Below, piece by piece: positions 1 to 64,000 of a stretch of DNA of 64,000 nucleotides. Positions within the stretch are counted from its first letter, which is position 1. Every line of letters begins with the position of its first letter. This DNA comes from Synechococcus sp. PCC 7502 (GTDB lineage Bacteria > Cyanobacteriota > Cyanobacteriia > Pseudanabaenales > Pseudanabaenaceae). Under the pieces are notes generated by a model. It made no database searches and was not told where the DNA came from. It was given only the letters and a program-made list of their open reading frames with translations. The DNA is taken from contig NC_019702.1 of the NCBI RefSeq assembly GCF_000317085.1, forward strand, positions 3,130,394 through 3,194,393, given 5' to 3'. Both the position numbers and the translations under genes were made by a program.

Positions 1-1
1 A

Positions 2-541
2 ATTCAAACTGGGGTAGCCAGGTGGATGCTGCAGCAAGATCCAACTGCGATCGAATCAATACTCAATCGTATTAACGACATAGCTCAATCAGGACTTAGT
101 GAGGCAAGGCGATCAGTATGGGAAATCTATCCAACTGCCCAAGAATATTCAAACCTCATAGATAAGCTCTCTCAATCGGTCGATAGGCTCACCTGCGATG
201 CCTGTATTCAAGTTTCTGTGCAAATCATAGGTACGCCCTTTGAGGTTTCCCCAATAGTCGGGTACAACCTCCTCAAGCTAACCCAAGAGGCAATTACCAA
301 TTCTCTAAAACATGCCGATGCTAATACTCTCTCCATTATCCTCACATACAGCGATCGCACGGTCTCCTTGAGTATCATTGATGACGGTCGGGGCTTCCAA
401 CTGGAAGGAGAAAGTGGCGGTTTCGGGCTTTTAAGCATGTCTGAGCGCACCGATCGTCTTGGAGGAAAATTCGCAATAAATAGTTCTCTGGGATTGGGCA
501 CAGAAATTAGAGTCGAAGTCCCCATAAAACTAAAAGTATGA
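2..541 (+). CDS. Sensor histidine kinase, NarL/LiaS type (C-terminal part)
   Basis: The frame is open to the left edge of the window, so the gene begins upstream. The visible part starts in the HisKA_3 dimerisation region (the SEARRSVWEIYP stretch is typical of its second helix), followed by a HATPase domain with N-box EAITNSLKHADA, G1 box DDGRGF and G2 box GGFGLLSMSER. It would phosphorylate the response regulator encoded next, whose ATG overlaps this gene's stop by 4 bp (ATGA), indicating translational coupling. The sensing domain lies outside the window, so the signal is unknown. Confidence 0.9.
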   Translation: MQTGVARWMLQQDPTAIESILNRINDIAQSGLSEARRSVWEIYPTAQEYSNLIDKLSQSVDRLTCDACIQVSVQIIGTPFEVSPIVGYNLLKLTQEAITNSLKHADANTLSIILTYSDRTVSLSIIDDGRGFQLEGESGGFGLLSMSERTDRLGGKFAINSSLGLGTEIRVEVPIKLKV

Positions 542-1164
542 CAGAAAAATCAATCCGAATTATGCTTGTTGACGATCATCCGATTGTAAGGAGTGGACTA
601 GTACTAATGATTGACTACACGCCCAATATGGAAGTTGTCGCAGAAGCGAATAACGGTCTAGAAGCTATTGAATTGTTCCGTCAGCATTCTCCAGACGTGA
701 CTTTAATGGATTTACGAATGCCAGAAATAAGCGGGGTAGAAGCAATCGCTGCTATTCATCAAGAGTTTCCCGAATCACGTATAATCGTTCTAACCACCTA
801 TGATGGCGATGAAGATATTTACCGAGGATTAAAGGCTGGAGCTAGAGGATATATCTTTAAAAACGCTCCTGTCGATGAAATTGTGAGTGCGATCAGAAAA
901 GTTCACGGCGGCATGAAATATATTCCCCCTGAAGTGGGAGAAAAGTTGTCAGAACGACTCAATCGCCCTCAGCTAAGCAATCGCGAAGTGGAGGTGTTGC
1001 AACTAATCGCTAAAGGAATGAGCAATCAGGAAATCGCTAGTGCGTTGTATTTATCGGAAAGCACGATTAAATATCATGTCAATAGTATTTTGAGTAAGTT
1101 GGCAGTCAGCGATCGTACTCAAGCTGCCTTGATCGCTGTTAAACGAGGCATTATCAATCATTGA
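538..1164 (+). CDS. Response regulator, NarL/FixJ family
   Basis: This 208-residue protein has a receiver domain (about residues 6-122) with the acidic pair VDDHP, phospho-acceptor Asp58 in LMDLRMP, Thr86-Thr87 and Lys108. A LuxR-type helix-turn-helix occupies about residues 143-205 (LSNREVEVLQLIAKGMSNQEIA, then the recognition helix in ESTIKYHVNSIL). It is the partner of the overlapping upstream kinase gene and acts as a DNA-binding transcription factor. Its targets are not visible. The broken Crp-like gene downstream is separated from it by a palindromic element and is probably not in the same transcript. Confidence 0.95.
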   Translation: MTEKSIRIMLVDDHPIVRSGLVLMIDYTPNMEVVAEANNGLEAIELFRQHSPDVTLMDLRMPEISGVEAIAAIHQEFPESRIIVLTTYDGDEDIYRGLKAGARGYIFKNAPVDEIVSAIRKVHGGMKYIPPEVGEKLSERLNRPQLSNREVEVLQLIAKGMSNQEIASALYLSESTIKYHVNSILSKLAVSDRTQAALIAVKRGIINH

Positions 1165-1192
1165 TAAAGGGAATTAAGTAGAAATCAAAGTC

Positions 1193-1303
1193 GGCGTTGC
1201 AGATCTAGGTATGAAATATACAAACCCTAGGAATTAAAGTTTATGCTGGATATTATTCCTAGCCTTTAAGCAATATTTGGTTCATACTAAACTCTGCAAC
1301 GCC
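1193..1303. repeat. 111-bp palindromic (MITE-like) element
   Basis: The ends at 1193-1215 and 1281-1303 are 23-bp inverted repeats (GGCGTTGCAGA at the tip) that match at 19 of 23 positions. An inner pair, CTAGGAAT near 1228 and ATTCCTAG near 1255, nests between them, so an RNA copy could fold into one long arm. The right arm is followed by seven T (1304-1310), so it may also serve as the terminator of the upstream two-component operon. No ORF and no clear target duplication are seen. Alternatives are a small structured RNA or a plain terminator. Confidence 0.55.
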
Positions 1304-1809
1304 TTTTTTTCGTAGCCACAATTAGTCGAGTCGCTAAAATGTACGAACCATTACATTTATTTATTCAAAAGATTTTGCCTCAGTTCGCGATTGACTGGGT
1401 GTTGGTTGAGCCTCTCTTAGAGGCAAGGAACTTGCGTAAAGGAGAATTCTTATTTCGAGAGGGTGAGACTTGCGACTTTGTTGGCTTAGTCCTAAAAGGC
1501 TGCCTCAGAATGTTTTTTTTGAAAGATGGTAAAGAACTTACATTGTTTTTCCACCCTGAGAATCATACGGTTGGAGATTATCAGAATTTTCGACTACAAC
1601 AGCCAGCCTATTTTTCCTGTCAAGCCATTGAAGATGCGGAGGTTCTAATTTTGAATAAACAGGTTATTCAAGTTTTGGAATCAGCACCAAATGGACAAAA
1701 ATTATTAAGGCTGATTGTTGAATATCTGGCTTTTCGGTTATGAGATCGCCTCCTATCTTTGTATCGAGATCCACCTGAACATCGGTATCTTCATCTTATA
1801 GAGCCTGTT

Positions 1810-2394
1810 TCATATCTCATGAGTAGCAATTCTTTTTAGCATCAAACGAATAAAGCAAAGATTGAGTTTAGCTGTAGCATTAACGAGAGTTCTCTCAAAG
1901 TTCTTAACTAAGATTTTGCATCTTTCAACCCAAGCATTTGACCTTTCAATTACCCACCTTGTCGGCACAACTACAAACCCAGACAGACCTTTTTCTGCCT
2001 TCTGTTGCTTTGATACCTTAGGAGAAATTTCAAACCTAATCTTAGTCATAATCTCAGGATATATCTTCTCTAGTTCTTGGATCAGTTTCTCGATATGATA
2101 ACCACTATCCAGCAATATCGTAGTTAGCGTAATGTCATCTGGTTTCGATTTGAAGTAATCAATGTTAATCGTTAACATCTCAATCAGTCCTTGGTCATCT
2201 GATACATTTGCTCTTGTTAAATAGGTAAAGAAAGGAAATCCCAGAGTATCAACGGCTAAATGTCTTTTGATCCCGTTAGTTGCTTTGTAGGAGCAGAAGC
2301 CCTTGGATTCTATACTTGCATTACAAGTATTTTTCACTGCTTGTGAGTCAATGATGATTAAAGTTGTCCATTTTGATTTTTTTTGACTGTTCAC
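1810..2394 (-). CDS. IS5-family transposase ORF2 (DDE catalytic part), copy 1
   Basis: This 194-residue protein carries the DDE triad: first Asp in IIDSQAVKNT, second in ILLDSGYHIE, and Glu in RWVIERSNAWVERCK. The ORF begins at a GTG inside ORF1 and lies in the +1 frame relative to it. An A8 run in the overlap could join the two ORFs by slippage, or ORF2 may be translated from the GTG. No inactivating change is seen. Confidence 0.92.
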   Translation of the reverse strand: MNSQKKSKWTTLIIIDSQAVKNTCNASIESKGFCSYKATNGIKRHLAVDTLGFPFFTYLTRANVSDDQGLIEMLTINIDYFKSKPDDITLTTILLDSGYHIEKLIQELEKIYPEIMTKIRFEISPKVSKQQKAEKGLSGFVVVPTRWVIERSNAWVERCKILVKNFERTLVNATAKLNLCFIRLMLKRIATHEI

Positions 2395-2659
2395 GGGCTG
2401 TTGAATGCAAGGTTTCCATAATCGCAGTAAATGTACCTGTATCTTTCCACTCCTTGTAGTATCGATAGACTGTAGAGAATGGTGGTAAGTCTCGGGGCAT
2501 ATCTCGCCAATTACAACCGTTTTTGAGTTGGTAGAGTATGCCGTCTAAAATTTGTCTTTTTGTCCAAGTTGGCGGTCTAGTTTGCTTTTTCTTTGGGAGC
2601 AATGGTTCTATAATTTCCCATTCTTTATCTGTTAGGCTACTTGAGTATGGATTTAGCAT
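2348..2659 (-). CDS. IS5-family transposase ORF1 (DUF4096 N-terminal part), copy 1
   Basis: This 103-residue protein has the DUF4096 pattern: LTDKEWEIIEPLLP, RPPTWTKRQILDGILYQL, GCNWRDMPRDLP, STVYRYYKEW. It supplies the DNA-binding N-terminal part of the transposase. It overlaps ORF2 by 47 bp, with the A8 tract inside the overlap. Confidence 0.92.
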   Translation of the reverse strand: MLNPYSSSLTDKEWEIIEPLLPKKKQTRPPTWTKRQILDGILYQLKNGCNWRDMPRDLPPFSTVYRYYKEWKDTGTFTAIMETLHSTAREQSKKIKMDNFNHH

Positions 2660-2900
2660 TTTCTAAGTATCATACATCTTGCTCATAATAGATATGAAAC
2701 AGGCTCTATAGAGACGGAATCACAACTCCTACAGCAAATTCCGCAGCATTACCTGGCATCATATTTAGGAATTGAACCTGAATCTTTGAGTCGATTAAAG
2801 CGGCGAATCTATCAACGGAGTCTTTCTTAACCTAAGTCAATGCCGAGCCAAATGTCCATCTAGTAGCATTGGACTATTAGAACTATTAGAACAGAGGTAC

Positions 2901-3341
2901 ATGATGGAAATTAATTCTAAGGCACCCGCAATCTCTCGACATGAAATTATTATTAATGCTTCCAGTGAAATAATCTGGGAACTTTTAACTGACATTAATC
3001 ATTGGTGTGACTGGAACCCAAATATTTCAGAGTCAAGACTGGAAGGGGTAATTAAGCCTAGTGCGACCTTTCGTTGGAAGTCAGGCGGAACATTGATAAC
3101 ATCAACGTTGCAACAGGTTGACCCTCAACGTCGAATGAGTTGGACAGGCAGAGTAGTCGGGACTCAAGCTATCCATGTTTGGATACTTGAGCCACATGAA
3201 AATGCTGTACTGGTCAGAACTGAAGAATCATTTGAGGGATGGTTGGTCAGTCTCTCGCGAGGGATGATGCAGAGAATACTTGATAAATCGCTTGTGGCAT
3301 GGCTGGAGCATTTGAAACGAAAGGCTGAAAATGCTAACTAA
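2901..3341 (+). CDS. SRPBCC (polyketide cyclase/dehydrase-like) protein
   Basis: This 146-residue protein has the START-like helix-grip pattern: an N-terminal HEIIINASSEIIWELLTDINHWCDWNP, a central stretch ending FRWKSGG, and a long C-terminal helix (LDKSLVAWLEHLKRKA). The family binds small hydrophobic ligands, and no specific substrate can be named. It lies 70 bp after the remains of the Crp-like regulator in the same direction, so the two may have formed an operon. Two ATGs are adjacent at the start (2901 and 2904), and either could be used. Confidence 0.8.
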   Translation: MMEINSKAPAISRHEIIINASSEIIWELLTDINHWCDWNPNISESRLEGVIKPSATFRWKSGGTLITSTLQQVDPQRRMSWTGRVVGTQAIHVWILEPHENAVLVRTEESFEGWLVSLSRGMMQRILDKSLVAWLEHLKRKAENAN

Positions 3342-3375
3342 TGCTAAACCGTTAAATACTACTCCCTTCCCACTA

Positions 3376-3398
3376 TAAAAATACGGGCAACCGCCTGT
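3376..3398 (-). terminator. Possible intrinsic terminator of the Rieske gene
   Basis: Read on the minus strand, ACAGGC and GCCCGT form a 6-bp stem with one mismatch around a GGTT loop, followed by ATTTTT. It lies about 65 bp after the stop of the Rieske oxygenase gene. The stem is short, so support is weak. Confidence 0.35.
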
Positions 3399-3461
3399 AA
3401 AAAATTGATGAGTCTCTAAAGTTTCCCATTGCTGTGGCAACTTCTTCATTGATTTGAAATT

Positions 3462-4457
3462 TTACTTAGATTCAATAGTCCAAACCTTATGAGCATACCT
3501 ATTACACTCTTTGCGGAAATGAATTTGAATTGCATCACTACGGACATGCAGTTCGGTTCCTAGATCGTAGGGTAGTATTTGCGGCTTTAATTCCATAACT
3601 GTTTGCCTATCTTCCTCAAAAATTTTGATAACACGTTGATAACTATCCCGATCAAAAACTGAGTTAGTAAAAAAGCTACGAAGCTGAAGCCAAATACTCC
3701 TAGTATGGTAATTATCAATTGGTAAATGGCAGACATACAGAATAAATTCACCGATGGGCAGGCGTACTTGTAATCGGGTAATATTCGGCATCCAATAACC
3801 AGTAGTTGTTTTAATTGGTGGTCGGGCTTTACCTCTGCTAAATATACTCCAAAGCCCTCTTGGGGGGGTAGGATTCAAATTGACGGTTGCATCTCCACCC
3901 CAATCTGATTTTTCCACTTGATAGTTTTCTACTTCAGACTCTTCTGGATTACCAAAACTACCTGCATGAACAAACGGAGCATGAGCTATATCTATGCCAT
4001 TTTCCACAGCACGAGTATAATTCACATCCCAACTGTAATCCCCCCATAGTTTTTTGTACTTTGGGTCATCATACTCTGAGAATATAGGGATGGGTGGTCG
4101 CTCTGATTCAGAAATATCTCCGATGAAAGCCCAGATAAGTCCATATTTCTCTTGAGTTGGGTAGGTTAGTACTCTGGCTTTATTTGGTATTGGCACATTT
4201 TCTTTATAGGACGGAATTTTGATACAACTACCATCTGATTTATATTCCCAACCGTGATAGGGGCATACGATACAATCTTGCTTTACCCAACCACTACTTA
4301 ATGATGCCCCACGATGAACGCATAAATTACTCATCACAATTGGCTCATTGTTGCTATTGCGATAGATAACTAGATCGCTGCCCAAGGCAGTTATGCCAAT
4401 CGGTTTCGATTCTAATTCTTTGGATAAACAGATGGCATACCAAAAGTTTTTCAACAT
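3462..4457 (-). CDS. Rieske [2Fe-2S] non-haem iron oxygenase
   Basis: This 331-residue protein has an N-terminal Rieske domain with ligands C-x-H in CVHRG (about residue 46) and C-x2-H in CPYHGWEY. The mononuclear iron site follows in NGIDIAHAPFVHAGSFG (about residue 153 on), giving the Asp/His/His facial pattern of ring-hydroxylating and PaO/VanA-like oxygenases. The substrate cannot be read from the sequence; relatives oxidise chlorophyll catabolites, aromatics or methoxy groups using electrons from a ferredoxin or reductase. No reductase gene is adjacent, though an FNR/[2Fe-2S] protein lies at 24.5 kb. It is monocistronic, with the nearest upstream gene far away. Confidence 0.88.
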   Translation of the reverse strand: MLKNFWYAICLSKELESKPIGITALGSDLVIYRNSNNEPIVMSNLCVHRGASLSSGWVKQDCIVCPYHGWEYKSDGSCIKIPSYKENVPIPNKARVLTYPTQEKYGLIWAFIGDISESERPPIPIFSEYDDPKYKKLWGDYSWDVNYTRAVENGIDIAHAPFVHAGSFGNPEESEVENYQVEKSDWGGDATVNLNPTPPRGLWSIFSRGKARPPIKTTTGYWMPNITRLQVRLPIGEFILYVCHLPIDNYHTRSIWLQLRSFFTNSVFDRDSYQRVIKIFEEDRQTVMELKPQILPYDLGTELHVRSDAIQIHFRKECNRYAHKVWTIESK

Positions 4458-4695
4458 ACTTTATATCCTTTTTTAATCGCCTAAGTAGCGATCACATCAA
4501 TCAAACCAAAAGCTTCTTGTAGTCATATTTTCTGTAAATACACTAACAGTCTAAGTCGAGAGTTTGCTAGATGGGTTTGCATCTCAGACAAAGGTATATT
4601 TTCTGAAAATCCATTTAATGATAAATACCAAGTCAGTATTTTTGCTAAGAAATTCATATCCAATTTGCGATCGCAAATATAAACTCAAACCTGAT

Positions 4696-5391
4696 CTAAG
4701 ACTTTAATTGCTTAGATTTTAACCAATTATCAACAACAACTTCTACAGGCTGTGATTGCTTATCCACTTCGTAATTCATTTTTTGCATTTCTTCATTGGA
4801 AATTAAGCCTACTAACTGATTAATTGCTAATCCAATCTCTGGATGTTTTTGGAGAATTTTTTGATTAAAAATTGGGACAGCTTGATAAGGTGGAAAGTAG
4901 TTTTTATCATCCTTAAGCACAAATAGATCTAAAACTGGAATTAAGCCATTAGTTGAGTCACCCGCAATCAAATCCACCTGCTTTTTAGCGAGGGCATCAT
5001 AGATTAATCCCAAATCCATCTGCTTTGGTGGCTTGGTAAACTTGAGTCCATAGGTTTTGGCTAAACCAGTAAAACCATCCGCACGTTCAAGAAATTCATA
5101 CCCAAAACCAGCTTGCCATTGCTGGGTATACTTAGCAACATCAGAGATAGTTTTGATATGTAAACGTTTTGCATCGCTAGAGCGGATCGTAATGGCAAAG
5201 GTATTATTAAACCCTAAAGATGGAAAGACTGCTAAGTTAAAGTTTTGAGCATAATCTTGTTTCACTTTGTCATATACCACTAACTTTTGATCTAAAAAAT
5301 CATCTACTCCATCTGGAATATCATCCGCAATATAATCCCAAATGTCTAGGAAATCCAACTCAGCAAGCGGACGCTTCAGAATAATTACCAT
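4696..5391 (-). CDS. Chimeric ORF: ParE toxin N-terminus joined to the C-terminal half of an OpuAC-type substrate-binding protein
   Basis: Residues 1 to about 36 (MVIILKRPLAELDFLDIWDY, then IADD) match the start of ParE/RelE-type toxins. From about residue 37 (VVYDKVKQDYAQNF, LGFNNTFAITIRS, GFTGLAKTYGLKF, YDALAKKQVDLIAGDSTNG) the protein is the second half of a glycine-betaine/choline-type (OpuAC, OsmF/YehZ) periplasmic binding domain. It has no signal peptide and lacks the first half of that domain, so transport function is unlikely; the toxin part is also incomplete. It looks like a deletion junction between two genes that stayed in frame. Its ATG overlaps the stop of the ParD remnant (TAATG), the normal parDE arrangement. 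Confidence 0.75.
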   Translation of the reverse strand: MVIILKRPLAELDFLDIWDYIADDIPDGVDDFLDQKLVVYDKVKQDYAQNFNLAVFPSLGFNNTFAITIRSSDAKRLHIKTISDVAKYTQQWQAGFGYEFLERADGFTGLAKTYGLKFTKPPKQMDLGLIYDALAKKQVDLIAGDSTNGLIPVLDLFVLKDDKNYFPPYQAVPIFNQKILQKHPEIGLAINQLVGLISNEEMQKMNYEVDKQSQPVEVVVDNWLKSKQLKS

Positions 5392-5634
5392 TATTGTACC
5401 TGCTTTTGTTGCTTGCGCTGCCGAGCCTTTGCCTTTACTGCCTGTATATCAAGGGGTGTAGGATCACCACTATCTAAACCTGCCTGAATATCTTGACGTA
5501 ACTCCTGTAAACGCAACTGTTGAAGTTGATCTCGTTCCTGTAACAATCTCAACCTAACTAGCAAAATAGTACAAGCCAATATTAACCTTTCTTTGCATAA
5601 AGCTTTCTAGCTCAGATGTTAGAGACACATTCAT
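5391..5634 (-). pseudogene. ParD-type antitoxin, frameshifted
   Basis: An ATG at 5634 opens MNVSLTSELESFMQRKV and NIGLYYFAS, the ribbon-helix-helix start typical of ParD, and then reaches TAG. The remainder (LRLLQERDQLQQLRLQELRQ, then GLDSGDPTPLDIQAVKAKA) continues in another frame to 5391. A small indel near 5575 separates the two halves. The downstream ORF starts with the cognate ParE sequence, so this is a dead parDE module. Confidence 0.7.
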
Positions 5635-5968
5635 AAATCTAGACCTCATAATAATCTTAGTGTTAATATTTTCGTTGCAATAACAGCTAATAGCAATAAC
5701 TGTTATCAAATTTATTAGTGTTATTTGTTACTTTTTAGTGAGCGGTTGGGCGATCATAATCAAAAATACAATTCACTAAATGAAATAATGTATCAAGAAA
5801 AATCTAGCAGATATAGCTTGCATATTATTGTAGTATAATGTAGTATTAATATTACCAAATAATTATTCTAGTCACTAATTGGATGTTGATGGGATTTTTC
5901 CATTTACTCAATTTTTAAACAGAATAAAGATAAAGAATCGGTCAAAGATAATTGAGAGGCTAAGGGTT
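5635..5968. other. AT-rich intergenic region between the parDE relic and rtcB
   Basis: No gene is recognised here. A 7-bp inverted repeat (ATAACAG at 5680-5686, CTGTTAT at 5700-5706) and a short direct repeat of GTAGTAT near 5830-5845 are visible. The region probably holds divergent promoters for the antitoxin remnant and rtcB, but no convincing -35/-10 pair is assigned. Confidence 0.4.
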
Positions 5969-7144
5969 ATGCCCTACGAAAAACTAGAAATTGCTGATCC
6001 TGTGCTGTCATGGGCAAATCATCAGCTTAATCCCGAAGAAATGCGAATGGCAAAGAATGTTGCATCTCTTCCATTTGTATTTAAGCACGTTGCTCTCATG
6101 CCCGATGTTCACCTTGGCAAAGGTGCCTTAGTGGGTTCTGTAATTGCCACAAAAGATGCAATTATTCCTGCTGCTGTGGGGGTAGATATTGGTTGTGGGA
6201 TGGCTGCAATCAAGACTAGCTATACTTCTGAGCAGTTGGAAGGAAAACTCAAAAAGATGCGCATGGATATTGAGTCAGCTATTCCCGTCGGCTTTAATGA
6301 AAATAGGGAAGTTGATAAGACTGTACAGAATTGGGATGGATGGCGAGAATTTAAGCACCTGCATAGAGGAGTTCAGGATTTGGAGCGTAAAGCTCTACGC
6401 CAAATGGGTTCCCTTGGTGGGGGTAATCACTTCCTTGAGGTCTGTGTAGATACGGAAAATCAAGTATGGTTAATGCTGCATTCAGGTTCCCGTGGAGTTG
6501 GTAACGTGATGGCGCAATGTCATATCAATACTGCCAAGGGTTTAGCTAAAATGGCTGAAACTAATTTACCTGATCCTGATTTAGCGTATTTTATCGAGCG
6601 ATCGCCTGAATTTCAAGCCTATTGGCACGATCTACAGTGGGCGCAAAACTATGCTCAAGTTAATCGGGAAGTGATGATGGAACGATTTAAGAAAATTATC
6701 GAAAAGCATTTAGCGGGAGGAAAACCCTCTAAGCCTTTAATTTCCGTAAATTGCCATCACAACTATGCCGAAAAGGAAGTGCATTTTGGTGAAGATGTCT
6801 ATGTCACCCGTAAGGGTGCAGTACGAGCTAGGGAAGAAGACTATGGAATTATTCCCGGATCAATGGGAGCAAAATCCTTTATTGTCAAAGGGAAAGGTAA
6901 TGCCCATAGCTATTGTTCCTGTTCCCACGGGGCAGGAAGGTTAATGTCTCGGCATAAAGCAAAGCATAACTTTACTCTTGACGATCTAGTGGCACAAACT
7001 CAAGGAGTGGAATGTCGCAAGGATGAGGGCATCCTAGATGAAATTCCTGGTGCCTACAAACCAATTGAACAGGTGATGAGTAATCAAGCTGACTTGGTAG
7101 AAGTAGTTGCTACTTTAAAACAGGTGGTTTGCGTTAAGGGTTAA
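5969..7144 (+). CDS. rtcB: RNA-splicing ligase RtcB
   Basis: This GTP- and Mn2+-dependent ligase joins 2',3'-cyclic-phosphate or 3'-phosphate RNA ends to 5'-OH ends. The 391-residue protein has the metal-site motif GVDIGCGM (Asp73, Cys76), GSLGGGNHFLEV, MLHSGSRGVGN, NCHHNYAEKE, GSMGAKSFIVKGKGN, and the guanylylated His in SHGAGRLMSR. The ATG at 5969 is preferred to an upstream TTG at 5879: MPYEKLEI is the family start, and an AGGCTAAGGG stretch precedes it. No rtcA or archease gene is nearby. The role could be RNA repair or tRNA healing. Confidence 0.95.
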   Translation: MPYEKLEIADPVLSWANHQLNPEEMRMAKNVASLPFVFKHVALMPDVHLGKGALVGSVIATKDAIIPAAVGVDIGCGMAAIKTSYTSEQLEGKLKKMRMDIESAIPVGFNENREVDKTVQNWDGWREFKHLHRGVQDLERKALRQMGSLGGGNHFLEVCVDTENQVWLMLHSGSRGVGNVMAQCHINTAKGLAKMAETNLPDPDLAYFIERSPEFQAYWHDLQWAQNYAQVNREVMMERFKKIIEKHLAGGKPSKPLISVNCHHNYAEKEVHFGEDVYVTRKGAVRAREEDYGIIPGSMGAKSFIVKGKGNAHSYCSCSHGAGRLMSRHKAKHNFTLDDLVAQTQGVECRKDEGILDEIPGAYKPIEQVMSNQADLVEVVATLKQVVCVKG

Positions 7145-7154
7145 AGCTTAAAAA

Positions 7155-9812
7155 TTATTGCGCTGTGAATGTCAGCTTTTCATCTTCGAAGGCGATCGCA
7201 ATGGTATTTCCAGAGGTGAAAGTGCCTTCTAAGATTTTCGTGGCGATTGGATTTTCAATTTCCCTTTGAATTGCCCGCTTCAGAGGTCTGGCTCCATAGA
7301 TGGGGTCATAACCAATCTCAGCAATATAATCCCTAGCTTCAGGCGATAGAACCAAACTCAGTTTTTGATCAGCAAGGCGTTGTTCAATGCGTTTAATCTG
7401 CAATAGAGCGATCGCCTTGATTTCCGACTTACTTAAAGCTTGGAAAATCACGGTTTCATCAATTCGATTGAGAAATTCAGGTCGGAAGTTTTGTCTGAGG
7501 GCATCTGTCACCCGACGGCGTACTTCTTCATACTTAGCATCATTATCGGCAATATCTAAAATATATTCACTGCCAATATTACTAGTCATAATGATCACTG
7601 TATTTTTACAGTCAATCAAACGACCTTGGCTATCGGTGATACGACCGTCATCAAGCACTTGTAGGAGAATATTAAAGACATCAGGGTGAGCTTTCTCAAT
7701 TTCATCAAAGAGAATAACTGAATAGGGATGGCGACGGACTGCTTCGGAAAGTTGCCCTCCTTCTTCGTAGCCGACATAACCGGGAGGTGCGCCTAGCAGT
7801 CTAGAAACCGAATGCTTTTCCATATATTCAGACATATCAATGCGAATCATGGCAGTATCGGTGTCAAACATAAACTGTGCCAGAGTTCGGGCTAGTTCAG
7901 TTTTACCCACACCTGTGGGACCTAAAAACAGAAAGGAGCCGATGGGACGATTGGGGTCTTGCATTCCTGCTCTAGCTCGGCGAATAGCTGATGCCACAGA
8001 GGTTACAGCTTCCTCCTGTCCGACGACCCGTTCGTGGAGATGGGATTCCAGTTTTAGGAGTTTTTGGCGTTCCGATTCCAATAAGCTGGTAACGGGGATT
8101 CCTGTCCATCGTGCCACAATTTCGGCAATATCATCCTCGGTTACCTGTTCCCTAAATAGGGTAGAACCATCAGCACGAGATTTGTCTAGTTCTAATTCGG
8201 CATCATCTAGTTTTTTCTCTAAATCCGAGAGGGTGCCATACTGAAGAGCAGCAGCCTTAGTCAGGTCATAATCCCTTTCTGCTTGGGCAATTTGTAACCT
8301 AACTTGATCGATTTGCTCCTTGAGTTCCTGTACCTTCTCAATTTTATCCTTTTCCGATGTCCATTGGGCATTTAGGGTAATTTGCTTTTCCTTTAAATCA
8401 GTAACCTCTTTATTAATCCGATCTAATCTTTCAGCGATCGCCTGAGCACTTTTAGTTTTATAGGTAACTTTGCCATCCTGTTGTTCGATCCGTTCTACGG
8501 AAGTAAATTGTCCTTCATTTTGCAAAGACAGTCGCTCCATTTCCAATTGCAGTAACCTGCGATCAATTTCATCAAGTTCCACAGGTTTGGAAGTAATTTC
8601 CATTTTGAGCTTAGCCGCAGCTTCATCTACAAGATCGATCGCCTTATCAGGCAGGAAGCGATCGCTAATATATCGGTTAGACAACGTAGAGGCAGCAACT
8701 AGGGCGGAATCGGAAATCTTCACCCCATGATGAACTTCATAACGTTCCTTGAGTCCCCGTAAAATTGAAATTGTATCCTCCACACTGGGTTGATCGACAT
8801 AAACCTGTTGGAAGCGGCGTTCTAGGGCAGCATCTTTTTCGATGTACTTGCGATACTCATCCAAAGTCGTGGCACCAATACAGCGCAATTCTCCCCTAGC
8901 CAGCATCGGTTTGAGTAAATTACCCGCATCCATAGAGCCTTGGGTGGCACCCGCCCCAACTACAGTATGTAATTCATCTATGAATAAAACGATCTGTCCA
9001 TCTGAGGTCATTACTTCCTTGAGTACAGCTTTGAGCCGATCTTCAAATTCACCACGGTACTTTGCCCCCGCAATTAATGCTCCCATATCTAAACTAATTA
9101 AAGTTCGACCCTTTAGGGATTCTGGCACATCGCCTCTGATAATTCTTTGCGCTAATCCTTCGGCGATCGCAGTTTTACCAACGCCTGGTTCACCTATTAA
9201 TACGGGATTATTTTTTGTCCGCCGTGATAAAACTTGAATCACTCTTCTAATTTCATCATCACGACCAATTACGGGATCAAGCTTTCCTGCTTTAGCACTT
9301 TCAGTGAGATCACGCCCATATTTTTGTAAAGACGCATACTTAGCTTCAGGGTTTTGATCGGATACGGTTTGGTTGCCTCTGACTTTTTTAATAGCAGCCT
9401 CTAATTTTTTGCGATCGCCACCAATGCTCTTAAATAATCTTTTCCCTAGGCGATCGTCATCTACTAAACCTAACAGCAAATGCTCAATGGAAATAAATTC
9501 ATCCTCCATAGACTGTCGAGCTTCATCGGCGCGATCGAGCCACACTTCCAGACTTCTACCTAAGTAAAGTTGATCGGGGCTTTTGACCCTAGGTTGCTGT
9601 GCTAAAAAGTCTTCGGTAATTTTCTGCACACGGGCAGTGGGTAAGGAAGCGGCACTTAAGATCACCGTAGCTAGACCATTCTGCTCCAATATTGTTGTCA
9701 ACAGATGCTCTACTTCTAGCTCTTGGTGCTGAGAACGCCTTGCTACTTCTTGGGATTTGACAATTGCTTCCCAAGCTTTTTCAGTAAATTTATTCGGATC
9801 GGTTGGCTGCAT
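7155..9812 (-). CDS. clpB: ATP-dependent disaggregase ClpB
   Basis: This 885-residue Hsp100 chaperone works with DnaK to dissolve protein aggregates. It has an N-terminal Clp repeat domain (1-150), a first AAA+ module with Walker A GEPGVGKT (208-215) and Walker [10 protein letters not shown], a coiled-coil middle domain (about 400-530), and a second AAA+ module with GPTGVGKT near residue 610 and the ClpB C-terminal domain. The opening [18 protein letters not shown] is typical of cyanobacterial ClpB. It converges on rtcB with only 10 bp between stops. No HrcA/CIRCE operator was recognised upstream. Confidence 0.97.
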
Positions 9813-9893
9813 GAAACATATACTTAACTACCTAACATTTAAGCATTGTTAAGCAGTTTTGTGTTTAATCCTATGGCATAGTCCACTTTATAT

Positions 9894-10973
9894 TTAGATA
9901 TTTCGAGGTGTCCGAGGTAATTGGTTGGTTGGTGATAACAACTGGTTTAGTTCTCGCAGTTGTTCAGGAGTACCCATGCAAATAAACACATCTCCTGTTT
10001 GAATTAAGGTTTCGGCACTGGGTCCGCCAATTAGTTCCCCATCATAGCGGCGGATAGCTAAGACTAATGCTCCAGTTTTTGAGCGCATTCTTGCTTCCTG
10101 CAAACTCTGCCCTAGGTATGGACAATTGGCATCAAGGCGAAATTCTTCAATGTAGTAAGAGCGATTTTTCCCTGAAAGAATTCCATCCATAAAATCCATA
10201 ACTTGGGGTCTCAGAGCAGCCGCAGCCATCCTTTTTCCGCCTGTAATATAAGGGGAAACCACTTCATCGGCTCCACCTCGCCGCATTTTTTTAATAGCTT
10301 CTTCGTTACTGGCACGGGCGATCGCTCTAATTTGCGGATTTAAGGTCTTGGCTGACATCACCGTGTAGAGGTTTTCGGCATCGGAGGGTAAGGTACAGAT
10401 CAAGCAAACTGCCCGTTCAATGCCAACTTTTAATAGGTCATGATCAAGGGTAGCATCACCTTGAATTGCTTTATATCCAAGTTCTTCAGCAATTTCAATT
10501 TGTTCTAAACTTGTATCAACTACAACAAAAGGTACGCCTTCGGCAGCAAACTCACTGGTAACCTGACGACCTGCCCGCCCAAAACCGCAGATAATATAGT
10601 GATTGTTCAAGGATTCCATAATTTTGCGTTGGCGTGTGACTTGAATTGTTTTCTGGAAATAGCCTTCAACCAAAGCTTGAGTAAATTTATTACCAATATA
10701 AGTAATGATAACTATACCCAAGCCAATTAAGACCATCGTAAAAATTCTGCCTCGATCATCAAGGGGATGGGTCTCCCCAAAGCCAATGGTAGTGAGGGTA
10801 ATCACAGTCATAAATAGCGAATCTATGCTACTCCAGCCCTCTAGCCATTGATACCCCAAAGTCCCAAACAAAATTAAACTGACTAGTGCCAAAAGTCCTA
10901 AGGTTAAGTCAGAGTGAAGGTTTTGATATTTTTGATCAAGCTGAATTAAACTTAAGCTTCTAGATTTGCCCAT
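9894..10973 (-). CDS. Potassium channel with RCK (TrkA-N/TrkA-C) domain
   Basis: This 359-residue protein has two transmembrane helices (about 22-44 and 78-102) flanking a pore loop with selectivity filter TTIGFGE (residues 61-67). A Rossmann-fold RCK-N domain follows (IICGFGRAGRQV from about residue 127), then an RCK-C ligand domain (about 275-345). The layout is that of MthK-like K+ channels, gated by nucleotide or divalent-cation binding at the cytoplasmic ring. GFG instead of GYG in the filter is a known conservative variant. It is transcribed alone, in the same direction as clpB. Confidence 0.9.
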   Translation of the reverse strand: MGKSRSLSLIQLDQKYQNLHSDLTLGLLALVSLILFGTLGYQWLEGWSSIDSLFMTVITLTTIGFGETHPLDDRGRIFTMVLIGLGIVIITYIGNKFTQALVEGYFQKTIQVTRQRKIMESLNNHYIICGFGRAGRQVTSEFAAEGVPFVVVDTSLEQIEIAEELGYKAIQGDATLDHDLLKVGIERAVCLICTLPSDAENLYTVMSAKTLNPQIRAIARASNEEAIKKMRRGGADEVVSPYITGGKRMAAAALRPQVMDFMDGILSGKNRSYYIEEFRLDANCPYLGQSLQEARMRSKTGALVLAIRRYDGELIGGPSAETLIQTGDVFICMGTPEQLRELNQLLSPTNQLPRTPRNI

Positions 10974-11118
10974 GTTTTTAACTCTAATTTAGTCGTAGCA
11001 TATAGAGAGTTATCCTCAAGTGATGGATTCATTTTAACTGCTTACCTTGCTAGAAGATTATCTTTAGGGAGAACAACAGTATGGATGCGCAAAAATTTTA
11101 CCGAATTCAACAGTTCAA

Positions 11119-11223
11119 ATGACTTGGGATTATGATGAAGAGGCTGACGTTTTATATATTTCTGTCGGTCAGCCAACCGAGGCGATTTCGATTGATATAG
11201 GCGATGGAACTTTGATGCGATAA
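11119..11223 (+). pseudogene. DUF2283-like protein, truncated
   Basis: The 34 codons read MTWDYDEEADVLYISVGQP, then EAISIDIGDGTLMR, the conserved first half of DUF2283 proteins, which usually run to about 60-70 residues. The stop TAA comes where homologues continue with the second half. It lies 4 bp upstream of the next small gene. The family often sits in small toxin-antitoxin-like pairs; its function is unknown. Confidence 0.5.
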
Positions 11224-11226
11224 AAA

Positions 11227-11415
11227 ATGGAAAAAGTAATTACCAGAATTAACATCAAACAACAAACTACTGATTTTCAATACTGGCAACAACAAACACC
11301 CCAAAAGCGACTAGAAACCCTCGAACAAATTCGCCGAGAATATCATCAATATAAATACAATGCTCAACCAAGACTTCAAAGAGTTTATAGAGCCTGTTTC
11401 ATATCTCATGAGTAG
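11227..11415 (+). CDS. Small hypothetical protein, 3' end replaced by an insertion sequence
   Basis: It encodes 62 residues rich in Gln, Arg and Tyr (DFQYWQQQTPQKRLETLEQI, RREYHQYKYN, RLQRVYR). This resembles the small partner proteins that accompany minimal nucleotidyltransferases in cyanobacteria, but none is adjacent. The last residues (RACFISHE) are encoded by the left end of IS copy 2, which entered the TATA at 11386-11389, so the native C-terminus (probably RVYR followed by a few residues) is lost. An ATG preceded by TAAAAA is used. Function is unproven. Confidence 0.5.
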   Translation: MEKVITRINIKQQTTDFQYWQQQTPQKRLETLEQIRREYHQYKYNAQPRLQRVYRACFISHE

Positions 11416-11967
11416 CAATTCTTTTTAGCATCAAGCGAATAAAGCAAAGATTGAGTTTAGCTGTAGCATTAACGAGAGTTCTCTCAAAGTTCTTAACTAA
11501 GATTTTGCATCTTTCAACCCAAGCATTTGACCTTTCAATTACCCACCTTGTCGGCACAACTACAAACCCAGACAGACCTTTTTCTGCCTTCTGTTGCTTT
11601 GATACCTTAGGAGAAATTTCAAACCTAATCTTAGTCATAATCTCAGGATAAACCTTCTGTAAATCAGTCGTCAATTTTTCGATATGATAACCACTATCCA
11701 GCAATATCGTAGTTAGCGTAATGTCATCTGGCTTCGATTTGAAGTAATCAATGTTAAACGTTAACATCTCAATCAGTCCTTGGTCATCTGATACATTTGC
11801 TCTTGTTAAATACCCAGAGTGTCAACGGCTAAATGTCTTTTGATCCCGTTAGTTGCTTTGTAGGAGCAGAAGCCCTTGGATTCTATACTTGCATTACAAG
11901 TATTTTTCACTGCTTGTGAGTCAATGATGATTAAAGTTGTCCATTTTGATTTTTTTTGACTGTTCAC
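11399..11967 (-). pseudogene. IS5-family transposase ORF2, frameshifted (copy 2)
   Basis: The last 122 codons (11399-11767) are intact and include the second Asp (ILLDSGYHIE) and the catalytic Glu region (RWVIERSNAWVERCK). The 16-bp deletion near 11814 shifts the frame upstream of this, so the first catalytic Asp is not in the same polypeptide. The copy should not make its own transposase. Confidence 0.85.
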
Positions 11968-12232
11968 GGGCTGTTGAATGCAAAGCTTCCATAATCGCAG
12001 TAAATGTACCTGTATCTTTCCACTCCTTGTAGTATCGATACACTGTAGAGAATGGTGGTAAGTCTCGGGGCATATCTCGCCAATTACAGCCGTTTTTGAG
12101 TTGGTAGAGTATGCCGTCTAAAATTTGTCTTTTTGTCCAAGTTGGCGGTCTAGTTTGCTTTTTCTTTGGGAGCAATGGTTCTATAATTTCCCATTCTTTA
12201 TCTGTTAGGCTACTTGAGTATGGATTTAGCAT
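11921..12232 (-). CDS. IS5-family transposase ORF1 (DUF4096), copy 2
   Basis: It is a full-length, 103-residue ORF1 nearly identical to that of the other copies (LTDKEWEIIEPLLP, GCNWRDMPRDLP). It lies in a defective element whose ORF2 is frameshifted. Confidence 0.9.
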   Translation of the reverse strand: MLNPYSSSLTDKEWEIIEPLLPKKKQTRPPTWTKRQILDGILYQLKNGCNWRDMPRDLPPFSTVYRYYKEWKDTGTFTAIMEALHSTAREQSKKIKMDNFNHH

Positions 12233-12285
12233 TTTCTAAGCATCATAAATCTTGCTCATAATAAATATGAAACAGGCTCTATACC

Positions 12286-14316
12286 CTAGGTACGACTCCG
12301 CTTAATAGCTACCCATGTTTGCAATACTTCTGCCACAGTCCAAGCTTGAGCAATACAGCCTTTTGCCGTCATTGGGGCATTGCCATCAAAGATTTCACTC
12401 AAACTTCCTATTCCTATAGATTTAAGATGATGGGACATAGGTTGCAGTAGCTTATAGGCTTGATCTGGGTTTTGATAAATGCGTAAATGTGCCCGAATGT
12501 ATGCGCCTAATAGCCAACCCCATACTGTACCTTGGTGATAACAGCTATCACGCTGTAACGAATCTCCTTCATAATATCCGCAGTACTGAGGATGGTTAGG
12601 TGAAAGAGAACGTAAGCCATAGGAAGTCAAAAGCGATCGCCCACAGACATCAACTATACTTTTTTGTTGAGAGGAAGTTAATAAAGGGGATTTGGGAAGG
12701 GCAACCGCAAAAATTTGATTTGGACGCAAAGAGTCGTCATTACCGTCGGTATTTAAGACATCGTAGCAGTAGCCTTTAGACTCATGCCAAAACTGTTGAA
12801 ATCCAATCCTAGTATGTTCTGCTAGGTTTTCATATAATTCATGAGGTTTACCTAAGCGTTGGGCGATCGCTGTCATCGTAGTAAGTGCGCAGTACCACAG
12901 AACATTAATTTCAATCGGTTTACCAATGCGGGGCGTTACAACCCAATCTCCGACCTTAGCATCCATCCAAGTCAACTGGACACTATCTTCCCCAGCATAG
13001 AGCAGTCCGTCACTATCAACGTGAATATTATAGCGGGTACCCCTACAGTGCCAGTCAATAATCTCCTCAAGGGCAGGAAAAAGTTGTGCCAATAATTGAT
13101 CATCTTGAGTTACAGCATGGTAAGAACGGATAGCTTCAAAGTACCAAAGGGTGGCATCCACAGTATTATATTCTGGCTGTTCGCCTTGATCAGGAAACCG
13201 ATTTGGGAGCATTCCTTGATCGAGATATTGGGCAAAAGTGATGATAATGGAACGAGCAATTTCAGGATGACCAGTTGCCAATGTTAGCCCCGGCAAGCTA
13301 ATCATGGTATCTCTGCCCCAATCTGAAAACCAATGATAACCAGCGATGATAGTTTTGCCGTTAGTTCGATTAGTCCCTTCTGATAATTGACTGAATCGTT
13401 GCGGACGTTCCACAATAAACTGATTGGCGGCAAGGACTATGTGTTTAATCCAACTTGGAGCAGATTGAGTATTGATCTTTAAGTAATCAGCAGAATAAAA
13501 AGTTTCTAAAAGTTTAGCTTCACGATCGCTTTGAGATTGTAGAGCAGATTTTCCATAATGTTTGCTTTTATCTAAGGCATTCACTTCTGTACTAGCAGTA
13601 AGGATTAAAGTCTCACCCATATTTAGTTCTACGGTAAAAGTAACCGCATGGAGATGATCTTCGTAATTTCCTAAACCTCGTTCTCTTTCAATTGCCAGAT
13701 CGAATCCTTTATACCAATCGTGATGAATAGATAAATTACCGCGATCGCTAAAAAGATAAAAAGGCATGGCGGAGGAAAAAGCCCGAATACACACTTCCTG
13801 ACCAAGCACATCTAGCTGCATTTGCCAATTATTAGCTACCGTAGTGTGGTGATAGTCACGATAATTTACCAGCGCTTTAATTGTAAGAGTAATGGGAGCA
13901 GTAGCTCGTTCTAGGTAGTATTGAATATAGGTAGTATTTTCTCCATGCTCCATCCAAACCCGTTTTTGGAGTAAAGCATCAGCACAGGCATAGTTCCATC
14001 TGGGGATAGTGCCCTCGAGGGTAAAGCTTTCAATATTAAGATAACCTAAGGGATTGATAGTGCCATCTGCCCAACGATTAGTATGCAGTGGATAGAGGTG
14101 ACTTTGATATTCTATTGTTTCATCAAGTTTGGTAACTAGAAGCGATCGCTCTAAGGGAGGGTTTAAAGCAGCTATTAATAATCCATGATAGCGACGGGTC
14201 AGAGTACCCGAAATTGTACCAGAAGCATAGCCACCAATGCCATTAGTGACAAGCCATTCGTATTTTTCGGCTAAGGAGCGATCACCACATACTTCTCGTC
14301 CAAATTCGATAGTCAT
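12286..14316 (-). CDS. Amylo-alpha-1,6-glucosidase / archaeal-type glycogen debranching enzyme
   Basis: This 676-residue protein begins with the GDE N-terminal domain (EWLVTNGIGGYASGTISGTL, TRRYHGLLIAAL) and carries an (alpha/alpha)6 GDE_C catalytic domain from about residue 280 (GYHWFSDWGRDTMISLPGL, TVDATLWYFEAI, DSVQLTWMDAK, HQGTVWGWLLGAYIRAH). It is expected to remove alpha-1,6-linked glucose from glycogen or related glucans in the cytoplasm. The acidic residues in GRDTMIS and TWMDAK are candidates for catalysis. It is divergent from the DMT permease gene. An IS sits 6 bp past its stop, but the C-terminus (AVAEVLQTW region) looks complete. Confidence 0.88.
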   Translation of the reverse strand: MTIEFGREVCGDRSLAEKYEWLVTNGIGGYASGTISGTLTRRYHGLLIAALNPPLERSLLVTKLDETIEYQSHLYPLHTNRWADGTINPLGYLNIESFTLEGTIPRWNYACADALLQKRVWMEHGENTTYIQYYLERATAPITLTIKALVNYRDYHHTTVANNWQMQLDVLGQEVCIRAFSSAMPFYLFSDRGNLSIHHDWYKGFDLAIERERGLGNYEDHLHAVTFTVELNMGETLILTASTEVNALDKSKHYGKSALQSQSDREAKLLETFYSADYLKINTQSAPSWIKHIVLAANQFIVERPQRFSQLSEGTNRTNGKTIIAGYHWFSDWGRDTMISLPGLTLATGHPEIARSIIITFAQYLDQGMLPNRFPDQGEQPEYNTVDATLWYFEAIRSYHAVTQDDQLLAQLFPALEEIIDWHCRGTRYNIHVDSDGLLYAGEDSVQLTWMDAKVGDWVVTPRIGKPIEINVLWYCALTTMTAIAQRLGKPHELYENLAEHTRIGFQQFWHESKGYCYDVLNTDGNDDSLRPNQIFAVALPKSPLLTSSQQKSIVDVCGRSLLTSYGLRSLSPNHPQYCGYYEGDSLQRDSCYHQGTVWGWLLGAYIRAHLRIYQNPDQAYKLLQPMSHHLKSIGIGSLSEIFDGNAPMTAKGCIAQAWTVAEVLQTWVAIKRSRT

Positions 14317-14487
14317 GGTTTCAAATCCCCAATTAAGAATTCTATGAGATGAATCCAGTCTAAAGGATGGATATTAAATCATTATTAAAGGAGTATAGAA
14401 ACATTAGCGAAATTACCAGATCATAATCCTCAGCAAAAATTCATTTTGATCGTCTTAAATCAAAGTATATCTAACAACATATTCACA

Positions 14488-15510
14488 ATGGCTGCCGAAT
14501 TCTCTGGGGTTTTAAATCCCAAATCCCATTCTTCATCTAGAGTATTTTTACTGGTTGGGACAATAATATTTGGAGCTGCTAGTGCAGTCAGTCGAAAGTT
14601 ACAAAAACTAGGGGCAGAAAATCCTATTCACGGTAGAAATCCCATTTCTTTTTGCAATACTCTATTTGTCGGCAATCTCTGCGCTCTATTTATACTATCG
14701 CTGATCTATTGGCAAGAATTAAAGCTTAATAATCTAAAGAAAATCTGTCTAAAGGACTGGGTTTTAATGATGATTACGGCAATTTTAGGGGGAACTTTGG
14801 CACCGTCATTGATTTTTGCTGCTCTAGATCAAACCCTAGTCAATAATGTGATTTTAATTGGGAGAATTGAGCCTTTAATTGTCTTAGGGATCGCCCTATT
14901 TATTTTAAAGATTAAAACTAATGCTTGGGTAATCGCAGGAGCCGTCACCAGTTTTATCGGCATATCATTAATAATTTTACTTCAACAAACTAATGGCATT
15001 ATGTTTGGCAAAGGTGAAGTATTAACTATTATTGCCGCATTATGTTTGGCGATCGCAGGCAGTATTAGTAAAATGACCTTAAATCATATCTCTTTAGGGA
15101 TTTTCACAGTATTTAGAATGTTAATTGGAACCTGTGTATTTGGAACTATTGTAGTTATTTTATTTGGATTCCACCATTTTAGCGATATTTTTTCACCGTT
15201 TCTATGGGAATGGATGCTAGTTTATAGTGCCGTAATTGTAGTCATGGGACAGTTATGCTGGCTGATGGGAATCAAGAAATCTAACCTAGCTGAAATTTCT
15301 CTATTTAACTCTTGCCATCCGATCGCAGGTATTCTCAGTGCTTATTTAATTTTAGGTGAAGCTCCCAACACAGCCCAGTATATTGGTGGTAGTTTTATCC
15401 TCTTAGGAGTTGGGCTTGGACAAATTGGGGTAATAGCCCAAAGTCAAAAAGTTAAACAAAGTTATTCAGCGATCGCCATGACTATGGAATCTGGCTTCCG
15501 AGGACTCTAA
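14488..15510 (+). CDS. DMT-superfamily permease with two EamA domains
   Basis: About 340 residues and ten hydrophobic segments form two EamA repeats (for example GGTLAPSLIFAALDQTLV in the first and EISLFNSCHPIAGILSAYLI in the second). These inner-membrane exporters handle small metabolites; the substrate is unknown. The ATG at 14488 (MAAEFSG) is preferred to an in-frame TTG at 14446. It lies between two glycan-degrading enzymes and converges on the downstream one with 9 bp between stops, so its cargo could be a sugar derivative, though this is only inference from position. Confidence 0.82.
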   Translation: MAAEFSGVLNPKSHSSSRVFLLVGTIIFGAASAVSRKLQKLGAENPIHGRNPISFCNTLFVGNLCALFILSLIYWQELKLNNLKKICLKDWVLMMITAILGGTLAPSLIFAALDQTLVNNVILIGRIEPLIVLGIALFILKIKTNAWVIAGAVTSFIGISLIILLQQTNGIMFGKGEVLTIIAALCLAIAGSISKMTLNHISLGIFTVFRMLIGTCVFGTIVVILFGFHHFSDIFSPFLWEWMLVYSAVIVVMGQLCWLMGIKKSNLAEISLFNSCHPIAGILSAYLILGEAPNTAQYIGGSFILLGVGLGQIGVIAQSQKVKQSYSAIAMTMESGFRGL

Positions 15511-15519
15511 CCGATGACT

Positions 15520-18147
15520 TTAAGTATGTTCTGTTAACTGCTGAATTAATTTTGCTACTAGCCCAGTCCACCCAGTTTGATGACTTGCTCCCACCCCTGT
15601 CCCATGATCACCATGGAAGTATTCATAAAATTGAATTAAATCTTGCCAGTGGGGATCGGTTTGGAATTTTTGATTGCCATTATTGACAGGGCGATCACCA
15701 TTAGTATCTTTGCTAAAAATATTAATTAAGCGTCGAGATAATTCCACCGACACATCCCATAGAGTCATCATTTGACCAGAGCCAGAAGGGTACTCAATTG
15801 TGAAGTCATTGCCATAGTAGTGATGGAATTTTTGCAGGGATTCGATAATTAAAAAATTTACTGGCATCCAAATGGGACCACGCCAATTAGAATTTCCCCC
15901 AAATAGACCACTGGAAGATTCAGCAGGTTCATAATCCACCCGATACTCACTGCCATTTGTGCGCCAAATATAGGGATGGGAACGATGATATTTAGATAAG
16001 GCGCGAATACCATAATCACTTAAAAATTCCGCTTCATCTAACATCTTTGTGAGAATTCGTTTTAACTTGAAGCGATCGCATATTGCTAATAATCTCCTTG
16101 CTTTCATCCCTTCAGATTCCATACAGGCAACGTTATGTGCCAAATCAAAACGATGTTTAACAAACCACTCCAATCTTTTTTGGAAATTGGGAACTTGGGC
16201 AATCATATCTGGTTCGAGAATCTGCACCGCAAATAAGGGAATTAAGCCCACAAGCGATCGCACCTTCAGTTTTAGTTGCTTCCCATTTGGTAAATGTAGA
16301 ACATCGTAGTAAAAGCCGTCGTCATCATCCCATAATTCCGTATTCTCAATCCCAACCTTATTCATCGCATCGGCAATATACAGGAAATGCTCAAAAAATT
16401 TCGTAGCAATATCTTCATAAACTATATTCTCTTGAGCTAGTTCTAGGGCGATCGCTAGTAAATTCAAGCAATACATTCCCATCCAACTGGTGCCATCAGC
16501 CTGTTCCATATAGCCGCCCGTTGGCAGTTCGGCACTGCGATCGAATACCCCTATGTTATCTAATCCTAAAAAACCGCCTTCAAATACATTCTTTCCTTCC
16601 CGATCCTTACGATTTACCCACCAAGTGAAGTTTAGTAATAGTTTATGAAATACTCGCTCTAAAAATTGGCGATCGCCTGTACCATTTTGTTTTTGTTCAA
16701 TTTTATAAACTCGATAGGTTGCCCAAGCATGGACGGGAGGGTTAACATCACCAAAAGCCCATTCGTAGGCAGGAATCTGTCCATTGGGGTGCATGTACCA
16801 CTCACGGGTGATTAAATCCAGTTGACTTTTAGCAAAATCGGGATCAATCATAGCAAAAGGAATGGCATGGAAAGCCGAATCCCAAGCTGCAAACCACGGA
16901 TACTCCCACTTATCTGGCATAGAGAGAATGTCTTCAGTTTCTAGATGAAACCAATGGCTATTACGACCATTCTTACGATTTGGGGATACCATAGGAAAGT
17001 CTGGATCGCCATCTAGCCATTTTTTTACAGAAAAGTTGTAATACTGTTTACTCCATAGCATTCCTGCAAATGCTTGACGTTGGATACTTCGCAGATCATC
17101 AGTCATTGTAAAGGGCGAAATCTCATGATAAAACTGATTTGCTTCCTCTAATCTCTTGGCAAATATTTCATCATTGATAGAGGCAGCCTCAGCAGCTATA
17201 TTACTTAAACGCAGATTGACAATTTTAGTAGCCCCCGATGCGATCGCCAATTCATAATGCGCCGATGCTTTTGTGCCTTTTTGTTCTGGATTTACAGCAT
17301 CCTTCTGACCATGCACAATATAATTATTAATCCCATCTTTGACATATTTAGAACCATTTGCCGCTCCAAATAACTTTTGATAGTTGGTTTCATTATCTGT
17401 GAATAGGATTTCTTCACAATTCGGACAATGCAGCCACATCTTATCGAGGTTTGGGCTTTCCGCAACTATGGTAGTCTCGTTAGTTAATGCCAAAAATGGC
17501 TTGTCGTCACTATTGTGCCATACCCAAGTATTGCGAAACCACAGCGTTGGTAGGAGATGAATGCTGGCTGTGTCAGGTGCGTGATTGGTAATGCTAATCT
17601 GAATGGAAATATCCTGTGGTGAGTGTTTGGCATATTCAATGCTTACATCAAAATAGCGATCGCCTGCAAATACATCTGTATCTAATAGCTCGTATTCTGG
17701 TTGATTTCTGCCCCGTTGCTTATTCTCAGCTACTAACTGATCGTAGGGGAAAGGTGCCTGTGGATACTTATACAGATACTTCATGTAGGAATGCGTGGGA
17801 GTATTATCCAAATAGAAGTAATACTCTTTGACATCTTCCCCATGATTTCCTTCGTTCCCTGTTAAACCGAATAGTCTCTCCTTAATAATTGGATCAACTC
17901 CATTCCATAGAGCGATCGCAAAGCAGAGAATTTGACGATCATCAGAAATACCCGCAATACCATCTTCCCCCCAACGATAGGCACGGGATCGAGCTTGATC
18001 ATGGGAAAAGTACTCCCAAGCAGTACCATTGTCACTATAGTCCTCCCTTACTGTCCCCCACTGCCTTTCACTGAGGTAGCACCCCCATTTTCTCCAAGGT
18101 ATGCCATTTCTTGCCTGTGTGAGTCTTATTTGTTCGGGATTAATCAT
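15520..18147 (-). CDS. GH63/MGH1-like glycoside hydrolase (glucosidase)
   Basis: This 875-residue protein belongs to the family annotated as glucosidase or MGH1-like hydrolase (start [20 protein letters not shown], then [20 protein letters not shown]). The C-terminal half is an (alpha/alpha)6 barrel: [82 protein letters not shown] (Asp near 448) and the late acidic residues are catalytic candidates. It has no signal peptide, so it is cytoplasmic. It probably releases glucose or another hexose from a storage glucoside or glucosylglycerate-like solute; the true substrate is not known. Confidence 0.85.
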
Positions 18148-18278
18148 TAGCTAATTAATTACAGTATTTAATTTCTTGGTAATCATGGCTGCAGCACAAA
18201 GAACCTATATCTTTACATTTTTCAAAATAATTCAGAATTTAGGTGGAATCAATTACAAAAGTTGATTAATTAAGTTGG

Positions 18279-18629
18279 TTAATTGAATAGTGAGAGTGTA
18301 TATAGTTGAGCAGTAACTCCCTTTATATATGCCTCATTATTTAGGTAGGATGTAGGAAGTCTATTAGTTTTGACTGCTGCTTTTACAACATCTTCCCCAG
18401 AAAGCTTTCCACTTCTAAAGTCCTGCATCAAGTTACCTTGAGATTTAATCCCTTGCTGTTCAAAGTATCCCTGAAATGCCAAATACGCAAGATTGAATGG
18501 GGTTAAAGATACCATCATTGTAATCTCTGCCATGGGCATCTCATTATTTACCTGAGCTTTAGCGGCTGGGGCTAAAGTTGCTGTGGAAAGGAGAAGAGTA
18601 GGAAGAAAGGCAAAAAACAGTTTTTTCAT
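18279..18629 (-). CDS. Small secreted protein of unknown function (paralogue A)
   Basis: It is 116 residues with a signal peptide (MKKLFFAFLPTLLLSTATLA, cleavage probable after AKA at about 25). The mature part has a PFNLAYLAFQGYFEQQGI motif, GKLSGEDVVKAAVKTNRLP and Y-x-V-x2-QL near the end. The same layout occurs in the gene at 22329-22688, so the two are paralogues in one gene run. No known domain is recognised. An envelope or periplasmic role is likely, possibly as a small subunit or chaperone of the neighbouring GMC oxidoreductase; that is a guess from position. Confidence 0.75.
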   Translation of the reverse strand: MKKLFFAFLPTLLLSTATLAPAAKAQVNNEMPMAEITMMVSLTPFNLAYLAFQGYFEQQGIKSQGNLMQDFRSGKLSGEDVVKAAVKTNRLPTSYLNNEAYIKGVTAQLYTLSLFN

Positions 18630-18735
18630 GGCTTAATTGTTAGTTGAATAATTGATTAGATAAACCAAGTATTAACGTCTAATCTAAATTTACACTGAGG
18701 TCAAAATGAGGTCTGGATTAACTTGTGCTGAAAAA

Positions 18736-20274
18736 TTAACCTATCCTCTCTTTAAGGTGATCCCCAACTCGTAAAGCATTGGCGATAATAGTCAAAGTTG
18801 GATTCACAGCCGCACTGGAAGGGAAAAAAGAACCATCGACAACGTAGAGATTATGGACATCGTGGGTACGACAATTGACATCTAAAACTGAACTTTTGGC
18901 ATCTTCGCCAAATCTACAGGTGCCATTTTGATGAGCCACGGCTGCGATCGCTAGTTTTTTACGAAAATAGAGAGAACAGGGCAAAATTGAATCACCGCAG
19001 TTAATAGATTTAAGCACCTGAGTCCATCTGTTCAATAATCGATCAAAGGCTTCAGTATTATTTTCCTTATAGTTAAGGTGAATCGTTCCATTTTTAACAG
19101 TAACTCGATTATTGGGATCGGGTAAATCTTCGGCGGTAATAAACCAGTCAACAGAATGATGGGCAATCTGGTCTAAAGCCATTGTAGGAGCAAACGCAGG
19201 AGCATCCAAGGCAATCATATCCTTATTCACTTTACCTAACAGTTGAATTAATCCCATAGGATAATTAAAGTTTTTCTCACCCCAGTAAAAATCAAGGATA
19301 GCTAAGGTTTTTTGAAACTCACTGGGATTTGGTTTGGGAGTCAAGCCGATGATTGCTCCATGTTGGTGTTTCATAAAGTTTCGACCCACTTGGTCAGAAC
19401 TATTTGCCAAACCGTTAGGATGTTGATCATTGGCAGAACGCAGTAACAACGCCGCCGAGTTAATGGCTCCACAGGCAACCACGACAATATCGCTAGAGAA
19501 ATTAATAACTTGATCCTGTAGTTTGACCTCAACACTTGAGACCTCTTTCCCTGATAGACTTGTATGTAATTGTAGAACTTCCGCTTCTGTAATTAGGGTT
19601 ACATTATCTTGGGCGATCGCTGGACGAATACAGTTAATATCAGCATCACCTTTGCCATTCACCAAACAAGGAAACCCATCGCAAGTATTACAGCGAATAC
19701 AAGCTCCTAAGCGACGACTGACTTCATTTAACTTAATTGCAAGGGGTAAATTAATCGGATTCAATCCTTTTTTTTGTAAGTCATCATGGATTTCTTGGAT
19801 GCGTGGCTCATGGGATACAGGAGGATAGGGATATGGTGATGCAGTTGGAGGTTCGGTGGGGTCTTGTCCTCTGAGTCCGTGTACATCATAGAGTCGTTCG
19901 GCTTCCGTATAGTAGGGTTCAAAATCTTTATATTTAAGCATCCAAGCTGGGGATAATCCCCCTTTATGTTCTACTTCTTCAAAGTCTTTTTCCCTTAAGC
20001 GCAGCAGTGCAGCCCCATAGACCTTCGTGTTTCCACCCACCCAATATCCAGTTCCAGGATGAATTTGATTGCCATTGCTACCGTCATACCAAATTTCAGA
20101 AGTATGATAGCGATCTTTTTTGTAAACTTCCACCGTATCCCAGTTAGCCTTTTCCTGAGGGAGAAATGTGCCTCTTTCCAAAATCAGAATTTTTTTGCCA
20201 GTGGTTGCAAGGCGATAAGCAAGGGTACCCCCGCCCGCACCCGTACCAATAATAATCACATCATAATGTTCCAT
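18736..20274 (-). CDS. GMC-family FAD-dependent oxidoreductase
   Basis: This 512-residue protein oxidises alcohols or sugars. The N-terminal FAD-binding motif is VIIIGTGAGGGTLAYRLA with the acidic end LILERG (residues 32-35). The GMC signature GYWVGGNTKVYGAAL lies near 76-90. The C-terminus has AHQNGTCRFG (catalytic His) and SSAAVNPTLTIIANALR (the second active-site position is Asn). An unusual cysteine group (C192, C195, C198, C203, C215; CIRCNTCDGFPC) sits between the FAD and substrate halves. No signal peptide is seen. It follows the unknown gene at 20305 by 30 bp and is probably cotranscribed with it. A glucose or polyol substrate is suggested by the context, not shown. Confidence 0.92.
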   Translation of the reverse strand: MEHYDVIIIGTGAGGGTLAYRLATTGKKILILERGTFLPQEKANWDTVEVYKKDRYHTSEIWYDGSNGNQIHPGTGYWVGGNTKVYGAALLRLREKDFEEVEHKGGLSPAWMLKYKDFEPYYTEAERLYDVHGLRGQDPTEPPTASPYPYPPVSHEPRIQEIHDDLQKKGLNPINLPLAIKLNEVSRRLGACIRCNTCDGFPCLVNGKGDADINCIRPAIAQDNVTLITEAEVLQLHTSLSGKEVSSVEVKLQDQVINFSSDIVVVACGAINSAALLLRSANDQHPNGLANSSDQVGRNFMKHQHGAIIGLTPKPNPSEFQKTLAILDFYWGEKNFNYPMGLIQLLGKVNKDMIALDAPAFAPTMALDQIAHHSVDWFITAEDLPDPNNRVTVKNGTIHLNYKENNTEAFDRLLNRWTQVLKSINCGDSILPCSLYFRKKLAIAAVAHQNGTCRFGEDAKSSVLDVNCRTHDVHNLYVVDGSFFPSSAAVNPTLTIIANALRVGDHLKERIG

Positions 20275-20304
20275 AGTTTTAGCATTTCTAATCTTTTAAT
20301 TAAT

Positions 20305-21129
20305 CTAAGGGAATTGCTTGCAAATAGCGATCGCCGAATCCAGAAAAGTTCTAACTTGATCCATACCTGTGGAAGGATCACCAAATTGGGATGCTGTAAG
20401 TACCGCCCCAACCCAATGATCAGTGTGCCATTTGCCATTGCCATCAAGTCGAGGAAGATAATCTATAGCTTGGGGATAGGGATAGCAGGTAACATACCAG
20501 TAGGGTTCTCCATAGCTGCGATCGCCTGGAGAAAGTCCGACTCCTATGGTTACAGGTTCTCCAGCAATTTTTGTCACAGGTGAAATTAAGGTAGCAATAT
20601 CAAAATGATGGGGCCATATCCGTATTGGTGAAGCAAGAGGTTCCCCTATGACAATTTCTCGCAAAGTTTGATTGGCACTCTCAAAATACTCCCCTAAAGA
20701 AGTGGACTGGGGCAGAAGTTTAAAGATGCCGTTTCTTGCAAGTTCACTATCAGGGAAATCATCGGGTGGATAGACAATGGGAATAATTTGTTCTGACGAT
20801 TTTCCCAAAGCTTTAACCACGCTTCTAGTCCAGTCAAAGGCATCCATTAAGGTATGACCAGCAAGGGCAAAAGTTGCAACAATATGGCGGCGATCACTAA
20901 TAACGGCAAGGGTTAATGTCAGAGGATCGAGGGCAAATTGATAAGACTGCAAAGATAAAATGCTTTGGGTTGTAAACCCCGACCAGTGATCCCAAACCAA
21001 CGCTAGATGACTAGAATCGGGCTGGAGTTTACAGAATGCGGCAGCCACAGATGATAATGGCTGAATTGCATAGTGAAGTTGAATTCTAGCTAAAACCAGT
21101 TCTTGATAATTAATTTCAGAGCTAACCAT
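20305..21129 (-). CDS. Hypothetical protein, co-located with a GMC oxidoreductase
   Basis: I do not recognise the family of this 274-residue protein. Features: no signal peptide, a helical N-terminal third (YQELVLARIQLHYAIQPLSS), aromatic motifs LALVWDHWSGF and IRIWPHHFDIATLIS, a Pro/Gly/Tyr-rich loop (GVGLSPGDRSYGEPYWYVT), and a C-terminal helix. It is a cytoplasmic protein by prediction. It lies 45 bp downstream of the VOC protein gene and 30 bp upstream of the GMC gene on the same strand, so it is likely part of one operon and linked to that oxidation step. The conserved His-His-Phe-Asp and Tyr/Trp clusters could mark a binding site. Confidence 0.7.
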   Translation of the reverse strand: MVSSEINYQELVLARIQLHYAIQPLSSVAAAFCKLQPDSSHLALVWDHWSGFTTQSILSLQSYQFALDPLTLTLAVISDRRHIVATFALAGHTLMDAFDWTRSVVKALGKSSEQIIPIVYPPDDFPDSELARNGIFKLLPQSTSLGEYFESANQTLREIVIGEPLASPIRIWPHHFDIATLISPVTKIAGEPVTIGVGLSPGDRSYGEPYWYVTCYPYPQAIDYLPRLDGNGKWHTDHWVGAVLTASQFGDPSTGMDQVRTFLDSAIAICKQFP

Positions 21130-21173
21130 TTAATTTAAGATTTCAATTAACATTTCTTTTAATACTTCGTAAG

Positions 21174-22244
21174 TTATCTTTCAATAATTCGTAAAGCATG
21201 ACCATCGGGGTCTCTAATCAAAAAACCACGCTTAAACCCCAGAGATTGGTTTGGAATCCCAATTACATCCGTTGAGATCATTTTTGTCCCCTCCGAACGT
21301 AATTTTTGAGCGATCGCCAAAATATCTTTGACAATTAAGGTGGTTTGCCAATGCAGAAGGTCATTTGCTTGAGCATCAGCAGGAAAAGGACGACCATCAC
21401 CAGGGGTAAGGTAATTCAAAAATTCAATACCCATGCCAGAACTTGATCTTAATCCACTAATCTGCAACCTTGCCCCAAATACATGGTTTAGGTATTCTTG
21501 TTCAATCCCAAAATTCTGACTTTCTCCCACCAACCGCAAGCCCAGCAAATCACGATAAAAGCGTAAGCTACGATTAGTATCCCCAATAACGATCGCCGTA
21601 TGATCAATCCCCAAGAATATAGATGAAGACTTCCCCAAGTTTTGCCATTTGCGATCGCCCTTACCTTCGGGAAAGAAAATTAATTCTAAATTATGTCCAT
21701 CAGGGTCTTTAAAGTAAAAAGCTTGAATGCCAGCCGCCACTTTATTAGAACTTGGAATAGTCTGAGGAGCGGTCGAAGCATACTGAACTTTGAATTGACG
21801 CAAAATAGCATAGGCTTTATCCATGTCACTAACAGCGATCGCAATATGCTGAAACCATCGATCATTACTGCGGGAGTCAATGGGGATTGGTTTTCCTCTT
21901 GGTGTCAAATATTCCGTTAATTCCAGAAATTCATCACCCAAGCGGAGCTTCACCACTCGCATTCGCACCCCAAATATGCCCTGTAGGCGATCATAGGAAT
22001 TTCCCCAAACTTCAGTATCAGAGATTTTCTGGAAGGAAATAACTTCAGTATAAAACCTTAGAGATTTGTCCATATCTGAAACCGTAATTCCGATCGAATC
22101 CACAGATATTTCTGATTCGGATTTGACGTTGATCGAACTTACAGAAAATCCTTCTTCTGCCTTCGCAATCGGAGGGGTTGGAACAGAAACACCCCATGAA
22201 AGTGAGAATAAAATTGGTAATACTAGTTGATGAAACCGCAGCAT
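21174..22244 (-). CDS. Secreted protein with two VOC (glyoxalase/dioxygenase-fold) domains
   Basis: This 356-residue protein has an N-terminal signal sequence (LVLPILFSLSWGVSVPTPPI, cleavage near residue 29) followed by two vicinal-oxygen-chelate domains: about 47-195 (VDSIGITVSDMDKSLRFYTE, then HIAIAVSDMDKAY and DPDGHNLELI) and about 210-355 (IDHTAIVIGDTNRSLRFYRD, DPDGHALRIIE). His and Glu positions of the VOC metal site are present (HIAIAV, NLELI; DHTAIV, ALRIIE). Export to the periplasm is unusual for glyoxalase-type enzymes. It could act on an aldehyde, a dihydroxy compound or a peroxide formed by its GMC neighbour; the activity is unknown. Confidence 0.82.
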   Translation of the reverse strand: MLRFHQLVLPILFSLSWGVSVPTPPIAKAEEGFSVSSINVKSESEISVDSIGITVSDMDKSLRFYTEVISFQKISDTEVWGNSYDRLQGIFGVRMRVVKLRLGDEFLELTEYLTPRGKPIPIDSRSNDRWFQHIAIAVSDMDKAYAILRQFKVQYASTAPQTIPSSNKVAAGIQAFYFKDPDGHNLELIFFPEGKGDRKWQNLGKSSSIFLGIDHTAIVIGDTNRSLRFYRDLLGLRLVGESQNFGIEQEYLNHVFGARLQISGLRSSSGMGIEFLNYLTPGDGRPFPADAQANDLLHWQTTLIVKDILAIAQKLRSEGTKMISTDVIGIPNQSLGFKRGFLIRDPDGHALRIIER

Positions 22245-22328
22245 ATAATTTAGATGACTGTGGAAGTGATAATATTAAGTCCAAAGAGCATTTATAACCC
22301 TATCGAGTTTATGAAGGATCACAGGAAC

Positions 22329-22688
22329 TTAATGTTGTCTAAACATCGTTTTTAATTGATCAGCGACGTTATTCATGTATCCCACATCCCCCAAAGCCAT
22401 AGGGGAAACTCGATTTGCCTTAATTCCAGCCTCTACTAGTTGCTTAGCAGTAACTTTACGGCTTTGAATTGCCATTGCCAATTCTGTACCACTTGGAATA
22501 TTTTGATCTTCAAATAAGCCTTGATATGCCAGATACGCCAAAATGAAAGGAGAGACACTAACATTAGGATTAACCTGTGCCATAAGATTAGAGACTTTGT
22601 TACCTATAACTCCAGCATGGGCGTTGGAAATCGCAATATTGGTTGATAGTAATAGAGCAGGTAAAGAAACTAAAAGAAGTTTTTTCAT
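22329..22688 (-). CDS. Small secreted protein of unknown function (paralogue B)
   Basis: It is 119 residues with a signal peptide (MKKLLLVSLPALLLSTNIAI, cleavage probable after AHA). The mature part repeats the features of the protein at 18279-18629: SPFILAYLAYQGLFEDQNIP, a Lys/Ala helix with LVEAGIKANRVSP, and YMNNVADQLKTMF. Both paralogues flank the GMC, unknown and VOC genes. No domain is recognised. The conserved FxLAYLAxQGxFE core suggests a structured helical protein. Confidence 0.75.
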   Translation of the reverse strand: MKKLLLVSLPALLLSTNIAISNAHAGVIGNKVSNLMAQVNPNVSVSPFILAYLAYQGLFEDQNIPSGTELAMAIQSRKVTAKQLVEAGIKANRVSPMALGDVGYMNNVADQLKTMFRQH

Positions 22689-22808
22689 GATCGTAGTTCA
22701 GAATATATTTTTTCTTCCCTTCACTATTAACTAAAAACATGAAATCCTGCTGAAGTAAAAGTAAGAGCGAGATAAATACTTACTTAAAAACTTAAAATCA
22801 TGGCGAGA

Positions 22809-23603
22809 TTATAGTTCACAACTCTTACAACAACTAGAACTCAAGCAAGGTGTAGAAGTATTTGGGTAAAGTTTACAGCAAATTTGGGAGTGATATTTTT
22901 TCCTGCCTAAACGTAGATATAACTCCGCTGCTAATAGCATTCCTAGAGGAGGAGCTAAAAAATAAATCCACTGGCTCTGCCATATCTGAGCTACCATTGC
23001 GGAACCCAAACTGCGGGCAGGATTGATACTCATACCTGAAATTGGAGCTTCAAAAGTGATATAAACTGCTACTAAAATTCCTGAAAATACGCCTGTTAAT
23101 TGTGAAAGTTGTGATTGATTGACCTGCAAAACCATGATCATTAAGCCAAAGGATATAAGTAGTTCTGCCAGAAAAGCCCCAAATTCTCCTGCCACTCCTG
23201 GTAAGGTCACAATATAGTTAACCGCTGGATCGGCGATCGCACCACCAATTAAGACTCCTGCAACCCATACCCCTAAAATTCCCCCAAAACACTGAAAAAG
23301 TACATAGAAAATGGCATCTAAGGTGGGGATTTTCTGAAGTCGCCAAAAAGTTAACGTCACCGCAGGATTTATATGCGCTCCAGATCGCTTGCCCCAAGGT
23401 GAATAAATAATCGTAATTGCTGTTAATCCCATTAATATGCCAATTATAAATCTGCGAATTAGTGGCTCGGCGATCGCCTGACACAGAGGAGAACTAGGAA
23501 GTTCAAAGATAGCTGTCGCTAAGGTTGCTAAAACCATGAATATTCCCAAACCAACAGCCTCAATCCAGTACTCAATCCGAATTACTGCTCTTGATAGTTC
23601 CAA
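22809..23603 (-). CDS. MIP-family channel (aquaporin/glyceroporin) with a Cys-rich C-terminal tail
   Basis: This 264-residue protein has six transmembrane segments and both half-helix motifs, HINPAVTLTFW and SINPARSLGSAM. It would pass water or a small neutral solute. The selectivity residues cannot be assigned with confidence. The last 25 or so residues hold six cysteines (QICCKLYPNTSTPC, SSSCCKSCEL), which is not typical of the family and suggests metal binding or redox control. Translation appears to start at a TTG (23603) inside the end of the SDR gene, a 22-bp overlap that indicates coupling. Confidence 0.85.
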   Translation of the reverse strand: MELSRAVIRIEYWIEAVGLGIFMVLATLATAIFELPSSPLCQAIAEPLIRRFIIGILMGLTAITIIYSPWGKRSGAHINPAVTLTFWRLQKIPTLDAIFYVLFQCFGGILGVWVAGVLIGGAIADPAVNYIVTLPGVAGEFGAFLAELLISFGLMIMVLQVNQSQLSQLTGVFSGILVAVYITFEAPISGMSINPARSLGSAMVAQIWQSQWIYFLAPPLGMLLAAELYLRLGRKKYHSQICCKLYPNTSTPCLSSSCCKSCEL

Positions 23604-24388
23604 AGCAATCCCCCATCCACAAATAACGTGGAACCAGTAATATAATCGGCATCAGAGGAAGCAAGAAATGCCACCATAGCTGACACATCCGCAGTTTGTC
23701 CTAATCGTTTTAGGGGGATATTGTTCAGCAAAGCACCCAATTTTTGGGGATCATTGAGTAGATTAGTATTTATGGGCGTTGTAATTGCGCCGGGGGCAAC
23801 GTTATTTATTGTGATCCCAAGACCACCAAGTTCCACCGAGAGATTACGCATCATCATCTTTAATGCTCCTTTACTAGCACAGTAGGCAGTAAAGTGAGGA
23901 AATGGTAACTCCTCATGGACGGAACTAATATTTATAATGCGCCCACCTCGCTTGTCCGTTTTAATTTGGTGCTTCACAAATGCTTGAGTTGCAAAAAAGA
24001 CACCCTTGAAGTTAATATTCATAACTGCTTCAAAGTCCTGCTCAGTCACATCCCAAAAATCAGCATGCTTTTCAATGCCAGCATTATTGACAAGAATATC
24101 AAGGGTACCAAAATGTTCAATGCTTTGATCAATCAGTCGGCGCACATCCTCAACCATACCCAGGTCAGCACCGATACTGTAGCCTCGATCATTATCACAA
24201 AATCCCTCTGCCATCATACATTCTCCACCCAGAGCTTTGATCTCTTTTAGGGTTTCTTCGGCTCCTTGGGGATTAGAGCGATAGTTAACAATAACCTTGG
24301 CTCCTTCCTGTGCCAATCTCACCGCAATGCCTTGCCCAATTCCGCCACTACTCCCAGTAACTAAAGCAACCTTACCATTCAGTTTCAT
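23582..24388 (-). CDS. SDR-family oxidoreductase, glucose 1-dehydrogenase type
   Basis: This 268-residue classical short-chain dehydrogenase has cofactor motif TGSSGGIGQGIAVRLA, NNAG (LVNNAGIEK), active-site Ser in IINISSVHE and Y-x3-K in AYCASKGAL. The ending TLFVDGGLLWNYQEQ is the usual end of glucose 1-dehydrogenases. It probably oxidises glucose (or a similar sugar) with NAD(P)+. The insertion around GFCDNDRGYSIGADLG, before the NNAG strand, is longer than in many SDRs. It lies between the FNR/ferredoxin reductase gene and the aquaporin gene, with which it overlaps. Confidence 0.88.
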   Translation of the reverse strand: MKLNGKVALVTGSSGGIGQGIAVRLAQEGAKVIVNYRSNPQGAEETLKEIKALGGECMMAEGFCDNDRGYSIGADLGMVEDVRRLIDQSIEHFGTLDILVNNAGIEKHADFWDVTEQDFEAVMNINFKGVFFATQAFVKHQIKTDKRGGRIINISSVHEELPFPHFTAYCASKGALKMMMRNLSVELGGLGITINNVAPGAITTPINTNLLNDPQKLGALLNNIPLKRLGQTADVSAMVAFLASSDADYITGSTLFVDGGLLWNYQEQ

Positions 24389-24500
24389 TGTTTTTCTCCC
24401 TAAAAGTTAGTGATTTTAAAAAACTCTTTACTCGAAGCAATCAATATATATTCAGGACTACATGAAGCTAAATTCGGAGTAGAACAAAAACTATTAATCT

Positions 24501-25883
24501 TTAAATATCTAAAACCACCCTTGAAGTTTTAGGTGTAGAAACGCAAATCAGAACCGAACCCTCATCAATAAAAGCGGTAGGAGGTTCCTTGTAAATCACC
24601 TCTCCTTCAATAATTCCGCACATACAGGTACCACAAATTCCCGCACGGCAACTATAATCAGGATATATATCATTTGCCTCAGCCAACTCTAAAATCGAAC
24701 CATCATCTGGATGCCAATTAAGAGTTTTACCTGATTTATTAAATACAACCTCCACAGGATCACTCCCTTTTCCCTTACCACTATTCATGTCTCGCAATGG
24801 TTGTTCTTGTTTCGGTAAAATCTTAGTGAAAGACTCAAATAAAACCTTACTATCTGGTACCCCCCATTCTCTTAATCCATCTCTGAGAGAATCCATAAAC
24901 GACGGGGAACCACACAAATAATATTCTGCTTGGGTGGAACCATATAATTTCTCCATTATTTCTGGAGCCACCATCTCTTTAATCAAAGCCACGTCAACAT
25001 ATCCCTTATGGTGATATCGATCCAGATCATTTTCCTTAGGTTGACTATAGCAGTAAATAACATGCAGATTGGGATTAATGGCAGCGATCGCCCCAATTTC
25101 TTCACGAAAAGCATGTGAACTTCCATCTCTAGCTCCATGTAAGAACCAAATATGTCGGCTCGGGTTTAGTAAACTTATTGCCTTTACCATGCTAATCATG
25201 GGCGTAATCCCGACTCCATTACTAATTAAAATAGCGGGATTAGAACTATTAACATCAATTATGAATTTACCCGTAGGCGGTTTTGCCAAAATAATAGAAC
25301 CTTCTTGGATGTGATCATGCATGAAATTAGAAGCTATCCCGGGTGGAACAATCATATCCGAAGGAGCAGGCTCTCGCTTAATTGATAGTCGATAATACTT
25401 AGGAGGTTGTGAATAATCAGATAAAGAATAGGTGCGAATTGCGGGTTTGGATTGATCAGGAATATCGAGCTTAATTGTTAAGAACTGCCCAGGAATAAAA
25501 TTGGGAATACTTTCACCATCATTGGGAATGAGATAAAAAGATGTAATGCCATCACTTTCTTTGACTTTACGATTAACCTTAAATTCTCGCCAATCTTGCC
25601 ATACAATGACTTCAGATTCAATCTTTGTTACTACAGATTCCTGTTCTGATGATTCCTTTGTTTGAGGTTGTGACAATTCACTTTTAACTATAAGCCCTGT
25701 TCCTGCTCCAATTCCAGCACTAGCCAAGGAAGCCCAGACGATATATTTTTGCCAATCTTCATTTTTGGGATTTACAAAAAATAAAATAGCGGTTAAGGGA
25801 ATGGTCACCAAAGAACTTAAAAAAAATCCAGCAGCGATCGCTCTTAAGAATGGATTAGAAATTTGTTTAATATCTTCTAGCAT
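24501..25883 (-). CDS. Membrane-anchored FNR-type reductase with C-terminal [2Fe-2S] ferredoxin domain
   Basis: In this 460-residue protein, two hydrophobic segments (about 13-34 and 47-65) anchor the N-terminus. An FAD-binding barrel follows (IRTYSLSDY near 147-155), an NAD(P)-binding domain (ISNGVGITPMISMVKA, YYLCGSPSFMDSLRDGL) and a plant-type ferredoxin domain with C-R-A-G-I-C-G-T-C and a fourth Cys in VLICVS. Electrons would pass NAD(P)H - FAD - [2Fe-2S] - acceptor, as in Vanillate-demethylase-type or flavohaemoprotein-like reductases. The stop of the cupin gene lies 9 bp upstream of its ATG, so the two are one operon. The electron acceptor is unknown; the GMC enzyme or a membrane partner is possible. 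Confidence 0.9.
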   Translation of the reverse strand: MLEDIKQISNPFLRAIAAGFFLSSLVTIPLTAILFFVNPKNEDWQKYIVWASLASAGIGAGTGLIVKSELSQPQTKESSEQESVVTKIESEVIVWQDWREFKVNRKVKESDGITSFYLIPNDGESIPNFIPGQFLTIKLDIPDQSKPAIRTYSLSDYSQPPKYYRLSIKREPAPSDMIVPPGIASNFMHDHIQEGSIILAKPPTGKFIIDVNSSNPAILISNGVGITPMISMVKAISLLNPSRHIWFLHGARDGSSHAFREEIGAIAAINPNLHVIYCYSQPKENDLDRYHHKGYVDVALIKEMVAPEIMEKLYGSTQAEYYLCGSPSFMDSLRDGLREWGVPDSKVLFESFTKILPKQEQPLRDMNSGKGKGSDPVEVVFNKSGKTLNWHPDDGSILELAEANDIYPDYSCRAGICGTCMCGIIEGEVIYKEPPTAFIDEGSVLICVSTPKTSRVVLDI

Positions 25884-25891
25884 TGGCTTGT

Positions 25892-26263
25892 TTAACCATC
25901 ATTCCCATTCAAAAAGACCTTTTCATAACCTGCATCGGTAGGAGAAACAACTAAAATAAAAACTAATGGATATTTCCCATGATTAAATACTCCATGCACA
26001 GAGGCTATGGGAGCCACTATCACATCCCCTACCTCAATTATTTTGGTGGTACCAGTTTGATCTAAATAATATTTACCTGTACCACTTAAAATTGTCCATG
26101 TATCCTGTCCATAGGGATGAATGTGCGGCGAAATTTCCTGATTAGGTTTAATAAACCACGCTACAACTGTTGCATCTTTGGATTCTGTAACCACTGAACG
26201 AATGGGTTCGTCATCTGTGGGTTGAAAATAATCAGAACTCTTAAATATCCTAGTTGTAGTCAT
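25892..26263 (-). CDS. Cupin-domain protein
   Basis: This 123-residue single cupin has metal ligands visible in EISPHIHPYGQDTW (His, His, Gln or Glu) and VHGVFNHG in the second motif, with IVAPIASVHGVF between them. It has no signal peptide. Cupins of this size serve as small oxidases, isomerases or ligand sensors; no function can be fixed. It sits 9 bp upstream of the reductase gene on the same strand. Confidence 0.82.
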   Translation of the reverse strand: MTTTRIFKSSDYFQPTDDEPIRSVVTESKDATVVAWFIKPNQEISPHIHPYGQDTWTILSGTGKYYLDQTGTTKIIEVGDVIVAPIASVHGVFNHGKYPLVFILVVSPTDAGYEKVFLNGNDG

Positions 26264-26327
26264 AGTTGATTTCGCTTTTAATATCCGTTAGGACATATTT
26301 TTTTGAAAATATTGCGATCCAATATAG

Positions 26328-26702
26328 CTATTTAACTTCACTAGGATCAAACTTGGCAATTTTGCCTTTTTTAATTGCTACTACAACATCAAAGGTTGTG
26401 CAAAGAGAAATAGTAGTATCGTCTTTTTTACTATAGAGATTCACTACCATGCCAGCACCTCCGGGTTGAATACCAATGGGAGTCAGGTCTTTAGCATAGA
26501 GTTTACGCAATAAAACCGCACTTTCAGGCTTACCCTTAAGTGGAGTAATTTGATCAATCTTTTCTTGAGCAGAAGGAGCAGCGGCAATTTTTATTTCGTT
26601 TGCAGATACCTGAAAAGAAGTGGGGTTAAATGATTGGAATGGAACAGCAGAAATTGTGACAATAGCGATCGCAGTGGTAGCAAATATGGAACTGAATTTC
26701 AT
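26328..26702 (-). CDS. Secreted protein of unknown function
   Basis: It is 124 residues with a signal peptide (KFSSIFATTAIAIVTISAVP) and cleavage probably after VSA near 34. The mature domain includes KLYAKDLTPIGIQPGGAGMV and LYSKKDDTTISLCTTFDVVV, with one Cys. No recognised domain. It lies 65 bp upstream of the cupin gene, so it starts the operon that runs through the reductase gene, and 157 bp downstream of the response-regulator gene. Confidence 0.65.
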   Translation of the reverse strand: MKFSSIFATTAIAIVTISAVPFQSFNPTSFQVSANEIKIAAAPSAQEKIDQITPLKGKPESAVLLRKLYAKDLTPIGIQPGGAGMVVNLYSKKDDTTISLCTTFDVVVAIKKGKIAKFDPSEVK

Positions 26703-26858
26703 AAAAAATCCTGATGTTGTTTTAATTGAGTTAAGCTGCCTTATCTCACCAAGCTTATAATGGGCGATCGCTATGAACCTGTAATGAAATCAAAATAACT
26801 ATTGGCTAAACTTAGGGTTAAACCCAAGCAGGGTAAAATTCAGCAATTCTTCAGAAAA

Positions 26859-27539
26859 TTATTTATGCAATCGCAGCACATATCCTACACCTCTAACGGT
26901 TTGAATTAATCGCGTAGAATTCTCCATTTCCAGTTTTTGCCTCAGAGTCCGCACAAATACTTCAATTATATTTGAGTCACCATTAAAGTCGTACCCCCAT
27001 ACCTTTTCCAAAATCTGATCGCGAGTCATAACTTGGTGGGGGTGGATCAGAAGGTATTGCAATAAATCAAATTCTCTTACGGTTAATTCTATTAATTTGC
27101 CTGAACGCATGACCTCTCGGGTACGCCGATTCAAACTTAAGTCTTCAAAATGCAAGACATCAATTTCTTCATGTTTTGTGCGACGAATGTGTGAACGAAT
27201 TCTTGCTAATAGCTCCTCAATACTAAAGGGCTTAATCACATAATCATCCGCACCAGCGTCTAAGCCTACAACCCGATCCCTAATATCATCTCTAGCGGTC
27301 ACAATCAAAATTGGCATTTTATGTCCTGTTGCTCTTAGTCTACGACATATCTCTACTCCAGATAATCCAGGTATCATCCAGTCTAAAATTATTAAATCTG
27401 GCAGAAACTGACGAGCTTGAGTTAATCCATCTAAACCGTTATGTGCCATGACTACTTCGTATCCTTCACAACTTAACTCCATTTCGATAAATTGAGCTAG
27501 TTTAATATCATCTTCAACTAATAGAATTTTGGTTGACAT
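26859..27539 (-). CDS. Response regulator, OmpR/PhoB family
   Basis: This 226-residue protein has a receiver domain with VEDD, phospho-acceptor Asp in LIILDWMIPG (about 53), Thr in VTARDD and Lys in YVIKPFS. A winged-helix effector domain follows (ELTVREFDLLQYLLIHPHQV, then DSNIIEVFVRTLRQKLE, TVRGVGYVL). The kinase gene follows upstream (27630) on the same strand, so the pair is one two-component system similar to RppA/RppB or NrsRS of cyanobacteria. Its nearest downstream targets are the redox genes. Confidence 0.93.
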   Translation of the reverse strand: MSTKILLVEDDIKLAQFIEMELSCEGYEVVMAHNGLDGLTQARQFLPDLIILDWMIPGLSGVEICRRLRATGHKMPILIVTARDDIRDRVVGLDAGADDYVIKPFSIEELLARIRSHIRRTKHEEIDVLHFEDLSLNRRTREVMRSGKLIELTVREFDLLQYLLIHPHQVMTRDQILEKVWGYDFNGDSNIIEVFVRTLRQKLEMENSTRLIQTVRGVGYVLRLHK

Positions 27540-27629
27540 TTGCCTGATATTTTAATTGATATAAAGTTAGTTGTGTGTGAGATTTTCATTTAAATGATTA
27601 AGAAAAATATTTAAGATAATTTCCACCAC

Positions 27630-28493
27630 TTAACTAGCTACTGCTTTGAGTTTTATTTTAAAGATGCTACCAAGACCAACTTGAGATTGAATGTTCAAAT
27701 TTCCTTCCATGCCTTCAACTAATACCTTGGCAATCGCTAAACCCAATCCACTTCCTCCTGTAGCCCGACTGCGAGAAGGGTCAACTCGATAAAAAGGATT
27801 AAAAATATGGGGTTGATCTTGAACTGGAATGCCACATCCTTGATCACAGACATAAATATAAGCATTACTGTGGGTTTTTTCTAGGCTAATCGTCACGATC
27901 CGATCAGAGTATTTAATCGCATTATCAATTAACTGAATCAAAGCTTTTTTAAGTCTTTCAGCATCAGCTAATACAGTAATATTTAATTCCTTTGTTTCTA
28001 CAACTATTCTTTTTTGATCTTCCTTTTTAAAAGTTGCAATCACTTCTAAAATTAAAGTGTTTATTGTTACTGAACCTAGTAAAGAAGAGATATATTCCTG
28101 ATCTAATCTGGCTAAGTCCAAAGATTTTTGTAATAAATCAATAGTACGTTTCATTTCAGATGTTGCCATTTCAAGGGCATTTTTTTGCATATCAGTAAGG
28201 TTATGACTACGGCGGACTATGCTCTGCATATAACCATAACTTATAGTTAAAGGAGTACGCAACTCGTGGGAAAAGTTACTAATTAACTGTCTTTGTTGAG
28301 CTTGAATATCCGATAAACTAATCATTTGGTTCTCCATTGAAGTTATTGACAGTCGCCATTTTCTATGATTTCTAATATCTCTAAGTTTAAATCTTCTAAT
28401 AGGAATATACGAAAATTGCTTAATGATCGCTAAAACTCCCATTACAGCTATACTCACCAATACAAATTCAGAAAGATGCCAAACTAATCGCAT
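27630..28493 (-). CDS. Sensor histidine kinase (HisKA/HATPase)
   Basis: This 287-residue protein has one N-terminal transmembrane helix (about 9-25), then a dimerisation domain with the phospho-accepting His in SNFSHELRTPLTISYGY and an ATPase domain: N-box IQLIDNAIKYSD, G1 CDQGCGIP, F box FNPFYR, G2 GGSGLGLAIAK. It lacks a large periplasmic sensor domain, so any input must come through the membrane helix or a partner. It is 90 bp upstream of the response-regulator gene and probably in one transcript with it. Confidence 0.92.
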   Translation of the reverse strand: MRLVWHLSEFVLVSIAVMGVLAIIKQFSYIPIRRFKLRDIRNHRKWRLSITSMENQMISLSDIQAQQRQLISNFSHELRTPLTISYGYMQSIVRRSHNLTDMQKNALEMATSEMKRTIDLLQKSLDLARLDQEYISSLLGSVTINTLILEVIATFKKEDQKRIVVETKELNITVLADAERLKKALIQLIDNAIKYSDRIVTISLEKTHSNAYIYVCDQGCGIPVQDQPHIFNPFYRVDPSRSRATGGSGLGLAIAKVLVEGMEGNLNIQSQVGLGSIFKIKLKAVAS

Positions 28494-28625
28494 AATGTTT
28501 AAATTTTAAATATTAAAAAAATTGGAAGAATATATTAATAATCATTACGTCTATTCATCAATTCATTATGATTTACCTTTAAGTAATTAATTAGTAAAGA
28601 CTGAACATTAGCTGAAGATATTTTT

Positions 28626-30335
28626 ATGAATTACTTATACAATCTTTATTTTTCTATCATAGAGTTAATCAAATTTTGGCTAAAGTTTCTAAAAAAACAA
28701 GTTAAATCCACACGGCAGCCCCAAAAACAATTAATAAAAGGAAAGCGAACTTTAGAAGTTTTATCTTCCCTCAGTTATCGTACGGGTGAACTATCAGACT
28801 ATCTCCAGTTAATTGCCAATAGTGTTAGTGAATTGCTATCTGTGGACTGGGTGGCGGTAACTTTATGTCGTGATGGATTTGAGAGGGTTTTAGCCAGCTC
28901 AATCGGTGGCAATGATCCAGATCAGTTACTTAATCTCCACGGTACCCTCACTGGCAGTGTAATTAATGCTGGATGCTGTTTGTTTGTTGAAGATACAAGA
29001 ACTAACTCAAAATATGGTCAGCCCCCTGACGGTTACCTTGCTTACATTGGTTCACCTCTAAAAATTCCTACGGGAGAAATTATTGGGACAGTCTGCGCCT
29101 TTTATCATCATCCCCGCAAATTTAGTGTAGAAGATATGAAGTTGGTGGAAATTTTTGCCGAACGTGCCGCAACTGCGATCGACAACTACAACCTCTATCA
29201 GGCACAACAGGAAATGAATAAGGCACTGCAATTAAAAATTAGGGACTGCCAAGAGGTGGAGCTATCCCTCCGTAACAGTGAAGAGCAACTGCGACAAATA
29301 GCGGAAAACCTAAAACCGGTAGTATGGATGTATTCTCGAAATCACGAGCCGATATATATAAGTCCCATGTTTGAGAAGGTTTGGGGCATACCCACCGAGC
29401 AGTGGTATCACGATGGAGCAATATGCCTAAAAGCTGTCCACCCAGAGGATCGAGACTTTGTGTCTCTGGCTTTTACTAATGTATTCACTGCTGACACTAC
29501 CTATGATCTTGAATATCGAATCATTCGCCCAGATGGGGAAATCAGGATTATCCACGATCAAGCATTTCCGATAGTTGATGAAACAGGCTCAATTTATCGT
29601 GTTGCTGGTATTGCTGAGGATATTACCGAAAGACAACAAGAACAACAGCGTACCATTAAAGCAATGGAAAGATTGTCAGAAATCGGTGAACTGGCGACGA
29701 GAATTGTCCATGAAGTGCGTAATCCTTTAACCACGGTTTTAATGGGATTAAATTACTTTGAACGGATGGAACTGTCAGAAAATGCTCAAAAAAGATTAAC
29801 TTTGGCTTTAGATGAGGCAGAACGGTTGAAGCGACTTTTGAATGAAATTTTGACCTATGCCAGACATGAGGTTATTCAGCCTGAACCCCTTGATCTAAAT
29901 CAGTTAACTCTAAATCTAGTTAATAATACTTCTAACTCTCAATTGGCGATCGGCAAATACATATCTTTTATGCCTTTGTCTCAGCCTTTGGTTATTGTTG
30001 CAGATATGAATAAGTTAAAACAGGTAATCATCAATTTATTGCAAAATGCCTGTGAAGCAGTAACAGAAAATGGCAAAATCTTGGTAAAAATTATGGCTCT
30101 AACTGACTCCTATCAGGTTTGTTTGCAAATTGAAAATAACGGCGCACCCATACCATCGGAAGTTTTACCAAAATTAACAAAACCCTTTTTTACAACTAAA
30201 CCTTCTGGCACTGGACTAGGACTAGCGATCGTTAAAAAGATTGTTGAAGCTCATGACGGCAAATTAGAAATTGAGTCCTCGGCGATCAATGGTACTGTGG
30301 TTAGAGTGATTCTTCCATTAAATCTAAAGGAATAG
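28626..30335 (+). CDS. Cytoplasmic hybrid-input histidine kinase (GAF-PAS-HisKA-HATPase)
   Basis: This 569-residue protein has no firm transmembrane helix. A GAF domain lies at about 45-185 (SLSYRTGELSDYLQLIANSV, AYIGSPLKIPTGEIIGTVCA), a coiled coil at about 190-225, and a PAS domain at about 226-335 (GIAEDITER end). HisKA has HEVRNPLTTVLMG, and the HATPase domain has N-box IINLLQNACEAV and G2 PSGTGLGLAIVKKI. The GAF domain lacks an obvious Cys for a bilin chromophore. It is divergent from the OmpR-type kinase gene (132 bp between starts), so both may share a promoter region. No response regulator gene is adjacent. Confidence 0.92.
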   Translation: MNYLYNLYFSIIELIKFWLKFLKKQVKSTRQPQKQLIKGKRTLEVLSSLSYRTGELSDYLQLIANSVSELLSVDWVAVTLCRDGFERVLASSIGGNDPDQLLNLHGTLTGSVINAGCCLFVEDTRTNSKYGQPPDGYLAYIGSPLKIPTGEIIGTVCAFYHHPRKFSVEDMKLVEIFAERAATAIDNYNLYQAQQEMNKALQLKIRDCQEVELSLRNSEEQLRQIAENLKPVVWMYSRNHEPIYISPMFEKVWGIPTEQWYHDGAICLKAVHPEDRDFVSLAFTNVFTADTTYDLEYRIIRPDGEIRIIHDQAFPIVDETGSIYRVAGIAEDITERQQEQQRTIKAMERLSEIGELATRIVHEVRNPLTTVLMGLNYFERMELSENAQKRLTLALDEAERLKRLLNEILTYARHEVIQPEPLDLNQLTLNLVNNTSNSQLAIGKYISFMPLSQPLVIVADMNKLKQVIINLLQNACEAVTENGKILVKIMALTDSYQVCLQIENNGAPIPSEVLPKLTKPFFTTKPSGTGLGLAIVKKIVEAHDGKLEIESSAINGTVVRVILPLNLKE

Positions 30336-31527
30336 ATCATCAATTCAAGGGTGAAATTCAACGTGTCCGGCCCAAGATTGCCATAATCTGCAAATTCCTA
30401 ACTTCTCAGCTTCGGAACTAATACCAAACTTTAAATACGAGCTACAGATAAAGCCTCTAAAATATAATCCCACCCAACAATCGAAGCAATTACCTCCTGA
30501 GTCATAACTTCTAACCTTTCCCGCATTAATGCACGCAACTGGTCAAGATCTTTTGGCAGTTTCCACCTCAACCCTAATTTGAAATGCTGCCACACTCTTT
30601 CAATGGGATTAGTCTCAGGTGCATGGGCAGGCTGAAATAGCAAAATAATATTTTTAGGAATCTTTAACCGTTTTGCTCTGTGTGCTCCTGCTTGATCCAC
30701 TTGCATAACGATGATGTCACCTTGAAAATATGCGCTTACTAAGTTCAGAAATACTTGGAAGCATTCACTATTAAGGTGAGTAAATTCATAGAAAAAGCTT
30801 TCCCCTGTTGATGGTTCTACAATTCGATAGAGGTAAGTTGCCTTAAACTGCCACTGAACTTTACCTTTGGGTTTGACTCCTCTTGCTGTGATCTTCCTTC
30901 CACTAATTGTCTTTAACCCAATTCGTGTTTCATCTTGACAAAAGAATCTCACTTTGCCATTTAGTCCGATTATATTAATGCCGAACCAAGCAATCATGCT
31001 TATAATACTGGCAAGGTTTTTTTATATGCTTCTACTTGCTCTTCTGACTTTCCTGCACTGACTGGACGTGTCACTTTCGGTCTGGCTTTCAGCCGATATC
31101 GGACTAGATGATGCACAGTTTTATAGTTTGATTTGATTCCTAATTGGTTCTCTAACCATTGGCAGATCTGCCCATAACTTTCAAAGCCTTCTGCTTCTTC
31201 CAGCTTTTTTATCAATGCTTTCTGCGCCCATTGTGGAATACTCTGTTTTCGCCCTGTTCTAGGTTTAGTCCTACTATTCCCCCTTTGCGATAATTCCCTA
31301 ACCAATCTTGCAATGTAACTCGATGCCGTCCCAGTATTGTCGATGCTGTCTGGATTGTGCTTGCTTGTTTTGTTTTTAACAGATACAGCATCTGAATTCT
31401 TTCTTTATCTGATGCGGTCTTTTGCACTCTCAGCATATGTTTTAGCTCTTCTTCACTTTCGCTGATCTCTAATTTGTATAGAGCCTGTTTCATATCTATT
31501 ATGAGCAAGATGTATGATACTTAGAAA

Positions 31528-31839
31528 ATGCTAAATCCATACTCAAGTAGCCTAACAGATAAAGAATGGGAAATTATAGAACCATTGCTCCCAAAGAAAA
31601 AGCAAACTAGACCGCCAACATGGACAAAAAGACAAATTTTAGACGGCATACTCTACCAACTCAAAAACGGTTGTAATTGGCGAGATATGCCCCGAGACTT
31701 ACCACCATTCTCTACAGTGTATCGATACTACAAGGAGTGGAAAGATACAGGTACATTTACTGCGATTATGGAAGCTTTGCATTCAACAGCCCGTGAACAG
31801 TCAAAAAAAATCAAAATGGACAACTTTAATCATCATTGA
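31528..31839 (+). CDS. IS5-family transposase ORF1 (DUF4096), copy 3
   Basis: It is a full-length, 103-residue ORF1 with LTDKEWEIIEPLLP and GCNWRDMPRDLP. An A8 run at 31803-31810 lies in the overlap with ORF2. ORF2 is in the +1 frame, so loss of one A in the message, or an equivalent ribosome shift, would fuse both. Confidence 0.92.
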   Translation: MLNPYSSSLTDKEWEIIEPLLPKKKQTRPPTWTKRQILDGILYQLKNGCNWRDMPRDLPPFSTVYRYYKEWKDTGTFTAIMEALHSTAREQSKKIKMDNFNHH

Positions 31840-32377
31840 CTCACAAGCAGTGAAAAATACTTGTAATGCAAGTATAGAATCCAAGGGCTTCTGCTCCTAC
31901 AAAGCAACTAACGGGATCAAAAGACATTTAGCCGTTGACATACTGGGATTTCCTTTTTTCACCTATTTAACAAGAGCAAATGTATCAGATGACCAAGGAC
32001 TGATTGAGATGTTAACGTTTAACATTGATTACTTCAAATCGAAGCCAGATGACATTACCCTAACTACGATATTGCTGGATAGTGGTTATCATATCGAAAA
32101 ATTGACGACTGATTTACAGAAGGTTTATCCTGAGATTATGACTAAGATTAGGTTTGAAATTTCTCCTAAGGTATCAAAGCAACAGAAGGCAGAAAAAGGT
32201 CTGTCTGGGTTTGTAGTTGTGCCGACAAGGTGGGTAATTGAAAGGTCAAATGCTTGGGTTGAAAGATGCAAAATCTTAGTTAAGAACTTTGAGAGAACTC
32301 TCGTTAATGCTACAGCTAAACTCAATCTTTGCTTTATTCGTTTGATGCTAAAAAGAATTGCTACTCATGAGATATGA
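31793..32377 (+). CDS. IS5-family transposase ORF2 (DDE), copy 3
   Basis: This 194-residue protein starts at GTG 31793 within ORF1. The DDE positions are IIDSQAVKNT, ILLDSGYHIE and RWVIERSNAWVERCK. It is unbroken and, with copy 4, the best candidate for an active source of transposase in the window. Confidence 0.93.
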   Translation: MNSQKKSKWTTLIIIDSQAVKNTCNASIESKGFCSYKATNGIKRHLAVDILGFPFFTYLTRANVSDDQGLIEMLTFNIDYFKSKPDDITLTTILLDSGYHIEKLTTDLQKVYPEIMTKIRFEISPKVSKQQKAEKGLSGFVVVPTRWVIERSNAWVERCKILVKNFERTLVNATAKLNLCFIRLMLKRIATHEI

Positions 32378-32534
32378 AACAGGCTCTATACTCCTGCCAT
32401 TTTTTTCTTTGAACTCGGTTTATATATTTATACCATCTGTAGCCTATACTCTTCGATTTGGTATAACTATGGATTACCTCAGAATCATCTCTGGATTATC
32501 TATGGATTACCAGATCAATTGCTGTGTATTCTGC

Positions 32535-32738
32535 CTAAGCATCTGCCATAGCATGATCCTTATTTGCTAGATATTCCATTGCTCGTAATGCAAGTGGCGA
32601 GGGTTGTACTTTGCCATTTTCCCAACGATTCACTGCGGATACGGTAACTCCCAATTGCACTGCAAACTGTTCTTGGGTCATTCCCAAGCGATAGCGAAGT
32701 TCTTTAATAAGTTTTGCTGATTGATGTGAAGTAACCAT
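32535..32738 (-). CDS. XRE-type helix-turn-helix regulator (antitoxin-like)
   Basis: This 67-residue protein has a complete HTH_3 domain: LIKELRYRLGMTQEQFAVQL, GVTVSAVNRWENGKVQPSPL, ALRAMEYLA. The ATG at 32738 is chosen because a longer start at 32750 would place the first codons within a palindrome that looks like its operator. It is divergent from a DUF2188 gene. Such pairs often form small addiction-like modules. The C-terminus (NKDHAMADA) is short. Confidence 0.82.
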   Translation of the reverse strand: MVTSHQSAKLIKELRYRLGMTQEQFAVQLGVTVSAVNRWENGKVQPSPLALRAMEYLANKDHAMADA

Positions 32739-32744
32739 GTCCCC

Positions 32745-32759
32745 ATACACCTAGTGTAT
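32745..32759. promoter_or_regulatory. Palindromic operator candidate for the XRE/DUF2188 pair
   Basis: ATACAC (32745-32750) and GTGTAT (32754-32759) form a perfect 6-bp inverted repeat around CTA. It sits 7 bp upstream of the XRE start codon in the divergent promoter region, where an autoregulating HTH protein would bind. A promoter-like ATGCTAAGATTTATT stretch for the other gene follows. Confidence 0.5.
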
Positions 32760-32816
32760 TATGCTAAGATTTATTAAATATACTATTAAATGTAAGTGTT
32801 AAATAGGAGATCAATT

Positions 32817-33005
32817 ATGGAAAGGAATCATATCCACGTTATCCCACAGGGTGATAAGTGGGCATTGAAAGAAGAGAATAATTTAGAGCCGATTAGTTTG
32901 CATGGTTCTCAAGATGAAGCGATCGCAGCAGGAAAACCTATTGCTCAATTACACAAGACAGAATTGGTAATTCATCGCCCTAATGAACAAATTCGTGAGG
33001 CTTAG
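32817..33005 (+). CDS. DUF2188-domain protein
   Basis: The 62 residues MERNHIHVIPQGDKWALKEE, GSQDEAIAAGKPIAQLHKTE, LVIHRPNEQIREA match DUF2188. The ATG at 32817 is chosen because AGGAGA (32805-32810) lies 6 nt upstream; an in-frame TTG at 32796 has no such site. Its function is unknown, and it is paired divergently with an XRE regulator. Confidence 0.8.
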   Translation: MERNHIHVIPQGDKWALKEENNLEPISLHGSQDEAIAAGKPIAQLHKTELVIHRPNEQIREA

Positions 33006-33092
33006 TCCTATGGTAACGATCCAGTTGCCTCTGTGGGGTAAGTTTAATTAGATTTCTTGAGAGCGATTACCTACGGTATGCGTCCGCCGCAA

Positions 33093-33377
33093 CTATTTAA
33101 CAGTGACACTCAGCTTTAAGCCTAGCTTATCCAAATATGTAGTCAAGTCATAAATAGCCTGACTGCGCTCTCCCTTAAAAGCTCTCGGTAAACCTAAATC
33201 CTTTGACTCTCCCAATGCGGTAACAACATCCTCAAGAGCAGAACATAATAATTCAGGCTCAGGGGCTTCTTCTTCTAAAATTGCCGTGATATATCCTGCT
33301 GCTTCTTCGGGGTCTTTGAGGGAAGCAATTAAATATTCTTGATAACTTTTACTTGTCTGTACTTTTACGCTTTGCAT
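33093..33377 (-). CDS. Antitoxin candidate of a HigBA-like module
   Basis: It is 94 residues from MQSVKVQTSKSYQEYLIASL; the ATG at 33377 is preferred to an upstream GTG at 33440. It starts 29 bp inside the toxin gene, the order toxin then antitoxin that characterises higBA-type loci. The sequence EEAAGYITAILEEEAPEPEL, ALEDVVTALGESKDLGLPRA and LDKLGLKLSVTVK resembles HigA-like antidotes of the COG3636 type, but a clear helix-turn-helix is not evident, so classification rests on position and length. Confidence 0.65.
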   Translation of the reverse strand: MQSVKVQTSKSYQEYLIASLKDPEEAAGYITAILEEEAPEPELLCSALEDVVTALGESKDLGLPRAFKGERSQAIYDLTTYLDKLGLKLSVTVK

Positions 33378-33693
33378 AGTCTCTCCAGTAAGCCTTTGCC
33401 GTCTTGATATCCCGATCTTGAGAACTCTTATCTCCACCACACAATAACAGTATAACCTTTGTTCCTATTTGCCCGAAATAGATGCGGTAGCCAGCACCAT
33501 AGTCAATTCTTAGTTCAAATACTCCTTCGTCAATAAATTTACAGTCTCCTATATTTCCTAGGGCAACTCTTGCTAAACGAGCTTTGATTTTTAGTCTCGC
33601 TCTTGCATCTCGAAGCTGATTGAGCCAATTCTCAAAGGGTAATTCACCATTTTGATCTTGGTATATTTCTATATCTCTGGGCTGTGGCTCCAT
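33349..33693 (-). CDS. HigB/RelE-type toxin (phage Gp49-like, COG3657)
   Basis: The 114 residues include IEIYQDQNGELPFENWLNQL, LKIKARLARVALGNIGDCKF, FELRIDYGAGYRIYFGQIG, VILLLCGGDKSSQDRDIKTA. This is the addiction-module killer pattern, an mRNA-cleaving toxin of the RelE fold. The Arg in YRIYF and the Lys/Asp-rich end are the likely active-site region. It overlaps the antitoxin gene by 29 bp. Confidence 0.85.
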   Translation of the reverse strand: MEPQPRDIEIYQDQNGELPFENWLNQLRDARARLKIKARLARVALGNIGDCKFIDEGVFELRIDYGAGYRIYFGQIGTKVILLLCGGDKSSQDRDIKTAKAYWRDYAKRKSTDK

Positions 33694-33699
33694 ACAAAT

Positions 33700-34131
33700 C
33701 TAAAACTTGCGTAGGCGATGAATGACATTTGTAACTACGCCACATACTTTAAAGTCAGAGTCTTTTTGCACACGCAAAGGTTCATAATCATCATTCTCAG
33801 CAAGTAGTATTATTTCGCCGTTCCTATGAAATAGTCGTTTTACAGTGTATTCATTATCAATTGAGGCAATAACCACATCGCCATTCATGGCTTCCATGTC
33901 ACAATCCACAGATAACCAATCACCTGAATCTATACCAACATCTTCCATTGAATTACCCCTAACCCGCATGAAATAGGTATCGTTAGGATGGTTAATCAAT
34001 TGGTCAATATCAAACTCATCATCAAGATAGTCTTCAGTGGAAGAAGGAATACCAGCCGAGATTGGGCAACTAAATAAGCGGAATTTAGCTTTTTCTGAGC
34101 TATTTGGAGCTAAAATTGCGTCAATCTTCAT
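33700..34131 (-). CDS. UmuD-like S24 peptidase
   Basis: It is 143 residues from the ATG at 34131 (MKIDAILAPNS); an in-frame TTG at 34173 would give 157. Self-cleavage site is Ala-Gly in CPISAGIPSS; the catalytic Ser is in VRGNSMEDVGI and the Lys in EYTVKRLF. In other bacteria UmuD partners UmuC as translesion polymerase V. No umuC follows here; a HigBA-like pair begins 6 bp downstream. It may instead regulate a mobile element or the TA pair. Confidence 0.85.
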   Translation of the reverse strand: MKIDAILAPNSSEKAKFRLFSCPISAGIPSSTEDYLDDEFDIDQLINHPNDTYFMRVRGNSMEDVGIDSGDWLSVDCDMEAMNGDVVIASIDNEYTVKRLFHRNGEIILLAENDDYEPLRVQKDSDFKVCGVVTNVIHRLRKF

Positions 34132-34246
34132 ATGAGTCTTTAGCCATAAAAAAACTTCACATTTATTATCCAACGATTAAGCCCATATTCATCAAATTAT
34201 TTCTAATTGCTTAATTTATCGGCAATTTTGCCCATAAACCAATTCA

Positions 34247-34903
34247 TTAAACTGGGTGTAATTCTGGTAATCGAGGGCGGCTGTTTACGCTACCAGCATA
34301 ATTATCATAAAGTGTGCCAACATCATGACCTGTCATTTGCGCCACCATTACAGGGTTCATTCCCATATCAAGGGCATGGGATATGAGTGTGTGGCGGGTA
34401 TTGTAGGGCTTACGGTAGTCTATTCCTAATTTAGTCAAAATACTCTTCCATGCACGGTTACGGAAATTATTATCATCAATCGGCTTTCCATTAGGTGTTT
34501 TAAATACAAAGTCATCAGCCACAAAATTCTCTGGTCTTCGTTCTAGTATCATTTTTTGAAGCCTTGGCGTTAGGGCGATCACTCGATCTCGGTTAGTTTT
34601 GGTGGCTTTCCTAGTTCCCCTTACAAAGCTTTCACCGATCCATGCTATTGAGCAATCATCAGATAAATGCTTCCAGCGTAATCCAATCACCTCGCCTGTA
34701 CGACAACCTGTTCCAAATAAAAATTCTACATAATCAGCATAGGGTTTGTAGTAGCGATCGCCTCTAAAAGCAGTGATGATCATCGTAATTTCCTCTCTAG
34801 TAAAAGGCTTAGGCTTTTGTTGCGGTGGAACTTTAACTTTCCCTGCAACTTCTTCCCAAACATTTTTTTCATTGTTCCATTGCCAGCTTTTAGAAGATAT
34901 AGT
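34247..34903 (-). pseudogene. Phage-type tyrosine integrase, N-terminally truncated
   Basis: From 34783 the ORF reads a C-terminal catalytic domain with Arg in GCRTGEVIGL, R-H in PYNTRHTLISHALDMGMNP, GHDVGTLYDNYAGS (catalytic Tyr). Upstream, the same frame stays open for 40 codons (SSKSWQWNNEKNVWEEVAGK, VKVPPQQKPKPFTREEI) up to an in-frame TAG at 34904-34906, and no start codon is found. The N-terminal arm-binding and core-binding domains are missing. It lies about 420 bp from the 3' end of tRNA-Ala(CGC), which suggests an integration site. Confidence 0.8.
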
Positions 34904-34938
34904 CTAGGATGGTTATCGAGCAATATGGAAATTAAGTT

Positions 34939-35322
34939 ATGAGTGCCACGATTGAATACGTTATTTGTATAAATCTTCCGACTAAAGATAGAGGTTTACA
35001 ACCATTTTGTATAGCCAACTATGAGTTTGATCCTGAATTAACTAAAGACGAAAGATTCATTGTTAGTTTTGAGTTATTAGAATTTCAAACCATTGACCAC
35101 CCCTCAAGAGTCGAGAAAAAAGAAATAAAGAGGCAATTTACTTTTGAGTCCAAAGTTGAAAGAATTACCAAATATCTTATGAAAGACAAAGTTATGATAA
35201 TAATTCATATCTCTCCTATTGAAAATAATGAGTCATTAAATCAACTAACTCTCTCGTATGAGCCAAATCAATACCATAAAATGGCTAAAGTCCCTGAATG
35301 GCTGGACAAATTGAAATTTTGA
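34939..35322 (+). CDS. Hypothetical protein
   Basis: I do not recognise the family. It is 127 residues, with no signal peptide and a mostly beta-rich profile (IEYVICINLPTKDRG, CIANYEFDPELTKDERF, FELLEFQTIDHP), acidic and lysine-rich, ending in VPEWLDKLKF. It starts 35 bp after the truncated integrase frame in the opposite direction and stops 6 bp from the tRNA-Ala 3' end, so it is squeezed into an element boundary and may be accessory DNA. Confidence 0.55.
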   Translation: MSATIEYVICINLPTKDRGLQPFCIANYEFDPELTKDERFIVSFELLEFQTIDHPSRVEKKEIKRQFTFESKVERITKYLMKDKVMIIIHISPIENNESLNQLTLSYEPNQYHKMAKVPEWLDKLKF

Positions 35323-35327
35323 ACTTA

Positions 35328-35400
35328 TGGAGAATAGGAGACTCGAACCCCTGACCTCTGCGGTGCGATCGCAGCACTCTACCAACTGAGCTAATTCCCC
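35328..35400 (-). tRNA. tRNA-Ala(CGC)
   Basis: The 73 nt form a full cloverleaf: acceptor stem GGGGAAT/ATTCTCC with one G-U pair, D-arm TAGCTCAGTTGGTAGAGT, anticodon stem CTGCG/CGCAG with loop ATCGCAC (anticodon CGC), T-arm AGGGG TTCGAGT CTCCT, discriminator A. The HIP1 octamer GCGATCGC lies within the anticodon arm (35365-35372). CCA is not encoded. Confidence 0.92.
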
Positions 35401-35424
35401 TAGGCTATTTAGGATAGCAGAATC

Positions 35425-36960
35425 TTAACTGATCTGAATAGCGATCGCCTCACGCACGAGTTTACGAGATACCTTACCATTAGCAGTAGTAGTCATTGCA
35501 TTAACTATATAAAGTTTTTGTGGCAGTTTATATCTTGCTAAGCCAGCATCTTCACAAAATTTTCTCACTTCTCCTAAGTTAATTTCTAAGTTGGTTTCAC
35601 TTTTTATGAGTTGCAAAACAGCTACCACTATCTCTCCCCATTCTTTATCTGCAATCCCAACGACGCAGGCAGTTTGAATCTGGGGATGTTTAGCTAAAAT
35701 AGCCTCTATTTCCGTCGGATAGATATTCTCACCTCCACTGATAATTAAATCGCTGCGACGGTTTAGGACATACAGAAAGCCGTCAGCGTCCAAATATCCA
35801 ACATCACCGGTATTCAGCCAATTTATACCTAAATCGGGATGGTGGAGATATCCTTTCATCACATTTTCCCCCCTAACCATAATCTGTCCGATCGCACCTA
35901 TTCCCATTTCTGTTTGATCACCCGTTGGATCATCTAAACATACAATTCGTACTTGATTGCAACCTAAAGCTTTACCCGAAGAACCGTTTTTTAGCAGTAT
36001 ATCTTTTGTTAAAAGCGTTGTCACTTGAGAACTAGCCTCCGTCAAACCATAGGTAGGCATAATCGGTAATTGATATTTCAGACATTTATCTAAGAGATCA
36101 GGACTAGCAGCAGCTCCTCCCAACAAAATCCCCTGTAATTTTTGCCAAGCCAATAGATTTGCCTGAAATTCTGGACTATATAAAATCCTCACTAACATTG
36201 TTGGGACTAAGGATATAAATGTAATGGCTTGATTAGCGATCGCCTCACAGACTTCTGCAATATCAAATCGAGGTAAAAGTACCATAGGTATGCCCCAGAT
36301 CACGCTGCGCCAGATAATCGATAACCCACCAATATGATACAAAGGTAAGCAATTTAACCAGCGATCGCTTTTAGGATTAATGCCAAGATGTTGAGCCGAG
36401 GCGATCGCGCTAGCATAATGATTTTTATAGGTCAATTGCACTCCCTTGGGTAGCCCCGTAGTCCCCGAAGTATAGATTACAGCTTGAACTGAGACAAAAT
36501 CAATCTTATTCTCTGGCAACTCCCGATCTGGCTCCAAATTTAGTTTCAAATTTTCTGCCAAATTTTGGGCAGCTACAAACCCTAGAGCTTCGAGATTTAA
36601 TAGGCATAAATTTTTAATTTGCAGTTGATTTACTGTATCTAATTTAGTAACGCTAAAAACTAAAAACTCTGCCCCTGAATCCCGCACTTGCCACTGTAAT
36701 TCTGTGACAGATAGTCGAGTATGCAAGGGGATAAATACACAATTTAGCCTCGTGAGAGCATGAATCAAAATCACTAAATCCGCACAAGTATCCGTTAAAA
36801 CTGCAACATAACTTTTGGGGATAACACCTAGATTAATTAAATTTTGAGCAACCTTAGCTGATGCTACTTCTAGCTGTGGAAATGTCCATACTTGGTCAGC
36901 ACATATCAAAGCTGGAACCGTTCGCTCCTCTGCTCTTTGCGTCAGCCAGTTTTTTGTCAT
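35425..36960 (-). CDS. menE: 2-succinylbenzoate-CoA ligase (MenE-like)
   Basis: This 511-residue adenylating enzyme has P-loop IYTSGTTGLPKGVQLTYKN, LNCLPLYHIGGLS, PTYGLTEASSQVT, LNTGDVGYLDADGFLYVLNR, SDLIISGGENIYPTEIE and the C-terminal Lys in TTANGKVSRKLV. The short length and PLYHIGGL motif fit MenE, which activates o-succinylbenzoate in phylloquinone synthesis. Other men genes are not in the window, so a different acyl-CoA ligase cannot be ruled out. It starts with ATG 36960. Confidence 0.85.
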   Translation of the reverse strand: MTKNWLTQRAEERTVPALICADQVWTFPQLEVASAKVAQNLINLGVIPKSYVAVLTDTCADLVILIHALTRLNCVFIPLHTRLSVTELQWQVRDSGAEFLVFSVTKLDTVNQLQIKNLCLLNLEALGFVAAQNLAENLKLNLEPDRELPENKIDFVSVQAVIYTSGTTGLPKGVQLTYKNHYASAIASAQHLGINPKSDRWLNCLPLYHIGGLSIIWRSVIWGIPMVLLPRFDIAEVCEAIANQAITFISLVPTMLVRILYSPEFQANLLAWQKLQGILLGGAAASPDLLDKCLKYQLPIMPTYGLTEASSQVTTLLTKDILLKNGSSGKALGCNQVRIVCLDDPTGDQTEMGIGAIGQIMVRGENVMKGYLHHPDLGINWLNTGDVGYLDADGFLYVLNRRSDLIISGGENIYPTEIEAILAKHPQIQTACVVGIADKEWGEIVVAVLQLIKSETNLEINLGEVRKFCEDAGLARYKLPQKLYIVNAMTTTANGKVSRKLVREAIAIQIS

Positions 36961-37062
36961 TACATTAGCATCCGAAAAATATCAAATAAATTTGTCTATA
37001 AAAATGGCATTGCATATATTTATAATGATCAAGAAAAAATTATAGGACTTACGCAAAGATAA

Positions 37063-37428
37063 AAAGGTGAGAATATTAATAATTCAATCTTAAATCCAAG
37101 TAATGCTATTACTGACTTTGACTTTACGCCGACTTCAACATTTACCTTTTTGGCAGATACCTGCTATTGGTTGGTAGTCGGTGCATTTTCAGGTTTTTAT
37201 ATATGGCATGTCAATGATCCAAGTATCGTACCCACAGGAATTAGGGGTATTGGCTTTAATAGTTATGTAGATAGTACAGATAATGGCTCAAGCTATTCTT
37301 CCATAACCTTTTTAAATTCTTTTCAAATTAATGTAACTGAGGTTCCGCATTCACCAAATCAAGTTCCCTTTGAGTTTAATCCAGCTTTGGGTTTTGGCTG
37401 GTGCGCAAGAAATTGCAGAAAATCGTAA
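37063..37428 (+). pseudogene. Remnant of an exosortase-sorted (PEP-CTERM-like) secreted protein
   Basis: The frame is open from 37063 without a start codon: NAITDFDFTPTSTFTFLADT, YWLVVGAFSGFYIWHVNDPS, GSSYSSITFLNSFQINVTEV, followed by QVPFEFNPALGFG. The last part is the cyanobacterial variant of the C-terminal sorting signal, V-P-F-E-F-x-P-x-L-G, normally followed by a hydrophobic segment and basic residues. Here the frame shifts after GFG, and the other frame gives basic residues. N-terminus and signal peptide are absent. Confidence 0.6.
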
Positions 37429-37563
37429 AGAAATAAAGCTGCTGCTATTTTCTCAAGGGTTTCAAAAGGCTATCTCTTGGTAGTATTTAGGTTAATCAGC
37501 AAAAAATATTTGATACTATTCAGGCTAAAGTCCAATTTTTATTCCTCAAGGAAACCTTTTATA

Positions 37564-39012
37564 GTGATATTAAACCTGTCAATTCCCCTCTGGTTAAAAG
37601 CCTACTGGCAACATAGCCAAATTTTTGCATTTTTAGATCGACTGGCACAATGGCAACAGCATAGCTCTTGGGTGGGGATCGGTCTGTTAGGCTCACTTCT
37701 GGTTGGTTTACTAGGACTATTACCCTATCTATCTAACAATCAATCGGGCTTGATGACGATCTCCATTGCTATTATCTGGGTATTGATATGGTTAGGGGAT
37801 ACTCTCACTGGTCAAGCCCTAAAGTCCCCACTCCATTTACCTCTGATTTGCTACTGGGGAATTGCAACATTGGCAACTCTGCTTTCTCCTGTGCGGCGGG
37901 ATGCTCTGGAAGGTTGGATCAAACTGAGCTTGTATCTATTGATGTTTGCCTCGATGAGTCGAGTATTAAGCACAAGTACATCTAATTTTTTAAATGGGCG
38001 ATTAAACTGGCGATCGCTTTTAGTTGGTAGCTACTTGGTCACATCTTTACTGGTGGGAGTCTATGGATTACGGCAATGGTTTTTTGGAGCAGAAGAGTTA
38101 GCAACCTGGACTGATCCAACTTCAGATTTAGCAGGAACCACGAGAGTTTATAGCTTTTTAGGTAATCCCAATCTCTTAGCAGGTTATCTTTTACCCGCCA
38201 TTCCCCTGGGGGCTATCGCTATGATTGTGTGGCGGAGTTGGAGTGCTAAGTGTGTAGGGGCATTGGTAGCAATTTTTAGCCTGTTGTGCGTGCGTGAAAC
38301 CTACAGCCGTGGTGGATTATATGGCTTGTATGCGGAAATTTTAGCTTTAGTAATTCTCTTAATCTATTGGTGGAGTGGTAGTCAAAGGCTGCCAAAATGG
38401 GCAATTCCCGGTTTTATTGTCGGTACTGTGGGAGTCTTAGTTGCCAATATTCTGCTGGTACCATCCCAGCGTACTCGGTTTTTTAGCAGTTTTTTGGGTC
38501 GAGCCGACAGTAGTGCCAATTTTCGCTTGAATGTATGGGCATCGGTATTGGAGATGATCAAAGCCCGTCCGATTTTGGGTATAGGTAATGGTAATCGTGC
38601 CTTTAATAAAATTTATCCTTTCTTCCAGCGTCCGGGTTACAGTGCCTTGGGTACCTATTCTGTCCCCCTAGAAATTACAGTGGAGACTGGGATTGTTGGT
38701 TTAGTTTTATACCTGTGGTTTGTGGTTACGGCAGTAAGGCATGGTTGGCAGCAGCTAAATTATGCGCGTCAGCAACAACAAGCGGAAGGATTATGGATTA
38801 TTGGGGCTTTTAGCGTAATTGCAGGCATGATCAGTCATGGTCTAGTCGATACGGTGTGGTTTCGTCCTCAAGTACAGATTTTATGGTGGTTAGCGATCGC
38901 TCTGATTGCCAGTTTTAATACCTTGACCTTTAATTCATCGGATAATTTATCGAATACTCCATCAGATTTAGAAATTGATTTAACTGATAACCAAGCTAAT
39001 GAGCCTGATTAG
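37564..39012 (+). CDS. ictB: IctB-family / O-antigen ligase-like membrane protein
   Basis: About 482 residues form 10 or more hydrophobic segments (VGIGLLGSLLVGLLGLLPYL early; a central block with TRVYSFLGNPNLLAGYLLPA and ETYSRGGLYGLYAE, GIGNGNRAFNKIYPFFQRPG, LGTYSVPLEITVETGIVGLV). These are the marks of IctB, a cyanobacterial putative inorganic-carbon protein of the Wzy_C superfamily. The GTG start at 37564 is chosen because AAGGA lies 11 bp upstream; a TTG at 37477 would add 29 residues. Transport of bicarbonate by IctB is disputed in the literature. Confidence 0.82.
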   Translation: MILNLSIPLWLKAYWQHSQIFAFLDRLAQWQQHSSWVGIGLLGSLLVGLLGLLPYLSNNQSGLMTISIAIIWVLIWLGDTLTGQALKSPLHLPLICYWGIATLATLLSPVRRDALEGWIKLSLYLLMFASMSRVLSTSTSNFLNGRLNWRSLLVGSYLVTSLLVGVYGLRQWFFGAEELATWTDPTSDLAGTTRVYSFLGNPNLLAGYLLPAIPLGAIAMIVWRSWSAKCVGALVAIFSLLCVRETYSRGGLYGLYAEILALVILLIYWWSGSQRLPKWAIPGFIVGTVGVLVANILLVPSQRTRFFSSFLGRADSSANFRLNVWASVLEMIKARPILGIGNGNRAFNKIYPFFQRPGYSALGTYSVPLEITVETGIVGLVLYLWFVVTAVRHGWQQLNYARQQQQAEGLWIIGAFSVIAGMISHGLVDTVWFRPQVQILWWLAIALIASFNTLTFNSSDNLSNTPSDLEIDLTDNQANEPD

Positions 39013-39032
39013 TGTATAATCTTATAACTTAA

Positions 39033-39103
39033 GGCGGTGTCGCCAAGTGGTAAGGCACGGCTCTGCAAAAGCTGCACCCCCAGTTCAAATCTGGGCACCG
39101 CCT
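39033..39103 (+). tRNA. tRNA-Cys(GCA)
   Basis: The 71 nt form acceptor stem GGCGGTG/CACCGCC, D-arm CGCCAAGTGGTAAGGC, anticodon stem CGGCT/AGCTG with loop CTGCAAA (anticodon GCA), T-arm CCCAG TTCAAAT CTGGG, discriminator T. It lies 20 bp after the ictB-like stop; a TATAAT (39015-39020) may be its -10 box. Confidence 0.95.
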
Positions 39104-39179
39104 CTTAACTCTCCTATTAACTTCAGACTTTAAGACCCCTCGAAAGTAATATACTATTAATCCTTTCGGTGAAATTACC

Positions 39180-39731
39180 ATGACCACATCTTCCCCAGTT
39201 TTGACCTATCCTGTACTAGGAGCCAGACGACCCAGTAATTATATCTATGCAGTGATTGTTGCAATCGGGGCTGTGGGATTTTCTTTGGCGGGTTTATCGA
39301 GCTATTTTCATATTAATCTTCTGCCCACAGAGACTCCCCTGAATTTAAATTTTATTCCCCAAGGTTTAGCTTTAAGCTTTTATGGAGTGGCGGGTACGCT
39401 TTTAGATATTTATTTATGGACGGCGATCGTCCTAGATATTGGCGGCGGATTCAACGAGTTTAATTTGGACACTGGCAAGCTCAGAATCTTTCGCCTCGGA
39501 TTCCCTGGTAAAAATCGCACTTTAGATTTTAGCTATGCTCTAGCTGATGTGCAGGCAGTAAAAGTGGAAATTCGAGATGGGTTAAATCCTAAACGTTCTT
39601 TATATTTGCGTCTAAAAGGTAGAGGTGATATTCCCCTTACGGAAGTTGGTCAGCCCATATCCTTGAGTGCTCTTGAAGATAGAGCAGCAGAATTAGCGAA
39701 GTTTTTGTCAGTGCCTTTAGAAGGAATTTAA
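39180..39731 (+). CDS. ycf4: Photosystem I assembly protein Ycf4
   Basis: The 183 residues match the Ycf4 pattern: ARRPSNYIYAVIVAIGAVGF, LSSYFHINLLP, FIPQGLALSFYGVAGTLLDI, FNEFNLDTGKLRIFRLGFPG, ADVQAVKVEIRDGLNPKRSL. Two transmembrane helices near 22-42 and 64-86 place it in the thylakoid membrane, where it aids assembly of PSI. It is 4 bp upstream of the cyclophilin gene and probably cotranscribed with it. Confidence 0.95.
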   Translation: MTTSSPVLTYPVLGARRPSNYIYAVIVAIGAVGFSLAGLSSYFHINLLPTETPLNLNFIPQGLALSFYGVAGTLLDIYLWTAIVLDIGGGFNEFNLDTGKLRIFRLGFPGKNRTLDFSYALADVQAVKVEIRDGLNPKRSLYLRLKGRGDIPLTEVGQPISLSALEDRAAELAKFLSVPLEGI

Positions 39732-39734
39732 GCC

Positions 39735-40538
39735 ATGATTGGAAATATTATAAACAGAGTATTAAAAATAGTTTTAGCTTTGAGCTTAGTAATCGTAGTT
39801 GGCTGTGCTGAACAAAGTGTATCATTCACTTCGGAACAAGTATCTGCTTCTAAAGTTACGGAGTCAGCTAAGCCAACTGATAATTCATCTAGCAATTCAA
39901 TCAATAATCCAGCTAATAGCCAGCCCAAAGTTAGCCAATCTGTTAATTCTCCCTTTCCCAATTTGCCAAGGTTGAATGGATCGGCAACCGTAGAAATGAA
40001 GTTAAAGTACGGCACCGTTACGATTGAAGTTGATGGCATTGATGCGCCAATTACGGCAGGTAATTTTGTCGATTTAGTGAAGCGAGGAGTTTACAATAAC
40101 CTCACCTTTCATCGAGTAATTCGTGAACCATCGCCTTTTGTGGCTCAAGGTGGTGATCCTTTAGGTAACGGCACGGGCAGTTTTATTGATCCAGCTACAT
40201 CACAGCCCCGTTTAATTCCCTTGGAAATCACTAAGGCATACACGCCTAAGGAAGGTTTTATCCCCAAACCTGAGTATAGTAATCCCCTTAAACCTGATGA
40301 TCGGGTTCAGCTTCGTCATACCAGAGGTGCAGTGGCGATGGCAAGGTCACAATCCCCAGACTCTGCCTCTTCTCAGTTTTATATTGCCCTAGCAGATATT
40401 AATTTTCTCGATGGTTCCTATGCTGTATTTGGCTATGTTACTAGCGGTATGGATGTCGTAGATAAAATTAAACTGGGCGATCGCATTGAATCTATGACTG
40501 TGACTAAGGGTATTGAAAATCTCAAAACCGTGCGTTAA
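39735..40538 (+). CDS. Cyclophilin-type peptidyl-prolyl isomerase, lipoprotein
   Basis: This 267-residue protein has a lipoprotein signal with lipobox VVGC (Cys24), a Ser/Asn-rich linker (residues 25-75), and a cyclophilin domain: ITAGNFVDLVKRGVYNNLTF, HRVIREPSPFVAQGGDPLGN, GAVAMARSQSPDSASSQFYI, FLDGSYAVFGYVTSGMDVVD. The catalytic Arg (HRVI) and QGGDP/FYI motifs are present, so it should catalyse prolyl isomerisation in the lumen or periplasm. An insert (LIPLEITKAYTPKEGFIPKP) after GGDP is common in this cyanobacterial group. Confidence 0.92.
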   Translation: MIGNIINRVLKIVLALSLVIVVGCAEQSVSFTSEQVSASKVTESAKPTDNSSSNSINNPANSQPKVSQSVNSPFPNLPRLNGSATVEMKLKYGTVTIEVDGIDAPITAGNFVDLVKRGVYNNLTFHRVIREPSPFVAQGGDPLGNGTGSFIDPATSQPRLIPLEITKAYTPKEGFIPKPEYSNPLKPDDRVQLRHTRGAVAMARSQSPDSASSQFYIALADINFLDGSYAVFGYVTSGMDVVDKIKLGDRIESMTVTKGIENLKTVR

Positions 40539-40541
40539 ATC

Positions 40542-41678
40542 TTGCAAGTTGTAGTTACAGGTATTGGTTTAGTTACGAGTATTGGGGGCGATCGCCAATC
40601 GACATGGAAGGCATTACTAGCCGGTGATTCGGGGATTAGATATGGGAACTCAAATTTACCCCTTGCTATAGTGCCGTGGGACAATTCAGACTATTTTTAC
40701 AACCTGCCCAAAGTTGAAGGATTCTTAAAAAAAGCAGTTACTGAGGCGATTGCTGATGCTAATCTCAAGTTTCCCTTATCTGAATGTGGTTTGGTTATAG
40801 GTTCTAGCCGTGGTTATCAGGCTCAGTTAGAACAATGGCATAGTTTAAATATTGCTAAAAATCATACTAAAAATAATAAGGCACCTTGGTTAAATTTACT
40901 ATCTCTGTCGGGAGCGATCGCCGCTTATATTCAAACCCAAAATCTTGTTTTATCGCCAATGGCAGCCTGTGCTACTGGGAACTGGACTATATTTCAAGCC
41001 TACGAATTAATTAAACAGGGAAAATGTGAAGTAGCGATCGCTGGGGCATCGGATTCTGCATTAACGCCTTTAACCATAGCGGGTTTTCAAAAATTGGGGG
41101 CAATGGCAAAAATAGGGTTGTATCCCTTTAGTGTTGAAAGGGAAGGCATGGTATTAGGAGAAGGTGCGGCGGTTTTAGTTTTAGAATCTTTAACATCTGC
41201 CCAAGCCCGTCATGTCAAAATCTATGGACAAATTCTCGGTTGTGGCATTTCTAATGATGGTTATCATCTCACTAATTTTGATCCAGCCCATCCCCAAGGG
41301 GAGATCGCCATTAATGCTTGTTTAGAGCGATCGGGTTTATTAGCTAAGGATATTGACTATATAAGCACTCACGGCACAGGCACGATCATAAATGATGGGA
41401 TGGAAGCCAAATTAATCCAAAAATTATTTCCCCACCGTCCCTATATCAGCGCAACTAAAGGAGCAACGGGACATGCATTGGGCGCAACAGGAATCATGGA
41501 AGCCGCTTTTTGCTTATTAGCTTTACAAAATCAAATTCTGTCAAGTTGTATTGGTATGAGATCGCCCGCGTTTGATTTGAATTTTGTTAGATCAGCTAAC
41601 ACTAGTTCAATTAAAACTGCCCTCAACTTGAGCTTTGGGTTTGGGGGACAGAATGCGGTAGTAGCTTTTAAGAAGTGA
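40542..41678 (+). CDS. Beta-ketoacyl-[ACP] synthase, KAS II-like
   Basis: The 378 residues start at TTG 40542 (no ATG fits, and VVVTGIGLVTSIGG is the usual beginning). The Cys-His-His triad lies in PMAACATGNW, STHGTGT and ATKGATGHALGA. It condenses malonyl-ACP with an acyl chain. It starts 3 bp after the cyclophilin stop. It is shorter than standard FabF (about 415), mostly at the N-terminal half, and may be a second, specialised synthase. Confidence 0.88.
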   Translation: MQVVVTGIGLVTSIGGDRQSTWKALLAGDSGIRYGNSNLPLAIVPWDNSDYFYNLPKVEGFLKKAVTEAIADANLKFPLSECGLVIGSSRGYQAQLEQWHSLNIAKNHTKNNKAPWLNLLSLSGAIAAYIQTQNLVLSPMAACATGNWTIFQAYELIKQGKCEVAIAGASDSALTPLTIAGFQKLGAMAKIGLYPFSVEREGMVLGEGAAVLVLESLTSAQARHVKIYGQILGCGISNDGYHLTNFDPAHPQGEIAINACLERSGLLAKDIDYISTHGTGTIINDGMEAKLIQKLFPHRPYISATKGATGHALGATGIMEAAFCLLALQNQILSSCIGMRSPAFDLNFVRSANTSSIKTALNLSFGFGGQNAVVAFKK

Positions 41679-41752
41679 TAGCAAAACTTATTTGTGCTAG
41701 AAAAAGTTTGATCAATTGAATTGACAAGGCAATGGGCAGAAAGGAACTAGTT

Positions 41753-42436
41753 CTATTTAACATTTTGGGTTGCGAGTTTTTTCCCTGTTTTAGTTTTAAT
41801 TAAATAGCCACAACGATGTTGACCATCTGCTAACCAATGGGTACGTACCACATCACAATCGGGGAGAGCTTCACCAAACATCTCTAATTCATGGCTACAG
41901 ACACTAGGGAAAGATTCGGCTACCTCGGAAATAGCACAGTTATATTCAGTAAATATATAACCATCACCTTCTTTGTGCCACTCGGCAACATAGCCCTCAG
42001 CTCGTCGAATTTTTGCCAGATTAGCGATGCGTTCTTCCAAAGTACCATTGCCCATATTTTCATAAAGGTTAACCGCTTTGCGCTGCCATTGTTTGTGTAA
42101 AACTTGAGTTACCTGCTCCACGCCTAGGGTTTCAATCAAATTATCTAGTAGAGTAACGGCAAACTTATCATGACTCTCAGATTGCTCATTGTAGCTATGT
42201 CTTAGCCACTTTCTGCCTTCTATACTAAGTTGATAAATATGCTGAGGACGACCTATAATGATCGGCTCTACTTGGTGCTGAATTAAGTTCTCAGACTCCA
42301 AGTCCTTAAGGTGGCGACGCACCGCTTGGGGGCTGATCGTAAAACATTCAGCTAATTCTTGAGCAGTGGCTTGCCCCTGTTTAAGCAGGTAATATAAGAT
42401 ATCTTCTTTGGTTGAATTCTGCTCTGTAGTTTTCAT
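41753..42436 (-). CDS. sufR: SufR, iron-sulfur cluster biogenesis repressor
   Basis: This 227-residue protein has a DeoR-like winged helix (ATAQELAECFTISPQAVRRH) at the N-terminus, then a C-terminal cluster domain with Cys167, Cys180, Cys194, Cys209, i.e. C-x12-C-x13-C-x14-C, the exact SufR pattern that binds an FeS cluster. In cyanobacteria it represses sufBCDS and its own gene. Here no sufB lies upstream; the next gene encodes a GIY-YIG protein. Confidence 0.93.
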   Translation of the reverse strand: MKTTEQNSTKEDILYYLLKQGQATAQELAECFTISPQAVRRHLKDLESENLIQHQVEPIIIGRPQHIYQLSIEGRKWLRHSYNEQSESHDKFAVTLLDNLIETLGVEQVTQVLHKQWQRKAVNLYENMGNGTLEERIANLAKIRRAEGYVAEWHKEGDGYIFTEYNCAISEVAESFPSVCSHELEMFGEALPDCDVVRTHWLADGQHRCGYLIKTKTGKKLATQNVK

Positions 42437-42540
42437 AAGAGCTTAATCTCTAGAACTAGCTTTAATAATTTTAAGTGATAACCAGTGATTTGGGACTTAA
42501 GAATCCTATGCACTTACTTTAGCTAATCATTAGGGGTTTG

Positions 42541-43437
42541 CTAAATTTGTTTACTCGCTTTGGTTATTTCTTGCTTCTCAATATCTCGCAAGACCTTTCC
42601 AGAAGAATCTTTCCATTCTAAGAGTCCATTAGCACTTCTACCCATTATTACCATTGCTGCGGCTGAGGGACTACTGAATAAATAGTCAGACTTAAAGATA
42701 AGTTTATCTTCTACTTTGATAATTATTTCATTCTCGATAAGCTCATCCCTTAGTTTGTTGAGTTTTTTCTTCTGATAAGAATCAACCGTTTCAGTTGCAA
42801 TTTCAGAATTATGAAAAACAACAAATCCATCTGATGTTCTCTTACCCTTTGCATTTGCACCCCTCGCGGCTTTAATGTAAAGCTCCTCATCAATGTTGTT
42901 ATTAACTAAATTCTGCTTTATAAAAGGTTCAAAAACTTTAAAGCCTAAGGTATTAATAAGGATTTTAATATATTCAATAAACTCTTCCATTTCCGCTTGA
43001 TCAGATTCTGAAATAGAACTTTTCGTTGGAATGTTAGTATTTTGCACATCATACCTAGAAGCAGAATTAGCAATTTCAAATAACCGAGACTCCAAGTATT
43101 TTATATGGGCTTTATTAAGATTTTCATCTTTGCTGATGAATACGACCGCTTCATTCCAAAATTCTTTTTCTGAAATATGGTCAACAAGTCTAGAGTATGC
43201 ATTTTCAGCTTCGCCAATATAAACTTTGGGCTTATCAGTTGATGTTTCAGATTTCCCAAATAGTAAGTAAACACTGGTACTTTTGAGATCATCTCTATAA
43301 GAACAATCTTTTACTTTACCTCTAGGGATTTTGTAGGCTTTTCCTGTCCAATTTGATAATTCACAAACTATCCTTCCATCTGGGTCTGAATCCATCAAGA
43401 ATAATTTTATTGTTTTTCCATATTTAGTTTTGTACAT
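42541..43437 (-). CDS. GIY-YIG nuclease-domain protein with DUF4357
   Basis: This 298-residue protein has a GIY-YIG-like domain at about 45-140 (TSVYLLFGKSE and KVYIGEAENAYSRLVDH, with ALIKYLESRLFEIA-like helix). DUF4357 follows near 210-285 (RGANAKGKRTSDGFVVFHNS, FSSPSAAAMVIMGRSANGLL, EWKDSSGKVLRD). Such proteins occur in mobile or defence contexts. It sits between sufR and the phosphoketolase-like gene without close partners. Confidence 0.8.
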   Translation of the reverse strand: MYKTKYGKTIKLFLMDSDPDGRIVCELSNWTGKAYKIPRGKVKDCSYRDDLKSTSVYLLFGKSETSTDKPKVYIGEAENAYSRLVDHISEKEFWNEAVVFISKDENLNKAHIKYLESRLFEIANSASRYDVQNTNIPTKSSISESDQAEMEEFIEYIKILINTLGFKVFEPFIKQNLVNNNIDEELYIKAARGANAKGKRTSDGFVVFHNSEIATETVDSYQKKKLNKLRDELIENEIIIKVEDKLIFKSDYLFSSPSAAAMVIMGRSANGLLEWKDSSGKVLRDIEKQEITKASKQI

Positions 43438-43535
43438 TAAGACCTAATCAACAAAGGTTAATATGCCAAAAAGTAAAGAATCAGCACAGTCTTTTTCAAA
43501 AATTTAATCTGCGCTGACTTCCTAGCTAACTAAAG

Positions 43536-45752
43536 CTAACTCAATAAGATTTGAGCTTTTGCCACTAAACTTTCTGCTGTCAGATTATTAAAAGCCATCA
43601 ATTCAGGGGCTGTAGCTGTAGTTTCGCCACGCTGCCATGCAAAGGTATCTCGCTTAGAATTACTGCGTAGCATAATTGGTTCTAGTAAACCACTGGCACC
43701 ACCGACTACACCAATGAGCACATCACCACCAAACAGAGCATCAAATTTGGCATCATCCAAAAACTCACCATCAGGTTCAGAACAGGTTTGCCATGCCACA
43801 TCCGTTGAACGATAGAGACGGCGGGGATTAACCACTGATACAACTCTTACCCCTACTCCTGAAGTAGATAATGCTTCTGCTGCCTTAAAGACTGGAATTA
43901 AAGTCATATCGCCAATTACAGCAAATACAACTAACTGATCTCCAGCCATTTCTAATAAGGTTACAGCCCCATCGATTAAAGCTTGACGGGCTTGGGCGAT
44001 CGTCGTGCGAATAGGAAGAGGAGACTTACTAGCGGTGATGGTAATGCCTTTATTTTTAGTAGTCAGCGCATATTCATAGGCAACTTGAATACTGTTGGCA
44101 TCGGTGGGGAAAATGGGGAAAATATTTCCGTTTCGCATCATTGCGGCAAAATAAGCTTCAATTTCAGGACGTTGATGTGTCCAGCCGTTGCGACCTTGCT
44201 CTAAAGCTCCTGCGGTAAATAAACAAATTGTCGAAGGTGTGGGGCGGCGTAATTCTGCCATTGCTTGGGTGACAGTTTGCCAAATCGGTAGTCCATTAAT
44301 GGCAAAGGATTCATAGGAACACCACAGGGTACGACTACCCATAAGAGCTAAACCAGCAGCTAGTCCTGCACAGGCATCCTCGCTTAGGGGTTCATACACC
44401 TGTCCGTTGGGAGATTGGGAATATAGGGGATCTTCGGTGGGGTGAATGATCTTGAGTGCTTTATTGATATTGGCAATGCCAGAAGCTTCGTTTCCATCGG
44501 CATTAGTAACAATGAAAGACTTATCAATTTCGCCAACTTTTGCCACTAGGTTTCCCATAGCTGTCGTTGCAACTTTTGGTTCGCCTGCGATCACAAATTC
44601 TTCAATGGGTAAGATCCCTAAATCCACTAAGGGTAAAATTGATTCTGTGACTGCAACTTGAGATGCTGAACCACCGCCTGCTCTAGCAAAGTTAGTACGC
44701 ACTAATTCCCATGCGGCTGGAGCGATCGCCCGTCTTTTTAGACCATTTACAATATCTGAATTATCTAGGGTATGGTGAGCATATAGGTTATGGGATTTAG
44801 CTCCGAGGGCATGAACTCCTGCTCCCTTTAATTGCTTGATAATAAATGCAGTAAGTTTGCCACCATGTAAGGCAGATTCGGCAGCTTTATTAACTCCTAA
44901 TAATACGGCTTGGGTAAAGACGAGGCGGTGCTCGAAGGAAAAAGCGGTGCTATCAACGTATGCCCCCACCTGATTTTGATCATCGAAATCCTTGGCATCG
45001 ACTAATATTACTTCTTCAAAACCATTGCCATACCAGTAATCCAGCATTTGTTGATTGGATTTAAGGGAAACCATACTGTGATGTTCTTGGCTAAAGCCAT
45101 TCCAAACCAAAACAGGTAAAAAGTTGGTCGCCTTGGGATAGGCAGTGTGAAAGTGAGCGATCGCACTCATGGGATAGGGTTCGCCCATACCACCATCGCC
45201 CATTGTAAACGGGAACAATTGATCAGGATGCAATAATGCTGCCGCCATCGCAAAGTGCTGTCCTTGTCCCAAAGGACCTGCGGGAGCTAAAATCCCCGGA
45301 ATATAACCAGATAGATGTCCTAGAAGTCCATGCTTTTCCCGAAAGCGATCGCGCAGATTAGCGACGGTGAAAATATCCATAGCTTCAAGGGATTTATCCA
45401 AAAACATGGCGCTATAAAAGCCCGGAGCATGGTGTCCCACTTCAGTTAAGACATTTTTATGTCCCAGCATAAATAAAGCCGCATAAGCTTCGACCGAACT
45501 AGCAAACCCACCTGGATGTCCCGATGCCTTAGAAGCACAAATTTGTAGGGTTAAATAACGCAGGGCATCAGCAGCTAATAGGGTTTGAAATGTAGCGCCG
45601 GGGTCGTTAATATCGGCGATCGCCTTATGACCATCAGCAATTACAGGGGTTTTTCCCAAAGTCGCAAACTGGGGTAATTCTGCGCCAAAATACTGAATTC
45701 CTTGGCAAAAATTGGGGATAGTTCCTGTGAAATCTTGAGCAGCAATAGTCAT
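43536..45752 (-). CDS. Phosphoketolase/transketolase-like ThDP enzyme (divergent, short form)
   Basis: This 738-residue protein has ThDP site GDGGMGEPYP...NG in residues about 185-215 and an XFP-like layout. It has KASGHPGGFASS near residue 75, GLLGHLSGYIPG, PLGQGQHFAMAAALL, and a C-terminal half with NGWTHQRPEIEAYFAAMM and IFPTDANSIQVAYEYALT. Standard phosphoketolases are about 790-820 residues with an LVWDGFGHQ-like site, so this belongs to the divergent cyanobacterial group (Synechocystis Sll0529-like from memory). It may cleave xylulose-5-P or act as a transketolase; activity must be treated as unproven. Confidence 0.75.
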   Translation of the reverse strand: MTIAAQDFTGTIPNFCQGIQYFGAELPQFATLGKTPVIADGHKAIADINDPGATFQTLLAADALRYLTLQICASKASGHPGGFASSVEAYAALFMLGHKNVLTEVGHHAPGFYSAMFLDKSLEAMDIFTVANLRDRFREKHGLLGHLSGYIPGILAPAGPLGQGQHFAMAAALLHPDQLFPFTMGDGGMGEPYPMSAIAHFHTAYPKATNFLPVLVWNGFSQEHHSMVSLKSNQQMLDYWYGNGFEEVILVDAKDFDDQNQVGAYVDSTAFSFEHRLVFTQAVLLGVNKAAESALHGGKLTAFIIKQLKGAGVHALGAKSHNLYAHHTLDNSDIVNGLKRRAIAPAAWELVRTNFARAGGGSASQVAVTESILPLVDLGILPIEEFVIAGEPKVATTAMGNLVAKVGEIDKSFIVTNADGNEASGIANINKALKIIHPTEDPLYSQSPNGQVYEPLSEDACAGLAAGLALMGSRTLWCSYESFAINGLPIWQTVTQAMAELRRPTPSTICLFTAGALEQGRNGWTHQRPEIEAYFAAMMRNGNIFPIFPTDANSIQVAYEYALTTKNKGITITASKSPLPIRTTIAQARQALIDGAVTLLEMAGDQLVVFAVIGDMTLIPVFKAAEALSTSGVGVRVVSVVNPRRLYRSTDVAWQTCSEPDGEFLDDAKFDALFGGDVLIGVVGGASGLLEPIMLRSNSKRDTFAWQRGETTATAPELMAFNNLTAESLVAKAQILLS

Positions 45753-46050
45753 AGGATTGATTCTATAGATTGGATAAGCTAGGCGTTATAACGGTCTGGT
45801 GCCATAACCTAATCCTACCGCTTAATCTCACCATTAGATATTTTGGTTAAATTTCTAGCCCATTACTTACTTCTTTCCCACTGTAAAATAGGCTTAATTA
45901 AATGGGGGCAAGGGGTAACCCCCCTTCGTGAGTGCAAACATCCCCGATAGTATAATCTTTGGCTTTTTGGAATCTCCCTAGCGATCGCCACGCAAAATCC
46001 TAGGGTAACCTAAGAATAACTGCTACAGTCTGTATTAATTTCTAGAAATA
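45753..46050. other. Divergent intergenic region between the phosphoketolase-like gene and wzm
   Basis: The region holds promoters for two outward genes. A hairpin AAGGGG/CCCCTT (45910-45926) and a TATAAT-like box near 45951-45956 are visible, but no promoter or terminator is assigned with confidence. Confidence 0.35.
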
Positions 46051-46875
46051 ATGAGTGCCAAGATAACGATTATTAGTCCCAAGGGTAAATCTCTAATCCA
46101 TAGTATTAAAGAATTTTGGGAATATAGTGATTTGCTCTATATGCTGACCCTACGTCATATTAGTGTTCGGTACAAACAAACAGTAATTGGTGTAGCTTGG
46201 GTATTAATTCAACCTTTAGTATCCATGACTATTTTTACAATTATTTTTGGTAATTTAGTCAAAATCCCTTCCGAAGGTGTTCCCTATCCAATTTTCAGCT
46301 ATTCAGCCTTAGTATTATGGGGATTATTTGCGGAAAGCATTAGCCGATCTGGAGCCAGTCTCATCAGTGAAGCCCAGTTAATTACTAAGGTCTATTTCCC
46401 CAGGTTAATAATTCCTTTGGCAGCAGTTGGATCTGCTTGGATCGATTTTGTCATTTCTTTATTTTTACTTATACCCTTGACTTTTATTTATGGTTTACGC
46501 CCAACTTGGCAATTACTGTTAATTCCCTTGGTCATGGCTATTACTATGATCCTGTCGGCAGGAATAGGGATGATGTTGGCAGCTTTGAATGCTCGTTATC
46601 GAGATTTTCAGTATGTTATTCCTTTTTTAATCCAAGTTTGGCTCTATGCTTCACCAGTGGTATATTCAGTACAAATTGTCCCTAAACATCTATTATTTTG
46701 GTATTATCTAAACCCTATGTCTGGACTTTTAGACACATTCCGCTTTGCAGTTACGGGACAGACTGCCTTTAGTGCAATTGGTTTAAGTTGGTCAATATTG
46801 TGCGCGATCGCTACCTTTAGTCTGGGTACATGGATATTTCGGTCAGTGGAAAGCAATTTTGCAGATTATATTTAG
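46051..46875 (+). CDS. wzm: ABC-2 type polysaccharide/glycan export permease (Wzm)
   Basis: This 274-residue protein has six transmembrane segments typical of Wzm (RHISVRYKQTVIGVAWVLIQ, then PLVSMTIFTIIFGNLVKIPS, ARYRDFQYVIPFLIQVWLYA, YYLNPMSGLLDTFR). It forms the membrane half of an ABC exporter for lipid-linked glycans with Wzt, encoded 600 bp later after an inserted Uma2-family gene. It opens a long plus-strand cluster. Confidence 0.92.
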   Translation: MSAKITIISPKGKSLIHSIKEFWEYSDLLYMLTLRHISVRYKQTVIGVAWVLIQPLVSMTIFTIIFGNLVKIPSEGVPYPIFSYSALVLWGLFAESISRSGASLISEAQLITKVYFPRLIIPLAAVGSAWIDFVISLFLLIPLTFIYGLRPTWQLLLIPLVMAITMILSAGIGMMLAALNARYRDFQYVIPFLIQVWLYASPVVYSVQIVPKHLLFWYYLNPMSGLLDTFRFAVTGQTAFSAIGLSWSILCAIATFSLGTWIFRSVESNFADYI

Positions 46876-46907
46876 AGATAGAAGTTATTAAATTTAGGTC
46901 TTTTCCT

Positions 46908-47489
46908 ATGACATCCCTATATCCAATTATGCAAGATGCCCAAATCTCTCTACCATGCGTAAGCTGGGATCAATTTGAATTGGTCGAGTCCAGTTTCTCT
47001 GGAATTGCAGGGGTAAAGTTCATATATTTTGATGGCGTTTTAGAAATTATGTCTCCCAGTTCGGATCATGAAGACTATAAAAGTACCATAGGATTACTCT
47101 TAGAAGCCTATATGCAAAATGTTGGTATTCGATTTTATAAAAGAGGAAGCGCAACCCTAGGGAATAAGGCGATTGGAGGACGGAAAGAACCTGATGAATC
47201 TTATAACTTTGGCATAAAAAAAATAATTCCAGATTTAGTAATTGAATTGATTATCACCAGTGGGAGTATAGATTTATTACAACTTTATCAACGCATGGCA
47301 GTTCCTGAAGTATGGCTGTGGCAAAATCAAATATTAAGGGTTTACCATTTGAAGCAGAACAAATATATAGAGATAACCCGCAGTAACTTTTTGCCAGACT
47401 TGGATTTAGATGTTCTGACAAAATATATTAATTATCATGATCAATATGATGCAGTTAAAGAGTTTGTTAATGAACTAAGAGCTAGTTAA
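46908..47489 (+). CDS. Uma2-family (DUF820) putative endonuclease
   Basis: 193 residues from ATG 46908 (an upstream in-frame ATG at 46830 lies inside wzm). The family pattern is visible: SPSSDHEDYKSTIGLLLEAY, PDLVIELIITSGSIDLLQLY, QRMAVPEVWLWQNQ, a restriction-endonuclease-like core. These proteins are very numerous in cyanobacteria with no clear role. It sits between wzm and wzt, probably as a later insertion that did not break the operon. Confidence 0.85.
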   Translation: MTSLYPIMQDAQISLPCVSWDQFELVESSFSGIAGVKFIYFDGVLEIMSPSSDHEDYKSTIGLLLEAYMQNVGIRFYKRGSATLGNKAIGGRKEPDESYNFGIKKIIPDLVIELIITSGSIDLLQLYQRMAVPEVWLWQNQILRVYHLKQNKYIEITRSNFLPDLDLDVLTKYINYHDQYDAVKEFVNELRAS

Positions 47490-47508
47490 AAGACTATTAT
47501 ATTTAGCT

Positions 47509-48798
47509 ATGACGCAACCAGTAATTCAAGTTAAAGATTTAAGTAAGTCTTACCAAATTCGTTCAACTGCTAAAAAGCCTTATCATAGCCTCCGAGATGA
47601 TTTGATGGATGGCTTCAAAAATCTGGTAAAGGGTCGATGGCAGACACAGGAAACTGAAACATTTTGGGCATTAAAAGATATTAATTTTGATATAAATCAA
47701 GGCGATGTAGTCGGAATTATTGGACGGAATGGCGCAGGTAAAAGCACTTTATTAAAAATCTTGTCCCAGATTGTCCAGCCTACCACAGGGGAAATCACGA
47801 TTAGGGGTAGAGTTGGTTCACTTTTAGAAGTTGGTACGGGCTTTCATCCAGAATTAACTGGTCGTGAAAATATCTTTATGAATGGTGCAGTTTTAGGGAT
47901 GAAGCGATCGGAAATTGTTCGCAAGTTTGATGAAATTGTGGCTTTTGCTGAAGTGGAAAAGTTTTTAGATACTCCCGTGAAGTTCTATTCATCTGGTATG
48001 TATGTTAGGTTAGCTTTTGCTGTAGCCGCCCACCTAGAACCAGAAGTTTTAATTGTCGATGAAGTCTTAGCAGTTGGGGATGCCACCTTTCAGAAGAAGT
48101 GTTTGGGAAAGATGGAGGATGTAAGTAAATCTGAAGGAAAGACGGTTTTGTTCGTTAGTCATAATATGGCAGCTATAGAAAGCTTATGCTTGAACACTTT
48201 TGTTTTAAAGAACGGAGAAAAAGTTTTCTTTGGTAAGACTAGTTTAGCAATGCATCAATATTTACAAGAGAGTTGTAATGAAAATTGGAACGAATTATTA
48301 CAGATAAAGCAGCGTAAAGGAGAAGGTAATCTCAGATTTTCAAAACTTGAATTACTGGATGAGAATAAAATTTTGATTGGTTCTATCTTTTCAGGAAAGA
48401 AAATAATAATTAGACTGCATTTTTGGACAGATACGGAGCATAGAATCTTCAAAAACTGCCGCATAGGTATAGGAATTCAAAACTTATTAGGGGTTAATCT
48501 TATTCTCTCAACTGAAATGATCTGCAAGCATGAATTAGATATAAAATCAAATGAAATTATTGACTTTTATATCGATAAATTTCCACTTACTCGCGCAACT
48601 TATAAATTAGTTTTATTTGCTGAATCAAATGGAATAATTCAAGACTGGATAACTGAAGGTATTCAAATATCAACAGAAGATGGTGATTTCTATGGTAATG
48701 GCAAATCCTATCCTGATGGATATCAAGGGAAAACAGTTTTAATCGAATTTTCAATGAATAAGATTTCACAAAGTTATTTGAAACTACGACAAAAATGA
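47509..48798 (+). CDS. wzt: ABC exporter ATP-binding protein with carbohydrate-binding C-terminus (Wzt)
   Basis: This 429-residue protein has Walker A GIIGRNGAGKSTLL (about 83-96), Q-loop region EVGTGFHPELTGRENIF, signature YSSGMYVRLAFAVAAHLEPE and Walker B VLIVDEVLAVGD. A C-terminal domain (about 260-415) of the Wzt_C type is present, which in other bacteria reads the modified end of the glycan before export. The stop overlaps the next ATG (ATGA). The neighbouring methyltransferases may supply such a terminal cap. Confidence 0.93.
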   Translation: MTQPVIQVKDLSKSYQIRSTAKKPYHSLRDDLMDGFKNLVKGRWQTQETETFWALKDINFDINQGDVVGIIGRNGAGKSTLLKILSQIVQPTTGEITIRGRVGSLLEVGTGFHPELTGRENIFMNGAVLGMKRSEIVRKFDEIVAFAEVEKFLDTPVKFYSSGMYVRLAFAVAAHLEPEVLIVDEVLAVGDATFQKKCLGKMEDVSKSEGKTVLFVSHNMAAIESLCLNTFVLKNGEKVFFGKTSLAMHQYLQESCNENWNELLQIKQRKGEGNLRFSKLELLDENKILIGSIFSGKKIIIRLHFWTDTEHRIFKNCRIGIGIQNLLGVNLILSTEMICKHELDIKSNEIIDFYIDKFPLTRATYKLVLFAESNGIIQDWITEGIQISTEDGDFYGNGKSYPDGYQGKTVLIEFSMNKISQSYLKLRQK

Positions 48799-49523
48799 AA
48801 AAAATATTAAAAAAACTGATTAGTAAGATAATTTCATTCTTTTTGGGTCATGAAGTCTCGATCTGTCCCAAAAGTGTCGAAGATTTAGTCTATAACCTCA
48901 ATTACAAATATGGCTATTCTATGACTAAATTAGAACAGAAACCTTCAGATATTAATAATCAAGAGTTGCCTTGGTTTACATATCCAGCTATTGAATATAT
49001 AGACCAAATTGACTTAAGAGATAAATCAGTTTTTGAGTGGGGGGCAGGAAATTCTTCGATTTTCTTTGCCAAGCGCAGTCATAAAGTAATCAGTATTGAG
49101 AGCAATCCTGAATGGCATAAAGTTATTTCTGAAAAAAAACTTAATAATCAAGAAGTATTTCTTAAAAATGAAGGGGACTTTGTTGAATCAATAGAAGAAT
49201 TCAATCAGGAGTTTGATATTATAATTATCGACTCACTGCGAAGATATGAGTGTGCATCAAAGGCGATCACTTACTTAAAAGAAGGGGGAATAATTATTCT
49301 AGATAATTCTGACTGGCATCCAAGTACGTGTAAACTTCTAAGAGAATTTCCCAAATTTATCCAAGTAGATTTTCATGGGTTTGGTCCAATTAATCCCTAT
49401 TCATGGACTACATCTTTTTTTATTGATAGAGAGGCAATTATTAAACCTCTAGACAACATACAGCCCCATTATTCTAAAGCGGCTATTATTCAAACTAGTG
49501 ACCACGATGGTCTTATAATTTGA
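48795..49523 (+). CDS. SAM-dependent methyltransferase
   Basis: This 242-residue class I fold has motif I VFEWGAGNSSIFFAKRSHKV, motif II IDSLRRYECASKA, and ILDNSDWHPSTCK (post-II). The N-terminus is hydrophobic (ILKKLISKIISFFLGHEV). It probably methylates a sugar or a glycan chain end; it is translationally coupled to wzt by a 4-bp overlap. Confidence 0.82.
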   Translation: MKKILKKLISKIISFFLGHEVSICPKSVEDLVYNLNYKYGYSMTKLEQKPSDINNQELPWFTYPAIEYIDQIDLRDKSVFEWGAGNSSIFFAKRSHKVISIESNPEWHKVISEKKLNNQEVFLKNEGDFVESIEEFNQEFDIIIIDSLRRYECASKAITYLKEGGIIILDNSDWHPSTCKLLREFPKFIQVDFHGFGPINPYSWTTSFFIDREAIIKPLDNIQPHYSKAAIIQTSDHDGLII

Positions 49524-49526
49524 TTT

Positions 49527-50234
49527 ATGTTTTATAAATTAAAAAAGTTGTTAAAAGAACTTTTAATTAAATATAAAATTTATTCAGTTAAGAAATATAA
49601 CTATCACGAACTCTCATTTAGCCAAGAAGGTGAAGATAGGATACTTGCTAGAATTTTTGAAGGACAGGAGAGCGGTTTTTATATAGATATTGGAGCGCAT
49701 CATCCTCAAAGATTTTCAAATACATATCTCTTTTATCTTAAAGGATGGAGAGGGATTAATATTGATGCAATGCCTAAAAGTATGGATATTTTTAATTCCC
49801 TACGTCCTAGAGATATTAACTTGGAAATACCTATATCTGAAAACCCAGAGCTATTAACTTACTATGAATTTGATGAATCAGCCCTTAATACCTTCTCTCT
49901 ATCTTTGGCTCAACAAAGAATAAACCAGACTAATTACAAACTAATTTTTGAAACTCAATTACAAAGTCAACCATTAGCTCAAGTTTTAGATAAGTATTTA
50001 CCCAAAGATCAAACCATTGATTTCCTAAATATAGATGTTGAAGGATTAGACTACCAAGTCTTAATCTCAAATAATTGGGAGAAATATAGACCCAGATTTG
50101 TTTTAGTAGAAGATTTAGATTTGAAATCTTTAAACAAGCTAAATAATTCTAAAATTTATTCATTGTTACAAGAACATAGCTATATCTTAGTTTCTAAAAC
50201 TATTAATACTCTGATTTTTCAGTTCAATGACTAG
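49527..50234 (+). CDS. FkbM-family methyltransferase
   Basis: This 235-residue protein has FSQEGEDRILARIFEGQESG, FYIDIGAHHPQRFSNTYLFY and TIDFLNIDVEGLDYQVLISN, which are FkbM-type motifs. It is 3 bp after the previous gene. It probably O-methylates a sugar residue in the exported glycan. Confidence 0.88.
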   Translation: MFYKLKKLLKELLIKYKIYSVKKYNYHELSFSQEGEDRILARIFEGQESGFYIDIGAHHPQRFSNTYLFYLKGWRGINIDAMPKSMDIFNSLRPRDINLEIPISENPELLTYYEFDESALNTFSLSLAQQRINQTNYKLIFETQLQSQPLAQVLDKYLPKDQTIDFLNIDVEGLDYQVLISNNWEKYRPRFVLVEDLDLKSLNKLNNSKIYSLLQEHSYILVSKTINTLIFQFND

Positions 50235-50427
50235 AAGATTTTACTTCTTTAGAGAAGTTGATCGACTTCCCTAGTCATTTTGTACCCTATGAATTTATTC
50301 TGCGTAAAACCCCAATGTTTTTTATCTTTTGCAATTCTAACATCAGATATGGAGTCTTCCAAGAGAAATAGTTTGGTGGTGATCCTAACAATTACTTCGC
50401 AAATTATCATATAGAGGTAGCTATACA

Positions 50428-51342
50428 ATGTCTTTAGCCCCGATCGCATTTTTCGCCTACAAAAGACCCGAACATACTAGGCGATCGCTAGAATCTTTAT
50501 CGCAAAATATAGGTGCTAAAGATAGTGAATTATTTATATATTGTGATGGAGCTAAAGGATCGGAAGATCAGAAAGCAGTTGAATTAGTAAGACAGGTTGT
50601 TAGAAGTAAACAATGGTGTAGAAATATTCATATCATCGAACAAGAAAAAAATCTTGGGCTTGCTAACTCAGTAATTAAAGGTGTGACAGAAATATGCGAT
50701 CGCTATGGCAAAGTGATAGTTATTGAAGATGATTTAGTTCTTTCAACCTACTTTCTTGATTATATGAATACAGCATTAGATTTGTATGAAAATGAGTCTA
50801 AAGTTATGCAAATATCGGGATATATGTTTCCTTTACAAATTGAATCACTGAAGATTGATACTTTTTTTCTTCCTTTTACAACTTCTTGGGGTTGGGCTAC
50901 ATGGCATCGAGCATGGAAACATTTTGATAAAGATATGAAGGACTATGAAAAACTAAGATCAAATAATAAGGAAAGATTTAAATTTAACTTAAATAATTCA
51001 TATCCATATTTTCAAATGTTAGAGCAACAAATTTCTAGAAAAATTAACTCATGGGCTATCCGTTGGTATTTAAGTACATTCATGTTAGATGCTTTAACTT
51101 TATATCCCAAACATTCTTTGGTTTCAAATATGGGATTTGATGGGACAGGCACACATTGCAAAAAATCCTCATCTCTTGAAACTCTTATACATGAACAAAA
51201 AATATTATCCATGCCGACAGAAATTATTGTAGATTATGAATCTCGAGACTTACTGTTCAATTATTTGCGTAAATTGAATCAGCCACTAAGTTTATCGCAA
51301 CGTATAAAGCGGAAATTCATAAAGTTGTTTAAGAAGATTTAA
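50428..51342 (+). CDS. Glycosyltransferase (GT-A fold, GNT-I/GT2-like)
   Basis: This 304-residue protein starts PIAFFAYKRPEHTRRSLESL and has the metal-binding VIVIEDDLVLSTYFLDYMN and a TSWGWATWHRAWKHF motif. It is a nucleotide-sugar-dependent transferase whose donor is unknown. The 194-bp gap before it holds no convincing gene. Confidence 0.85.
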   Translation: MSLAPIAFFAYKRPEHTRRSLESLSQNIGAKDSELFIYCDGAKGSEDQKAVELVRQVVRSKQWCRNIHIIEQEKNLGLANSVIKGVTEICDRYGKVIVIEDDLVLSTYFLDYMNTALDLYENESKVMQISGYMFPLQIESLKIDTFFLPFTTSWGWATWHRAWKHFDKDMKDYEKLRSNNKERFKFNLNNSYPYFQMLEQQISRKINSWAIRWYLSTFMLDALTLYPKHSLVSNMGFDGTGTHCKKSSSLETLIHEQKILSMPTEIIVDYESRDLLFNYLRKLNQPLSLSQRIKRKFIKLFKKI

Positions 51343-51362
51343 TATTTAGCTTATATAAACAG

Positions 51363-51977
51363 ATGGATTTAATTGCAAAGTTAATAAATAAAGTTATTAG
51401 TATTTTACATAAGATAGCTAATAAATTAGAAATTGAAGAATACAAAGTTTTTTGTGCGATCTCAGGAGACAAATGTGTATTTTCAAATAATGCTAAGGTT
51501 TATAATCATTCAAATAAGCCAGAGTCAATAAATCTAGGTAATGGCATAACGATAGATGGGATTTTAGAAGTTTATAATAATGGTTCACTATTTATTGATG
51601 ACTACACATTTATAGGAAATTCTAGAATTTTTTGTACAAATTATGTCTCTATTGGTAAAGGATGTTGGATTGCAGATCATGTTTTCATTATGGATAGCGA
51701 CTTACATCCAATATCTGCAAAACGAAGATTCAATGATGCCAAAAACTTTTCTAAAGGAATCTTTCCTGACGTTTATACCAATATACCAAGTGCACCAACT
51801 AAAATTCAAGACTCAGTGTGGATAGGGGTAAATTGTACAATTCTAAAGGGAGTTACGATTGGTGAAGGTGCAATTATTGGTGCTGGTTCAGTTGTAACAA
51901 AGAATGTACCAGCATGGACGATTGTGGCGGGTAATCCAGCCAGAATAATTAGGGAGATTCCAGAAGATGAGCGATGA
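51363..51977 (+). CDS. Acetyltransferase of the left-handed beta-helix (hexapeptide repeat) type
   Basis: This 204-residue protein has hexapeptide repeats from about residue 55 to 195, with GVNCTILKGVTIGEGAIIGA, GSVVTKNVPAWTIVAGNPAR. It has the NodL/LacA-like pattern including HPISAKRR and an acetyl-CoA-binding end. It likely O-acetylates sugars of the exported glycan. It overlaps the next gene by 11 bp. Confidence 0.88.
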   Translation: MDLIAKLINKVISILHKIANKLEIEEYKVFCAISGDKCVFSNNAKVYNHSNKPESINLGNGITIDGILEVYNNGSLFIDDYTFIGNSRIFCTNYVSIGKGCWIADHVFIMDSDLHPISAKRRFNDAKNFSKGIFPDVYTNIPSAPTKIQDSVWIGVNCTILKGVTIGEGAIIGAGSVVTKNVPAWTIVAGNPARIIREIPEDER

Positions 51978-52812
51978 AATGCTAACTTGGGAAGAAGCAG
52001 TGCAATGGTTAAGAGAGCAACCAGACAAAAGCGAATTAATTAAATATTGTTACTATGATGATCCTCTAGAAACTGCTGCTGAAAGATTCTTTCAAAGTGA
52101 AGAGTGGGCAGAATTAATTAGTCATTTAAAATCTAAAAGCTCGGGAGAAGTATTAGATATTGGGGCAGGAAGAGGAATTTCTAGCTATGCCTTCGCCAAA
52201 TCTGGTTATGCTGTGACAGCTTTAGAGCCAAATCCCAGCCAATTGGTAGGTGCTGGAGCAATTCGTAAATTAGCTGATAGTTCGGGGTTAGCGATCGCAG
52301 TAGTACAAGACTGGGGCGAGACACTACCTTTTGCCGATCGCACCTTTGATATTGTTTATGGTAGAGCCGTACTCCATCATGCCCATGACCTTAATCTATT
52401 ATGTAAAGAAGCCGCCAGAGTTTTAAAGCCCAATGGTTATTTTGTGGCAACTAGAGAACATGTCATTTCTCAAAAAGCAGATCTACAAGAGTTTTTAGAT
52501 AGTCATCCGCTTCATCATCTTTACGGCGGAGAAAATGCATATCTGCTAGAAGAATATACTAACGCTATAACCTCATCAGGATTCCAAATAGTTAAAACGT
52601 TAGCCCCCCTTCAAAGTGTTATTAATTACTTCCCAATGACTAAATTTGAGCGTCATAACTTACTTGAACTATTCTTAACTAAAAAACTAGGTTATATAAT
52701 AGCGATCAGACTATCTAAATTTAAGTTTTTACAAGAACTTTATACTTGGTATATTTCCAAAAAAGTAAATAGTCCTGGAAGATTATATTCATTCATAGCA
52801 ATAAAGCCATGA
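51967..52812 (+). CDS. Class I SAM-dependent methyltransferase
   Basis: This 281-residue protein has motif I VLDIGAGRGISSYAFAKSGY, motif II VTALEPNPSQLVGA, and FDIVYGRAVLHHAHDLNLLC. It is a Methyltransf_11/25-type enzyme. It overlaps the genes on both sides (11 bp and 4 bp), so it is part of the operon. Confidence 0.9.
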   Translation: MSDEMLTWEEAVQWLREQPDKSELIKYCYYDDPLETAAERFFQSEEWAELISHLKSKSSGEVLDIGAGRGISSYAFAKSGYAVTALEPNPSQLVGAGAIRKLADSSGLAIAVVQDWGETLPFADRTFDIVYGRAVLHHAHDLNLLCKEAARVLKPNGYFVATREHVISQKADLQEFLDSHPLHHLYGGENAYLLEEYTNAITSSGFQIVKTLAPLQSVINYFPMTKFERHNLLELFLTKKLGYIIAIRLSKFKFLQELYTWYISKKVNSPGRLYSFIAIKP

Positions 52813-53261
52813 CAGTAGAAACTAAACCTATAAGCCTTTATGAAACCGATTTTAATCTTTGGATACAAGAAACTGTGAACTTACTACGCAAAGGGGAATT
52901 CATTGACTTGGATATAGAAAATTTAGCAGAAGAAATTGAAGACATGGGGAATAACCGTAGAGATGCCCTAGAAAGCAACTTGATTAGGGTTTTACAACAT
53001 CTGCTGAAATGGAAATATCAACCCCAAAAACGTACTAATAGTTGGAAAGCGTCTATCACTGAGCATGCTTTACGATTAAATAAATCTTTCAAAAAGAGTC
53101 CTAGCCTCAAACCATATTTTGATCGAGTTTTTGACGAATGTTATCATGACGCAAGATTAATTGCTTCTCAAGAAACAGGTATAGACCTCCTATTTTTTCC
53201 AGAGACTTGCCCCTTTAATAAAAATGATGTTTTAAACCCGCAATACTTACCTGAAGATTAA
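52809..53261 (+). CDS. DUF29-family protein
   Basis: The 150 residues match DUF29 (YETDFNLWIQETVNLLRKGE, LDIENLAEEIEDMGNNRRDA, ALESNLIRVLQHLLKWKYQP, FPETCPFN). It is a common cyanobacterial family of unknown function. It overlaps the methyltransferase gene by 4 bp and, like Uma2, does not fit a glycan pathway. Confidence 0.9.
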   Translation: MTVETKPISLYETDFNLWIQETVNLLRKGEFIDLDIENLAEEIEDMGNNRRDALESNLIRVLQHLLKWKYQPQKRTNSWKASITEHALRLNKSFKKSPSLKPYFDRVFDECYHDARLIASQETGIDLLFFPETCPFNKNDVLNPQYLPED

Positions 53262-53283
53262 TAGTAATTTATGTAAATGTTGA

Positions 53284-54210
53284 ATGAAGACAGTCTTGAT
53301 TACAGGGGTTACAGGTTTTCTCGGTCGGTATATAGCTCGCCAGTTTAGTCAAGCAGGATGGACAGTTACAGGAATTGGGACTCGCCCCCCTGAGAATGCG
53401 CCTCAGCAAGATTTAGCCTATTATTATCAACTTGTTCTCCCTTCACCAGATTTAGCGGCGATCGCCCAGCAGCTAAAGCCAGAGGTTTGCATTCATTGTG
53501 CTGGTAGAGCTTCTGTAGAGTTATCTGTAAGCGATCCAGCCTCAGATTTTCAGGCAAGTGTATCGATGACGTTTCAACTTCTTGATACATTGCGTCTATA
53601 CGCTCCTAATTGCCACTTAATTTATCTGTCCAGTGCAGCAGTGTATGGCAGCCCTGACTCATTGCCGATCGCAGAATCACAGACTTGTATGCCGATTTCT
53701 CCCTATGGCTTTCATAAATTGATGGGGGAGCAACTATGTCGAGAATTCTTTCAAATATATAATTTACCTACTACGATCGCACGCATATTTTCAGCCTATG
53801 GTGCAGGTTTAAGGCGGCAAGTAGTTTGGGATATTTGTCAAAAAGCTCTTACCCAACCAAGTATTAAGTTGCGTGGTACGGGCAACGAGAGTCGTGATTT
53901 TATCCATGGGGCTGATGTTGCCAAAGCAATGTTAGTTTTGTCGGAACAAAGCGCTCGTAAGGCAAGTATATATAATTTAGGGACAGGAGTTGAGACTAAA
54001 ATCAAAGACCTTATTACTTTAATTTTAGCGAACATAAACCCTACAGCTATTCCTGAGTTTGATGGTAATCTTGCCCTAGGTATTCCCCTCAATTGGCAAG
54101 CCGATGTGACCAAAATTAATAGCATTGGGTTTAGCCCTATAGTTAGTATAGATAAGGGGATTAGTTCTTATATCCATTGGTGTTGGGCTGAGGTATTGGG
54201 ATATGAATAA
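53284..54210 (+). CDS. NAD-dependent nucleotide-sugar epimerase/dehydratase
   Basis: This 308-residue extended SDR has the cofactor motif TGVTGFLGRYIARQF and Ser in LIYLSSAAVYGSP (about 115-127). The Y-x3-K motif is YGFHK, with NLGTGVETKIKDL later. It is likely to convert the sugar nucleotide needed by the glycosyltransferases here. Its stop overlaps the next gene by 8 bp. Confidence 0.9.
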   Translation: MKTVLITGVTGFLGRYIARQFSQAGWTVTGIGTRPPENAPQQDLAYYYQLVLPSPDLAAIAQQLKPEVCIHCAGRASVELSVSDPASDFQASVSMTFQLLDTLRLYAPNCHLIYLSSAAVYGSPDSLPIAESQTCMPISPYGFHKLMGEQLCREFFQIYNLPTTIARIFSAYGAGLRRQVVWDICQKALTQPSIKLRGTGNESRDFIHGADVAKAMLVLSEQSARKASIYNLGTGVETKIKDLITLILANINPTAIPEFDGNLALGIPLNWQADVTKINSIGFSPIVSIDKGISSYIHWCWAEVLGYE

Positions 54211-55414
54211 ACCATTAAGAATTGGACTAATAATGTTAGGGGGCAGGAGCTGGATTGGTGGGTCTGAATATATTAAGAATATTATTCTGGCATTATCAAG
54301 CCTACCTACTGAAATGAAATCCACCTTTGAGATTTGCTTGTTATATAGTGGAGAAACTATTGATTCTGATACTCTTCATCAATTAGCACCATATTTAAAG
54401 ATTGCTTATAACTTGGATGATGAATTACAACCCCGTACTTTATTTAATCGTGTGAAATGGAAAATAAGGAGGATTCTGTTTAGTGAGATACATCCTCGTA
54501 TGTCAGTTTTTTTAAGAAAAATTAATATCAATTTTGTTTATCCCTACCTCCTATCTGATAGGGAACAAACATTAAATTTTCAAGGAAATGCTTGGTTTCC
54601 TGATTTTCAGTATAAATATCTACCCCATTTATATTCTGAAGCAGAAATTAGAGATTGGGATAAATACGTAGAGCAGATTTCCGAATTAAATCAAACAGTT
54701 ATATTAAGCAGTAAAAATGCAGCTAATGACTTGCAAAAGTTCTTTCCTAATTCAAAATTTAAGGTTCAGATCTTAAATTTTAGAACCCATTTTCAATCCG
54801 CTTGGCATAAAAAAGATCCGCTCTTAGTGCAGAAAAAATATCATTTGCCAGATCGTTATTTTTTGGTAAGTAACCAGTTTTGGCAACACAAAAATCATTT
54901 GATTATTTTTGAAGCTCTCAAAATCCTTAAAAGCAAATCCATTTGTCCAGTAGTTGTCTTTACAGGGAGCATCTATGATTATCGCAAGCCCGAGTATATA
55001 GATTCTATCCTAGAAACTATTCATACTTACGATTTAGCATTTCAAACTTATATATTAGGCTTAATTCCCAAAAGCGATCAAATGCAGCTAATGCGAAGAT
55101 CTATTGCTGTAATTCAACCATCATTATTTGAAGGCTGGAGTACAGTTATTGAAGATGCTAGATGTCTTGGAAAGAAGATGATTTTATCTGATTTTCCTGT
55201 TCATTTAGAGCAAAATCCCCCCAACAGTATTTTTTATGAGCGGCACTCATCTGAACAGTTAGCAGATTTAATCTATAAATCTTGGAACATCTTTAGTACT
55301 TCACCTGACTTTTACCAAGAAGCCTTAGCAAAAGCCAAGAATATTCAAGAAGTTCAAGAATTTGCTCTTCAGTTTTTGGCGATCGCCAAAGGAGAGAATA
55401 ATATTGTTAAATAA
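54203..55414 (+). CDS. Glycosyltransferase (GT4-like)
   Basis: This 403-residue GT-B protein has N-terminal GLIMLGGRSWIGGSEYIKNI and C-terminal FEGWSTVIEDARCLGKKMIL, SDFPVHLEQNP, with an E-x7-E-like motif (FEGWSTVIEDA). It probably adds a sugar to the glycan backbone. The last gene before IS copy 4. Confidence 0.9.
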   Translation: MNKPLRIGLIMLGGRSWIGGSEYIKNIILALSSLPTEMKSTFEICLLYSGETIDSDTLHQLAPYLKIAYNLDDELQPRTLFNRVKWKIRRILFSEIHPRMSVFLRKININFVYPYLLSDREQTLNFQGNAWFPDFQYKYLPHLYSEAEIRDWDKYVEQISELNQTVILSSKNAANDLQKFFPNSKFKVQILNFRTHFQSAWHKKDPLLVQKKYHLPDRYFLVSNQFWQHKNHLIIFEALKILKSKSICPVVVFTGSIYDYRKPEYIDSILETIHTYDLAFQTYILGLIPKSDQMQLMRRSIAVIQPSLFEGWSTVIEDARCLGKKMILSDFPVHLEQNPPNSIFYERHSSEQLADLIYKSWNIFSTSPDFYQEALAKAKNIQEVQEFALQFLAIAKGENNIVK

Positions 55415-55494
55415 TTAAAATTTATATGCACTATACCATCGAAAACTGATTAAAATAAAAATATGGATCTTGGTTACTATTTATAGAGCCTGTT

Positions 55495-56079
55495 TCATAT
55501 CTCATGAGTAGCAATTCTTTTTAGCATCAAGCGAATAAAGCAAAGATTGAGTTTAGCTGTAGCATTAACGAGAGTTCTCTCAAAGTTCTTAACTAAGATT
55601 TTGCATCTTTCAACCCAAGCATTTGACCTTTCAATTACCCACCTTGTTGGCACAACTACAAACCCAGACAGACCTTTTTCTGCCTGCTTTTGCTTTGATA
55701 CCTTAGGAGAAATTTCAAACCTAATCTTAGTCATAATCTCAGGATAAACCTTCTGTAAATCAGTCGTCAATTTTTCGATATCATAACCACTATCCAGCAA
55801 TATCGTAGTTAGGGTAATGTCATCTGGCTTCGATTTGAAGTAATCAATGTTAAACGTTAACATCTCAATCAGTCCTTGGTCATCTGATACATTTGCTCTT
55901 GTTAAATAGGTAAAGAAAGGAAATCCCAGTATGTCAACGGCTAAATGTCTTTTGATCCCGTTAGTTGCTTTGTAGGAGCAGAAGCCCTTGGATTCTATAC
56001 TTGCATTACAGGTATTTTTCACTGCTTGTGAGTCAATGATGATTAAAGTTGTCCATTTTGATTTTTTTTGACTGTTCAC
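55495..56079 (-). CDS. IS5-family transposase ORF2 (DDE), copy 4
   Basis: It is a full-length 194-residue protein with DDE positions IIDSQAVKNT, ILLDSGYDIE and RWVIERSNAWVERCK. It differs from copy 3 at H-to-D in GYDIE and KQ order (QKQAEKG vs QQKAEKG), the latter also seen in copy 6. Confidence 0.93.
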   Translation of the reverse strand: MNSQKKSKWTTLIIIDSQAVKNTCNASIESKGFCSYKATNGIKRHLAVDILGFPFFTYLTRANVSDDQGLIEMLTFNIDYFKSKPDDITLTTILLDSGYDIEKLTTDLQKVYPEIMTKIRFEISPKVSKQKQAEKGLSGFVVVPTRWVIERSNAWVERCKILVKNFERTLVNATAKLNLCFIRLMLKRIATHEI

Positions 56080-56344
56080 GGGCTGTTGAATGCAAGGCTT
56101 CCATAATCGCAGTAAATGTACCTGTATCTTTCCACTCCTTGTAGTATCGATACACTGTAGAGAATGGTGGTAAGTCTCGGGGCATATCTCGCCAATTACA
56201 ACCGTTTTTAAGTTGGTAGAGTATGCCGTCTAAAATTTGTCTTTTTGTCCAAGTTGGCGGTCTAGTTTGCTTTTTCTTTGGGAGCAATGGTTCTATAATT
56301 TCCCATTCTTTATCTGTTAGGCTACTTGAGTATGGATTTAGCAT
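56033..56344 (-). CDS. IS5-family transposase ORF1 (DUF4096), copy 4
   Basis: It is a 103-residue protein with the DUF4096 pattern, overlapping ORF2 with the A8 tract in the overlap. Confidence 0.92.
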   Translation of the reverse strand: MLNPYSSSLTDKEWEIIEPLLPKKKQTRPPTWTKRQILDGILYQLKNGCNWRDMPRDLPPFSTVYRYYKEWKDTGTFTAIMEALHSTAREQSKKIKMDNFNHH

Positions 56345-56395
56345 TTTCTAAGCATCATAAATCTTGCTCATAATAAATATGAAACAGGCTCTATA

Positions 56396-56680
56396 TACAA
56401 AAAACTATAAAAAATAGTTAATTTCAAACTTATCTAAAAAAATGAAGATTTTCATCGCTTGCTTGATTTTATAATCTAATTCACAATTATGAAACTATTT
56501 GATCACTGCTAATATCTCATACTATCTCAGCACCTTTTTGCAAAGTGCTATATTAAGTTATGCGAAACACCAAAATTCATAATTTGGATTACCTGTCTAA
56601 CTCTTATAGTTCAGACGTAGTTATTAATCGCAGAACCATTTATAAACCTTTAAATCAATATTTTTAAAAATTCTAGAGTC
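56396..56680. other. AT-rich intergenic region before the second half of the glycan cluster
   Basis: No known gene. A 35-codon ORF (56559-56666) has no recognised similarity, no ribosome-binding site and is probably chance. The stretch should hold the promoter of the genes that follow, which are separated from the first half of the cluster by IS copy 4. Confidence 0.4.
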
Positions 56681-57397
56681 ATGATTAAGAAGTTCTTAAA
56701 ATTCATCCTTAATAGTATTGGTCTTGAAAAAGTTGGTCATTCAAAATCAGTATCGTTAAATTCTGCATTTAGGAGAATTTCTACTAAAAATATTCCAATC
56801 AAAACAGTGATCGATATTGGCGCATCTAATGGCTGTTGGACAAAAGTTGCTAAAAAATATTTCCCAAATGCATCATATTTCTTAGTCGAAGCAAATCCAT
56901 ATCATCTTAGATCACTGGAAAATTTTAAATCATCCGTACAAAATGTTGATTTTATTCTTGCAGCAGCAGGTGATACTGATGGAGAAATTTATTTTGATGC
57001 ATCTGATCCATTTGGTGGAGTTGCCTTCTATGAGGATAAACAAGGATTAAACAATAAAGTCTTAGCAGTAAAAATTGACTCTATTTGTAAAGACAAAAAA
57101 CTACAATCTCCGTATCTACTAAAATTAGATACACATGGCTTTGAAATACCGATTTTTGAAGGTGCAGCTATGACCTTAGAGAAAGTCAATTTAGTTATTG
57201 TAGAAACCTATAACTTTGATATAGCTAAAAATAGTTTGCGTTTTCATCAAATATGTCAGTACCTTGAAGAAAAAGGTTTTAGGTGTATTGATATTTGCGA
57301 ACCTCTTTTTAGGGAAAAGGATAATGCTCTTTGGCAGTTTGACTTATTTTTTATGAGAGCCGATCATTCTATATTTGCCAATAATTCTTGGCAGTAG
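56681..57397 (+). CDS. FkbM-family methyltransferase
   Basis: This 238-residue protein has VIDIGASNGCWTKVAKKYFP (motif I), LVEANPYHLRSL (motif II), LLKLDTHGFEIPIFEGAAMT and LVIVETYNFD. It probably O-methylates sugars. The region LEKVNL...NNSWQ at its end matches the decayed fragment at 60543-60795. Confidence 0.92.
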   Translation: MIKKFLKFILNSIGLEKVGHSKSVSLNSAFRRISTKNIPIKTVIDIGASNGCWTKVAKKYFPNASYFLVEANPYHLRSLENFKSSVQNVDFILAAAGDTDGEIYFDASDPFGGVAFYEDKQGLNNKVLAVKIDSICKDKKLQSPYLLKLDTHGFEIPIFEGAAMTLEKVNLVIVETYNFDIAKNSLRFHQICQYLEEKGFRCIDICEPLFREKDNALWQFDLFFMRADHSIFANNSWQ

Positions 57398-57411
57398 GTT
57401 AACAAATACCA

Positions 57412-58302
57412 ATGATTCATGAAACTTATCCATTAATTTCCATTGTTACTCCTTCATACAATCAAGGTTCCTTTTTGAAGGCAACTATTGAAAGCGTTTT
57501 ATCCCAAAACTATCCAAATCTTGAGTACATAATTATTGATGGTGGCTCAACTGATGAAAGTGTTGATATTATTAGGCAATATGAAAACCACTTATATTAT
57601 TGGTGTTCAGAAAAAGATGAAGGTCAATATCATGCTATAAATAAAGGTTTTTCTAAAAGTAATGGAAAAATAATGGGATGGATAAATAGTGATGATATGT
57701 ATCTACCTTGGACTTTTAGAACAGTAGCTAACATTATGAATGAACTCCCTGAAGTTAAATGGTTGACAACACTCAAGCTTGGTATATGGGATTATGATGG
57801 ATTTTGTTTAGGGTTTACAGAAGTTGAAGGTTACTCACTTAGTGCTTTTTTAGATAGCTATAACTTGCCAGTCAGATTCCATAACTCTATCCAGCAAGAA
57901 TCTACATTTTGGCAAAGAGAAATTTGGGATCAATCGGGAGGCTATATCAATACAGAACTAAGCCTGGCAAGTGATTTTGAATTATGGAGTCGCTTTTATA
58001 TTGAAAATGAATTATATGGCACAATTTCACCACTGGCAGGATTTAGATATCAATATAGTCAAAAAAGTCAAAACATGGATGAGTACGTAAAAGAAGCTAT
58101 TTCATGCTTACAAGGTTTACAACAATCCCTCAAATGGAGGTTTAGTGTATTTAGACTTATATTAGCTTTTATAAGAAAGCATAAGCTTCCAATGATAAGT
58201 AAGTTCATATTATCGAACTGGGGATATGATGCGAAGAGAGTTGTTAGAAGTAATTTTAATCAGCCAAGTGCTTCTTGGCAGATAGAAAAGTATAAGTTTT
58301 AA
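57412..58302 (+). CDS. Glycosyltransferase family 2
   Basis: This 296-residue GT-A protein has VTPSYNQGSFLKATIESVLS, IDGGSTDESVDIIRQY (nucleotide region), WINSDDMYLPWTFR (metal-binding DD), and QESTFWQREIWDQSGGYINT, which is usual in this group. It adds one sugar; identity is unknown. It starts 14 bp after the methyltransferase. Confidence 0.92.
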   Translation: MIHETYPLISIVTPSYNQGSFLKATIESVLSQNYPNLEYIIIDGGSTDESVDIIRQYENHLYYWCSEKDEGQYHAINKGFSKSNGKIMGWINSDDMYLPWTFRTVANIMNELPEVKWLTTLKLGIWDYDGFCLGFTEVEGYSLSAFLDSYNLPVRFHNSIQQESTFWQREIWDQSGGYINTELSLASDFELWSRFYIENELYGTISPLAGFRYQYSQKSQNMDEYVKEAISCLQGLQQSLKWRFSVFRLILAFIRKHKLPMISKFILSNWGYDAKRVVRSNFNQPSASWQIEKYKF

Positions 58303-58384
58303 GTCTTAATATTAGTTAAAAAAGATTTATTTGCATAAAAATATTTAACTTAAAAACTAATAAACTAAATACTAAGCAATACTC

Positions 58385-60406
58385 ATGAGAATAGCAATTC
58401 ACAACTCTTTTATCGGTCAACATGCTGCGGAAAATGAGATTTCAAGAAGAATTTGTTTGGCTGCCGAAAATATTGGCTGGCAGGCGAATACGGTAATTTC
58501 TGCGACAGAAATAAAAGAATATAGTCCAGACTTTGTAATTGTCACCCATTTTGACACCCCAAAATTATCAGAGTTTCCTACATACGGTTGTATGTGGAAT
58601 CCTCCTGTCTTTATGGAAAAATATGAAGATTGGATTAAAGAGCTAAATAAGGAATTATTGAATGCTTATTTTGATTATCCTGAATTTTATTTCAGGTATA
58701 AAAATATCCTAAGTTATGATGCTTACCTTGTATCATCGTCGCAAATTGAGCAGTGGCTTGAATTGCAATTACTTAAAAAAGATAATGAGAAAAAATATTT
58801 TTTTACACCTTTTTTTACTAGTTGTAATGCAACAGAATACGTAATTCCAAATATTCAGGAGCCGAACCTAGCTTATATGGGTACTAATTGGGATGGTAAA
58901 AGGTTTAAGCAACTATTTAAACAATTGGATAGAAAAGCTTATATGGAGATTTATGGGAGTAAGTGGGACTATTTAAAAAAATCTTTCAGGGGAACTTTAC
59001 CATTTGATGGAGTTAGTGTTTTAAATAAACTTAGACTTGCTGGAGTAGGACTATGTTTACATAAACCAGAACATTGTCAGGCAGAAACTCCATCTATGCG
59101 GATTTTTGAAATTATTGCTTCTGGAGCTTTGGCAATTTGTGGAGAGCATAAATTTATTAGAGAAGCTTTCGGAAATAGTGTTTTATATATTGATACTGAA
59201 GCAAGTGTTTCTGAACAAGTCAAACAAATTTCTAATCATATTGATTGGATTAGAAATCATCAGACAAAGGCATTAGAAATGTCTAAGGCAGCTCACGATA
59301 TTTTTATAGAAAAATATACTCTTGAGAAATTACTATTAGGTATAATTCCCCATCATCAAGAGTTGATTCGGAGTAAAGGATTTATTACATCCGTAAATAG
59401 TATCCCTGAAAAGCAAGTTCAATTCATTGTCCGATTGAGCGATCGCCCATTAGTAATGCTTAAACGTTGTTTAGATAGTATTGCTAATCAAACTTATAAA
59501 AATGTGTCAGTTATCCTAGTTAATTGTCAGGAAGTTACGGGATTAGATGAACTTCTACAGAGATATGAACAAATAATTACAATAAAAATTGTTAATAGTG
59601 AATATACGGATTTTAAGAGTACGCACCTTAAAAAAGGGATTAGTGCAGTAACTTCTGAATATTTTGCAATCTTAGATGATACAGCTATAATTTACCCCAA
59701 TCATGTCTATATTTTAACTTCGTTACTAGAAAAATATAAATTTATAGATGTCATTTATTCTGGTTTAATTAGGGCTTGGGAAGATGCTAATAGCTTAAAA
59801 ATTACTGATAAAGATTTAGTATATTTTGAGAATTTTGATATTAAAAAAATTGCTAAGTTTCAAAACTTTATTACTACAAATAGTTTTATCGCTAAGTCAT
59901 CTTTGATTTCTGATATTTATCAAGTTGACCCAAAGTTACAAGTTGGGCAAGACTTCTTTTTAATTTTGGAGCTATGTCGCAAAGCTATATTTCTTTTTAG
60001 CTATGAAGCCACCTGTGAGTTTTATTGGCGCATTGATATTAAAGATAGTGTGACCCGTAATCAGTTACAGAATTGTGAGACTTTAGTAACTACTAAAATG
60101 TTAAAAGATATAAAACCAGACATTATTAGCGATCAACTGTTGCAAATATTTAAAGATCAAGAGTTTATTGTTATAGACAACTTTGATTTAAATCGAGAAA
60201 TCAAGCCTAAGTTTTTGAAACTATCTGAACTTAGATATAGTAAATCTCAACAACTTTTACAAGCAGAATTAAAAACCAATTCATTCTCTTTTTATAAATT
60301 TCTTAGAAGTATATATCTAAGGTTATCAAGAGGGGGAAAGTTTAATAAAAATCCAAGTATTATAAGCAAATGTTTAGTGCTTATAAAAAAATTATTACTG
60401 GAATAG
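58385..60406 (+). CDS. Two-domain glycosyltransferase: CgeB-like GT-B plus GT2-like domain
   Basis: This 673-residue protein has an N-terminal part (about 1-330) that is a GT-B-type domain related to CgeB-like proteins: YMGTNWDGKRFKQLFKQLD, VGLCLHKPEHCQAETPSMRI, FEIIASGALAICGEHKFIRE, YTLEKLLLGI. From about 345 a GT2-like domain begins (VQFIVRLSDRPLVMLKRCLD, SIANQTYKNVSVILVN, FAILDDTAIIYPNHVYILTS). A fusion of two transferase domains suggests it adds more than one residue. The C-terminal half is AT-rich and divergent. Confidence 0.82.
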   Translation: MRIAIHNSFIGQHAAENEISRRICLAAENIGWQANTVISATEIKEYSPDFVIVTHFDTPKLSEFPTYGCMWNPPVFMEKYEDWIKELNKELLNAYFDYPEFYFRYKNILSYDAYLVSSSQIEQWLELQLLKKDNEKKYFFTPFFTSCNATEYVIPNIQEPNLAYMGTNWDGKRFKQLFKQLDRKAYMEIYGSKWDYLKKSFRGTLPFDGVSVLNKLRLAGVGLCLHKPEHCQAETPSMRIFEIIASGALAICGEHKFIREAFGNSVLYIDTEASVSEQVKQISNHIDWIRNHQTKALEMSKAAHDIFIEKYTLEKLLLGIIPHHQELIRSKGFITSVNSIPEKQVQFIVRLSDRPLVMLKRCLDSIANQTYKNVSVILVNCQEVTGLDELLQRYEQIITIKIVNSEYTDFKSTHLKKGISAVTSEYFAILDDTAIIYPNHVYILTSLLEKYKFIDVIYSGLIRAWEDANSLKITDKDLVYFENFDIKKIAKFQNFITTNSFIAKSSLISDIYQVDPKLQVGQDFFLILELCRKAIFLFSYEATCEFYWRIDIKDSVTRNQLQNCETLVTTKMLKDIKPDIISDQLLQIFKDQEFIVIDNFDLNREIKPKFLKLSELRYSKSQQLLQAELKTNSFSFYKFLRSIYLRLSRGGKFNKNPSIISKCLVLIKKLLLE

Positions 60407-60409
60407 TCC

Positions 60410-60520
60410 ATGTTTGGTATTAGCGTTGTAATTACTTGTTATTGCGAATGTGAATTAATTTATGTTGCGATCACTAGTATTTTATCTCAGTCAGTTTTTC
60501 GTGTTTTCAATAGTAAATAA
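60410..60520 (+). pseudogene. Truncated glycosyltransferase family 2 gene (5' end only)
   Basis: ATG at 60410, 3 bp after the previous stop; 36 codons read ISVVITCYCECELIYVAITS, ILSQS, the standard opening of a GT2 domain (after this a nucleotide-binding loop is expected), then the frame ends with FRVFNSK and TAA. The rest of the gene is absent, so this is a deletion remnant. Confidence 0.7.
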
Positions 60521-60542
60521 TTATTATTAATGATGGTTTAAA

Positions 60543-60795
60543 GTGTCAATTTTAGAAGGGGCAAGTCAGACTTTGAAAAATTCAGAACTTGTAATTATCG
60601 AAGCCTATAACTTTCAGCAAACAAATGATAGTCTGAAGTTTTATGATCTGTGTAATTATATGGAGAAAAAGGGATTTAGATGTGTTGATTTATCTGAGCC
60701 TGTACATAGAAAAAAAGATAAATCATTTTGACAAGTAGATCTATTTTTTATTCCTTCTAGGAATGTTGTTTTTACTTCAAATAACTATCAGTAAT
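60543..60795 (+). pseudogene. FkbM-family methyltransferase fragment with internal stop
   Basis: The frame reads SILEGASQTLKNSELVIIEA, YNFQQTNDSLKFYDLCNYME, KKGFRCVDLSEPVHRKKDKS and then TGA at 60729-60731 in the place of Trp, continuing QVDLFFIPSRNVVFTSNNYQ to TAA at 60795. This aligns end to end with the last third of the intact gene at 56681-57397 (EGAAMTLEKVN...NNSWQ). The first two thirds are missing, and a base is lost just before the first codon (GATGGTTTAAAG). Confidence 0.8.
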
Positions 60796-60823
60796 TTTGT
60801 GCTTTCTTAACACTAATAATCCA

Positions 60824-60876
60824 TGAAAAAATATCAATTGTTACACCATGTTTTAATTCAAGTTCTCAAAGTTAAA
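60824..60876 (+). pseudogene. Second truncated GT2 remnant, frameshifted
   Basis: ATGAAAAAATATCAATTGTT reads, after correction of one base in the A run, as KISIVTPCFNSSSQS before a stop, the usual opening of a GT2 enzyme. Only about 17 codons survive before IS1. It is very short, so confidence is modest. Confidence 0.5.
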
Positions 60877-60910
60877 TGTTTACGCTCAATTTTCTGAGTA
60901 TATACTTTGC

Positions 60911-61711
60911 GGTAGTGATCAAGAGGGCATGATGCAGAACTTAGAGTGAATTTCAGAATTGTAGTGATGGATAAATATCCAAATAGCACCGATATGATTT
61001 TCTAATTTCTTAGGAAAAGAAAGAGTTTTTCTAACAAGGCGAGAAATTCTTTGCCTTAAAGTACAATTGAACCTTTCAATATGATTAGTCTGTCCAGACT
61101 CTTTGCCCACAGCCTTATGGCGTTTTTTAGGCAAAATACAGCTATAAGCTTGCCAGAAGTCAGTATAACAAACAGCCCATTGTCGATAAACGGTTGGTAA
61201 AGATTGCCATAACCCCAAGGCTGTTTCTTGGTCTCGACTACCAACAAACACTCCAACAATTTCTCTAGTATTTCGGTTAATTGCTAACCAAATCCATACC
61301 TTACATTTTTTATCCCCTACAAATGACCATAGTTCATCGCATTCAATGGTCAGGCGTGCTTTTTTCTAGGGATTACCTTAACTTGCGGCTCTACACTGAC
61401 AGACTTACCATTTACATAACTCTGTAACCACTGTAATGACACCTTGGCAACACGCTTAATCCCTCGCATGGATATACGTTCTAGCAGCAGATTATCGACT
61501 AATTTAATTGTGGATTCAGCTATTGGCTGGTTTTTAGGATTAATCACAAATTGACGATTACACTTTTTACATTTGTAGTTTTGTTTTTTGTGACGGGTTA
61601 TACCATTCTTAACTATCTGGTCACTTTCACAGTAAGGACATTTTACTTCCATAGTTACTTCTATTTTGTTTTACCCCTTTTTTTATCTATCATGCCCTCT
61701 TGATCACTACC
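60911..61711 (-). mobile_element. IS1-family element, 801 bp
   Basis: Perfect 23-bp terminal inverted repeats lie at 60911-60933 and 61689-61711 (GGTAGTGATCAAGAGGGCAT). Flanking 8-bp sequences TACTTTGC and AAATTTGC match at 6 of 8 positions, suggesting an old target duplication. It carries one minus-strand gene read with a -1 frameshift. Confidence 0.92.
60919..61652 (-). CDS. IS1-family transposase (InsA-InsB, read through by -1 frameshift)
   Basis: InsA part (61350-61652, 100 codons): zinc-binding CPYCESDQIVKNG and CKKCNRQFV. Near 61360 an A6G run (AGAAAAAAGC) precedes the InsA stop. In the -1 frame translation continues as ARLTIECDELWSFVGDKKC through 60919, with DDE residues in CDELW, CYTDFWQAYS and NHIERFNCTLRQR. 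This equals the well-known IS1 scheme of programmed frameshifting at a run of A. Total about 244 residues. Looks functional. Confidence 0.88.
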
Positions 61712-62275
61712 AAATTTGCTAACTACATGAGTAGTCGGTTAGAGGATGCGTTCATAGCCACCCCAAGCATCTGTGAAGAATCGAGTGATGCCGAAAGGAG
61801 TCAATTGATTGATCAACGTAACCAACGCATGATCAGGTGCTAATACATAGGCTAGAACTGCACCCGTGCCATGATCAATAGCGTGCCATAGCCATGCTGC
61901 CAATACATCTCCTCCATTTCAGCATCCTCAACTCGATGAATATCAACTTCCAGTTTGTTCGTATCCACATGCTCTAATAGCGGGTAGCTGACTGGTTCTA
62001 TGTCAACAGCATTTTTTTAATTCCCTAATTACCGTTGTGTGACTGATACCTAACCCCCTTCTTGTGTCTCGTATTCTGCTCCCATTCATTACCATATCTA
62101 CTATTTTTTCTTTGACACTTGGCAAATATTCATTATGAATGTGTTACGAGTGCATTCTACATTTCGGCATATATATATTGCTTTTTTCCTGTGGCACTCT
62201 GTCCATGACGGGAAATATCTGTCTGTCCGCAAGTTGGGCATCTGATTGCTGCTGTTACTATCTTTTTTGTCTTTA
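61712..62275 (-). pseudogene. Decayed IS1-family transposase, second type
   Basis: Reading the minus strand, pieces of an InsA zinc finger (AAIRCPTCGQTDISRHGQS near 62250-62195) and an InsB domain (APDHALVTLINQLTPFGITR, FFTDAWGGYERIL at about 61741-61840) appear in order but are split by several stops and frame changes. The C-terminal catalytic Glu part is missing. IS1 copy begins right at its left edge. Confidence 0.7.
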
Positions 62276-62391
62276 TCTAGTTACTCTATGATCTATCTCC
62301 TCTCAACAACTTTGTAACATTACCTGATGGTAGTTATCTATAGGCTTCCCTGATTGTGGATGGACTTGTCATGGATTTTATAGAGCCTGTT

Positions 62392-62970
62392 TCATATCTT
62401 ATGAGCAGCAATTCTCTTTAGCATTAAGCGAATAAAGCAAAGATTCAACTTAGCTGTGGCATTAAACAGAGTTCTCTCAAAGTTTTTGACTAAGATTTTA
62501 CATCTTTCAACCCAGGCATTTGATCTCTCAATCACCCATCTGGTCGGCACAGTCACAAATCCAGATAAGCCCTTTTCTTGTTTCTCTTGTTTTGACATTT
62601 TTGGAGCAATTTCAACCCTAATCTTTGTCATAATCTCAGGATATACTTTTTCTAAATCTGCTGTCAGTTTTTCAATGTGATATCCACTATCTAGCAATAT
62701 TGTCGTGATGGGAATGTCATCTGGTTTAGTCTTAAAATATTCAATATTGATCGTTAACATTTCACTCAGTCCTTGGTCATCTGATACATTAGCTTTAGTT
62801 AAGTGAGTAAAAAAAGGAAATCCTAGACTGTCGACTGCTAGATGTCTTTTGATCCCGTTAGTTGCTTTGTAGGAGCAGAAACCTCTGGATTCTACACCTG
62901 CATTACAAGTGGTTTTCGTTGCCTGAGAGTCTATGATGATTAATGTTGTCCATTTTGGCTTTTTTTTCAC
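62392..62970 (-). CDS. IS5-family transposase ORF2 (DDE), copy 5
   Basis: This 192-residue protein has DDE positions IIDSQATKTTC, ILLDSGYHIE, RWVIERSNAWVERCK. GTG start at 62970 overlaps the ORF1 stop TGA in GTGA, unlike the other copies, where ORF1 extends past the A run. So ORF2 here would rely on reinitiation, not on frameshifting. Confidence 0.88.
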   Translation of the reverse strand: MKKKPKWTTLIIIDSQATKTTCNAGVESRGFCSYKATNGIKRHLAVDSLGFPFFTHLTKANVSDDQGLSEMLTINIEYFKTKPDDIPITTILLDSGYHIEKLTADLEKVYPEIMTKIRVEIAPKMSKQEKQEKGLSGFVTVPTRWVIERSNAWVERCKILVKNFERTLFNATAKLNLCFIRLMLKRIAAHKI

Positions 62971-63195
62971 TGCTCACGTACCGTTGAATGAAGAGCATCC
63001 ATGATTACAATAAATGTACCTGTATCTTTCCATTCTTTGTAGTATCGATACACTGTAGAAAATGGTGGTAAGTCTCCTGGCATATCTCGCCAATTACAAC
63101 GGTTTTTCAATTGGTAAAGGATGCCGTCTAGGATTTGTCTTTTTGTCCATGTTGGTGGTCTGGTTTGCTTTTTCTTGGGGATTAATACTTCTATA
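62967..63195 (-). pseudogene. IS5-family transposase ORF1 of copy 5, 5' end cut off by copy 6
   Basis: KKKQTRPPTWTKRQILDGIL, NRCNWRDMPGDLPPFSTVYR are present; upstream of IEVLIPKKKQ the frame runs into the right-hand inverted repeat of copy 6. The N-terminal 20 or so codons should lie on the other side of copy 6, past the window's end. Confidence 0.85.
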
Positions 63196-63204
63196 GAGCC
63201 TGTT

Positions 63205-63773
63205 TCATATCTCATGAGTAGCAATTCTTTTTAGCATCAAGCGAATAAAGCAAAGATTGAGTTTAGCTGTAGCATTAACGAGAGTTCTCTCAAAGTTCTT
63301 AACTAAGATTTTGCATCTTTCAACCCAAGCATTTGACCTTTCAATTACCCACCTTGTCGGCACAACTACAAACCCAGACAGACCTTTTTCTGCCTGCTTT
63401 TGCTTTGATACCTTAGGAGAAATTTCAAACCTAATCTTAGTCATAATCTCAGGATAAACCTTCTGTAAATCAGTCGTCAATTTTTCGATATGATAACCAC
63501 TATCCAGCAATATCGTAGTTAACGTAATGTCATCTGGCTTCGATTTGAAGTAATCAATGTTAATCGTTAACATCTCAATCAGTCCTTGGTCATCTGATAC
63601 ATTTGCTCTTGTTAAATACCCAGAGTGTCAACGGCTAAATGTCTTTTGATCCCGTTAGTTGCTTTGTAGGAGCAGAAGCCCTTGGATTCTATACTTGCAT
63701 TACAGGTATTTTTCACTGCTTGTGAGTCAATGATGATTAAAGTTGTCCATTTTGATTTTTTTTGACTGTTCAC
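63205..63773 (-). pseudogene. IS5-family transposase ORF2, frameshifted (copy 6)
   Basis: The last 122 codons (63205-63573) are open and carry the second Asp and catalytic Glu. The 16-bp deletion near 63620 separates them from the first Asp region. Confidence 0.87.
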
Positions 63774-64000
63774 GGGCTGTTGAATGCAAAGCTTCCATAA
63801 TCGCAGTAAATGTATCTGTATCTTTCCACTCCTTGTAGTATCGATAGACTGTAGAGAATGCTGGTAAGTCTCGGGGCATATCTCGCCAATTACAACCGTT
63901 TTTGAGTTGGTAGAGTATGCCGTCTAAAATTTGTCTTTTTGTCCAAGTTGGCGGTCTAGTTTGCTTTTTCTTTGGGAGCAATGGTTCTATAATTTCCCAT
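63727..64000 (-). CDS. IS5-family transposase ORF1 (DUF4096), copy 6, partial
   Basis: The frame is open to the right edge, and the start codon should lie about 38 bp beyond it. Pattern RPPTWTKRQILDGILYQL and GCNWRDMPRDLPAFSTVYR is present (Pro-to-Ala change in DLPAF, unlike the other copies). Confidence 0.88.
   Translation of the reverse strand, partial: WEIIEPLLPKKKQTRPPTWTKRQILDGILYQLKNGCNWRDMPRDLPAFSTVYRYYKEWKDTDTFTAIMEALHSTAREQSKKIKMDNFNHH

Follow-up and report, generated by a model that had tools for sequence, protein, structure and literature searches.

The aquaporin encoded at positions 22809 to 23603 (minus strand) of the window, which is the whole 64,000-nucleotide stretch of DNA that we analyzed, belongs to a distinct and widely distributed subfamily of bacterial MIP channels, which has a conserved cytoplasmic cysteine module. 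The best single explanation of this module is a cytoplasmic Cys/His metal site, most likely for zinc; from the sequences at hand, we would give it a probability of about 0.4. It is usual to regard bacterial MIP channels as nothing more than pores. The tail described below, some residues of which vary no more than the asparagines and the arginine of the pore, marks one MIP clade across many phyla; together with the clade's own filter and its recurring sugar-oxidation neighbors, they suggest an overlooked kind of bacterial MIP that is regulated or partner-bound. The tail is a small, well-defined module; if it ties the pore to the enzymes encoded beside it, a solute channel would be coupled physically, and perhaps by redox, to its own metabolic pathway.

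The coordinates of the original prediction are correct, although it named no strand. The channel gene encodes 264 amino acids and matched PF00230 in a Pfam search with 107.6 bits, against a curated cut-off of 25. Its reading frame starts with a TTG codon at 23603 and ends with an ordinary stop codon at 22811 to 22809; the start overlaps the stop of the upstream SDR gene, and 22 bases are common to both genes. When its own genome (3.58 Mb) was searched with the channel protein, only one locus matched at E ≤ 0.001, and there was no stop within the frame. The two NPA boxes are normal, as originally predicted (N79-P80-A81 and N194-P195-A196), and the pore arginine is R197. AlphaFold, given 54 family sequences as input, returned a model with a mean pLDDT of 91 and with most of the channel body above 90. 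In fold comparisons, which covered mainly residues 2 to 242 (i.e., the channel body, not the tail), AqpM (3ne2 and 2evu) and AQP4 came first, with Z values of 28.4 to 27.9 and identities of 27 to 31%; for AqpM (Z of 28.4), 227 residues were aligned with an rmsd of 2.7. By its predicted fold, the window channel is an ordinary MIP.

What sets it apart is its C-terminal tail, ICCKLYPNTSTPCLSSSCCKSCEL. From its sequence and comparison with relatives, we delimited the cysteine part to residues 242 to 264, CCKLYPNTSTPCLSSSCCKSCEL (22812 to 22880, minus strand); the end of the channel in letters is RKKYHSQICCKLYPNTSTPCLSSSCCKSCEL. The six cysteines claimed in the original prediction are present at residues 242, 243, 253, 258, 259, and 262 of 264 and are encoded in the same frame as the body. 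All six fall in the last 23 residues; the last 25 residues contain 6 cysteines versus 2 in the first 239. At the protein's own cysteine frequency, the binomial chance of 6 cysteines in the tail is 8e-5, but the conservation of the tail among relatives is far stronger evidence than this composition statistic.

In a search limited to one genome per species, we found 80 relatives of the channel. Seventy-seven of these end in a cysteine tail, which is degenerate in two (L062 and L064) and shortened in one (L053); the other three have a broken frame (L012), a gene cut at the contig end (L077), or no tail (L081). By phylum label, the relatives belong to the Cyanobacteriota (32), Nitrospirota (10), Acidobacteriota (7), Pseudomonadota (7), Methylomirabilota (5), Thermodesulfobacteriota (3), Myxococcota (3), Bacteroidota (3), Planctomycetota (2), and Ignavibacteriota, Binatota, and Chloroflexota (1 each), with 5 unlabeled. 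The homologous tail thus occurs in 11 named phyla, not counting the Bacteroidota, in whose three members the tail is degenerate or absent; many of the relatives are MAGs, whose phylum labels may be wrong. The intact frame and the homologous tails in relatives together rule out a frame or sequencing error as the origin of the tail. A viral origin was also considered and rejected: of 13 pattern matches in viral contigs, 0 were confirmed. Two relatives probably carry frameshifts of their own: L012 matches only to residue 144, and L071 has a middle stretch that could not be aligned.

In its classical form the tail reads C-x-K-L-x-H-x5-C-I-x1-2-C. Cys1, Lys3, Leu4, His6, Arg11, Cys12, and Ile13 were invariant in 55 of 55 classical members, and Ala2 and the last cysteine were at least 90% conserved; we selected these 55 proteins ourselves, leaving out the cyanobacterial cysteine-rich branch and the Bacteroidota. 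That cyanobacterial branch, which holds the window protein, has the form C-x-K-L-C-P-N-x4-C-x4-C-C. The window tail has Cys1, Lys3, Cys12, and a cysteine 3 to 6 residues later (C242, K244, C253, and C258/C259), and it also has C243 and C262. It has neither His6 nor Cys5, with Y246-P247 in that place; His6 or Cys5 is a common, not a universal, mark of the clade's tails. The window protein has thus also lost its branch's fifth-place cysteine, whereas C2 and a last cysteine are still there.

Tails could be placed in 100 of the 110 proteins examined (five identical pairs included). Among these, His6 without Cys5 was found in 77 and Cys5 without His6 in 16; one, the shortened tail of L053, had both, four had neither, and two were the degenerate tails of Bacteroidota. 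In the tails with neither, which are those of the window protein, L085, and two identical proteins (L006 and L089), Cys2 is present and Cys12 is followed by three more cysteines, a number that ranges from 1 to 4 across tails. In the window's own clade of 11 proteins, 7 of the other 10 have seven tail cysteines, and L085 has six; L002 and L003, the nearest to the window protein by path, have five. To us, the distribution of His6 and Cys5 resembles the swapping of one ligand for another within a set. On the tree, however, three to four changes suffice for both positions together, and the exchange may therefore be a single event; a test by independent pairs, of which there were only four, was without power.

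Selection on the tail bears on the view that it is a functionless extension that arose by chance or is decaying. We compared codons in nine usable, partly overlapping pairs. In six of the nine, synonymous differences in the tail outnumbered amino acid differences, most clearly in L083/L084 (20 synonymous versus 4 amino acid differences in 30 codons) and L083/L088 (19 versus 2). The two kinds were equal in L085/L088 (1 and 1), and the reverse was found in L082/L083 (9 versus 12) and L002/L003 (1 versus 5). The latter two pairs, the variability of the tail in the cyanobacterial branch, and its loss or degeneration in four Bacteroidota are what decay would predict. Seven residues that are invariant in 55 proteins from many phyla are not, and the six pairs with a synonymous excess favor selection; we consider a functionless tail extremely improbable. 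Another candidate, that the tail is a module shared with other proteins, was rejected: when 58 cyanobacterial genomes were searched with a tail-only profile, 23 places matched below 1e-3, every one of them at a MIP gene. One tailed MIP (L168), on a long branch of the tree, has an insertion inside its tail (CGKLWYDDTTPCGRSDGRGTTRCIFC).

Trees built from the channel bodies, without the tails, grouped the tailed proteins together. For the first tree we used 140 of the 169 usable rows, namely, all 106 rows with the tail pattern and 34 of the 63 without it; five identical pairs were included, and L064, with its degenerate tail, was left out. A branch with an SH-aLRT value of 100 split 109 rows, 106 of them tailed, from 31 tailless rows. 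The three exceptions within the clade were L077, which is cut at the contig end, and L062 and L081, both from Bacteroidota. The window channel was placed inside the clade by its body without the tail, in subclades with SH-aLRT values of 100 and 99. We then built a second tree of 139 rows with more outgroups and with L064, dropping 13 near-identical tailed rows; L202 is not in this tree because its second NPA box was unrecognized. Here the clade comprised 101 rows (SH-aLRT of 100; branch length, 1.61), again including the window channel, and 96 of the 101 were tailed, which disposes of the concern that relatives lack the tail. The five tailless rows were L077 and the Bacteroidota rows L062 and L064 (degenerate tail) and L081 and L199 (no tail). 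Several long branches meet in both trees, so that the deep forks cannot be ordered with certainty. By these trees, the tail is a feature of one MIP clade and is not peculiar to the window protein.

The expectation that MIP channels do not usually carry such a tail held in cyanobacteria. As controls we used 70 cyanobacterial MIP loci, not all of the matches but the 30 best-scoring ones and 40 that we chose. Eight scored above 300 bits to the family profile, and all eight were tailed (at least three cysteines); the remaining 62 scored at most 231 bits and were without the tail. The profile was built from the tailed sequences plus seven tailless ones, so that the tail itself adds to this gap in score. 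One of these 62, L158, a MIP outside the clade, has three tail cysteines in another arrangement (PKCKRVCGLPKSKMLNGECID).

Another of the 62, L165, has the C terminus TGKLFHVPNYRCIFKNVKVPH, which is related to the tail but holds a single cysteine. Relatives of L165 were found in 1 of 291 genomes (at E ≤ 1e-40) and in nine plasmid records, seven of which we analyzed; they come from plasmids of Nostoc, Deinococcus, Microvirga, Frondihabitans, and Spirosoma and from one cyanobacterial genome. This sister lineage (L165, L160, and L200 to L207) mostly has a K/R-L-x-H tail without Cys1 and without the last cysteine; L160 has no histidine at that place. In the second tree, nine sister rows form the nearest well-grouped outgroup of the cysteine-tailed clade. 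Their neighbors include glucose 1-dehydrogenase (three records), GH15 (two), and VOC (one), so the sister lineage resembles the clade in tail and neighbors and differs from it in the missing cysteines and in the branch of 1.61 between them. Because K/R-L-x-H occurs there without the flanking cysteines, the cysteines look like additions to an older tail, and the K-L-x-H part is probably older than they are.

This order of events matters for what the tail does. Since most of the cysteine-poor sister channels have His6, metal binding cannot have fixed His6 at first, which lowers the weight of a metal site and raises that of a docking or pore-mouth peptide. According to the latter explanation, K-L-x-H...R-x-I holds the SDR, GMC, or ferredoxin-reductase protein or shapes the mouth of the pore, and the cysteines only stiffen the peptide, perhaps via a shared metal or iron-sulfur site. 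We regard this as possible, if doubtful. It would account for the invariance of Lys, Leu, Arg, and Ile beside the cysteines and for the retention of K/R-L-x-H, next to glucose 1-dehydrogenase, GH15, or VOC genes, in the sister lineage. It would also fit the clade's loop-B motif IIYSPWGK and D96, which are invariant or nearly so and are conserved together with the tail; both are expected to face the cytoplasm, the same side as the tail. The neighboring genes are described next.

The channel gene belongs to a run of minus-strand genes that extends from 26702 down to 15520. The run begins with a small secreted-looking protein (26328 to 26702), a small cupin-like protein identified by eye (25892 to 26263), an FAD/NAD reductase with a 2Fe-2S ferredoxin domain (24501 to 25883), and the channel's upstream partner, a glucose-1-dehydrogenase-like SDR oxidoreductase (23582 to 24388), the last two assigned by family searches. 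After the channel come a second small secreted-looking protein (22329 to 22688), a two-domain VOC (glyoxalase-fold) protein found by family searches and, by eye, probably secreted (21174 to 22244), a DUF5996-like protein that scored below the cut-off, a GMC oxidoreductase identified by Pfam (18736 to 20274), a third small secreted-looking protein (18279 to 18629), and an MGH1-like/GH63 glucosidase (15520 to 18147; PF22422, 1.3e-22). The second and third small proteins (119 and 116 amino acids) flank the VOC-GMC part, are paralogous (39% identical), and had no match in Pfam or NCBIfam. The first is 63% identical to an aquaporin neighbor in L002, whose cluster comprises L002, L003, and L028 and has no Pfam match. 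A scan of positions 22600 to 26000 gave 11 promoter-like sites, versus 10.4 expected, and 0 terminator-like sites.

Neighborhoods were readable at 77 of the 80 relatives' loci (the channel's open reading frame was missed in L049, L076, and L078). The recurrent clusters were GMC (43 loci), SDR (30), MGH1-like glucosidase (23), VOC (20), an unnamed small protein without a Pfam match (18), HbpS-like (17), SMP-30/gluconolactonase (17), DM13 (13), ferredoxin-FAD reductase (11), GDE_C glucosidase (10), glucose dehydrogenase (9), and FMN reductase (7). We named clusters by running Pfam on most representatives, except that GMC, SDR, VOC, and ferredoxin-reductase were named from their window counterparts and by eye; the SDR count is the weakest, because SDRs are a common family and our clustering of them was loose. 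At least one of eleven counted clusters was present at 72 of the 77 loci, and at least one of six sugar-type clusters at 68; the five loci without any of the eleven include some with short flanks. Of 213 members of the eleven clusters, 203 are on the channel's strand. Within about 1.5 kb, GMC genes were found at 12 of 22 tailed loci versus 0 of 37 other MIP loci (Fisher P = 6e-7, kinship of the loci being ignored); SDR, MGH1, and VOC genes were that close at 3, 3, and 2 of the 22. Existing annotations agree in part. Azospirillum brasilense has SDR, aquaporin, GMC, VOC, FAD-dependent oxidoreductase, amylo-alpha-1,6-glucosidase, and glucosidase genes, and Nostoc sp. C052 has DM13, glucose 1-dehydrogenase, FMN reductase, aquaporin, cupin, and 2Fe-2S protein genes, followed by egtD, two msrA genes, and a peroxiredoxin-like gene; the Aulosira and Aureibacter loci have little of the neighbor set. 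The Bacteroidota L062, L064, and L081 keep the same types of neighbors despite their degenerate or absent tails. The original prediction had suggested that a tail that binds a metal or senses thiol redox state would fit the redox genes beside it. Redox genes do adjoin the channel, but they look like genes for sugar/aldose oxidation rather than for thiol redox.

For a docked partner, these neighborhoods are two-sided. The neighbors share the channel's strand, and the GMC protein often has a cysteine cluster of its own: C-x2-C-x2-C-x4-C in the window (CIRCNTCDGFPC), found in 36 of 44 neighborhood GMC proteins and possibly an iron-sulfur site. However, none of the proposed partners is at all loci, as the GMC and SDR counts and the five loci without any recurrent neighbor indicate, and some GMC proteins beside tailed channels do not have the cluster (L020, L038, L061, L072 to L075, and one of the two in L006).

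The same loci bear on a thiol redox switch, in which disulfides or a reaction with H2O2 would open or close the channel. The tail's vicinal and closely spaced cysteines would suit such a switch, the adjoining flavin oxidoreductases may make H2O2, and the Nostoc sp. C052 locus has its msrA, egtD, and peroxiredoxin-like genes nearby. Disulfides would not require the invariant His, Lys, Leu, Arg, and Ile or the His/Cys pattern, however, and the varying number of cysteines after Cys12 also speaks against a switch. In addition, the termini of MIP channels lie in the cytoplasm, where the surroundings of the thiols are reducing; this favors a metal over a disulfide. Although a metal or thiol role of the tail, as first proposed, is plausible, we consider the switch itself rather unlikely. 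Thiols also bind arsenite, which NIPs and GlpF, as MIP channels, let pass. The tail might therefore scavenge or sense thiol-binding toxins such as arsenite or mercury as they pass the channel, but 0 ars or mer genes were found among the annotated window neighbors and cluster representatives, and the conserved noncysteine residues would be left unexplained; this role seems very unlikely.

We favor a metal site because a conserved Cys1-Cys12-Cys15/16 set, apparently gained in this clade, surrounds a histidine, because one branch has a cysteine in place of that histidine, and because the compartment is reducing; the His6/Cys5 pattern is what would be expected if one ligand were exchanged and the set kept. 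As we picture it, cysteines were added in this clade to an older K/R-L-x-H tail, which thereby turned into a small site in which, most likely, one Zn2+ would be held by Cys1, His6, Cys12, and Cys15/16; in one cyanobacterial branch the metal would be held by cysteines only, with spare ones. The metal would fold the tail against the channel's inner mouth, and the folded tail might then stabilize or gate the pore or dock a partner. Counting against a metal are the window tail itself, with neither His6 nor Cys5, and the Bacteroidota L062, L064, L081, and L199, which are without the module. The window tail was modeled with moderate confidence, the pLDDT values being 83 (residues 241 to 250), 76 (251 to 260), and 48 (261 to 264), and that of one classical member with low values (47, 49, and 35). 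AlphaFold2 puts no metals into its models, and so these tail models neither back nor exclude a metal site. Metal site, docking peptide, and thiol switch are not mutually exclusive. The broader proposal that a cytoplasmic zinc or iron-sulfur module on the older K-L-x-H tail gates the pore or ties it to the adjoining sugar-oxidizing enzymes is, as judged from sequence comparisons, fairly doubtful.

The pore of the clade also has its own character. Filter positions, assigned through alignment with AQP4, are M58, I182, M191, and R197 in the window channel. In the 106 tailed rows the four positions are M (99), I (6), or V (1); I (80) or V (26); M (78), F (24), or T (4); and R (106). In the 63 other rows, which include the clade members without a recognized tail (L062, L064, L077, and L081) and two identical pairs among the nontail loci (L103/L130 and L105/L128), they are mostly F (58), H (36) or A (19), T (32) or A (20), and R (63). 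The last position of the first NPA box in the tailed rows is A in 59, S in 29 (NPS), V in 17 (NPV), and C in 1. A filter without the water-channel histidine suggests other or additional solutes. The channel may carry a small neutral solute tied to the adjoining sugar-oxidation enzymes, and not water alone; from gene context only, the candidates would be glycerol, another small polyol, water, or H2O2.

Several known systems resemble the clade in part. The aquaglyceroporin GlpF has the filter W-G-F-R, which differs from the window's M-I-M-R, and GlpF chains matched at 4e-6 and weaker. In the plant PIP2 SoPIP2;1, a divalent metal at the cytoplasmic face joins loop D to N-terminal acidic residues and gates the channel; an inner-face metal would work alike here, but the candidate site in the clade is the Cys/His module at the C terminus. 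Zinc knuckles and Cys3His zinc fingers have about 16 residues and four Cys/His ligands. The clade's tail is similar in both respects, and many members have C-x2-C-G, but its ligand order is C-x4-H-x5-C-x2-3-C, and the tail profile matched none of the solved structures (best E, 0.9). Among solved structures, the best sequence matches of the window channel were AQP4 and NIP2-1, and the tail lay outside the best-matching stretch in all 57 of the 57 solved sequences matched. AqpZ shares with the window channel the MIP fold, two NPA motifs, and the pore arginine, but the channel scored only 63.9 bits against the AqpZ model NF003838 of NCBIfam (cut-off, 256), and by sequence the solved AqpZ chains align to residue 235 at most, before the tail. 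The AqpZ filter is F43/H174/T183/R189 (PMC11316224), i.e., F-H-T-R, and thus differs from M-I-M-R as well.

The clade also resembles the AQPX/AqpX MIPs, which are described as largely prokaryotic, uncharacterized, and with an aliphatic, nonaromatic filter (Tesan et al. 2021, PMC8355241), as in the clade. The same text says that kinetoplastid AQPX is without the pore arginine at LE2, whereas the clade keeps arginine in 106 of 106 rows and is by that description set apart from kinetoplastid AQPX; the word "cysteine" is absent from its main text (PMC8355241). We looked for a dedicated curated family and rejected that possibility: Pfam gave MIP only, and NCBIfam gave only general or other-type models, all below cut-off for the window channel. 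Thus, no family model searched in Pfam or NCBIfam names the clade's tail, filter, and genomic setting. We found no description of this tail in the literature searched, most subscription papers lying outside that search. One PHROG of unknown function matched weakly, and the letters CAKLHH occurred in one paper, on a moth genome.
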